From: Thiobacillus sp.
GTDB taxonomy: Bacteria > Pseudomonadota > Gammaproteobacteria > Burkholderiales > Thiobacillaceae
Assembly (NCBI GenBank): GCA_020724415.1
Contig: DYHB01000013.1
Span: forward strand, 1 to 39,445
DNA length: 39,445 bases
Reading direction: 5' to 3'
The notes beneath the pieces were generated by a model that was not told the DNA's origin, made no database searches, and was given only the letters and a program-made list of their open reading frames with translations. Positions 1-39,445 of this stretch are shown here, in pieces (the stretch's first letter is position 1; the number at the start of each line of letters is the position of its first letter). Both the position numbers and the translations under genes were made by a program.

Positions 1-476
1 TCGGCGGCGGCAACTCCGGCGTGGAAGCGGCCATCGACCTGGCCGGCATCGTCGGTCATGTCACCCTGCTGGAATTCGGCGACGCCCTGCGGGCCGACAA
101 GGTGTTGCAGGACAAGCTCTACAGCCTGGCCAACGTCACGGTCATCAAGAGCGCCCAGACCACCGAAGTGACCGGCGCCGAGGGCAAGGTGAACGGCCTG
201 GTCTATACCGACCGGGTGAGCGGCCAGTCCCAGACCCTCGCCCTGGAAGGCGTCTTCGTCCAGATCGGTCTGCTGCCCAACACCGATTGGCTGAAGGGTA
301 CCGTGGCCCTGTCAAAGTTCGGCGAGATCGAAGTGGACGCCAAGGGCCAGACCAGCGTGCCCGGCGTGTTCGCCGCCGGCGACTGCACCACCGTGCCCTA
401 CAAGCAGATCATCATCGCCATGGGGGACGGCGCCAAAGCCAGCCTGTCTGCCTTCGATCATTTGATCCGAAACTGA
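1..476 (+). CDS. ahpF: Alkyl hydroperoxide reductase subunit F, 3' part
   Basis: This is the C-terminal part of the flavoprotein that passes electrons from NADH to the peroxiredoxin AhpC. The reading frame is open from the window edge (codons in frame from base 3) and ends at TGA 474-476. The visible part starts in the glycine-rich GGGNSG dinucleotide-binding loop of the NADH domain. It ends with the family-typical FAD-binding signature GVFAAGDCT followed by the [11 protein letters not shown] segment. The redox CxxC and the N-terminal thioredoxin-like domains lie outside the window. A stand-alone thioredoxin reductase ends in a similar way, but the long tail and the [10 protein letters not shown] segment fit AhpF better. 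It runs convergently towards the membrane-protein operon across a repeat array. It belongs functionally with the peroxide genes near 32-36 kb. Confidence 0.9.
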
Positions 477-511
477 CCGCCAGCACGCCCGCTCCACAGG
501 CGCGGGCTATG

Positions 512-815
512 TGGGGCCGGCTTCAGCCGGCCGGTTTTCTGTGCATGCAGCGTTGGCGGGCTGAAGCCCGCCCCACGGGGTGGGGTTGGTGGGGCTGGGT
601 TCAGCCGGCCGGTTTTCTGTGCATGCAGCGTTGGCGGGCTGAAGCCCGCCCCACGGGGTGGGGGTTGGTGGGGCCGGGTTCAGCCGGCCGGTTTTCTGTG
701 CATGCACCTTTGGCGGGCTGAAGCCCGCCCCACGGGGTGGGGGTTGGTAGGGCCGGGTTCAGCCGGCCGGTTTTCTGAGCATGCACCTTTGGCGGGCTGA
801 AGCCCGCCCCACGGC
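512..815. repeat. REP/BIME-type tandem array 1 (four units, about 79 bp)
   Basis: Four near-identical units start at about 512, 590, 669 and 748. Each carries two GC-rich palindromes of 18 bases: a GGCCGG..TTCAGCCGGCC type (perfect in unit 1, one mismatch later) and a perfect GGCGGGCTGAAGCCCGCC type. A spacer of about 22 bases containing GCATGCA separates them. The array lies between the ends of two convergent genes and runs up to the stop codon of the minus-strand gene. The same palindromes occur in reverse orientation at 17679-18288. Each unit can fold into two strong hairpins in RNA from either strand, so the array may act as a bidirectional transcription barrier or protect mRNA 3' ends. 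That role is inference. No transposase of the REP-associated type is in the window. Confidence 0.9.
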
Positions 816-816
816 C

Positions 817-1395
817 CTACATTTGCATTAGCCACAGTCCCACGATGATCAGGACTACCAGCGCCCAGCCGATGCGGTCGACGTAGCGTTGCAGGGTGGC
901 TTCCATGCGTGCGCCGCCCCATTTCATGAGCCCGGCCACCAGGAAGAAGCGGGCGCCACGGCCGATGATGGAGGCCAGGGCGAAGGGCAGCAGGGCCATG
1001 GACAGGGCGCCGGCGGCAATGGTGAATACCTTGTAGGGAATGGGCGAGAAGCCGGCGATGAATACCGCCCAGAAGCCATAGTCGTTGAACCATTGGACGG
1101 CTGTCTGGTAGCTGGCCCAGTACTTGGTGGTCTGGAGCCAGGGGGAAATGGCTTCGAAGGCGAAGTAGCCGATGGCATACCCCAGCAAGCCGCCGGCCAC
1201 GGAGGTGAGGGTGGTGAGCAGGGCGAAATGCCAGGCCCGGTCGGGCCGGGCCAGGCACATGGGGGCCAGCATCACGTCCGGGGGCACGGGGAAGAAGGAG
1301 GATTCGGCAAAGCTCAGGGCGCCCAGGTAGGCCGGTGCCCGCCGGTGCCGGGCCCACTGCATGGCCCGGGCGTAGATGGGGGAGAACAGGCGCAT
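817..1395 (-). CDS. YqaA/DedA-family (VTT domain) inner-membrane protein
   Basis: A 192-residue polytopic membrane protein of the SNARE-associated/VTT (DedA-like) superfamily, closest in size and layout to YqaA. Visible features are the N-terminal segment with AESSFFPVPPDVML, the family motif that carries the conserved acidic and proline residues. A GGLLGYAIGYF segment and an FSPIPYKVFTIAAG segment follow, the second being the conserved re-entrant loop. A terminal hydrophobic helix closes the protein. DedA proteins are linked to membrane lipid scrambling and proton-coupled homeostasis; the YqaA branch is poorly characterised. The ATG at 1395 lies two bases after the stop of the upstream VC0807-family gene, so the two are probably co-transcribed. 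The stop codon abuts repeat array 1. Confidence 0.85.
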   Translation of the reverse strand: MRLFSPIYARAMQWARHRRAPAYLGALSFAESSFFPVPPDVMLAPMCLARPDRAWHFALLTTLTSVAGGLLGYAIGYFAFEAISPWLQTTKYWASYQTAVQWFNDYGFWAVFIAGFSPIPYKVFTIAAGALSMALLPFALASIIGRGARFFLVAGLMKWGGARMEATLQRYVDRIGWALVVLIIVGLWLMQM

Positions 1396-1397
1396 GG

Positions 1398-2138
1398 TCA
1401 GTCTTTATCCTGGGTGGCGTGGAGCATGTCGCCCAGATCCAGGCCGGTGAGGCCCTTCAGGCCCCGGACCAGGTAATAGAGGACGCCCAGCATGATCAGG
1501 GTGGCGGGCAGGGCGATCATGGGATAGCTGAGCAGGGTGAGCCGGCCCAGTTCTTCGTTGAAGGCCGCCGAGCCGGAAGGGCTGGTGACGATCCAGGTGG
1601 CGAGGACAAAGTTCATGAACGACGAGAAGCCGAAGGAGCCGGCCAGCATCAGGGTGGCGTTGCGCAGGCGGGTGTCGAAGGCTTCCCGATGGCCCCGTTC
1701 GGCCAGGATGCCGTCGATCCGCACGGTGTCCAGGATGGCGGGGTTGTAGAGCAGGATGCGCACCAGGGGCCGCCGGGTAAGGGCCGAGGCAGCCACCACC
1801 AGGCCGATGATGCCGGGCACGGCGGCTTCCTTGACCGCCAGCCACTGGGTGTCCAGTTGCAGCAGGCCGATGCCGCCCGTGAGCAGCAGGCTGACCACGC
1901 CGAGAATGGCGAACAGGCTGAAGGTGCGGCGGGTGACCAGTTCCCGCAGGCCCCAGAAGATGGGCAGGGACAGGGCCACCACCAGGGCAGTGACCGGTCC
2001 CAGCCGCTCCGGATCGGACATCTGCATCAGGATCAGGGACGGGATCAGCAGGGTGACCGTGATCTCCAGCAGCGGGGAACGGGCAGCCGCCTGGGGCCCA
2101 GGGGAAGGGGGGGAGTCTTGGGCAGGGGTGGGTTGCAT
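1398..2138 (-). CDS. VC0807-family membrane protein
   Basis: An uncharacterised membrane protein of 246 residues from the chosen ATG at 2138. The frame stays open to 2243, but the extra 35 residues are low-complexity and atypical. After a proline-rich N-terminus come about six hydrophobic segments with features I associate with VC0807-like proteins: an LLIPSLIL helix, a LLTGGIGLLQLD segment, a VKEAAVPGIIGLV helix and a FMNFVLATWIV helix. No catalytic motif is visible and no transport substrate can be proposed. It heads a two-gene operon with the YqaA-like gene. It is divergent from the dmeF-like exporter across about 265 bases, in which I see no convincing promoter or operator. Confidence 0.75.
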   Translation of the reverse strand: MQPTPAQDSPPSPGPQAAARSPLLEITVTLLIPSLILMQMSDPERLGPVTALVVALSLPIFWGLRELVTRRTFSLFAILGVVSLLLTGGIGLLQLDTQWLAVKEAAVPGIIGLVVAASALTRRPLVRILLYNPAILDTVRIDGILAERGHREAFDTRLRNATLMLAGSFGFSSFMNFVLATWIVTSPSGSAAFNEELGRLTLLSYPMIALPATLIMLGVLYYLVRGLKGLTGLDLGDMLHATQDKD

Positions 2139-2403
2139 GGTGTGTTGGGTAGCGATCTGGTGAGTCGGTGGCGCGAGCGGGTCAGGTGACACGGGGGTGA
2201 TCGGAAACGTGTTGGCCCGCCTGCCCCTGCCTCCCTGTGACAAGTATCGGGATTATCCAGTTCCTGGTGCAGGTATGCCACCTGATCGGTGGGGTTCTTT
2301 GCCGGCCAGCACGTCTTGCCAGGACAACAACCCCGCCGGGCCCAGGGGTGAACGGTTTGTTCAAGCGACTAGAATAGCGCTTTCCGAGCGCCCCAGATCC
2401 ACC

Positions 2404-3414
2404 ATGTCCCACCACGACCTGACCGCCTGGCAGCACGACCACGATTACGGTACCGAGGCAGACCGGCACGCCGAGCGGCGCACCCGCTGGGTGGTGGTGT
2501 TGACCTTCGTTACCATGCTGGTGGAACTGGTGGCGGGCTGGCTGACCGGGTCCATGGCCCTGATGGCCGATGCCTGGCACATGGCCAGTCACGTGGGCGC
2601 CCTGGGCCTGGCGGCCTTCGCTTACAGCTTCGCCCGGCGCCATGCCGGAGATGCCCGTTATACCTTCGGTACCGGCAAGGTCAGTGCCCTGGCCGGCTAC
2701 AGCAGTGCCCTCCTGCTGGCCGTGGTGGCCCTGTGGATGATCGTCGAGTCCGTGCAGCGCCTCTATCAGCCGGTGGCCATCCAATATCAGGAGGCCATGG
2801 CGGTGGCGGTCCTGGGCTTGCTGGTGAATCTGCTCAGTGCCTGGTTGCTGGGGCATGGTCACCACCACGGTCATGGGCATGACCACGACCATCACCACCA
2901 CGACCATCACCACCACGATGCCCATGAGCACCTGCATGGCCAGGACCACGCCGAGGACCACGTGGACCACAACCTCAAGGCGGCGTATTTCCACGTTCTG
3001 GCAGACGCCCTGACGTCGCTCCTGGCCATCGTCGCCCTGGCGGGCGGCATGGTGTACGGCTGGGCTTTCCTGGACCCCTTGATGGGCCTGGTGGGGGCGG
3101 CCGTGATCAGCCGCTGGGCCTGGGGACTGGCCCGGGACAGCGCCGCCGTGTTGCTGGATGCCGAAGATCACAGCGCGGTGGCGTCGGAAGTGCGGCGCGT
3201 CATCGAGTCCGAACCCGATCATGAGGTGGCCGATCTGCACCTGTGGCGCATCGGGCTGGCCAGCCGCGCCTGCATCGTGTCCATCGTCAGCCATGCCCCG
3301 GGTCCCGTGGAGCACTATCGGGACCGCCTGGCCGGCATCGCCGGCCTGGACCACGTCACCGTGGAGATCCATCAATGCCGGGATGCCCGCTGCCTGGTGT
3401 CCGTATCGGAATGA
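2404..3414 (+). CDS. dmeF: CDF-family Co(II)/Ni(II) efflux transporter, DmeF type
   Basis: A cation diffusion facilitator of 336 residues that should export divalent cobalt or nickel from the cytoplasm in exchange for protons. The N-terminus WQHDHDYG matches the DmeF-type HDH motif. Transmembrane segments begin near residue 30. The metal site in TM2 reads D56-AWHMAS-H63; the second position is His where most CDF proteins have Asp, which is typical of DmeF. The TM5 site is H197-VLA-D201. Between them is a very His-rich cytoplasmic loop (residues about 151-189), a metal-binding feature of the family. A C-terminal cytoplasmic ferredoxin-like domain with DLHLWRIG follows. The ATG at 2404 is favoured because the HDH motif follows directly. 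The next gene starts inside its stop codon (ATGA). No DmeR-like regulator is present nearby. Confidence 0.88.
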   Translation: MSHHDLTAWQHDHDYGTEADRHAERRTRWVVVLTFVTMLVELVAGWLTGSMALMADAWHMASHVGALGLAAFAYSFARRHAGDARYTFGTGKVSALAGYSSALLLAVVALWMIVESVQRLYQPVAIQYQEAMAVAVLGLLVNLLSAWLLGHGHHHGHGHDHDHHHHDHHHHDAHEHLHGQDHAEDHVDHNLKAAYFHVLADALTSLLAIVALAGGMVYGWAFLDPLMGLVGAAVISRWAWGLARDSAAVLLDAEDHSAVASEVRRVIESEPDHEVADLHLWRIGLASRACIVSIVSHAPGPVEHYRDRLAGIAGLDHVTVEIHQCRDARCLVSVSE

Positions 3415-3995
3415 CCCGGCCCCATGCCCTGCTGGTGGTGGGCATCCACCGGGAGGAGCGGGCCTTTGGCGAGGCTGTGGCGGCCAGGCTGGACCGGACC
3501 CATCTGGATGTGCTGGTGGTGCCCGAGGGACTGTCCGGCAAACGTCCCCGGCAGGATCAGCGCTTTCACTTCGACCTCCTGCACAAGGCGCTCTATCGCC
3601 AGCTCACGGGTCACATGGAGGGGAAATACGCGCTGCTCATCGACCTGCACGCCGGTCAGGATGAGGCAGGCCTGGGCATGGAAATCTACAGCCGGGATGC
3701 CGAAGCACTCGGCCGAGGCCTGGCGGTGCACTACGATTTCACATCTCCACCCCTCCGACTGATTCGCCTGGGGCACAGGGTGGAGGGCAGTCAAGATGAC
3801 ATGCCTGCTGCCGCTGGCCAATCCGCCATACCCAGTGCGGCAACGCCCATTCCACGTGAGGTGTGGGACAACTTGGCCTTTCGCTACATCGGCCTGGAGG
3901 TCTTCCTGCCGCCGGCTGGGGGCGAAGATCCGGAACTGCTTGCCATCGTGGCCGGCTTGATCGAGCACATCGCCGCGATGGGCGAACACTGGTGA
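3411..3995 (+). CDS. Putative zinc hydrolase, M14/AstE-AspA-like fold
   Basis: A 194-residue protein whose ATG (3411) overlaps the TGA of the dmeF-like gene, so translation is probably coupled. Near the N-terminus LLVVGIHREERAFG resembles the zinc-binding HxxE motif of carboxypeptidase-like (M14) enzymes such as succinylglutamate desuccinylase and aspartoacylase (GxHxxE). About 60 residues later LLIDLHAGQDE resembles their third zinc ligand in DLH. The overall similarity is low and the protein is shorter than AstE or AspA, so substrate and activity are unknown. No signal peptide is visible, so it is likely cytoplasmic. Linkage with a metal exporter could mean a role in metal-ligand turnover, but that is speculation. 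An N-formylglutamate-amidohydrolase-like fold is an alternative. Confidence 0.6.
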   Translation: MTRPHALLVVGIHREERAFGEAVAARLDRTHLDVLVVPEGLSGKRPRQDQRFHFDLLHKALYRQLTGHMEGKYALLIDLHAGQDEAGLGMEIYSRDAEALGRGLAVHYDFTSPPLRLIRLGHRVEGSQDDMPAAAGQSAIPSAATPIPREVWDNLAFRYIGLEVFLPPAGGEDPELLAIVAGLIEHIAAMGEHW

Positions 3996-4026
3996 CAGGG
4001 GATACGCCCATGTTGCAATCAATAAT

Positions 4027-4045
4027 AAGAACGGTTATCATTATC
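4027..4045 (+). promoter_or_regulatory. Fur-box-like site upstream of tonB
   Basis: The 19 bases here match the classic Fur consensus at about 14 positions; the right half TATCATTATC is intact and the left half is weaker. It lies 264 bases upstream of the preferred tonB start. The site fits iron repression of the locus tonB to exbD. The remaining gene-free stretch (3996-4308) holds only this site, the hairpin at 4056-4075 and no recognisable gene. Confidence 0.65.
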
Positions 4046-4055
4046 GGATGTCGCG

Positions 4056-4075
4056 GATGTGCCTTGGAGCACATC
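4056..4075 (+). other. Stem-loop in the tonB leader
   Basis: GATGTGC and GCACATC form a perfect 7-bp stem around a 6-base loop (CTTGGA), 10 bases downstream of the Fur-like site. No T-run follows, so it is not a standard terminator. It may be a leader structure or a second operator half; function unknown. Confidence 0.4.
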
Positions 4076-4308
4076 AGGCACATTTCCTGACGTCAGCCAG
4101 CCGTTTAGCCAGCCAGCGTTTTTAGCCCTTACTGGATGCTGGCATGGTCTTTTCCCTGGACAGGTGGTTTTTGTTTGTGCGGCGCGCACCCATGGTGGCG
4201 TCCGGCGCAGCCGCATGTACGACAGACGCTGATTTCCCGTCCATCAAAAGTCACTCCGCGGCAGCCCTTCATGCCCTGAAGGCGCAACCCGCTTCGGTCA
4301 TCCTCCCC

Positions 4309-5118
4309 ATGTCATATCCCTCTCCCGTTTTACAGGGACGCGGCTTGGCCGTGGTCGTCCTGGGCCATATGGCCATCCTGGGTTCCTTGCTGCTGTTGCG
4401 CCCCCAGGTGCCGGCCACCGAGGAGGCAGCACCGCTGATGGCGACGCTGCTTCTGTCCGAGCCGACGCAGCCCGAGTCTCCGCCGGAACCGCCACCCCCT
4501 CAACCCGTGTTGCCCAAGCCCCAGCCAAAGATGACCGTGCAGCCGCCACCGCCGCCTCCTGAGGTGCCCGTGGTGCTGGCCAGGCAGGAAGCGGTTCAGG
4601 CGCCCAGTCCCGCCGTGCCGCCGCCACCGGTAGTCGCCATCCCCGAGCCCCCGGCGAAGGTGGAGCCTCCCCATCCCGCGCCCGATGTCCCGAAGGCCCC
4701 GCCCGTCACCCAGCCGCCGGTCCTGGCCGTCCCCGCCGTGACGCGTGTACCCCTCGCCAGCCCGCCTGCGGCCCCGGTTGTGCAGCGACCGGCACAGCCC
4801 TCGCCTGCCCAGACAGCAGATGAGATGCGGCGCTACCTGGCCCAGCTGATGGGGCAATTGAACCGGCACAAGCGTTATCCCGCTGCGCTCAAGAAAGCCA
4901 AGATCGAAGGCCGGGTGGTCCTGGAATTCACCCTGGACAAGTTCGGCCGATTGAAAGACTCCCGGGTCAAGCAGGGCTCCGGGCATCCGGAACTGGACCA
5001 GGCGGCCTTGAGCATGTTGGCCCGGGCCACGCCCCTGCCGGCCATTCCCGCCGCCATGAACAAGGAGGAACTCTCCATGTCGGTGCCCGTGGAGTACTCG
5101 CTGATCACTGATCGGTAA
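4309..5118 (+). CDS. tonB: TonB energy-transducing protein
   Basis: Links the ExbB-ExbD proton channel to outer-membrane receptors. From ATG 4309 the protein has 269 residues: a short cytoplasmic start, one transmembrane anchor (GLAVVVLGHMAILGSLLLL), a long Pro-rich periplasmic spacer (about residues 40-170), and a C-terminal TonB domain. That domain contains YPAALKKAKIEGRVVLEF, the family-typical YP..A...G.V.V.F pattern, and ends in VPVEYSL. The start is uncertain: the frame is open upstream to 4144, and neither start has a clear Shine-Dalgarno sequence. I prefer 4309 because it puts the anchor right after a short N-terminus. It heads the Fur-associated iron locus. A tonB next to its receptor, with exbB and exbD at the far end, suggests a dedicated system. 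Confidence 0.88.
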   Translation: MSYPSPVLQGRGLAVVVLGHMAILGSLLLLRPQVPATEEAAPLMATLLLSEPTQPESPPEPPPPQPVLPKPQPKMTVQPPPPPPEVPVVLARQEAVQAPSPAVPPPPVVAIPEPPAKVEPPHPAPDVPKAPPVTQPPVLAVPAVTRVPLASPPAAPVVQRPAQPSPAQTADEMRRYLAQLMGQLNRHKRYPAALKKAKIEGRVVLEFTLDKFGRLKDSRVKQGSGHPELDQAALSMLARATPLPAIPAAMNKEELSMSVPVEYSLITDR

Positions 5119-5183
5119 TCGTTTTCCAACCCCCGACGGCGGCCAGGAATGGCCGGCTGTCTGATAGCCAAGGAGCATTGCCT

Positions 5184-7529
5184 GTGAATCACCTAAAAAA
5201 GAAAACCAAATTCCCCGCCAGTTTCCGCACGACAGGCACCGAGGGTAATGGGCATTTCGTCCGCAATACCCTGGCCCTGAGCATTTCCTCCGCCATGATG
5301 CTGCCCATGGCCGCCTGGGCCGCAGGGGAGGTGATCGATCTGGAAAAGCTGCAGATCGAGGAGCGCACCATCGACACCAATCCTTATGCCGAGCCGGGGG
5401 CGCCCTACAAGGCCAAGTTCTCGGGTGACGAGCGCATCAAGCGGCCCCTGGCCGAGACGCCCCACAACATCTCGGTGTTGACCAAGACCCAGATCGAGGA
5501 TTCCGGTTATACCGACCTGCGCGAGATACTGGATGCCCAGCCCGGCATCACCCTGGGCACCGGCGAGAACGGCAATGCTTTTGGCGACCGCTACATCATC
5601 CGGGGCCAGGAAGCGCGTTCCGACGTGTTCGTGGACGGCATCCGCGACCCCGGCATGACCATCCGGGAAAGCTTTGCCACGGAACAGGTGGAAATTTCCA
5701 AGGGCCCCAATTCCAGCTTTGCCGGTCGGGGTACGGCGGGTGGGGCGGTCAATTCGGTTACCAAGCAGGCCAGTACCGAATATGACTTCACCAAACTGTC
5801 CACGGCCGTTGGCACGGACAAGCATGTGCGGTTGACCCTGGATACCAACCAGGTGGTGAGCGATACGGTGGCGCTGCGGGCAAACCTGCTCTACGGCTAC
5901 GAGGATGTGCCGGGACGCGCCCCCACGGACCGCGATCGCCAGGGCCTGGCCCTGTCCGGTCATTGGCTGGCCAGCGACAAGCTGGACCTGACGGTGGACT
6001 ACTACGGCATGAATGCCGAGGACAATCCGGACATGGGCGGTTTCCTGACCGGCACGGTGCCCAATCGCAAGCCGGCCCGGAACGTGCCGGTATACGCCCA
6101 GGAAGAGGATTTCCTGTCGTCTGATGTGGATATCGTCACGGCCCGTCTGAAATACCGCATCGATCCCAGCATGAAGCTGACCAACATCACCCGGGTGGGC
6201 ACCGCCGACAATGGTTATGTGGTCACCGGCGCCCGGGGAGGTACCACGGACCCCGGCAGTGCCGGGGGCGCCTATGACACCATCACCCTGAGCACCCACA
6301 ATGGCTGGCAGGAAGTGGAATACGTGGCCAACCAGACCAACCTGCACCTGGACACCGTCCTTGGGGGGCGGAAGCATGAGCTGATCTTCGGTCTGGAACT
6401 GGCCGACCAGAAGGTATTGAACGGCGTCTACAACATCGCCAATTCCGGGCAGAACTGCACCGTGCCTGGACGCAGTGGCACGGCCCCGGGTTTCTGCGCC
6501 ACGGATGCCAACGGCAAGCCGGTCAACGGTCTCAACAGCCTGATGAACCGCCAGATCAGCAAGAATTCCTGGGACCAGGACTGGCAGGCCCAGTCGGCCT
6601 CCCTGTCGGTCATGGACACGGTGGACCTGGATGATGAGTGGACCTTGTTTGGCGGGTTGCGCTATGACCACACCCAGATCTCCCTCAAGACCCAGAACGC
6701 CAATACCAAGGCCATCACCGGCGATTACGACTATTCCGACGGCATGTGGAACGGTCATCTTGGGGCCACCTACAAATTCCGGCCCGATGCCAATGTCTAT
6801 GTCAGCTATTCCACCGCGGCCGATCTGAACGGGGGCGAGTCTGACGTGGGGACCAGTGGCGGTTACGGCGGCCTGGTCACCTATCAGGGCGAGGCTGCGG
6901 GCGCCAAGCCGGAACGGACCCAGAACATCGAGCTGGGGACCAAGTGGAATGTGCTGGACGGCAAGATGCTGGCGTCGGCCGCCCTGTTCAACATTACCAA
7001 GTCCGACGTGATGGAGGGCGCCAACTACGATGCTGAAGGTACCTTCAACACCGGCAAGAACCGGGTCCAGGGCATGGAGTTCGGGCTGAGCGGCAACCTC
7101 ACCGACAAGCTGTCTGCCCAGGCCGGTGTGGCCCTCATGAAGGCCAAGGTCATCAAGTCGGTCAACCCGGCCAACGAAGGCAAGACCCTGAGCAACTTTG
7201 CTGACAACACGGCTTTTGCCCAGCTCAAGTACCAGCTCACGCCGAACTTCTCCTTTGGCGGTGCGTTGAAATATGAGGGCAAGAAGTACGCCGGTCAGCC
7301 GGACAGCGCGCCCGGCCTGACTGCCGACGGCCAGTACAGCCAGCCGGTGCCCTCCTACAGCGTGCTGGATCTGTTCGCCAACTACCGGTTCAACCAGGAT
7401 ATGGACCTGCGGGTGAACATCGGCAACGTCATGGACGAGGATTACTACCTGGCGGGCTATCGGTCCGGTTCTTTCCTGTACAAGGGGGATGCCCGCAATG
7501 TGCGTGTGACCCTGAACTACGACTTCTAA
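5184..7529 (+). CDS. fiu: TonB-dependent catecholate siderophore receptor, Fiu-like
   Basis: An outer-membrane ferric-siderophore receptor of 781 residues. The GTG at 5184 is chosen because AAGGAG (5170-5175) lies 8 bases upstream; the in-frame TTG at 5178 is too close to it. A long signal peptide ends near AAWAAG. The plug domain contains RPLAETPHNISVLTKTQIEDSG, DQR-type segment RYIIRGQEARSDVFVDGIRDPG, and VEISKGPNSSFAGRGTAGGAVN. A 22-strand barrel region follows, and the C-terminus ends in an aromatic residue (VTLNYDF), as barrels do. The gene order with the PiuC/YbiX hydroxylase mirrors E. coli fiu-ybiX and Pseudomonas piuA-piuC, which supports catecholate specificity. The exact ligand cannot be read from sequence. 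A strong hairpin follows the stop codon. Confidence 0.85.
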   Translation: MNHLKKKTKFPASFRTTGTEGNGHFVRNTLALSISSAMMLPMAAWAAGEVIDLEKLQIEERTIDTNPYAEPGAPYKAKFSGDERIKRPLAETPHNISVLTKTQIEDSGYTDLREILDAQPGITLGTGENGNAFGDRYIIRGQEARSDVFVDGIRDPGMTIRESFATEQVEISKGPNSSFAGRGTAGGAVNSVTKQASTEYDFTKLSTAVGTDKHVRLTLDTNQVVSDTVALRANLLYGYEDVPGRAPTDRDRQGLALSGHWLASDKLDLTVDYYGMNAEDNPDMGGFLTGTVPNRKPARNVPVYAQEEDFLSSDVDIVTARLKYRIDPSMKLTNITRVGTADNGYVVTGARGGTTDPGSAGGAYDTITLSTHNGWQEVEYVANQTNLHLDTVLGGRKHELIFGLELADQKVLNGVYNIANSGQNCTVPGRSGTAPGFCATDANGKPVNGLNSLMNRQISKNSWDQDWQAQSASLSVMDTVDLDDEWTLFGGLRYDHTQISLKTQNANTKAITGDYDYSDGMWNGHLGATYKFRPDANVYVSYSTAADLNGGESDVGTSGGYGGLVTYQGEAAGAKPERTQNIELGTKWNVLDGKMLASAALFNITKSDVMEGANYDAEGTFNTGKNRVQGMEFGLSGNLTDKLSAQAGVALMKAKVIKSVNPANEGKTLSNFADNTAFAQLKYQLTPNFSFGGALKYEGKKYAGQPDSAPGLTADGQYSQPVPSYSVLDLFANYRFNQDMDLRVNIGNVMDEDYYLAGYRSGSFLYKGDARNVRVTLNYDF

Positions 7530-7540
7530 ACCTGAAACCC

Positions 7541-7566
7541 GGCCCCGGGCAGCAGTGCCCGGGGCC
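7541..7566 (+). other. Strong GC hairpin after the receptor gene
   Basis: GGCCCCGGGCA and TGCCCGGGGCC form a perfect 11-bp stem with a 4-base loop, 12 bases after the receptor stop. No T-run follows. It is more likely an mRNA stabiliser or attenuator that sets receptor level above the downstream genes than a full terminator. Confidence 0.6.
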
Positions 7567-7595
7567 GTCCAGTCATAGCCCTGATGTGCAACCTT

Positions 7596-8720
7596 ATGTC
7601 GTCTGAATTGCTGTCCCCCCTGAGCGAGATTCCTGCGGGTATCCACTCGGCCCGGGACTACGAATACCTGGCCCGGCGCTTCATCGCCGGACCTGACCTG
7701 GCCTATATCGATGGTGGGAGCGCCGAGGGCGTGACCCTGGCAGCCAACCTGAAGGCCTTCCAGCGCTGGGCAGTATGTCCGCGCCTGCTGGGCGATGTCC
7801 GCCACGGCACTTCACGCGGGTCCATGGCCGGTGTCGACCGGCCCACGCCCATCCTGCTGGCCCCGGTGGCCTACCAGACCCTCGCCCATCCCCTGGGTGA
7901 GTTGGAAACGGCCCGGGGCGCAGCCGCCATGGGGGTTCCCATGGTGGTGAGCACCCTGTCCAGCCATCCCCTGGAGGCCATCTCCGGTGCAGCCAAGGGG
8001 GAAAAATGGTTCCAGTTGTACTTCCTGGCCCGGCGGGAAGACACCCTGGCGTTGGTCGGCCGGGCCGAGCAGGCGGGATATTCCGCCCTCATGGTCACCC
8101 TGGATGCCACCATCCAAGTGCCCAGCCACTCTGCCCTCAGGGCCGGATTCCGTCTGCCGGCCCATTGCCAACCGGCCAATCTGGCGGGCCAGACTCCCGT
8201 CCCGGCGCCGTCCACGACACCCGGACAGAGCCGTGTCTTTCGGGGCCTGATGGCAACTGCGCCCACCTGGGCCGATCTGGCCTGGCTCCAGGAACACACC
8301 CGGCTGCCCGTGTGGGTCAAGGGGGTGTTGCATGAGGAGGATGCCACACGTTTGCAGGCTGCCGGGGTGACCGGCCTGGTGGTGTCGAATCACGGTGGCC
8401 GAACCCTGGATCATGCCCCGGCCAGCCTGGGCCGCCTGCCGGGCATACGCCAGGCCGTGGGGGAGCGGTTTCCCCTCCTGCTGGACAGTGGCCTGCGCTC
8501 GGGTACGGATATCTACAAGGCCCTGGCCCTGGGGGCCGACGCTGTTCTGGTGGGGCGCCTTCAGGTCTACGCCCTGGCGGTGGCCGGTGCACTGGGCGTG
8601 GCGCACATGCTGCGCCTTCTGCAGGAGGAACTGGAGGTGTGCATGGCCATGACGGGCTGTGCCAGTGTCGCTGATATCCGCTCCAACGCATCTCGAAACA
8701 TGATCAAGAGTGATTTATAG
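7596..8720 (+). CDS. FMN-dependent alpha-hydroxyacid oxidase/dehydrogenase family
   Basis: A 374-residue enzyme of the lactate dehydrogenase (LldD)/glycolate oxidase family, which oxidises 2-hydroxyacids to 2-oxoacids with FMN. Seen in order: the N-terminal [10 protein letters not shown] helix with the active-site Tyr, PRLLGDV, the FMN-phosphate region [28 protein letters not shown] with the catalytic Asp, [11 protein letters not shown] with the FMN Lys, and [15 protein letters not shown] with catalytic His and substrate-binding Arg. [27 protein letters not shown] closes the barrel. An earlier in-frame ATG at 7584 is possible. It lies between a Fiu-like receptor and piuC and is one base from the next start. 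That suggests a role in siderophore or hydroxycarboxylate chemistry rather than general lactate use, but the substrate is unknown. Confidence 0.82.
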
Positions 8721-8721
8721 A

Positions 8722-9405
8722 ATGTTGATTCCAATATATAAAGTCCTTGAAAAAGATGAGGTTCGCCAATTCCGGGAGCATCTGGACCGGGCCACGTGGC
8801 AGGATGGCCTGAAGACTGCCGGTACCCTGGCCAGCGCGGTGAAACGCAACCTGCAACTGGAGGACGGCACCGAACCGGCCCTGAGCCTGGGCCAGCATAT
8901 CCTGCGGAAATTGGCGGCCAACCCGGCTTTTGTGTCTGCGGCCCTGCCCAACAGGATCTACCCGCCCAAATTCAATCGCTATCAGGATGGGGGCACCTAT
9001 GGGGCCCATGTGGACAGCGCCCTGATGCAGGTGCCGGGGACCCATGTCACGGTGCGGAGCGATCTGTCCGCCACCCTGTTCCTGGCCGAGCCGGAGGAAT
9101 ACGACGGCGGGGAACTGGAGATCGAGGGCCCTTTCGGCATCCAGACGGCCAAACTGGAGGCGGGCGACATGGTCCTGTATCCCTCCAGCAGCCTGCATCG
9201 GGTCACGCCGGTCACCCGGGGAGCCCGGGTGGCTTCCTTTTTCTGGATCCAGAGCCTGGTCCAGGACGAAGCGCCGCGCACCCTGTTGTTCGATCTGGAT
9301 CAGGCCATCCAGAGTCTGACCCCCCGTGTCCCGGCCGATGATCCCGCCTTGCTGAAGCTGACCGGGGTCTATCACAACCTGCTGCGCCACTGGGCCATTA
9401 CCTGA
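8722..9405 (+). CDS. piuC: Fe(II)/2-oxoglutarate-dependent hydroxylase, PiuC/YbiX
   Basis: A 227-residue PKHD-type hydroxylase, closely similar over its full length to E. coli YbiX. The iron ligands are visible: H96 and D98 in YGAHVDS, and H159 in [11 protein letters not shown]. Arg in [14 protein letters not shown] is the likely 2-oxoglutarate anchor. [10 protein letters not shown]-like and YDGGELEIE segments are the family core. The family is iron-repressed and found beside catecholate receptors; its substrate is not established. The ATG at 8722 is chosen by alignment to YbiX; a GTG at 8710 is an alternative. Only one base separates it from the stop of the oxidase gene, so they form one operon. 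Confidence 0.92.
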
Positions 9406-9441
9406 CGCCTGCCACCACCACACGCTCATATCGGAGTCCAC

Positions 9442-10179
9442 ATGCAAACCGTTCCGGGATTTACCCACTTTCTGGCCCAGGCCGACGCCGTCGGGCATTT
9501 CATTCTGCTGCTGCTGTTGGTGATGTCCGTGGCCACCTGGTACCTCATCGTTACCAAGACGCTGGCCAATCGAAAGATGCGTCGTGCCGCGGCTGACTTC
9601 CAGGCATTTTTCTGGAATGCCGGCGAGATGGCCTCGGTGTCCGACTACATTCGCAAGCACGGCGTCAACGATCCCTTTACCCACCTGACTCACCACGGCT
9701 TGAGGGCAGTGGAGCAGTACCTGGAGCGCAGTGGCAGCCGTCTGATCGAATCCGGCAGCGCCGACGAATTTCTCACCCGGGCCTTGCGCCGGGCCATCGA
9801 CCAGGATACGGCGCGCATGGAGTACGGTCACACGGTGCTGGCCTCGGTGGCGTCATCTGCCCCCTTTGTCGGACTGTTCGGCACGGTCTGGGGGATCTAC
9901 CACGCCTTGCTGGCCATCGGCATCTCGGGTTCCGGAACCCTGGACAAGGTGGCCGGTCCGGTGGGCGAGGCTTTGATCATGACCGCCCTGGGCTTGGCCG
10001 TGGCCATACCGGCCGTGTTGGCCTACAACGCGTTCAGTCGTTTCAACCGGGTCATGCTGGCCGAGGTGGATGGCTTCGCCCATGACCTGTTCGCTTTCAT
10101 GTCCACTGGCAGCCGCAGCCAGGCACCGGAGTCGGCTCCCAGGTCCGGCGTCCTGCGTGCCGTGTCGGGAGTAGCGTGA
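9442..10179 (+). CDS. exbB: ExbB proton-channel subunit
   Basis: A MotA/TolQ/ExbB-family protein of 245 residues with three transmembrane segments: near residues 16-38, about 132-155 (after the long cytoplasmic loop) and about 170-195. The signature SSAPFVGLFGTVWGIYHAL and the TALGLAVAIPAVLAYN helix are those of the ExbB/TolQ channel. A GGAG sequence precedes the ATG by about 6 bases. It conducts protons with ExbD to energise TonB. Iron-locus context (tonB, receptor, piuC) argues for ExbB rather than TolQ. Its stop overlaps the exbD start. Confidence 0.93.
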   Translation: MQTVPGFTHFLAQADAVGHFILLLLLVMSVATWYLIVTKTLANRKMRRAAADFQAFFWNAGEMASVSDYIRKHGVNDPFTHLTHHGLRAVEQYLERSGSRLIESGSADEFLTRALRRAIDQDTARMEYGHTVLASVASSAPFVGLFGTVWGIYHALLAIGISGSGTLDKVAGPVGEALIMTALGLAVAIPAVLAYNAFSRFNRVMLAEVDGFAHDLFAFMSTGSRSQAPESAPRSGVLRAVSGVA

Positions 10180-10601
10180 TGGCCTTCGGTGGACTGTCCC
10201 GGAACACGGCCGCCCAGCCCATGGCCGAGATCAACATGATTCCCCTCATTGACGTGATGCTGGTGTTGCTGGTTATTTTCATCGTCACGGCACCCCTGTT
10301 GACCCATGCGGTCAAGATCGACCTGCCCAAGGCTTCCAGTCAGGTGAACGTGGTGAAGAAGGAGAACATTCACCTGTCCATCGACAGTTCCGGCACGGTG
10401 TACTGGAACGGTGAGCGCTTGGAGGAGGGGGCCTGGCCGGAACGGATGGCCAGCGCCGCACGCCTGGAGCCCCAGCCCGAACTGCATATCCGGGCCGATG
10501 GCGAGATCGCCTACAAGCAGGTGGTGGCCGTCATGTCCGATGCCGCCCGGGCCGGCCTCATCCGGATCGGCTTTGTCACCGATCCCCGGACGAATCCATG
10601 A
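10179..10601 (+). CDS. exbD: ExbD proton-channel subunit
   Basis: A 140-residue ExbD/TolR-family protein: a short cytoplasmic N-terminus, one transmembrane helix in IDVMLVLLVIFIVTAPLL with the channel Asp (MIPLIDVML), and a periplasmic domain with ELHIRADGEIAYKQVV. The ATG at 10179 overlaps the TGA of exbB. It is the last gene of the iron locus. About 254 bases separate it from the next receptor gene. Confidence 0.93.
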   Translation: MAFGGLSRNTAAQPMAEINMIPLIDVMLVLLVIFIVTAPLLTHAVKIDLPKASSQVNVVKKENIHLSIDSSGTVYWNGERLEEGAWPERMASAARLEPQPELHIRADGEIAYKQVVAVMSDAARAGLIRIGFVTDPRTNP

Positions 10602-10855
10602 TCATCAAGTCATTTACGCCGTGAATCCGGAGGTTCGCGGCAACCCTGCGATCAGGGGCTGACCCGTTTCGGCTCCTTCTTTGGGCAAGCCACCCAGGCC
10701 TTCGGGCCAAGGCAGCCAGCCATTTTTTCTTCACAGAAGCGATTTACGGTCATTCAAGTTTTCAGCGACCATGTCGATAGTGATATATCCCACGTTCTAT
10801 AGCGGGGGCCCATGGCCCGTGGGCATCATTCAAATATCTATCGGACGCCGTCGAC
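10602..10855 (+). other. Intergenic leader with UUCG hairpin and T-run
   Basis: This gap separates the iron locus from the receptor-kinase operon. It holds a GGCC-TTCG-GGCC hairpin (10697-10708) and, 14 bases later, a run of six T (10723-10728). Together these may mark transcript ends after exbD, though the spacing is too long for a standard terminator. Several GC-rich segments (10621-10720) could pair, but I could not match them to a known riboswitch; in particular the conserved c-di-GMP-I core is absent. No Fur box is visible before the second receptor. Confidence 0.35.
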
Positions 10856-13078
10856 ATGAAGACACCCATATTCAAGCCAAGCGCTCTGGCGTTGGCCCTG
10901 CTCCTTGCATGCCCCATGGCCACCGGTGCGGCGGACTCGGGCGAGACCGACCTGATGATGCTGTTGCCCCTCAGCCTGGAGGAGCTCATCAACGTGCCCG
11001 TGGTGACGGCCTCCCGGCAGCAGGAGACCCGGGACCATACCCCGGCCCACATCGTGGTGGTGACCCGCAGGCAGATCCAGGAGCGGCGCTACAAGAACCT
11101 GGCCGACCTGCTGGAAGACCTGCCCGGGGTGGATTTCATGCGCGGCACCAAGTCATCCAGTTACAACAACTTCACGGTCCAGGGCTACAACAGCAACAAC
11201 AAGCTGCTGATCATGCTGGACGGGGTGCGCATCGACCATCCCTCCGGGGGCAAGATTCCGGTGGCGGAGAATTTCGCACTCCATGTCGCCCGCCAGGTGG
11301 AAATTCTGTACGGCCCCGCAGCCGCCCTGTACGGTGCCGATGCGGTGGCGGGGGTGGTCAACATCATCACCGACCGGGCCGGGCGGGGGAGCGAGCACTG
11401 GGTATCCGCCGGCCTGGGCAACTTCGGCAGCCGGGAGGTCAGCTTCATGACCGGGACCCGCACGGACGGCAACGTCGCCTTCAGCCTGGGCGGTCACTGG
11501 CAGCAATCCGACCGTGCCCCCCTGGATGAGTATTATCCGGACGCCTTTCCCAAGGTGGATGCCCGCACCTTCTCCGGCCGGGTGGCGGTCCCGGCGGCGG
11601 AGCGGGAGGACTATGTGGGCGGTATCGGCAGTCATAGCCTGCACGTGCGCCTGGACGTGGGCGAAGACTGGACCCTGGGTTACTACCGGAATTATTTCGA
11701 GAGCCTGACCAGCACCGGGGACCGCCCGGCGTCGGCCCTGTACCTGGACGATGCCCGCTGGATGACCACCACCGACAACCTGTATGGCAAGTACCGGTTC
11801 CGTCTGGGCGCCGACGTGACCGGGGAACTGGTGCTGGACTATGCCCACCAGGAGGTGGACCCCAAGTCCCGGTATGTGAACCTGTTCACCGATTTTGACG
11901 ATCACGGCTACGACTATGTGAAGGCCCGCCGCCTGGCCATCGAGCAGAACCTGAACTGGCGCCTGGATGACGTGCACCGGGTTCAGGCCGGCCTGGGCTA
12001 CCAGGATTATTACGCCCTGGAAACGCCGGACCTGCCCGCCCCCTATGACACGGACCGCAAGCCGGACGCCCAGGGTTACACCTACCCGAACACGGACCTG
12101 CCCATCCGGATCTTCGATGCCCGCTTCTACAACCAGTCCGTCTATGCCCAGCTCCAGTCGGATTGGAACGAACGCTTCACCACCATGGCGGGCATGCGCT
12201 ATGACCACCATTCCTATTACGGGGGCAGCCTGAATCCCCGCCTGGGCATGGTCTGGCGCCCCTCGTCCGGGCATGCCCTGAAACTGCTCTATGGCGAGGC
12301 CTTCCGGGCGCCTTCGGCGGAGGAGGGGCTGAGCGCCTTCGGCAGCTTCTCCGGGGCCCGGGACGCCCAGGGCAACTATCTGGGCTCAGGCTTCCGGGTA
12401 CCCAACTATGACCTGGAACCGGAAGAGGCCCGCACCCTCAGCCTGACCTGGGACTGGCGGCCCAGGCCGAGCCTCAACCTGGTGGCCAACCTGTACCGGT
12501 CCGAGATCAAGAACCTGATCGTGACCCAGGATGAAGCCGTGCCCACCCAGTACATCCCCGGCGCCGTATTGAGCCGGACCTCCATCAAGGGCAATGCGGG
12601 GGACGAGAACCACACCGGCCTGGACATCCTGGGCCAATGGCGTTTCCGGCTGGGCGAACGCTGGAGCGGCGACCTGTGGGGCAGCTACAGTTTCGTCGAG
12701 GGTTGCATCCGGGAGGGCCTGAACGGGGCCGTCTTCGACATTCCCTACGTGGCCGAGGACAAGATCAAGCTGGGGGCCACTTTCCGCTATCGGGACCGGG
12801 TCAGCATCACTCCCCGCCTGCTCTGGACCGGCGACGTGGCCAACGGCCGCAAGGACAATGCCCGCCCCGGCCAGCGCCTGATGACCCCGGGCTATACCGT
12901 GGCCAGCCTCCATGTGGGCTGGCATGGCCTGCTGGACGGCCACGCCACCCTGTGGCTGGATGTCTACAACCTGTTCGATGCGCGCTACGAGGCGGCCCAT
13001 GGCTCTGCCAGCAGCACCTTCTTCGACATGCCCCAGCAGCCCCGGAGCTGGATGGCCAGTCTTGAATACCGCTTCTGA
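10856..13078 (+). CDS. TonB-dependent receptor heading a signalling operon
   Basis: An outer-membrane receptor of 740 residues with a clear signal peptide (LALALLLACPMATGAA). The segment after it, SLEELINVPVVTASRQQ, is typical of receptors found beside YfiR and sensor kinases and replaces a classical TonB box. The plug contains LADLLEDLPGVDF, LIMLDGVRIDHPSGG and VEILYGPAAALYGADAVAGVVNIIT. The C-terminal barrel carries LKLLYGEAFRAPSAEE and DVYNLFDARYE and ends in LEYRF. There is no N-terminal FecA-type signalling domain, so a sigma/anti-sigma relay is unlikely. The ligand is unknown. It is followed after 47 bases by a yfiR-like gene. The operon has no Fur box, unlike the upstream receptor, so iron may not be its main signal. 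Confidence 0.85.
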   Translation: MKTPIFKPSALALALLLACPMATGAADSGETDLMMLLPLSLEELINVPVVTASRQQETRDHTPAHIVVVTRRQIQERRYKNLADLLEDLPGVDFMRGTKSSSYNNFTVQGYNSNNKLLIMLDGVRIDHPSGGKIPVAENFALHVARQVEILYGPAAALYGADAVAGVVNIITDRAGRGSEHWVSAGLGNFGSREVSFMTGTRTDGNVAFSLGGHWQQSDRAPLDEYYPDAFPKVDARTFSGRVAVPAAEREDYVGGIGSHSLHVRLDVGEDWTLGYYRNYFESLTSTGDRPASALYLDDARWMTTTDNLYGKYRFRLGADVTGELVLDYAHQEVDPKSRYVNLFTDFDDHGYDYVKARRLAIEQNLNWRLDDVHRVQAGLGYQDYYALETPDLPAPYDTDRKPDAQGYTYPNTDLPIRIFDARFYNQSVYAQLQSDWNERFTTMAGMRYDHHSYYGGSLNPRLGMVWRPSSGHALKLLYGEAFRAPSAEEGLSAFGSFSGARDAQGNYLGSGFRVPNYDLEPEEARTLSLTWDWRPRPSLNLVANLYRSEIKNLIVTQDEAVPTQYIPGAVLSRTSIKGNAGDENHTGLDILGQWRFRLGERWSGDLWGSYSFVEGCIREGLNGAVFDIPYVAEDKIKLGATFRYRDRVSITPRLLWTGDVANGRKDNARPGQRLMTPGYTVASLHVGWHGLLDGHATLWLDVYNLFDARYEAAHGSASSTFFDMPQQPRSWMASLEYRF

Positions 13079-13125
13079 GACCGGGGCATGGGGTCTGGCA
13101 TGAGGGCAAGCGCAAGGGCACGGAC

Positions 13126-13667
13126 ATGACCGGTCCTCGTCCCCTCCGATGGCTGGCCCTGGTCCTGGGGCTGTGCTGCGCGCCCCTGGCCGGGCCGGCT
13201 TCGGCCCAGGAGCCGACGGTGTCCGAATATGCCTTGAAGGCCGTGCTGTTCCTGAAGCTGCCCCAATTCATCTATGGCCTGGAGGACGTTCCGTCCGAGA
13301 CCACCTTGTGTGTCCTGGGCCGCACGCCCCTGACCGCTCCCCTGGAACGCCTGATCCGGGCCCCCGGTTCGACCCGGTCCTTCCGTTTGCTGAGCCTGGC
13401 CGGCCGGGCGGATGCCAGTGCCTGCCAGATGTTGTTCATCGGGTCTTCGGAGGCCGATGACCTGGACCTGATCCTGCCGCGCTTTGCCCGCAGGCCTGTG
13501 GTCACGGTCTCGGATATCGACGGCTTCGCCAGTGCGGGCGGCATGGTGGAGCTGGCCATGAACGAGACCCGTTCTGGAGTGGCCCTGCGTCTCAACCGCC
13601 GGGCCGCCCAGGAGGCCGGCCTGGACTTCAACGCCAAGCTGCTCCGGCTGGCCCGGAGCGTCAAGCC

Positions 13668-13671
<4 letters not shown>
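13126..13671 (+). CDS. YfiR-family periplasmic regulator (DUF4154)
   Basis: A 181-residue exported protein with a signal peptide ending in GPASAQ. The mature part has the YfiR layout: SEYALKAVLFLKLPQFI near the start, a TLCVLGRTPL strand, a CQMLFIG strand and VTVSDIDGFASAGGMVEL. Cys62 and Cys100 correspond in placement to one of the disulfide pairs of Pseudomonas YfiR. YfiR represses the CHASE8-containing diguanylate cyclase YfiN from the periplasm. Here the downstream gene is a CHASE8 histidine kinase, so this protein probably binds that kinase; this is inference. Its stop codon overlaps the kinase start (ATGA), so the two are translationally coupled. Confidence 0.85.
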
Positions 13672-16699
<3,028 letters not shown>

Positions 16700-16703
<4 letters not shown>

Positions 16704-17608
16704 GCGCACCTTTTTCCGTCCTCATCGTGGACGACGAAAAACAGAACCGATCCCTGCTGACGGCGTTGCTGCAGGACGACTACCGCTTGGTACTGGCCAA
16801 GAACGGCGTCCAGGCCCTGGAAAAGGCCCGGGCCCACGAGCCGGACCTGATCCTGATGGATGTGCTGATGCCGGACATGGATGGCTATGAAGTCCTCAAG
16901 CGCCTCAAGAACGATGACCTGACCCGGGATATACCGGTGATCTTCATCACCGCCATGGATGCCGCCGGGGACGAGGAGCGCGGCCTGGACCTGGGCGCCG
17001 TGGACTACATCACCAAGCCTTTCCATCCCTCCATTGTCCGGGTGCGCATCCGCAATCACCTGCAATCGGTGCACCAGCGCCGCCTCCTGGAGGAATTGGC
17101 CATGCTGGACAGCCTGACCGGCATACCCAACAGGCGCCGCTTCAACGAGGTCTATGAGCGGGAATGGCGGCGCTGCATGCGCAGCCGGCTGCCCATCTCG
17201 CTGGTAGTGCTGGATGTGGACCAGTTCAAGCATTACAACGACAGCTTCGGCCATGCGGCCGGTGATGAAGTCCTGCGCCGGGTGGCCCGGGCCCTGCAGG
17301 CCTCCCTGCGCCGGCCGGCAGATTTCGTCGCCCGCTATGGCGGGGAGGAATTCGTGATGCTGCTGCCCGAGATCGATCAGGCGGGAGCCCAGAGCCTGGC
17401 CGAGGCCGTGCGTTTGGGTGTCGAACAGCTCCATATCCCCCACGCCCGGGACGCGGGGGTGCCCTGGATCACCATCAGCCTGGGGGGTGTCACCGTGGTG
17501 CCGACCCAGGAAGGCCCGGACCCCGGCCTGTTCACGGTGGCGGACGATTTCCTCTACCGGGCCAAGCACCTGGGACGCAACCGGGTGGAGTGGGCGCCCC
17601 GGGACTGA
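16700..17608 (+). CDS. Response regulator with GGDEF domain (diguanylate cyclase)
   Basis: A 302-residue PleD/WspR-like regulator that makes c-di-GMP. The receiver (1-120) has the acidic pair D11-D12, phospho-acceptor D54 in ILMDVLMP and K106 in TKPF. The GGDEF domain (about 130-300) has DSLTGIPNRRRF and an intact active site GGEEF at 214-218. A product-inhibition site RxxD (R205-D208) lies exactly five residues before it. The ATG overlaps the kinase stop (ATGA), which makes it the expected output of the phosphorelay. It is the last gene of the operon and faces repeat array 2. Confidence 0.93.
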
Positions 17609-17610
17609 CT

Positions 17611-17690
17611 GAATCTGCAGGGCGCGCGATTGCATCTGTAGGGCGGGCGATTGCATCTGTAGGGCGTGCCATTGCATCTGTAGGGCGGGC
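17611..17690 (+). repeat. Short 21-bp tandem repeats leading into array 2
   Basis: Three 21-base copies of an ATTGCATCTGTAGGGCG-type unit occupy 17628-17648, 17649-17669 and 17670-17690. A shorter degenerate copy starts at 17611, just after the stop of the GGDEF gene. Each copy ends with the left half of the REP palindrome; only the last continues into the full palindrome. They look like amplified half-REP elements. Confidence 0.8.
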
Positions 17691-18288
17691 TTCAGCCCGC
17701 CAGGCCGTGTCCATGGGCCCATCCCGCCAGTGCGGGCATACGGCACCATCGGCCGGCTGAAGCCGGCCCCACGGGGCCAGGTCGTACAGATTGGTTTGGG
17801 TGAGGACTGTAGGGCGGGCTTCAGCCCGCCAGGCTGAGTCCATGGGCCCATTCCGCCAGCGTGGGCAGGAGGGAACCATCGGCCGGCTGAAGCCGGCCCC
17901 ACGGGGCTGGGCCGTACAGATTGACGTGAGTGAGGACTGTAGGGCGGGCTTCAGCCCGCCAGACCGTGTCCGTGGGCCCATCCCGCCAGTGCGGGCAGAC
18001 GGCACCATCGGCCGGCTGAAGCCGGCCCCACGGGGCCAGGTCGTACAGATTGGTTTGGGTGAGGACTGTAGGGCGGGCTTCAGCCCGCCAGGCTGAGTCC
18101 ATGGGCCCATTCCGCCAGCGTGGGCAGGAGGGAACCATCGGCCGGCTGAAGCCGGCCCCACGGGGCTGGGCCGTACAGATTGACGTGAGTGAGGACTGTA
18201 GGGCGGGCTTCAGCCCGCCAGACCGTGTCCGTGGGCCCATCCCGCCAGCGCGGGCAGGAGGGAACCATCGGCCGGCTGAAGCCGGCCC
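17679..18288. repeat. REP/BIME-type tandem array 2 (five units, about 130 bp)
   Basis: Five units start at 17679, 17808, 17938, 18067 and 18197. Each has a GGCGGGCTTCAGCCCGCC palindrome, a variable linker with a GGGCCCAT segment, and a GGCCGGCTGAAGCCGGCC palindrome. A tail containing CGTACAGATT follows in all but the last unit. Units 2 and 4 are identical by eye, and units 3 and 5 are near-identical where both are complete. The array therefore also has a higher-order period of about 259 bases. It lies between convergent genes and ends exactly at the bacterioferritin stop codon. Its palindromes are those of array 1 in reverse orientation. Confidence 0.92.
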
Positions 18289-18765
18289 TTACGAGGCTGA
18301 GCCGGCGGCGCTTTGCAGGTAATTCTGCAAACCCATCTGCTCGATCAGGCCCAACTGGGTTTCCAGGTAATCGATGTGCTCCTCGGTGTCCGTCAGGATG
18401 CCGTCCAGGATCTCCCGGCTGACGTAGTCCTTTACGCTCTCGCAATGGGCGATGGCTTCCACGTAGAGCTCCCGGCCTCCCAGTTCCAGCTTCAGGTCGC
18501 CCGAGATGCATTCGGGCACGTTTTCGCCGATGTGCAGCTTGTTCAGGGTTTGCAGGTTGGGCAGCCCTTCCAGGAACAGGATGCGTTCGATGAGCTTGTC
18601 GGCGTGGTGCATCTCTTCGATGGATTCGTCGTACTCGTGCTTGCCCAGGGCGGTGAGGCCCCAGTTCTTGTACATCCGGGCATGGAGGAAATACTGGTTG
18701 ATGGCGGTCAGTTCGACGGCCAGTGCCTTGTTGAGTAACTGAATGACCTTCTTGTCGCCTTTCAT
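18289..18765 (-). CDS. bfr: Bacterioferritin (heme-type iron storage)
   Basis: A 158-residue ferritin subunit, the normal length, similar to E. coli Bfr along its whole length. Visible ligands are E18, Y25, E51, H54, E94 and H130 of the ferroxidase centre, and the heme-binding M52 in EEMHHAD. The position equivalent to E. coli E127 is Thr in [11 protein letters not shown], so one bridging carboxylate of the di-iron centre seems to be missing. This may be a heme-binding subunit that partners a ferroxidase-competent subunit encoded elsewhere, as in bacteria with two Bfr types. It lies downstream of bfd on the same strand with a spacer of 168 bases in which I see no clear promoter. Confidence 0.93.
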
Positions 18766-18933
18766 GTCTGGCTCCTGTCTCTGTGGGTAGTAGGGGAAAA
18801 GGAACGCCGGCGAGCGACGAGCCGTTGGCTACTCGGTGTTGGCTAGTAGGCCGGCGGCCGGTGTGGCTGCCATCTTACGACGATCCGGGAAGTCGGGGGA
18901 AGGGCAGGGCGGCGGGTTCAGGCCATGCAGGTG

Positions 18934-19134
18934 TCAGGCAGCACAGGCTTCGGCGCCCTGGCCTTCCGGGCATTGGCGGCATTCCCTGATGATGCCCTGG
19001 GCGCAGCGGGCACACTTGCCACATTCAGCGGCCACCCCGAGCTCATCCTTCAAGGCGCGCACGGTATGCATGCCCTGTTGGACGGCTTCCCTGACTTGAC
19101 GCTCCGTGATGGCTTGGCAGATGCACACGTACAT
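18934..19134 (-). CDS. bfd: Bacterioferritin-associated ferredoxin
   Basis: A 66-residue [2Fe-2S] protein that reduces bacterioferritin to release stored iron. The cluster ligands follow the Bfd pattern: C4 and C6 in VCICQAIT, then C38 and C41 in CGKC. An extra C44 and a Cys-containing C-terminal tail are not part of the standard motif. A strong Fur box lies 43 bases upstream of the ATG, consistent with induction of iron release during iron shortage. bfr follows downstream on the same strand. Confidence 0.93.
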   Translation of the reverse strand: MYVCICQAITERQVREAVQQGMHTVRALKDELGVAAECGKCARCAQGIIRECRQCPEGQGAEACAA

Positions 19135-19176
19135 GGCGATATCCGGATGAAGGTGACTGCTGCGCAGTATTCAATT

Positions 19177-19195
19177 AATGAGAATGATTGTCAAT
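19177..19195 (-). promoter_or_regulatory. Fur box upstream of bfd
   Basis: The core TGAGAATGATTGTCA (19179-19193) matches the 7-1-7 Fur palindrome TGATAAT-n-ATTATCA at 12 of 14 positions, with one mismatch in each half. It sits 43-61 bases before the bfd start, where it could overlap the promoter. Orientation is assigned to bfd because the only other nearby gene ends, rather than starts, on this side. Confidence 0.8.
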
Positions 19196-19242
19196 ATGTT
19201 CCTGTCGGGTGGCCATCCTCCCCGGGCATCCCGGTGACCCGA

Positions 19243-19584
19243 TCAAGGCAAGGGGTGCAGTCGGGCCAGGGGTCCCGGTGGCAACCAGGGGGTTGGACCC
19301 GATCCAGGTTCTGGCCTACTGCAGTCGCACATGGCCAGTCGATAGGCGAGATCAATGCCATGTCGATGCAGGAAGGCCAGCTTGGATGGGGCATCTGGCA
19401 GTCCAGCCAACACGGGGCCTAGGTTCTGGCATTCCGTGGCGGTCAACAGGCTCGGGCAGCCCGTGGCCGGGTTGACCCAGTCCAGGAGCCCCAGGTGCGT
19501 GGGCTCGGCCCAGGTTCCAGGGCTGACCAGGCAGCCCAGGGCAATGCCGATCGGGAACCAGGCTCGGTGTGGTGGTGGGTGCAT
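19243..19584 (-). CDS. Small secreted hypothetical protein
   Basis: A 113-residue protein I do not recognise. The ATG at 19584 has a good GGAGG four bases upstream, which decides this start over the longer open frame. The N-terminus is a signal peptide (FPIGIALGCLVSPGTWA) with likely cleavage after TWA. The mature protein has four Cys in two groups (CPSL/TECQN, and CDC near residue 87) and a Pro-rich tail. It may be periplasmic with disulfides. It ends 48 bases from the bfd Fur box and is on the same strand as bfd and bfr, so readthrough into bfd is possible. No functional call is justified. Confidence 0.55.
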   Translation of the reverse strand: MHPPPHRAWFPIGIALGCLVSPGTWAEPTHLGLLDWVNPATGCPSLLTATECQNLGPVLAGLPDAPSKLAFLHRHGIDLAYRLAMCDCSRPEPGSGPTPWLPPGPLARLHPLP

Positions 19585-19697
19585 GGTGCCTCCGGGGGCG
19601 AGGTGGTGAGGATGTTCCCTGCACCGCAATATCCATACCAACATTGCTATTGACAGGGGTATTCCATGCCAGGCCCCAGGGGACGCCCCTTCGGTAG

Positions 19698-19728
19698 CCA
19701 GCACCGGCCGGGCTATGCCGGATGCTGG
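19698..19728. other. Imperfect hairpin upstream of slyX
   Basis: CCAGCACCGGC and GCCGGATGCTGG pair with one bulge around an 8-base loop. It lies in the gap between the divergent secreted-protein gene and slyX. No T-run follows. Role unknown. Confidence 0.4.
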
Positions 19729-19815
19729 TGCATGGAGCACAATCCCGGTGCATGACGGGTACCCCTGGCCGGACCGTCATCCCAGCCACTTGCCCCAGGA
19801 TCAACAGGACCCCCC

Positions 19816-20016
19816 ATGGACGCCCGCCTGACAGAAATCGAGATCAAGCTGAGTTATGCCGAGGATCTGATCGAGACCCTCAACCTCACCGTCTACCGCC
19901 AGCAGGAACAGATCGAGCGCCTGGAACGGCGCATGGAAGCCTTGCTCCAGCTGGTCAAGGAGTGGGCCCCGGACGAATCCAGGACTCCGGCCGAGGAACG
20001 CCCGCCCCACTATTGA
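19816..20016 (+). CDS. slyX: SlyX-family protein
   Basis: A 66-residue soluble coiled-coil protein. MDARLTEIEIKLSYAEDLIETLN, a heptad-rich middle (RQQEQIERLERRMEALLQLV) and the C-terminal PPHY are the standard SlyX features, including the conserved P-P-H-Y ending. The molecular function of SlyX is unknown. There is no obvious Shine-Dalgarno sequence before the ATG, but length and ends match the family. Confidence 0.9.
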   Translation: MDARLTEIEIKLSYAEDLIETLNLTVYRQQEQIERLERRMEALLQLVKEWAPDESRTPAEERPPHY

Positions 20017-20104
20017 ATCCCCGTTGCACGGCCTGGTTCAGGGGATTGGTTTTACCCTCCCTGACCGGATAAGCTATATCCGACGAATCAATACGGGTTT
20101 CCTC

Positions 20105-21055
20105 ATGTCCGCCCATTGGAAAGACAGTGTGTATTACCAGCGGGAAAAGCTGGCCAAGCTGCTCCATGATCCCTTGTCGACCCTGGCCCAGGGCTGTGCG
20201 CCGGCCTGGGGTGATCGGGAGGCCTTGAATCGGGTGTTGCAGGCGGGCTTTGACGGCATTCCCCACTGCACATATTTATATTGCGTGGATACGGATGCCC
20301 GGCAGATATCGGACAACTTCGGGCCCGATGGCCTGGTGCCGGGACATTTCGGGCGCGACCGGTCCCAGCGGCCCTACATGCGGGAGGCGGTGCCCATCTG
20401 GGGGTTCCTGTTGTCCGATGCCTACATCAGCCTGCAAAAGCAGCGTCCCTCCCTGACCGCCCTGCAGATCGTGCGCGGGGCGGATGCCCGGCCCCTGGGC
20501 TACCTGGGGGCGGATTTCGATCTGCGCAACCTGCCGGCAACCCCGGATCTGTACGAGGAGTCGGCCCAGTGGCGCCAGATCAAGGGAGATCCGGCCATCC
20601 GGGGCAACGTGTTCGCCCAATGCCGGGTGGAGAGCTACCTGGACCAGCACCTGGACCCGGCCCTGTCCATCATGGAAGAACTCCTGACCCAGCGCGGGGT
20701 GTTCCAGTGCCAGATCCACTTTTCCAGCAGTCAGGCCACCATTTGGACCCTGCAGGATCCCTTCCGTTACCGGATCCTGGACCAGGAAGCCCTCAGCGAC
20801 CCGGACATTTGCCTGGTGTATCCCTATCAGACCTATCCGGCCACGGCGGCCATGCCCATGGAGAATGTGGGACGGGTACTGGCGGCCTTGAAGGATCTGC
20901 GCATGGCGGACGAAAACATCTACCTGCGCATGTCCTCCATCAACATCTTCAATGGCATGGTCAGCCTGACCTTCTCCTGCGACGGGACCCACTACCTGAG
21001 CCATGAGGAGTTCCTGGGCAGCAGCGGTCCTTTCTGGCTCGGCGGCGCGTCCTGA
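20105..21055 (+). CDS. Soluble PDC/Cache-type sensor domain protein
   Basis: A 316-residue protein with no signal peptide or membrane segment from the ATG at 20105 (the frame is open to 20024). The N-terminal half resembles a PDC (Cache-like) sensor: FDGIPHCTYLYCVDTDARQISDN, FGRDRSQRPYMREA, SDAYISLQKQRPSLTALQIV and LGYLGADFDLRNLP. That is the typical ligand-pocket order with R-Y and D residues. The C-terminal half is a conserved but uncharacterised region. Such domains are usually extracytoplasmic, so a soluble version is unusual. It precedes a binding protein and a hybrid kinase on the same strand, with a gap of 78 bases, and may feed the same pathway. Confidence 0.7.
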   Translation: MSAHWKDSVYYQREKLAKLLHDPLSTLAQGCAPAWGDREALNRVLQAGFDGIPHCTYLYCVDTDARQISDNFGPDGLVPGHFGRDRSQRPYMREAVPIWGFLLSDAYISLQKQRPSLTALQIVRGADARPLGYLGADFDLRNLPATPDLYEESAQWRQIKGDPAIRGNVFAQCRVESYLDQHLDPALSIMEELLTQRGVFQCQIHFSSSQATIWTLQDPFRYRILDQEALSDPDICLVYPYQTYPATAAMPMENVGRVLAALKDLRMADENIYLRMSSINIFNGMVSLTFSCDGTHYLSHEEFLGSSGPFWLGGAS

Positions 21056-21133
21056 TCCGGCCTCAAGTTTTGCCGGGGCCTGCCGTTATGTGGATGTTGA
21101 TTGACAATTTCCCATCCTCCACCGAGTAGAGCC

Positions 21134-21904
21134 ATGCCCCTCCAGTCCCTGATGAACCGCTTGGCTAGCCTGTTCATGGCCCTGATCCTGGCCGGAGTGC
21201 CCACCGCCCAGGCGGCCTCCAATGAAATGCTGATCTATTGCGGCATCACCATGATCCGTCCCATGACCGAGATCGCCCGGGCCTTCGAACAGAAGGAAAA
21301 AGTCCGGATAACCCTGTCCCAGGGCGGCTCGGAGGACCTTTACCAAAGCCTGAAGCGCAGCCGGTTGGGCGATCTGTATCTGCCCGGCGAGCCCACCTAT
21401 CGCAGCAAGTACCTGGCCGAGGGTTTACTGGAGGATGTGGTCACCGTGGGGCACAACCAGTTGGCCATCATGGTGCGCAAGGGTAACCCCAAGGCCGTGA
21501 AGGGGGATGCCCGGGAACTGCTGCGCAAGGACCTGGCGGTGATCATCGGCAATGCCGAGTCCGGCAGCGTGGGCAAGGAATCCAGAGATGTCCTGGGCGC
21601 CCTGGGCATTTATGAGCAGGTGGTGGATGCCAGCGTGTTCCTGGCCTCGGATTCCAGAGGGTTGATGCATGCCATGAAGAACGGTGAGGCCGATGCCATC
21701 CTGAACTGGCGGGCGGTGGGCTTCTTCCCGGACAACGCCAAGGCCGTGGATGTGGTGGACCTGGACCCCAAACTGGCCAAGCCCCAGGCACTGCTGCTCA
21801 ATCTCCTGGCCTTCTCCAAGCAGAAGGAGATGGCCCGGCGCTTCATGAAGTTCGCCTCGGGCCCCAAGGGACGCGCCATATTCAAGCAATACGGTTTCCT
21901 GTAG
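21134..21904 (+). CDS. Periplasmic substrate-binding protein, ModA-like
   Basis: A 256-residue exported protein. Signal peptide: RLASLFMALILAGVPTAQA. The mature part follows the molybdate/sulfate-type binding fold (SBP_bac_11): LIYCGITMIRPMTEIARAFE, then SQGGSEDLYQSLKRSRLGDLYLPGE, NQLAIMVRKGNP and ADAILNWRAVGF, ending with FMKFASGPKGRAIFKQYGF. No ABC permease or ATPase gene is next to it. It is followed after 9 bases by a hybrid kinase with a periplasmic sensor domain, so it is probably a signal receptor rather than a transport protein. The anion it binds cannot be read from sequence. Confidence 0.85.
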   Translation: MPLQSLMNRLASLFMALILAGVPTAQAASNEMLIYCGITMIRPMTEIARAFEQKEKVRITLSQGGSEDLYQSLKRSRLGDLYLPGEPTYRSKYLAEGLLEDVVTVGHNQLAIMVRKGNPKAVKGDARELLRKDLAVIIGNAESGSVGKESRDVLGALGIYEQVVDASVFLASDSRGLMHAMKNGEADAILNWRAVGFFPDNAKAVDVVDLDPKLAKPQALLLNLLAFSKQKEMARRFMKFASGPKGRAIFKQYGFL

Positions 21905-21913
21905 TTCCCGGGG

Positions 21914-24346
21914 ATGACGTTCAGCCGATTCGTGGCATCCATTGTCCACTTCGTCCGAGCCATGGGCGGAGGGGACCGGCAGGGACGGCGTTTCCTGGGC
22001 TTGATCGCGATCTTCCTGGCCAGTTTGGTCCTGGTGGTGGGCCTGAAGCAGTTCTTTTCCCACCTGTACGACGAACTGGGTGAGCAAAGCGCCAACGAGC
22101 GTGCCCGCCTGTTCATCGGCGAGCAGATCGTCAAGCACATCCTGGAGGTGGAAAAGCACACCTACCACATGGCCACCCTGAACAATCACCATGCCCAGGC
22201 CAAGGCGGAACGGGACATCCTCTTCCATCTGACGGCCTTGAGGGATGACCTGACGGTGCTGGAACGGGGCGGGGCGGTGCGACAGGTTGCCTCGCTGAAC
22301 ATGGACGGGCTGGAAGAAATGGTGCGCCAGGTCCATTACCAGCCCGACCAGGCGCGGGATGGCTATGTGCTCGAGTTGATCGAGCTGATTCCCCAACTGG
22401 ACCTGATCGAGGGCAAGACGGCCGACCTGCGTCGCCTGCTGGAGCGTCGGGCGGAAACCCGTTCCCGGGAGGACCGGGCCGGCTACTACGCCGTGGAACA
22501 GGAAATCGGCCTTTTCCTGAAGCACATGCCGCCCGTGTTCCACCGCCTGAACGAAAATGCCAACCGCTTGTTCTATGACAGCAACAATCGGCTCAATGCC
22601 CTGGAGGCGGAGCTGGCCGACCAGCGTTCCAGGTTCAAGCATGCCGAATGGCTGCTGATCATGCTCATCATCATGGTGGCCTCCCTGTCTGGGCTGTTCT
22701 TCGTGCGCCAGATCAGCCAGGCCAACCGCAAGATGGCCGCTGCCCTGGAAGAGATGCGCCAGGCCAAGGAACAGGCGGAGCGGGCCAGCCGGGCCAAGTC
22801 CGAGTTCGTCTCCCGCATGAGCCATGAGTTGCGCACCCCCATGAATGCCATCCTGGGCTTTGCCCAATTGCTGGAAGATGAAAAAGGCCTGACCCCCGAG
22901 CATCAGGACTATGTCCGCGAGATCAACCAGGCCGGCAACCACCTGCTGGGGCTGATCAACCAGGTACTGGACCTGGCCAAGATCGAAGCCGAGAAAATGA
23001 CCCTGGAAAACATCGAGTTCGATCTGCTCCTGATCCTGGAGGAGGTGGCCGGCCTGGTGTCGGAGCGGGCAGCGCGCAAGGGCCTGCAGCTCCGTTTCTT
23101 TGCCTCGCCGGATCTGCCGTCCCGGGTGGTGGGCGATCCGACCCGCCTGCGCCAGGTGCTCATCAACCTGGTGGGCAATGCGGAGAAATTCACCCAGCAG
23201 GGCAGCATCGAAATCCGGGTCGAACGCCTGTTCGTCAACGCCGAACCGGATCATCCCGATCGCATCAAGTTCAGCGTCCAGGACACGGGTATCGGCATGG
23301 ACCCGGCCACTCTGGCCAGGCTGTTCACGCCGTTCTCCCAGGCGGATGAATCCATGACCCGGCGCTTCGGCGGGACTGGCCTGGGCCTGACCATTTCCCA
23401 GGATCTGATCCAGGCCATGGGCGGCGAGATCAAGGTAGAGAGTCAATTGGGGCAGGGCACCCGATTCTGGTTCACCCTGCCGACCCGGGCCGTGCCGGGG
23501 GCACCGGCAAGACCGGTGCCCTTGTCCGGGTATCAGGCTTACCTGGCCTGTACGGAGCCCCACCAGGTGGAAGTGCTGACCGCGTATCTGCAAGCCCTGG
23601 GCGCCCAAGTGCGCGGGGCCGGACCGGGCCTGCTGCCCCCTGGCTCAGGGGAGGATCAGTACCTGGCCGCACCCGACCCCGGTCCCTGGCTGCTGGTCGG
23701 ACGGGGAGAATGCCTGGACGCCCTGCTGGGGACGCTCCAGAGTCCGCCTGGACTGGCAGCGCCACTTCTGATCCAGCTGGCCGGTCCAGGCCCCCACGAT
23801 GCCCCCCCGCCTGGCCGGGTCTTGTTGACGGAGCCCGTCACCTACAGCCGCCTATTGGCCGTGGTGGAGTCCTTGCTGGTGCATCCCGGGGCGGATTCCC
23901 CGGTCTCCCGTGCCAAGGTTCCGGCCATGGAGCCGGCACCCAGGTCTTCGTCGCCATGCCTGTTGCTGGTGGAGGACAATCCCATCAACCAGTTGGTGGC
24001 CCGGCGCATGCTGGAAAAACATGGCCTTGCCTGCCAGGTGGCCGCCAATGGGGCGGAAGCGGTGAGGCTGGCCCGGGACACCGCCTATGACCTGATCTTC
24101 ATGGATATGGAAATGCCTGAAATGGGGGGCCTGGAAGCGACGGAGACGATTCGTCGGGAAGAACTGGCCCAGGCACGCAACAGAGCGCCCATCATCGCCA
24201 TGACCGCCAATGCCATGAACGAGGATCGGGCCCGGTGCCTGGCGGCGGGCATGGATGACCACCTGCCCAAGCCTCTGGACGCCGCCGCCCTGGCCGCCAT
24301 CCTGGTCCGGTGGCTGCAATGGCCGGAGCGAAGCACGGGCGCCTGA
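21914..24346 (+). CDS. Hybrid histidine kinase with helical periplasmic sensor
   Basis: An 810-residue membrane kinase. TM1 is about 28-46; a long, all-helical periplasmic domain (about 47-243) resembles four-helix-bundle/TorS-like sensors; TM2 is about 245-265. A coiled coil leads into HisKA with H304 in SHELRTPMN. The ATPase domain carries [16 protein letters not shown] and GGTGLGLTI. Residues about 535-670 look like a receiver that lost its motifs: no phospho-Asp and many Pro/Gly. The C-terminal receiver (about 683-805) is intact, with [11 protein letters not shown], phospho-acceptor Asp in IFMDMEMP and Lys in PKPLD. It lies 9 bases after the ModA-like gene, so the two probably form a binding-protein/kinase sensory pair (inference, by analogy with LuxP-LuxQ and TorT-TorS). 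No cognate output gene is adjacent. Confidence 0.88.
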
Positions 24347-24575
24347 TCCCCGGCATCAACTGGGGCGATCATCCTCCATTCCGGCAGCATCTGCTTGATC
24401 CTGCCGCGAACCCCTGGCCAATGATGCCAGCAGATTCAAATCCGGTCCGATGGGCTGGGTCCGGGGTGTGCACCGGCGGTGGCTGAAGGTCCGTCCAGCG
24501 CCAGGAAGGCTTCCAGCAGCGGTCTACGTGATTCCCATGGGGCCTGCGGCAGGCTCCTAGCCCGATTCCGGAACG

Positions 24576-24600
24576 AAAAAAATGGCCCCGCGAGGGGCCA
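24576..24600 (-). terminator. Rho-independent terminator of the cytochrome gene
   Basis: On the minus strand TGGCCCC and GGGGCCA form a 7-bp stem with a 4-base loop, directly followed by seven T. It sits 25 bases after the stop of the four-heme cytochrome gene. The rest of the gap to the upstream kinase (24347-24575) shows no recognisable feature. Confidence 0.9.
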
Positions 24601-24625
24601 TGAATGATGGCGCAGGAATCCGGGT

Positions 24626-25768
24626 TCAGCGCGGTGCCATGTTGGCGTAGTAATCCGCAATGACGCTGATGTCGGCATCGGTCAGGGGCATGCCCATGGC
24701 GTGCATGGCAGACTGCTCCCGCTTGCCGTCCCGGTAGGCTTTCAGGGCGTACTCGATGTAGGCCGCTTGTTGTCCTTCGATGACGGGTACGACCATGGCC
24801 GGATTGTCGTTCTTGGCGCTGTGACACTTGTCGCAGCGGTCAGCCCAGTCCTTGGCGCTCATGACCTTGGCCGCCACATCGGCATTGGGCGGCTGGACGG
24901 CGTAGAAGGCCGCCACATGCTGGATATCCTGATCCTTCATCCCCGCGACCATGGATTTCATGACCGCGTTGTCCCGGCTGCCGTCGGCATAGGCCTTGAT
25001 GGCCTTGACCAGATAGGCATAGTCCTGGCCCGCCAGGTTGGGATAGTCGGGATTGCTGGAGTGACCCTTGCCGCCGTGGCAGGCCCCACATTTGCCTGAC
25101 AGGGGTTCCCCGGCAACCGGATCACCGCCCGTGGGCTGGCCACGCCCCTGGGCAGTCTGGCTGCTGTAGTAATTGGCCAGGGCTTCCATGGCCGGGGTGT
25201 CGAGCCGTGCCACCTGGCCGGCCATGCTGGCATCCTTTCGGGTTCCGGACTTGTAGGCCTGCAGGCTGGCCAGGAGATAGGGCGCGTGCTGGCCGGCCAA
25301 GGTCGGATAGCCCGCCATGGTGGCGTTGCCGTCGACGCCATGGCAGGCAGTGCAGGTGGCGGCGGTCTGCTGGATCTTGCTTGCCGCTTCCGCTGCGCTT
25401 GCCGCACCGGCGGGCACGATGCGCGGCAGGCCGGCGTAATAGGCAGCGATGTCTGCCAGTTCCTTGCCGGTCAGTTCCTTGCCCAACTGCTGCAGGGCAG
25501 CGTGGGCCCGCTTGCCGTTGATGTATTCCTGCATGGCATGTTCCATGTAGGCCGCTTTCTGCCCGGCCAGATGGGGGATGTCCCCCGTGCTGCCACGACC
25601 GTCGAGGCCATGGCAACTGGCGCATTTCGCTTCTGCCAGCACTTTTCCGGCAGCGCTGTCACCCTGGGCATCGGGAGCGGCGGCTTCGGTCTGGGCCTGG
25701 TCAGGTGCCTTGGAGCAGGCGCCCAGGGCCAATGCGAGCAGGAGTGCGGAAAGGGAGAGTCGAGTCAT
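24626..25768 (-). CDS. Four-heme cytochrome c lipoprotein (duplicated c4-like)
   Basis: A 380-residue c-type cytochrome with four CxxCH heme sites: C49-H53, C139-H143, C227-H231 and C312-H316. Each site lies in a domain with the class I cytochrome/c4 pattern (PxLAGQ after the heme site and a distal Met region). Two copies of a two-domain c4 unit best explain the layout. The N-terminus LLALALGACSKAPD is a lipoprotein signal with the lipid Cys at 18, so it should be membrane-anchored in the periplasm. The ATG at 25768 is preferred (GGAA upstream); 25780 is possible. A likely role is electron transfer to a terminal oxidase or reductase. Standard c4 has only two hemes. Confidence 0.87.
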   Translation of the reverse strand: MTRLSLSALLLALALGACSKAPDQAQTEAAAPDAQGDSAAGKVLAEAKCASCHGLDGRGSTGDIPHLAGQKAAYMEHAMQEYINGKRAHAALQQLGKELTGKELADIAAYYAGLPRIVPAGAASAAEAASKIQQTAATCTACHGVDGNATMAGYPTLAGQHAPYLLASLQAYKSGTRKDASMAGQVARLDTPAMEALANYYSSQTAQGRGQPTGGDPVAGEPLSGKCGACHGGKGHSSNPDYPNLAGQDYAYLVKAIKAYADGSRDNAVMKSMVAGMKDQDIQHVAAFYAVQPPNADVAAKVMSAKDWADRCDKCHSAKNDNPAMVVPVIEGQQAAYIEYALKAYRDGKREQSAMHAMGMPLTDADISVIADYYANMAPR

Positions 25769-26309
25769 GATGAGTTCCATAGTCAAGTCAAACAAATGGG
25801 CATTCCATGGCTTGCCTGGCCTCATCCGGGCAAGCCGGCCCAGCCGGCGGTAAAACTGCGTGCACATGCCTCGGGAACGACCAAGGCTGCCCACTGGCAA
25901 AACATATGGCTACGGTGGGTATCCAGGGGAGATCTGGCCGGCACTGCCATGGCATGGACTTGATTTCCATGCCATGGCAGTGCCGACACCGGCTCCCCTT
26001 GCCGCATGTATCCATGGGTCGGTTATCGGCGTTGCCATTCCTTTCTTTAGGGGTATTTCAGATTTTTCTAATTTAGTGGCCGGACCAGGGAGCGCCAAGG
26101 CGTGTTTTGGGCGATGCCCCATGGCAATCAATGGGTATGGCACCTTTGGTAGATAAAATATATTCATCTTCATCCGCTGACTGCCGTTAAACGAGGCATC
26201 TGGTCCGGCTGGATACTGGCCAATCGGCACTCTGGGCCGGACCGACGCACTGGCCACGGGCCAGCATGACACCCATCCGCATTGCCGGATACCGATAGAG
26301 AGGTGGTCA
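25769..26309. other. Long intergenic region between divergent cytochrome and GGDEF-EAL genes
   Basis: This gap of 541 bases has no convincing coding sequence. It holds the large inverted repeat at 25925-25999, an AT-rich stretch (26036-26080), three copies of a GCCGGACC-type octamer (about 26080, 26202-26209 inverted, 26236-26243), and the ribosome binding site AGAGAGG (26297-26303) of the TTG-started gene that follows. Many CCATGG sites occur. The promoters of both flanking genes must lie here, but I cannot place them with confidence. Confidence 0.5.
25925..25999. repeat. Large inverted repeat (20-bp perfect stem, extended arms)
   Basis: The arms 25939-25958 and 25966-25985 are perfect reverse complements around a 7-base centre. 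The symmetry continues after a mismatched stretch of several bases with AGGGGAG (25925-25931) and CTCCCCT (25993-25999) at equal distance from the centre. No T-run follows, so it is not a standard terminator. It may be an operator for a dimeric or tetrameric regulator, a cruciform site, or the remnant of a small mobile element. Confidence 0.9.
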
Positions 26310-29300
26310 TTGGGTGGATTAATCTGGTCTGATTTGCGCGGATCATGGCTTCGGCGCCTGGCTCAGGGGCTCCTGACGGGCACGTGGGTCATCCTGCTCC
26401 TGGTTCCCCAGGCGGCTGCGCACTCGGACCGCCATGCCGGGGCAGGGACCGAGGCCGCTGCGGCCGGACCGGTCCTGCGCATCGGTGTGCTCGCCTTTCG
26501 TCCCAATCCGGTGACCCTGGCTCGCTGGCAGCCTTTGGCCGACTACCTGGGCCATGCGATCCCAGGCCTTGTCTTCCGCATAGAGCCCTATCCGTATGCG
26601 GAGCTGGAGGCCGCCGTGGTCAACGGCAAGGTGGATTTCATCCTGACCCAACCGTCCCATTACATCGCCCTCAGTCATCGGGCCGGCCTTTCATCCCCCT
26701 TGGCCACCCTGGTCAACAGGGAAGGGCCGGTTTCCCTGGACCGGTTCGGAGGCGTCATCTTCACCACGGTGGATCGGGGAGACATCAACGCCCTGGCAGA
26801 CTTGCGTGGCCGTCGCATTGCCGTCAGTACGCGCAGTTCCCTGGGCAGCTACCAGATGCAGGCCTATGAACTGTCCAGGGCCGGGGTGGCCATGCCCCAG
26901 GATGTGCTGCTTCAGGAGACCGGGACGCCCCAGGACAAGGCCGTGAGCGATGTCCTGGCCGGGAAGGCGGATGCGGGCTTCGTGCGCACCGGTGTCCTGG
27001 AGGCCATGGCGCGGGAGGGCAAGGTGGACATCGCCCGGCTTAAGATCGTCAACCTACGTCGTGAAAGCGGATTTCCCTTCCTGCTTTCCACCCGCCTGTA
27101 TCCGGAGTGGCCGTTCGTGGCCATGCCGGTGAGTGATCCGGATATTTCGCGCCAGGTCATGGCCGCCTTGCTGTCCTTGCCCCACGACAGCGAGGCGGCC
27201 CGGGCCATGCAGATCCAGGGGTTTGCCATACCGGGCGACTACCGCCCCGTGGACGAATTGCTCAGGGAACTCCACCTGCCCCCCTTTGACCGCTTGCCGG
27301 ACCTGACCCTGGCGGACATCTGGCAACGACACCAAGGGGGGATTGCCGCGACGGCCCTGGCCGCCAGCCTCCTGCTCATCATGGCCATCCTGTTCCTGGT
27401 GCGGATGAACGGACGCCTGAGCCTGGAACGGGCCCGGGTGCGGGAAAGCGAGCAGCATTACCGCGTCCTGGCCAATTCCGGCTCGGTACTCATCTGGACC
27501 TCGGGTGTGGACATGCTGTGCGATTACTTCAATGAGGGCTGGCTGCGATTTACGGGCCGGACCCTGGCCCAGGAACTTGGACAGGGCTGGCTGGAGGGGG
27601 TCCACCCGGAAGACATGGATCGCTGCCTGGAGATTTATACCCGCGCCTTCGCGCAGCGGGAGTCCTTCACGATGGATTACCGACTGCGCCGGGCCGACGG
27701 CGAGTACCGCTGGATCACCGACGAGGGCGTGCCGCGCTATGACAGCCAGGGTGCGTTCGCAGGCTACATCGGCTATTGCATGGACATCAGTCAGCGCAAG
27801 GAGGCCGAGACGAACCTGCGCCTGGCGGCCAGCGTGTTCACCAGTGCCCATGAAGGCATCATGATCACCGATGTGGACGGGATCATCGTGGACATCAATC
27901 AGGCCTTCAGTCGCATCACCGGCTACGAGCGGAACGATGTTCTGGGCAAGACGCCGGCCATGCTGAAATCCGGCCGCCATGGCCCGGACTTCTATGCCGG
28001 GATGTGGCAGACCCTGGAACGGGAGGGGCATTGGCAGGGCGAGGTCTGGAACCGGCACCGGGATGGGGCCATCTATGCGGCCCTGCTGACAGTCAGTACG
28101 GTCTACGACGAGCAGGGCATCAAGCGCCATTATGTGTCGCTGTTCAGCGACATCACGGCCTTGAAGGAACACCAGCGGCAGCTTGAACTGATGGCCCACT
28201 ACGATGGCCTGACCGGGCTTCCCAACCGGATCTTGCTGGCCGACCGCCTGCATCAGGCCATGGTCCATGCCCGACGCCGCAACCAGTTGCTGGCGGTGGC
28301 TTACATCGACCTGGATGGTTTCAAGGTCATCAATGACACGCATGGCCATGAGGCCGGGGATCAACTCCTCATGACCATTGCCCGGCGCATGAAGAGTTGT
28401 CTGAGGGAAGGGGATACCATCGCCCGTCTGGGCGGGGATGAATTCGTCGCCGTGATCATCGACCTGGAAGACATGCAGTCCAGCCATCTGTTGTTGCAGC
28501 GGCTCCAGGCGGCCCTGGCCCTCCCTGTGCAGTTGGAGTCGGTCAGCCTGTCCGTTTCGGGCAGCATCGGCATCACCTATTACCCCCAGGCGGAGGAGGT
28601 GGATGCGGACCAGATGCTGCGCCAGGCCGACCAGGCCATGTACCAGGCCAAGCTGGCCGGCAAGAATCGCTATCATCTGTTCGATACGGAGCAGGACCGT
28701 CACGTGCGGGACCACCACGAGAGCGTCGAGCACATCCGCCAGGCCCTGGAACGTTCCGAACTGGTGCTCCACTACCAGCCCAAGGTCAATCTCCGCACCG
28801 GCCGCATCATCGGTGCAGAGGCCCTGATACGCTGGCAGCACCCGGTGCGGGGATTGTTGCCCCCGGGTCTGTTCCTGCCGGAAGTGGAAGGCCATGCCCT
28901 GGGCGTGGAGATCGGGGAGTGGGTCATGGAAACGGCCCTGACCCAGATGGAGGCCTGGCAGGCCCAGGGCCTGGACATCCCCGTGAGTGTGAACGTCTCC
29001 GCCCATCACCTGCAGCAGCCGAATTTCGTCAGCCGCCTCCAGAGCCTGGTGGCGGGCCATCCCGGCTTGAAGCCCTGGCACCTGGAACTGGAGGTCCTTG
29101 AGACCAGCGCCCTGGGGGACATCATGCATGTGTCCCAGGTCATCCAGGCATGCGCTGATCTGAGCGTGGGATTCGCCCTGGACGATTTCGGCACCGGCTA
29201 TGCGTCACTGACCTATCTGAAGCGCTTGCCGGTACAGATGCTCAAGGTGGACCAGAGCTTCGTCCGGGACATGCTGGATGATCCGGATGACATGGCCATC

Positions 29301-29906
29301 CTGGATGGCGTACTGGGCCTGGCGGCCTCTTTCAACAGGCACGTCATCGCGGAGGGCGTGGAGACCTGCGAGCATGCCCGCTTCCTGATGCGGATGGGCT
29401 GCGAACTGGTGCAGGGCTACGGCATCGCCCGGCCCATGCCTGCCGAACAACTGGCCCGCTGGCATGGGGCCTGGAGCCCTGAGGCTACCTGGTCGAATAC
29501 CCAGCGCCTCGGGCGCGGTGATCTGGATATCCTGTTTGCCAGGGTGGAACATTCGGCCTGGGTAAGGGGTGTGGTGGATTGCCTCCATGGCCGGCGCCTG
29601 AGTGTGCCGGCCATGGACCACCAGGAATGCCGGTTTGGTCGCTGGCTGCAACGGGTGAGTCCGGCCCGGCGCCACCGCCTCGCCCCGCTGTTCCAGAATA
29701 TCGAGCGCCTTCACCAGGGAATTCACACCCTGGCCGACGAACTTCTGACCAGCCAGGAGTATGGCCAGTACTTCGAACCCCTGGCCCGTATCGACGAATT
29801 GACCGAGATGCGGGATCGGATGTTCGACTTGCTGGAGGACCTGATGCTGGAGGCAGAGCGGGAAGTGGGGGAAATCCACATGGGGGAATCCAGGGCCATG
29901 CACTGA
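26310..29906 (+). CDS. PhnD-like sensor with PAS-PAS-GGDEF-EAL-CZB
   Basis: A 1198-residue membrane protein for c-di-GMP turnover. The TTG start at 26310 is supported by AGAGAGG six bases upstream. In order: signal segment (about 17-37); a PhnD-type periplasmic binding domain (about 55-330) with LRIGVLAFRPNP, GKVDFILTQPSHY and ALADLRGRRIAVSTRSSLGS; a transmembrane helix (about 343-366); and two PAS domains (about 385-625). GGDEF follows with intact GGDEF near 708-712 and an RxxD site (REGD) five residues before it. The EAL domain has EALIRW near 836, DDFGTGYASL, LKVDQSFV and EGVET. A C-terminal CZB-like zinc domain shows VEHSAWV and DHQECRFGRWL. Both cyclase and phosphodiesterase motifs look active, so the net direction is unknown and may depend on ligand and zinc. 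Confidence 0.9.
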   Translation: MGGLIWSDLRGSWLRRLAQGLLTGTWVILLLVPQAAAHSDRHAGAGTEAAAAGPVLRIGVLAFRPNPVTLARWQPLADYLGHAIPGLVFRIEPYPYAELEAAVVNGKVDFILTQPSHYIALSHRAGLSSPLATLVNREGPVSLDRFGGVIFTTVDRGDINALADLRGRRIAVSTRSSLGSYQMQAYELSRAGVAMPQDVLLQETGTPQDKAVSDVLAGKADAGFVRTGVLEAMAREGKVDIARLKIVNLRRESGFPFLLSTRLYPEWPFVAMPVSDPDISRQVMAALLSLPHDSEAARAMQIQGFAIPGDYRPVDELLRELHLPPFDRLPDLTLADIWQRHQGGIAATALAASLLLIMAILFLVRMNGRLSLERARVRESEQHYRVLANSGSVLIWTSGVDMLCDYFNEGWLRFTGRTLAQELGQGWLEGVHPEDMDRCLEIYTRAFAQRESFTMDYRLRRADGEYRWITDEGVPRYDSQGAFAGYIGYCMDISQRKEAETNLRLAASVFTSAHEGIMITDVDGIIVDINQAFSRITGYERNDVLGKTPAMLKSGRHGPDFYAGMWQTLEREGHWQGEVWNRHRDGAIYAALLTVSTVYDEQGIKRHYVSLFSDITALKEHQRQLELMAHYDGLTGLPNRILLADRLHQAMVHARRRNQLLAVAYIDLDGFKVINDTHGHEAGDQLLMTIARRMKSCLREGDTIARLGGDEFVAVIIDLEDMQSSHLLLQRLQAALALPVQLESVSLSVSGSIGITYYPQAEEVDADQMLRQADQAMYQAKLAGKNRYHLFDTEQDRHVRDHHESVEHIRQALERSELVLHYQPKVNLRTGRIIGAEALIRWQHPVRGLLPPGLFLPEVEGHALGVEIGEWVMETALTQMEAWQAQGLDIPVSVNVSAHHLQQPNFVSRLQSLVAGHPGLKPWHLELEVLETSALGDIMHVSQVIQACADLSVGFALDDFGTGYASLTYLKRLPVQMLKVDQSFVRDMLDDPDDMAILDGVLGLAASFNRHVIAEGVETCEHARFLMRMGCELVQGYGIARPMPAEQLARWHGAWSPEATWSNTQRLGRGDLDILFARVEHSAWVRGVVDCLHGRRLSVPAMDHQECRFGRWLQRVSPARRHRLAPLFQNIERLHQGIHTLADELLTSQEYGQYFEPLARIDELTEMRDRMFDLLEDLMLEAEREVGEIHMGESRAMH

Positions 29907-29961
29907 AGCCGCTCACGGGTTCGCCCGGGGTGATGCTGTCAAGGTCGGGTCCGGCTGCTGC

Positions 29962-30924
29962 TCAGGCGGCCTTGACCGCCTTGATCTTGCGCGGGCGCAC
30001 CTGTCCCAGGAGCGTTGCCATGCGTGCCAGTCCCTGGGGGATATGGACCCCCAGGGGCATCGCTCCGATCCCCTCGATGGCCGTTTCGGCCTGGAGGGAG
30101 AAGTGACTGCCGACGAATACCGGAACCGGGGTGGCGCCCAGCAACCATTCGATCTCGGCGACCATGGAATCCGGCTCGCTCTGGGTCCTGCCCGCCAGCA
30201 CGATCGCCTGGGCGTGGGTTTTTTCGGCCACCAGGGGCAACTGCCGCAGAGGCAGGTTGGCACCCATGTAGACGACCCGGTGTCCCATGTGGAGTGTGCC
30301 CAGGGCAAACAGCAGCAGGCCGATCTCGTGGTGGTCATTCGGCAGGGTGGCCATCAGGATCGGCTTGCCCTTGGGCAGGCTGCTGGCATGGTGGAGCCTG
30401 GCGCCCAACTTGTTGCGCAGCCAGGCCGTAAAGAAGTGCTCCTCGGCGATGCCTGAAGGCCGTTCCTCCCATTGCCGGCCAATCTGTTCCAGGACCGGGA
30501 TGAGGAGATTCTGGGTCAGGAGATCAATGGGATAGATGGCGCAGGCCTCGTTATAGATGGCATCCAGCCGCTCGACACTGAAATCATCCAGGGCGCGCAG
30601 GGTTTCGTGGATGTATGCCTGCCAGCCGGCACCCCCGGGGGGCTGCGTGTCCGGGACGGGGATGGTCTCGGCGACATGACCTCCCGCCAGGTCTTCCTGC
30701 TCCAGGTGCAGCGCGATTTCGTTCAGGCCCAGACCTTGTACAAGTAATTCCTGTACGCGCCTCACTCTGTGTACATCCCGTTCACTGTACAGGCGGTGGC
30801 CGGAAGGCGCCCGGGCGGGACGGATCAGGCCGTGTCGGTGTTCCCAGGCACGCAGGGTGGAGGCGTTGACCCCGGTCCTGCGTACCAGCTCGCGCATGGG
30901 GAAGTGGGTTGTCTTGATCATCAT
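29962..30924 (-). CDS. MerR-family regulator with cobalamin-binding domain (CarH/LitR type)
   Basis: A 320-residue repressor-like protein. The N-terminal MerR helix-turn-helix (about 8-75) has MRELVRRTGVNASTLRAWEHRHGL and GHRLYSERD. A four-helix B12-cap segment carries W152 and, ten residues later, E162-H163, the same spacing as the W-E-H motif over adenosylcobalamin in CarH. The Rossmann-like domain has DHHEIG, giving a DxHxxG motif with H199 as the probable lower axial ligand, then GHRVVYMGANLP and GRTQSEPD. These residues make light-sensitive AdoCbl binding likely; light response itself is inference. The gene is divergent from the small ORF and mono-heme cytochrome, with TGTACA-type motifs in the shared promoter region and in its own 5' coding part. 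Confidence 0.88.
   Translation of the reverse strand: MMIKTTHFPMRELVRRTGVNASTLRAWEHRHGLIRPARAPSGHRLYSERDVHRVRRVQELLVQGLGLNEIALHLEQEDLAGGHVAETIPVPDTQPPGGAGWQAYIHETLRALDDFSVERLDAIYNEACAIYPIDLLTQNLLIPVLEQIGRQWEERPSGIAEEHFFTAWLRNKLGARLHHASSLPKGKPILMATLPNDHHEIGLLLFALGTLHMGHRVVYMGANLPLRQLPLVAEKTHAQAIVLAGRTQSEPDSMVAEIEWLLGATPVPVFVGSHFSLQAETAIEGIGAMPLGVHIPQGLARMATLLGQVRPRKIKAVKAA
30736..30792. promoter_or_regulatory. Cluster of TGTACA motifs inside the merR-type gene
   Basis: Within 57 bases four motifs occur: TTGTACAA (30736-30743), CTGTACG (30751-30757), TGTACA (30770-30775) and CTGTACAG (30785-30792), 15-18 bases apart. They use GTA valine, TTA, CTT and AGA codons, unusual beside the GTG/GTC/CTG-rich neighbours. 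They may be operators for the encoded regulator; alternatively the codons may simply be less adapted here. Confidence 0.4.
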
Positions 30925-30960
30925 GGTTTGCTAATTATTACACAAGAATGCCTAAAATAC

Positions 30961-31017
30961 TTGTGCATGTACAAAATAAGATTATACTAATATGGCCTTC
31001 CAAGCACGGCTGTACAG
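30961..31017 (+). promoter_or_regulatory. Putative promoter with TGTACA operators before the cytochrome
   Basis: TTGTGCATGTACAA (30961-30974) is a near-palindrome holding TGTGCA and TGTACA in tandem. CTGTACAG (31010-31017) is a perfect palindrome. A possible plus-strand sigma-70 promoter is TTGTGC (30961-30966), 16 bases, TATACT (30983-30988). The first operator would then cover the -35 box and the second the start region, an arrangement that fits repression by the divergent MerR-type protein. Confidence 0.5.
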
Positions 31018-31152
31018 ATGGACACCCAAGGAATGTCCCGTCCTGCGCTGGTCTTGGAGCAATACGCGTCAGTACTGGCGGCCGGCCCCCAGGAGGAGAA
31101 CCTGAAGACCGGCCTGAACAGCATCATTCATCTAGTGGAGAAAAAATCATGA
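31018..31152 (+). CDS. Putative small ORF (44 residues) coupled to the cytochrome gene
   Basis: An ORF from ATG 31018 to TGA 31150-31152 encodes a mostly helical, soluble 44-residue peptide (with VLEQYASVLAAGPQEENLK in the middle, ending EKKS). Its stop overlaps the cytochrome start as ATGA, the same coupling seen at several gene joints in this window. Third-position GC is high in the middle part, as in real genes here. Against it: no clear ribosome binding site precedes 31018 (an ATG at 31033 has AAGGA too close) and I know no homologue. It may be a leader peptide or a chance ORF. Confidence 0.35.
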   Translation: MDTQGMSRPALVLEQYASVLAAGPQEENLKTGLNSIIHLVEKKS

Positions 31153-31574
31153 ATCGTCCCGCCCTCGCTGCCCTGTCACTCGTCCTGACCCTGGCTTCCG
31201 CTACCGCCCTGGCCGGGGATCCCGTGGTCGGCAAGGAAAAGGCCACCGCCTGCATCGCCTGTCATGGCAGCGAAAGCTATCCCGGCATTTTCTATACGCT
31301 GCAGCTGGCGGGCCGGAATGCAGACAAGCTGCATATCAAGACCATGAAGTACAAGACCGGCAAGATCCTGCATCCCATGATGAATCTGGCGGTGGCCTTC
31401 TTCAACGAGAAGGAGATCGAAGATATCGCAGCTTACTACCAGTCCCTGGGCAAGCCGGCCTTCGTGCCTCCGTTCCTGAAGATCAAGGGGGATGATGACG
31501 AGGCCCAGGCCCCCGTGGCCGTGCCCTATGCCTTCCCGGTCATGCCCGTCTACCCCGTGGCACCGGCCAGATAA
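31149..31574 (+). CDS. Small periplasmic mono-heme cytochrome c
   Basis: A 141-residue protein with a signal peptide (LAALSLVLTLASATALA) and one heme site, CIACH, followed by a class I cytochrome c fold: YTLQLAGRNADKL, HPMMNLAVAFFNEKEIEDIAAYYQSLG. The methionines in HPMMNLA are the probable distal ligands. A Pro-rich C-terminal tail (residues about 110-141, PVAVPYAFPVMPVYPV) is an unusual addition. The ATG at 31149 has GGAG about nine bases upstream. It probably donates electrons to a periplasmic acceptor, and the convergent di-heme peroxidase is an obvious candidate (inference from neighbourhood). Confidence 0.85.
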   Translation: MNRPALAALSLVLTLASATALAGDPVVGKEKATACIACHGSESYPGIFYTLQLAGRNADKLHIKTMKYKTGKILHPMMNLAVAFFNEKEIEDIAAYYQSLGKPAFVPPFLKIKGDDDEAQAPVAVPYAFPVMPVYPVAPAR

Positions 31575-31590
31575 CTGGCTGGGTAGTGAA

Positions 31591-31612
31591 CTCCGCACTT
31601 CCAGGTGCGGAG
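31591..31612 (+). other. Stem-loop after the mono-heme cytochrome gene
   Basis: CTCCGCAC and GTGCGGAG form a perfect 8-bp stem with a 6-base loop, 16 bases after the stop codon. No T-run follows; the true terminator is at 31647-31674. It may protect the mRNA 3' end. Confidence 0.5.
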
Positions 31613-31646
31613 CCTCCCTGACATGACAGGGTGGAGGAGCAGATAA

Positions 31647-31674
31647 AAAACGGCCTTCGTATGAAGGCCGTTTT
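31647..31674. terminator. Bidirectional rho-independent terminator
   Basis: AAAACGGCCTTC and GAAGGCCGTTTT form a 12-bp stem with a 4-base loop, flanked by A-rich and T-rich sides, so it can stop transcription from both strands. It sits between the convergent cytochrome gene and ccpA. Confidence 0.9.
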
Positions 31675-31705
31675 ACATGCGACTGCCGGGCGGTCCGGCG
31701 CCCGA

Positions 31706-32695
31706 TTACTCGAAGGGAGTCGGACGGGGCGTGGCGTTGGTGGAAGGCGGCAGGATGGGCAGCTTGAAGTCGGGCTGCTTGCCGGTCAGGGTCTTCAGGA
31801 AGGCGACGATGTCGGCGATCTCGGCCTTGCTGTACTCACGACCCAGTTGCAGCCGGCCCATGATGTCCACGGCCTCTTCCAAGGTCCAGACGGCGCCGTC
31901 GTGGAAGTAGGGGTAGGTCATTTCCACGTTGCGCAGGGTGGGCACCTTGAACTTCATGCGGTCGGCATCCTTGCCGGTCAGGCCGGCCACGCCTTCCACC
32001 TTGCTCTTGGTGTCATATTCGGCCACCAGGCCCATCTTCTGGAAGGACTGGCCGCCCATGGCCGGCCCATAGTGACAGGCGGTACAGCCGCTGTCCTTGA
32101 ACAGCTTGTAGCCGTTCACTTCCTGCTTGGTCATGGCCTTCTTGTTGCCTTTCAGCCACTGGTCGAAGCGGGAGTCGGGGGTGACCAGGGTTTCCTCGAA
32201 GGCGGCAATGGCGTCGGTGACCCGGTCGATGTTGATCTCGTTGGTGCCGAAGGCAGTCTTGAACATGGTGCCGTACTGGGGAATGGACTTCAGGACGTCC
32301 ACGGCCAGTTCATGGGTGAAGGCCATTTCGCCCGGGTTGGCGATGGGGCCGCCTGCCTGTTCTTTCAGGTCGGCGGCACGACCGTCCCAGAACTGGGCCA
32401 TGTTCATGCTGGAATTGAGCACGGTGGGCGCATTGATGGGGCCCTGTTGCCAGTTATGGCCGATGGAGGTGGACAGGTTGTCGGTGCCGCCCATGGACAG
32501 GTTGTGGCAGGAATTGCAAGAAATGAAACCGGATTTGGACAAGCGGGGATCGAAGTACAGGGCCTTGCCCAGCTCCACCAGCTTGGGGTTCTTGGGTTTG
32601 TGGGCCTTGATGGGTTCGATGGGCTCTGCGGCAATGCCCTGGGACATGGGGAGGGCGGCGACCAGCAGGGCGGCAAGCAGCGACTTGATCTTCAT
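31706..32695 (-). CDS. ccpA: Di-heme cytochrome c peroxidase
   Basis: A 329-residue periplasmic enzyme that reduces hydrogen peroxide to water with electrons from small cytochromes. A signal peptide (LLAALLVAALPMSQGIAA) is followed by a family-typical start, LGKALYFDPRLSKSG. The two heme sites are C60-H64 (CNSCH, low-potential peroxidatic heme) and C205-H209 (CTACH, high-potential heme). FWDGRAADLKEQAGGPI, NPGEMA with the conserved Glu, and PTLRNVEMTYPYFHDG with the distal ligand region are all present. The length is normal. MauG is the other family option but is less likely given the context. Upstream are an FNR-like box and an OxyR-type array, and the rubrerythrin operon is divergent. Confidence 0.95.
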   Translation of the reverse strand: MKIKSLLAALLVAALPMSQGIAAEPIEPIKAHKPKNPKLVELGKALYFDPRLSKSGFISCNSCHNLSMGGTDNLSTSIGHNWQQGPINAPTVLNSSMNMAQFWDGRAADLKEQAGGPIANPGEMAFTHELAVDVLKSIPQYGTMFKTAFGTNEINIDRVTDAIAAFEETLVTPDSRFDQWLKGNKKAMTKQEVNGYKLFKDSGCTACHYGPAMGGQSFQKMGLVAEYDTKSKVEGVAGLTGKDADRMKFKVPTLRNVEMTYPYFHDGAVWTLEEAVDIMGRLQLGREYSKAEIADIVAFLKTLTGKQPDFKLPILPPSTNATPRPTPFE

Positions 32696-32783
32696 GGTAG
32701 GACTCCTGGCAATTGGACAATGGATGACTGCACCGGGATGAGCGGGCTTAACAGTTATCCGGATGCGAGTATCCGTTTTTAAC

Positions 32784-32797
32784 TTGAGCTATATCAA
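32784..32797. promoter_or_regulatory. FNR/ANR-type box upstream of ccpA
   Basis: TTGAGCTATATCAA matches the FNR palindrome TTGAT-N4-ATCAA at 9 of 10 positions. It is 89-102 bases before the ccpA start, and ccp genes are commonly FNR-activated at low oxygen. It could also serve the divergent rubrerythrin operon. Confidence 0.65.
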
Positions 32798-32808
32798 TAA
32801 TGTAAAAG

Positions 32809-32857
32809 CTATCACCTCAATAGGGGTTTTCTATGGCGATGAATAGGTAATGTCTAT
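32809..32857. promoter_or_regulatory. OxyR-type operator array (five ATAG/CTAT elements)
   Basis: The elements are CTAT 32809, ATAG 32820, CTAT 32831, ATAG 32843 and CTAT 32854, each four bases exact. Spacers are 7, 7, 8 and 7 bases. The OxyR consensus is ATAG-N7-CTAT-N7-ATAG-N7-CTAT, so four elements give a full tetramer site with one extra base in the centre, and a fifth extends it. oxyR itself is the fourth gene downstream. The array lies 105 bases before rubrerythrin and 114 before ccpA. A TTGATA (32866-32871) just downstream could be the -35 box of rubrerythrin. Confidence 0.7.
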
Positions 32858-32890
32858 GGAAACGATTGATATATTTAACTACCGATTTTG

Positions 32891-32905
32891 ATAGACCGAA
32901 TCTAT
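32891..32905. promoter_or_regulatory. Additional ATAG-N7-CTAT pair before rubrerythrin
   Basis: ATAG (32891-32894) and CTAT (32902-32905) are spaced by exactly seven bases. This is half of an OxyR tetramer site and lies 57 bases before the rubrerythrin start, near a possible -10 region. Flanking elements are not conserved, so it may be an auxiliary contact or chance. Confidence 0.4.
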
Positions 32906-32961
32906 GCTTTGTCCAGCCTGGCAACCGCCAGGTGATTTTTCCATCTTGTTGGGAGACATCC

Positions 32962-33381
32962 ATGCAACTGAAAGGCTCCAAAACCGAGCAGCATCTGAAA
33001 GACGCCTTTGCCGGCGAATCCCAGGCCAACCGCCGCTATCTGTACTTCGCAGCCAAGGCCGACGTGGAAGGTTACAACGATGTGGCTGCCCTGTTCCGCT
33101 CCACGGCGGAAGGCGAGACCGGCCATGCCCACGGCCACCTGGAATACTTGGAGCAGTGCGGTGACCCGGCCACCGGCCTGCCGTTCGGTGCTACCTCCGA
33201 CAACCTGAAGACCGCCGTGGCCGGCGAGACCCACGAGTACACCGACATGTACCCGGGCATGGCCAAGGACGCCCGTGACGAAGGTTTCGACGAGATCGCC
33301 GACTGGTTCGAGACGCTGGCCAAGGCCGAGCGCTCCCACGCCAACCGTTACCAGAAGGCCCTGGACGAGCTGGCTGCCTGA
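32962..33381 (+). CDS. Rubrerythrin-family di-iron peroxidase without rubredoxin domain
   Basis: A 139-residue cytoplasmic di-iron protein that should reduce hydrogen peroxide. The ligands of the rubrerythrin centre are all present: E19, E52 and H55 (ExxH), E89, E92, E123 and H126 (ExxH). Classical rubrerythrin carries a C-terminal rubredoxin with CxxC motifs; it is absent here, so an external electron donor is needed. The next gene, a multi-cluster iron-sulfur protein, is a good candidate. The ATG at 32962 follows GGGAG by a few bases. An OxyR-type array lies upstream and two hairpins lie directly downstream. Confidence 0.9.
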
Positions 33382-33388
33382 TCCATTG

Positions 33389-33448
33389 CCCGGCGCCTGC
33401 GCCGGGTCTCAGGTGTACGTTTCAAGACCCTCGGTTGCGGGGGTCTTG
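33389..33448 (+). other. Two hairpins between rubrerythrin and the iron-sulfur gene
   Basis: CCCGGCGC/GCGCCGGG (33389-33406) is a tight GC hairpin 8 bases after the rubrerythrin stop. CAAGACCC/GGGTCTTG (33423-33430 with 33441-33448) is a second one. Neither is followed by a T-run. They may stabilise the rubrerythrin mRNA or reduce readthrough, so that the peroxidase is made in excess over its partners. Confidence 0.6.
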
Positions 33449-33503
33449 GGAAAGACACTTCGATACATCATTCCACACACCAATATCGCAAGGGGACTTG
33501 ACT

Positions 33504-34838
33504 ATGGCCACGCCCGTGAAAGAAGGCAATCTGGAGGCGCCCACCCGCCATGCACTGGACTGGCGCAATCCGGATTTCTACAACGAGGAATCCCTGTTCA
33601 AGGAAATGGAGCGCGTGTTCGACATCTGCCACGGGTGTCGTCGCTGCGTCAGCCTGTGCCAATCCTTTCCCACCCTGTTCGATCTGGTGGACGAATCCGA
33701 ATCCATGGAAGTGGACGGGGTCAAGAAGGCGGATTACTGGAAGGTGGTGGAACACTGCTACCTGTGTGACCTCTGCTACATGACCAAATGTCCCTACGTG
33801 CCGCCCCATGAATGGAACCTGGATTTCCCCCACCTGATGCTGCGGGCCAAGGCCTGGTACTTCAAGAACCGGGACACCAAGCTGCGCGACAAGGTGCTCA
33901 CCAGCACGGATACCGTGGGTCGCCTGGCCGGCATTCCCGTGGTGGCCCAGGTGGTCAATGGCGTCAATAAAATCGGACCTGCCCGCAAGGCCCTGGAAGC
34001 CGTGGCCGGCATCCACGCCGATGCCTGGTTGCCGGAATTCACCAGCAAGCCCCTGCGCAGTCGTCTGGGCCACCTGCCCGCCAACACGCCGGGCGAACCG
34101 GTGGGCCGGACCCGGGGCAAGGTGGCCTTGTTTGCCACCTGCTACATGAACCGCAATGAGCCCGGGCCCGGTGAGGACCTGGTGGCGGTGTTCGAGCACA
34201 ACGGCATTCCCGTGACCCTGGCCGAGAAGGAACGCTGCTGCGGCATGCCCAAGCTGGAACTGGGCGACCTGCAGTCCGTCCTGGAAGCCAAGGAGGCCAA
34301 CATCCCCGTGCTGGCCCGGATGGTGGACGAGGGCTGGGACCTGACCGCGCTCATTCCTTCCTGTGTCCTGATGTTCAAGCAGGAACTGCCCTTGATGTTT
34401 CCAGACGATCCCGACGTGCAGAAGGTCAAGAATGCCTTCTTCGACCCCTTCGAATACCTCATGTTGCGTCACAAGGAAGGCAAGCTGAAGACTGATTTCA
34501 AACAGAATCTTGGCAAGGTAGCCTACCATGTGGCCTGCCACCAGAGGGTCCAGAACATCGGTCCCAAGACCAAGGAACTGCTGTCCCTGATCCCGGGCAC
34601 CGAGGTGGATACCATAGAGCGCTGCTCGGGCCATGACGGTACCTACGCGGTGAAACAGGAGTTCCACCAGTACGCCATGAAGATCGTCAAGCCGGTGGTC
34701 AATCGCGTCAACCAGGCCAAGCCTGATCATTACGGCAGCGACTGCGCCATGGCTGGGCACCACATCAGCCATGCCCGGGGTGACGGTTCCGCGCCGGAAC
34801 ATCCCATGACCCTGATCCGGAAGGCCTATGGCCTGTGA
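33504..34838 (+). CDS. HdrD/GlpC-like iron-sulfur oxidoreductase subunit
   Basis: A 444-residue cytoplasmic protein. The N-terminal part has two [4Fe-4S] motifs: C42-C45-C48-C52 (CHGCRRCVSLC) and C85-C88-C91-C96 (CYLCDLCYMTKCP). Two CCG-type domains follow. The first has C213, C245-C246-G247 and C287; the second has C345, C374 (CSG, one Cys replaced by Ser) and C414. This is the architecture of HdrD and GlpC, but no flavoprotein dehydrogenase partner is nearby. Placed between rubrerythrin and DUF3501, it probably carries electrons to rubrerythrin; that is inference. The ATG at 33504 has AAGGGG about nine bases upstream. Confidence 0.85.
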   Translation: MATPVKEGNLEAPTRHALDWRNPDFYNEESLFKEMERVFDICHGCRRCVSLCQSFPTLFDLVDESESMEVDGVKKADYWKVVEHCYLCDLCYMTKCPYVPPHEWNLDFPHLMLRAKAWYFKNRDTKLRDKVLTSTDTVGRLAGIPVVAQVVNGVNKIGPARKALEAVAGIHADAWLPEFTSKPLRSRLGHLPANTPGEPVGRTRGKVALFATCYMNRNEPGPGEDLVAVFEHNGIPVTLAEKERCCGMPKLELGDLQSVLEAKEANIPVLARMVDEGWDLTALIPSCVLMFKQELPLMFPDDPDVQKVKNAFFDPFEYLMLRHKEGKLKTDFKQNLGKVAYHVACHQRVQNIGPKTKELLSLIPGTEVDTIERCSGHDGTYAVKQEFHQYAMKIVKPVVNRVNQAKPDHYGSDCAMAGHHISHARGDGSAPEHPMTLIRKAYGL

Positions 34839-34891
34839 ACAGGGAGCCTGCGCCTTCCGACTTCATTCAGCCCTATCGTGAGGAAATCAAG

Positions 34892-35473
34892 ATGCCCGCT
34901 CTGACCCATGACACGCTCTACAGCCTGGAGCAATACGCCCGCATCCGCCCCGAGTTCCGCGCCCGGGTGATGGCGCACAAGAAGACCCGTCGCCTGGCCC
35001 TGGGCGATCATGCCGCCCTGTATTTCGAAGACGCCTTGACCATGCAATATCAGGTCCAGGAGATGCTGCGCCTGGAACGCATGTTCGAGCCTGAGCTGAT
35101 CCAGGAAGAACTGGACGTCTACAACCCGCTCATTCCCGATGGCAGCAACTGGAAGGCCACCTTCATGATCGAATATCCCGATGTGGAGGAGCGTCGCCAG
35201 GCCCTGGCCCGGCTGGTGGGGGTGGAGAACAGGGTGTGGCTCCAGGTGAAGGGCTTCGACAAGGTGTACCCCATCGCCAACGAAGACCTGGAGCGCAGTA
35301 CCGATGACAAGACTGCCTCGGTCCACTTCATGCGCTTCGAGCTGAGTCCTGCCATGTGTGGTGCGGTCAAGGAGGGCGCCACCCTCCTGGCCGGCATCGA
35401 CCACCCGGCCCTGAGTCTGGACCTGACGGTGCCCGAGGAGGTGCGCGCCTCCCTGGCGGCCGACCTGGCCTGA
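34892..35473 (+). CDS. DUF3501 family protein
   Basis: A 193-residue cytoplasmic protein of a family without known function. The ATG at 34892 is preferred because AGGA lies about eight bases upstream; a GTG at 34835 overlapping the previous stop would add 19 residues. Features that fit DUF3501 are YARIRPEFRARVMAHKKTRR, LYFEDALTMQYQVQEMLRLER, ELDVYNPLIPDGSNWKATFMIEYPD and TASVHFMRFEL. There is a single Cys and no cofactor motif. I know the family as a neighbour of rubrerythrin and GlpC-like proteins, so a shared role in peroxide reduction is plausible. Confidence 0.85.
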   Translation: MPALTHDTLYSLEQYARIRPEFRARVMAHKKTRRLALGDHAALYFEDALTMQYQVQEMLRLERMFEPELIQEELDVYNPLIPDGSNWKATFMIEYPDVEERRQALARLVGVENRVWLQVKGFDKVYPIANEDLERSTDDKTASVHFMRFELSPAMCGAVKEGATLLAGIDHPALSLDLTVPEEVRASLAADLA

Positions 35474-35487
35474 CTGAGGCGATCCGG

Positions 35488-36432
35488 ATGACCCTGACCG
35501 AACTCAAGTATGTCCTGGCCGTGGCCCGGGAACGCCACTTCGGCCGTGCCGCCGAGGCCTGCTACGTGGCCCAGCCCACCCTCTCCGTCGCCATCAAGAA
35601 GCTGGAAGAGGAACTGGGCGTGATGCTGTTCGAGCGGGGAGGCGGAGGCGAAGTCAGCATCACCCCCGCCGGAGAACGAGTGGTGGAGCAGTCCTCCCGG
35701 ATTTTCGAACTGGTGGACGGCATCAAGGACATGGCCATGGCGGCCAAGGATGAGTTGGCCGGGCCCTTGCGCCTGGGGGTCATCTACACCATCGCCCCCT
35801 ATCTCTTGCCCAGCCTCATACCCGAATTGCACCGTGCGGTTCCCCAGATGCCACTGCTGCTGGAAGAGAACTACACCCGGGTCCTGACCGAAAAGCTGCG
35901 CAAGGGCGAAATCGATGCCATGCTCATCGCCACCCCGGTGGAAGACCCCGGCTTGGTGGCCTTGCCCCTGTATGACGAACCGTTTCTGGTGGCCCTGCCG
36001 GCCGGCCACCCCTGGCGCAAGCGCAAAAGCGTCAAGAACGCTGATCTGGACAGTGAAAACATGTTGCTGCTGGGCAGCGGCCATTGTTTCCGGGACCAGG
36101 TACTGCAAGCCTGTCCGGCCCTGAACCGCACGGCCAGCGGAGGCCTGGCCAAGACCCTGGAAAGCTCGTCCCTGGAAACCATACGCCACATGGTGGCCAG
36201 CGGCGTGGGCATCACGGTGCTGCCCTGCACGGCCACGCGGATGAACAACATCGGGGATGATCTGCTGTCCTTGCGCCCGTTCGCGGACAAGCCGCCCTAC
36301 AGAACGGTATCCATCGCCTGGCGCAAGAGCTTTCCGCGCCCCCAGGCTATCGAGGCGGTTCGCCAGGGGGTGTTGGGCTCAGAACTGGGGTGCGTCCACA
36401 AATTCATGCCGGGCCAGCGCACCCCCGGCTGA
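35488..36432 (+). CDS. oxyR: Peroxide-sensing LysR-type regulator OxyR
   Basis: A 314-residue LysR-family activator. The N-terminal helix-turn-helix (HFGRAAEACYVAQPTLSVAIKKLEEELGV) is typical. The effector domain has the peroxide switch: C200 in GSGHC and C209, nine residues apart, as C199 and C208 in E. coli OxyR, with the intervening FRDQVLQA conserved. TLESSSLETIRHMVASGVGITVLP is the OxyR C-terminal core. Peroxide forms the disulfide and turns on antioxidant genes. It starts 14 bases after the DUF3501 stop, so it is likely co-transcribed from the rubrerythrin promoter, which holds an OxyR-type array; this would be positive autoregulation (inference). Confidence 0.95.
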   Translation: MTLTELKYVLAVARERHFGRAAEACYVAQPTLSVAIKKLEEELGVMLFERGGGGEVSITPAGERVVEQSSRIFELVDGIKDMAMAAKDELAGPLRLGVIYTIAPYLLPSLIPELHRAVPQMPLLLEENYTRVLTEKLRKGEIDAMLIATPVEDPGLVALPLYDEPFLVALPAGHPWRKRKSVKNADLDSENMLLLGSGHCFRDQVLQACPALNRTASGGLAKTLESSSLETIRHMVASGVGITVLPCTATRMNNIGDDLLSLRPFADKPPYRTVSIAWRKSFPRPQAIEAVRQGVLGSELGCVHKFMPGQRTPG

Positions 36433-36439
36433 GCCGGAC

Positions 36440-36970
36440 TTATTCCAGGCCGGTGGAAGGCAGGATGCGCCGGGCGCCATCAAAGCGCCTGGCCCAGTAG
36501 CCATCCTTGAGGTTGGATACGGTCACACTACCCGTCCGGGAACTGGCGGCATGCACGAATTGGTTGTTGCCGGTATAGATGCCCACATGGGAAAAGGACT
36601 TGCGCATGGTGTTGAAAAACACCAAGTCCCCGGGCTTCAGGTTTTCCGGTGCCACCTCGTCGCCCCGGGTGCTGATCTGGCGGGCGCTGCGGGGCAGTTC
36701 GATGTCTGCCGTCTGCTTGTACACATGGCGAACATAACCGCTGCAATCCACCCCGGTTTCTGGATCTTCGCCGCCAAACTTGTAGGGTGCACCAATCAGG
36801 TCCAGGGCATAACTGAGCAGGGGTTCGGCCGCATTTATCAGAGATTCGCGCAGGCTGTTTTCGTCAGCACGCACGGGCAGGGCGGTGCCGGTCAATGCCA
36901 GCGCAATGGCCAAGCCCACAAGTGATGATCGAGATGGCAAGATCCATGGCACGAGAAACGGCACTAACAT
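36440..36970 (-). CDS. NlpC/P60-family cell-wall hydrolase
   Basis: A 176-residue exported endopeptidase-like protein. A hydrophobic N-terminal signal (SLVGLAIALALTGTALPVRA) is followed by a C40 peptidase domain. Catalytic residues are C76 in DCSGYV, H128 in FSHVGIY and H140 in FVHAAS. IGAPYKFGGEDPETG and KPGDLVFFNT are family signatures. It should cleave peptide stems of peptidoglycan in the periplasm. GGAG is two bases before the ATG, a short spacing. It is convergent with oxyR (only 7 bases between stop codons) and divergent from the helical protein downstream, so it is probably a single-gene unit. Confidence 0.92.
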   Translation of the reverse strand: MLVPFLVPWILPSRSSLVGLAIALALTGTALPVRADENSLRESLINAAEPLLSYALDLIGAPYKFGGEDPETGVDCSGYVRHVYKQTADIELPRSARQISTRGDEVAPENLKPGDLVFFNTMRKSFSHVGIYTGNNQFVHAASSRTGSVTVSNLKDGYWARRFDGARRILPSTGLE

Positions 36971-37141
36971 GTCTCCATATTTGATTGATTTTTCACGGCA
37001 TTAAGCCAGCTTGTCCCGGATTTGTCTACAGGGCGCACAGACGGGCTCCATATTTTCTCCGGGCCTGGGCCCAGGTCCGGAACTTCTGGCAGTCTGCGCT
37101 ACTATTGGAATATGCAAGGCACTCAAAGAAGGAGCATGACC

Positions 37142-37774
37142 ATGACCGACCAGAACGATGTACGCATTCCTGTCAGCGAAGCGGCCAGTGACGGAGGCGA
37201 CCTCCGGGAGCGGGTGCGCCGCATCGTGGTGGATGCCCTGTTGAGGCGGGAAACGGATCCGGCCGCCATCAAGTCCGTGATGCGGGATACGGTGGAAGGC
37301 CTGGGCGATGGCCTCGGGCCCCAGGCAGCCCAGGCGGGGGATAGCCTGCGCAGTGACATGCACGGCATGGACGATGCCCTCAGCAAGGCCCTGTTCGCCA
37401 TGAAGCTCGCCATGGATGAGTCCTGGCAGGCGGGACGGCGATTTGCCGAAGAAGACCTGAAGACTGCCTACGATGCCGTCAAGGGGCTGGACGATGACAT
37501 GGTGGCCACCCTCAAGGCCACCGGGGAACGAAGCCAGGGAGTCCTCAAGGACGAATTCGCCCGGGTCTATGAGCATCTCAGCAGATCCGGCACCGATACG
37601 GCGGCCCAGACCCGGTCGGTGCTGGAAGCCCTGACCCGGCAGATGTCCGCCGTGGCAGGGGATTCAGGCAAGGAGGCCGTGCGCAATGCACAGCTGGCGG
37701 GCGAACGGCTGAGCGCGGTGACTTCCGGCATCCTGCGCGGCTTGGCCGACAGCCTGGACAGGAAGGCGGACTGA
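37142..37774 (+). CDS. Helical protein of unknown function
   Basis: A 210-residue soluble protein, almost entirely helical and Ala-, Asp- and Arg-rich, without Cys or a membrane segment. The ATG at 37142 lies seven bases after GGAG, better placed than the ATG at 37136. The N-terminal part (LRERVRRIVVDALLRRETDPAAIKSV) precedes long amphipathic helices with phasin- or apolipoprotein-like character (DMVATLKATGERSQGVLKDEF). It resembles uncharacterised proteobacterial phasin-like families (possibly DUF6781), but I cannot confirm this. It precedes a ubiB-like gene by 124 bases. Confidence 0.6.
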   Translation: MTDQNDVRIPVSEAASDGGDLRERVRRIVVDALLRRETDPAAIKSVMRDTVEGLGDGLGPQAAQAGDSLRSDMHGMDDALSKALFAMKLAMDESWQAGRRFAEEDLKTAYDAVKGLDDDMVATLKATGERSQGVLKDEFARVYEHLSRSGTDTAAQTRSVLEALTRQMSAVAGDSGKEAVRNAQLAGERLSAVTSGILRGLADSLDRKAD

Positions 37775-37777
37775 GCC

Positions 37778-37844
37778 GGCGTGTGCCGGAACACGCCCCG
37801 GGTCGGGGGATGATGCCGCCCGGCTCCGTCGGGCTTGACCCGGG
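37778..37844 (+). other. Adjacent hairpins between helical protein and ubiB-like gene
   Basis: GGCGTGT/ACACGCC (37778-37797) is a perfect 7-bp hairpin four bases after the stop codon. CCCGGGTC (37797-37804) and GACCCGGG (37837-37844) form a longer-range 8-bp stem with an inner GCCCGG..TCGGGC pairing. The first two stems share one base, so they could be alternatives. There is no T-run; a role as terminator or attenuator is possible. Confidence 0.5.
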
Positions 37845-37898
37845 CCCAGACAAACCGGTCTGCGTCCCGGATTCTTTCTTGAATGGAATGCGCGCCTG

Positions 37899-39445
37899 AT
37901 GTTGCGTGAAACCTTCTCCATGGTGCGGGATCTGCCCCGCCTGCACGAGATCGCCTCGGTCCTGATCCATTATGGCTGGGGCGACGTGGTGCGCGTCATC
38001 GGCATCGAAAAACTGCTGGAGAAGGCCGGGCGCCTGCTGCATCGTCAGGCATCGAGCCAGGTGGAACACCTGGAACTGCCGGTGCGCATCCGCCTGGCCC
38101 TGACCGACCTGGGGCCCACCTTCGTGAAGCTTGGCCAAGTGCTGGCCAGCCGGGTGGATGTCTTCCCGCCGTCCTGGATCGCGGAATTCGAGCAACTGCA
38201 CAACCGCGTTCCGCCGGTCCCCTTCGAGACCCTGAAGCCTCAATTGGAGGCCCATTTCCAACGCCCCCTGGAGGCCGTGTTCGACCATTTCGAACCGGAA
38301 GCCTTCGCCGCCGCCTCCATAGCCCAGGTGCATCGGGCCCGCCTGAAGGACGGCACGGCGGTGGTGGTGAAGGTGCGCCGCCCGGGCATCGTGGCCAAGG
38401 TGGAGGCGGATTTGCGCATCCTGCACCATGTGGCCCGGCTGATGGACCTGGAATTGCCGGAGATCCGCCGGTATCGGCCGATCCAGATCGTCAGCCAGTT
38501 GCGCCGTTCCCTCATGAGCGAGCTGGACCTGGTCAGGGAAGCCCGCAATATCGATGTCTTCGCCCGCCACTTCGCCGATGATGCGAATATCCACATCCCC
38601 AAGGTCTATTGGGAATTCTGCGGCGAGACGGTGAATGTCCAGGAGGAACTGGTGGGCATCGCGGGGACCGACATGGAATCGGCCCGGGCGGCCGCCATGG
38701 ACCTCCCCCTGCTGGCGGCCCGGGGCGCGGATGCCGTGCTGAAGATGATCCTGGTCCACGGCCACTATCACGCCGATCCCCATCCGGGCAACGTGATCTA
38801 CCTGCCCGGCAACCGCATCGGCATGCTGGATTTCGGCATGGTGGGGCGCCTGACCGATGTGCGCAGGGCCCAGATCACCGATTTCCTTTCGGCCCTGATC
38901 CGCAAGAACGAGCAGGACATGCTCAACGTGCTCACCCTCTGGGCCGGGGATGCCGACGTGGACGAGGACAAGCTGGCCTATGACCTGTCCGAGATCATGT
39001 TCGCCTACGACGACCTGCCCCTGAAGGAAATCCGTTTCGGGCCCCTGTTGTCGGACCTCACCGCCATCCTGCGGGAAAACAACCTGTCCCTGCCGGCCGA
39101 CCTGACCCTGCTGTTCAAGGCCCTGATCACCCTGGAGGGCCTGGGCCACCAGCTCAATCCGGATTTCCACATGGTGGACCATCTGGAACCCTTCGTGCTC
39201 CAGGTGATTGCCGGGCGCTACGCCCCGGATGCCTTGGTCAAACGGGCCCGGCATGGCATGAAGGAAGTCAGCGATGTCCTGCTGGGCCTGCCCCGGGACC
39301 TGGCCCGCCTGTTCCGCCAGGCCCGGCGCGGCCGCCTGCGCATCGACCTGGACGTGAAGCGGCTGGATCATTTCGGCCAGCAGCTCAACCATGCCGCCAA
39401 CCGCCTGACCATGGGGGTGCTGACGGCAGCCCTGGTCATCGGGTC
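37899..39445 (+). CDS. ubiB: UbiB/ABC1/AarF-family protein kinase-like ATPase, 5' part
   Basis: An atypical kinase-like protein linked to ubiquinone synthesis; the frame is open to the window edge (515 codons visible). Family motifs are present: VKLGQVLASR with the KxGQ motif, the Ala-rich loop AAASIAQVHRA in place of a glycine-rich loop, VVVKVRRPGI with the Lys, YHADPHPGN for the catalytic loop and LDFGMVG for the metal site. The C-terminal transmembrane helices expected in UbiB lie at or beyond the edge (the last visible residues are hydrophobic). The ATG at 37899 is chosen because a slightly earlier ATG (37883) is out of frame; no strong ribosome binding site is seen. It may be a UbiB paralogue, because the usual ubiE-ubiJ neighbours are absent. 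Confidence 0.88.
   Translation, partial: MLRETFSMVRDLPRLHEIASVLIHYGWGDVVRVIGIEKLLEKAGRLLHRQASSQVEHLELPVRIRLALTDLGPTFVKLGQVLASRVDVFPPSWIAEFEQLHNRVPPVPFETLKPQLEAHFQRPLEAVFDHFEPEAFAAASIAQVHRARLKDGTAVVVKVRRPGIVAKVEADLRILHHVARLMDLELPEIRRYRPIQIVSQLRRSLMSELDLVREARNIDVFARHFADDANIHIPKVYWEFCGETVNVQEELVGIAGTDMESARAAAMDLPLLAARGADAVLKMILVHGHYHADPHPGNVIYLPGNRIGMLDFGMVGRLTDVRRAQITDFLSALIRKNEQDMLNVLTLWAGDADVDEDKLAYDLSEIMFAYDDLPLKEIRFGPLLSDLTAILRENNLSLPADLTLLFKALITLEGLGHQLNPDFHMVDHLEPFVLQVIAGRYAPDALVKRARHGMKEVSDVLLGLPRDLARLFRQARRGRLRIDLDVKRLDHFGQQLNHAANRLTMGVLTAALVIG

Follow-up and report, generated by a model that had tools for sequence, protein, structure and literature searches.

OxyR operators of Escherichia coli, such as that of oxyS, contain four ATAG elements (Toledano 1994, cited in PMC3953959 and PMC6416212), and the divergent E. 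coli genes ahpC and dsbG are served by two OxyR sites that lie between them (PMC6389858). These two genes are 371 bp apart, and by sequence the clear site is the one nearer dsbG. Cytochrome c peroxidase is under established OxyR control in E. coli (PMC8115020) and, as ccpA, in Shewanella (PMC6416212); E. coli yhjA (ccp) is regulated by both FNR and OxyR (Partridge 2007, cited in PMC4432559). ThnR, a LysR-type activator, has a primary site of its own at each of the divergent thnB and thnC promoters, with cooperation between them (PMC4834489). The aerobic-type rubrerythrin cluster rbr-RFO-DUF3501 is described in PMC5114695, whose main text uses none of the terms OxyR, PerR and regulator; no description of the regulation of this cluster was found in the literature examined.

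The window analysed here, the whole 39,445-nucleotide stretch of a Thiobacillus sp. contig (DYHB01000013.1, positions 1 to 39,445), carries the same three genes, but differs from the published cluster in having oxyR as the fourth gene and an OxyR-type operator before rbr; ccpA is divergent from them (Table 1). We read the ccpA/rbr intergenic region as containing two putative OxyR operators placed head to head, one at 32843-32879 (+) for rbr and one running from 32834 to 32809 or 32798 (-) for ccpA, and put the probability of this reading at about 0.7. Each half alone is already known as a type; what would be new is the tight back-to-back packing with a ccpA-side site, and the compact double arrangement was not found described in the literature examined. 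With E. coli precedents both for OxyR plus FNR at ccp and for paired OxyR sites at ahpC/dsbG, the locus would be a compact variant of known biology.

As in E. coli oxyS, the rubrerythrin site has four half-elements with 7-bp spacers and 60 bp from operator start to -10; in Thiobacillus, however, the downstream pair is ATTG/TAAC (ATTG/CAAT in relatives) and two operators abut head to head. The likeness to ahpC/dsbG lies in two OxyR sites within one intergenic region serving divergent genes, whereas the Thiobacillus recognition dyads are only 8 bp apart in one phased run. With yhjA and Shewanella ccpA the locus would share a cytochrome c peroxidase under OxyR with FNR-type input (predicted here), but its FNR-like palindrome overlaps the -35 and its operator is joined to that of rubrerythrin. 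ThnR at thnB/thnC is likewise a LysR-type activator at two close divergent promoters and offers a precedent for cooperation, although regulator and ligand are different, the distance is longer and DNA looping is involved.

An oxyR gene in the rubrerythrin operon was part of the first-pass annotation, and the fourth cluster gene is indeed the only close OxyR of the genome, the next best copy being 29% identical. The cysteines of its GHC-x8-C motif, Cys200 and Cys209, correspond in alignment to the redox pair of solved OxyR (Cys199/Cys208). The protein has the PF00126 and PF03466 domains and scores 245 bits with the NCBIfam OxyR model, below the cut-off of 329. The gaps within the cluster are 122, 53 and 14 bp, so that rbr-RFO-DUF3501-oxyR is likely to be one transcript. 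A hairpin, GCCTGGCAACCGCCAGG then TGATTTTT (32916-32933), begins at the predicted rubrerythrin transcription start and may be a 5' stabilizing stem or a leader attenuator; a search of 32000-34000 against Rfam gave no match. A CarH-like MerR-type regulator with B12-binding domains, possibly light-responsive, is encoded at 29962-30924 (-), some 0.8 kb past the ccpA end.

Table 1. Genes and predicted regulatory features of the ccpA/rbr region (window coordinates).
Feature	Position	Strand	Remarks
ccpA, di-heme cytochrome c peroxidase / MauG family	31706..32695	-	PF03150, E 5.8e-61
rbr, aerobic-type rubrerythrin without rubredoxin domain, 139 aa	32962..33381	+	PF02915, E 2.3e-29; neighbours as in PMC5114695
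RFO-type Fe-S oxidoreductase, GlpC-like, CCG domain	33504..34838	+	NF008369, E 5.8e-65 (below curated cut-off); PF02754
DUF3501 protein	34892..35473	+	PF12007, E 5.2e-72
oxyR, LysR-type peroxide sensor	35488..36432	+	closest solved structure OxyR 4x6g, E 1.8e-106
ccpA-facing recognition dyad ATAG-N7-CTAT (elements 3, 2)	32820..32834	-	exact; 37 bp to -35, 61 bp to -10
Weak ccpA-facing activation half, ATAG (32812-32809) N7 ATTA	32798..32812	-	one exact element, the other with 3 mismatches
8-bp junction between operators	32835..32842		midpoint of the two predicted promoters
ccpA promoter TTGATA-N18-GATACT	32768..32797	-	TTGATA 32797-32792, GATACT 32773-32768
FNR-like palindrome TTGATATAGCTCAA over ccpA -35	32797-32784	-	one mismatch to TTGAT-N4-ATCAA
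Rubrerythrin recognition dyad ATAG-N7-CTAT (elements 4, 5)	32843..32857	+	exact dyad similarly placed in 25 non-identical rubrerythrin loci
Rubrerythrin activation half ATTG-N7-TAAC, degenerate	32865..32879	+	relatives: ATTG-N7-CAAT
Predicted rubrerythrin -10 TATGCT	32903..32908	+	60 bp from operator start; start site ~32915

The first-pass annotation had described five exact ATAG/CTAT elements with spacers of 7, 7, 8 and 7 bp and considered them very unlikely to have arisen by chance. The coordinates proved exact: CTAT at 32809-32812, ATAG at 32820-32823, CTAT at 32831-32834, ATAG at 32843-32846 and CTAT at 32854-32857, with the spacers in that order. The estimate of rarity is borne out as well. 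When the 266 bp between the ccpA start (32695, -) and the rubrerythrin start (32962, +) were shuffled 40,000 times with dinucleotides preserved, no alternating run with 7-8 bp spacers exceeded three elements; runs of three appeared 11 times, those of four or five never. A pattern search located the four-element core a single time in the 2.94-Mb genome; 3 of 369 genomes of the class and 4 of 399 genomes of the order contain it, the own genome being counted in each. ATAG-N7-CTAT dyads number 14 genome-wide, whereas the reversed control pattern occurs 5 times, and an 86-bp stretch of the ccpA/rbr intergenic region holds three of the 14.

Several hits were discarded. An exact own-genome match (C36:8225) lies inside a coding sequence, the matches to the four-element core in G462 are a tandem repeat, and a four-element match with a 6-bp middle spacer (L152) directly precedes a LysR gene not identified as OxyR. 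The third intergenic dyad, at 32891-32905, is out of phase with the array and was rejected as an OxyR element: its CTAT is part of no array but the rubrerythrin -10 region, which relatives conserve at offset 59-62, and conservation does not extend to its ATAG. The phased series itself runs on past 32857, with ATTG at 32865 and TAAC at 32876, two elements absent from the first-pass list.

The comparison covered 151 loci encoding rubrerythrin relatives, which gave 143 non-identical upstream regions of 250 bp. With copies of the Thiobacillus locus excluded from the count, ATAG-Nk-CTAT was found in 26 of the 143 at k = 7 and in at most two at any other k from 0 to 24. Alignment on the dyad revealed conservation in columns that had played no part in locus choice, namely A22 T23 T24 G25, A28, A30, A31 and C33 A34 A35 T36 T37, followed by a TAnnnT -10 at columns 60-65; T23, A28 and C33 are present in all 26 aligned loci. 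The relatives' operator reads ATAG-N7-CTAT-N7-ATTG-N7-CAAT with T-N11-A in each half and, as far as sequence can tell, is a LysR-type pair of half-operators. On a matrix of 25 relatives' loci from which the Thiobacillus site was left out, 32843-32879 scores 32.1 (members 24-47), and the next-best scores in the window belong to other dyads or registers of the same region, except for one unrelated place at 5.3. Counted as strict ATAG/CTAT words, the site has two exact elements, one with 1 mismatch and one with 3 mismatches; the yardstick for its second pair was the consensus of the relatives, ATTG-N7-CAAT. Among the 25 relatives the best -10 offset ranges from 58 to 61 (mode 60), and TATGCT falls exactly at 60. 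The site thus adjoins the -35 region, with its recognition dyad centred near -65, as expected of an OxyR operator. Many Proteobacteria conserve this combination of operator and -10 at 60 bp ahead of rubrerythrin.

Two independent sites serve to calibrate the 60-bp operator geometry. Upstream of the genome's own ahpC (L211, identified as AhpC by TIGR03137 at a score below the curated cut-off, the contig ending inside the gene) lies ATAGctctttgCTATcaatcaaATTGcaacaagCAAT, i.e. ATAG-N7-CTAT-N7-ATTG-N7-CAAT, with TATAGT at offset 60. The E. coli K-12 oxyS elements are at -74, -63, -52 and -41 from the annotated 5' end, with GATAAT at offset 60. An oxyR gene is found within the flanks of 11 of 29 loci with an OxyR-type operator, a class defined by a score threshold, against 1 of 47 (Fisher p = 5e-5, kinship ignored). 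The conservation of the dyad and downstream half at relatives' rubrerythrin loci supports the first-pass proposal of an OxyR-type operator region, and the rubrerythrin side is an ordinary, widely conserved OxyR site at which binding is predicted.

The same comparison bears on how the five elements are to be divided. They had been proposed to form one site whose extra element and one-base shift could allow two overlapping registers, for example one for each divergent promoter or one each for oxidized and reduced OxyR, and a scan of relatives for the phased array had been suggested. Relatives keep elements 4-5 and the two degenerate elements downstream, and a phased element at -11/-12, -22/-23 or -33/-34 was present in none of the 25 rubrerythrin operators of the matrix relatives. 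Elements 1-3 are therefore not part of the rubrerythrin operator and a single five-element OxyR site is rejected; one register per divergent promoter survives as the best reading, in the form of two adjacent operators. A single tetramer on the central register 32820-32857, with an 8-bp middle spacer, serving or blocking both promoters, is highly improbable. No other stretch has four exact elements in frame, and some variation in spacing is tolerated by LysR-type proteins. However, the middle spacer is 8 and not 7, the distance to both promoters is wrong (the rbr -10 would be at 83 instead of 60), and conservation covers elements 4-5 followed by ATTG/CAAT rather than elements 2-5. For distinct oxidized and reduced OxyR registers, the analysis gave no support apart from the presence of this central four-element stretch.

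Read on the minus strand from 32834, the remaining elements give ATAG-N7-CTAT-N7-ATAG-N7-ATTA, three of them exact. We take elements 1-3 to be a candidate mirror-image OxyR site facing ccpA, with the 8-bp spacer as the junction; this assignment is less certain than that of the rubrerythrin half. TTGATA/GATACT, the predicted ccpA promoter, is the only sigma-70-like promoter in the promoter scan, with a predicted start site at ~32761 (-), and TTGAC-N17/18-GATAyT is conserved upstream of family ccpA orthologs lacking the dyad. Because relatives without the dyad were used, the placement of this promoter is independent of elements 1-3. The two -10 boxes, which start at 32903 and 32773, lie at equal distances from 32838.

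It is barely credible that the extra elements arose by chance in an AT-rich promoter region. The intergenic core is AT-rich, the out-of-phase dyad at 32891 demonstrates that extra ATAG/CTAT words do occur locally, and elements 1-3 are shared by no relative found; yet of 100,000 shuffles each, only 4 of the 147-bp ccpA side and 1 of the 68-bp core produced CTAT-ATAG-CTAT at 7-7 spacing, and elements 1-3 fall at the canonical distance from the ccpA promoter. Unlikely, too, is a different account, by which only 32843-32879 activates and elements 1-3 are an auxiliary site that loads or stabilizes OxyR at rbr or represses ccpA. It would explain the poor activation half on the ccpA side (ABS score -6.7, compared with 11.9 for the rubrerythrin site and 21.8 for ahpC) and the absence of the dyad from same-family ccpA orthologs, and ccpA already has a good -35/-10 plus the FNR-like palindrome. 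Against it stand the canonical activator distance of the dyad (37 bp to the ccpA -35 and 61 bp to its -10, compared with 37 and 60 bp at rbr), the OxyR arrays found at ccpA in other families, and the placement of ccp under OxyR in E. coli and Shewanella (PMC8115020, PMC6416212).

ccpA is probably also controlled by an FNR-type protein acting at the FNR-like palindrome, which overlaps the -35 rather than being at -41.5; a CRP/FNR-family gene is present in the genome, and seven family relatives have an FNR-like TTGA-N6-TCAA at or near the ccpA -35. A separate imperfect palindrome, GGATACTT(A/G)TATCTG at 32758-32775 (-), overlaps the ccpA -10, is conserved across the family (ccpA orthologs L156-L168) and is possibly the site of a repressor.

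The ATAG-N7-CTAT dyad was found at no ccpA ortholog of the locus's own family, and no other genome was found to share the close ccpA-rbr gene order. With none of the 25 matrix relatives having phased upstream elements and no family ccpA having the dyad, the double arrangement rests on one genome. Among the 399 genomes of the order, the three others with four exact elements have them upstream of an oxyR (L226) or between ccpA (~70% identical) and a divergent oxyR (L227, L228). Arrays of four elements with 1-3 mismatches occur at the ccpA orthologs L230, L232 and L236. In L227, L228, L230 and L236, which belong to other families, the OxyR array is situated between divergent ccpA and oxyR, a classic LysR-type regulator-target pair, and the OxyR proteins of the ccpA/oxyR genomes in other families have the cysteine pair. 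The arrays in other families start 45-47 bp before the TTGAC box, ~9 bp further than the Thiobacillus site, and the -10 comes ~35 bp after the start of that box (by eye), a class II FNR layout; in both respects their geometry differs from that of the Thiobacillus site. In G107:C41 (L158) ccpA is divergent from a second rubrerythrin paralog, 39% identical and 287 bp away, and the ccpA-rubrerythrin pairing may thus have arisen more than once.

From the computed elements, spacing, conservation and promoter geometry we infer binding, oxidation-dependent activation and co-occupancy at the two head-to-head operators. Each would have its strong recognition dyad, ATAG-N7-CTAT, on the inside and its weaker activation half outward, ending beside the -35 of its own promoter, so that the recognition dyads of the rbr and ccpA operators are 8 bp apart. 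Peroxide would oxidize OxyR, upon which one tetramer per operator would contact four successive major grooves, and the bound oxidized tetramers would recruit RNA polymerase at both promoters. The cytoplasmic peroxidase (rubrerythrin) and the periplasmic one (CcpA) would then be induced together, and OxyR itself should become more abundant, as its gene comes last in the rubrerythrin cluster. Two tetramers may not be able to fit simultaneously across the 8-bp gap. A switch among three registers, in which OxyR parks non-productively or represses at 32820-32857 and oxidation moves the tetramers outward to the rbr and ccpA registers, is quite unlikely; if true, one site would set the timing of both promoters. 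Two head-to-head operators would place a cytoplasmic and a periplasmic peroxidase under the same sensor in a compact form, and the analysis adds a sequence-level prediction of an OxyR operator for the aerobic-type rubrerythrin cluster.

Upstream of rubrerythrin, 89 of the 151 loci have a palindrome, TTAGA-N5-TCTAA (mostly TTAGACTTAGTCTAA, also TTAGAATTATTCTAA), for instance at -129 (L055), -130 (L056) and -93 (L096) from the start codon. It resembles a PerR/Fur box and appears to replace the OxyR operator: the two occur together in none of the 151 loci. No association of the palindrome with a nearby fur gene was detected (1 of 30 against 4 of 46). The pattern suggests an exchange of regulators at rubrerythrin, with OxyR and a PerR-like repressor taking each other's place, and such exclusivity at rubrerythrin promoters would be a clear case of regulator replacement. 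In Thiodiazotropha-type genomes (L040, at 3757-4270 on the minus strand; also L037 and L039) a Fur-like gene lies between ccpA and rubrerythrin, and the rubrerythrin promoter nonetheless has an OxyR-type operator.
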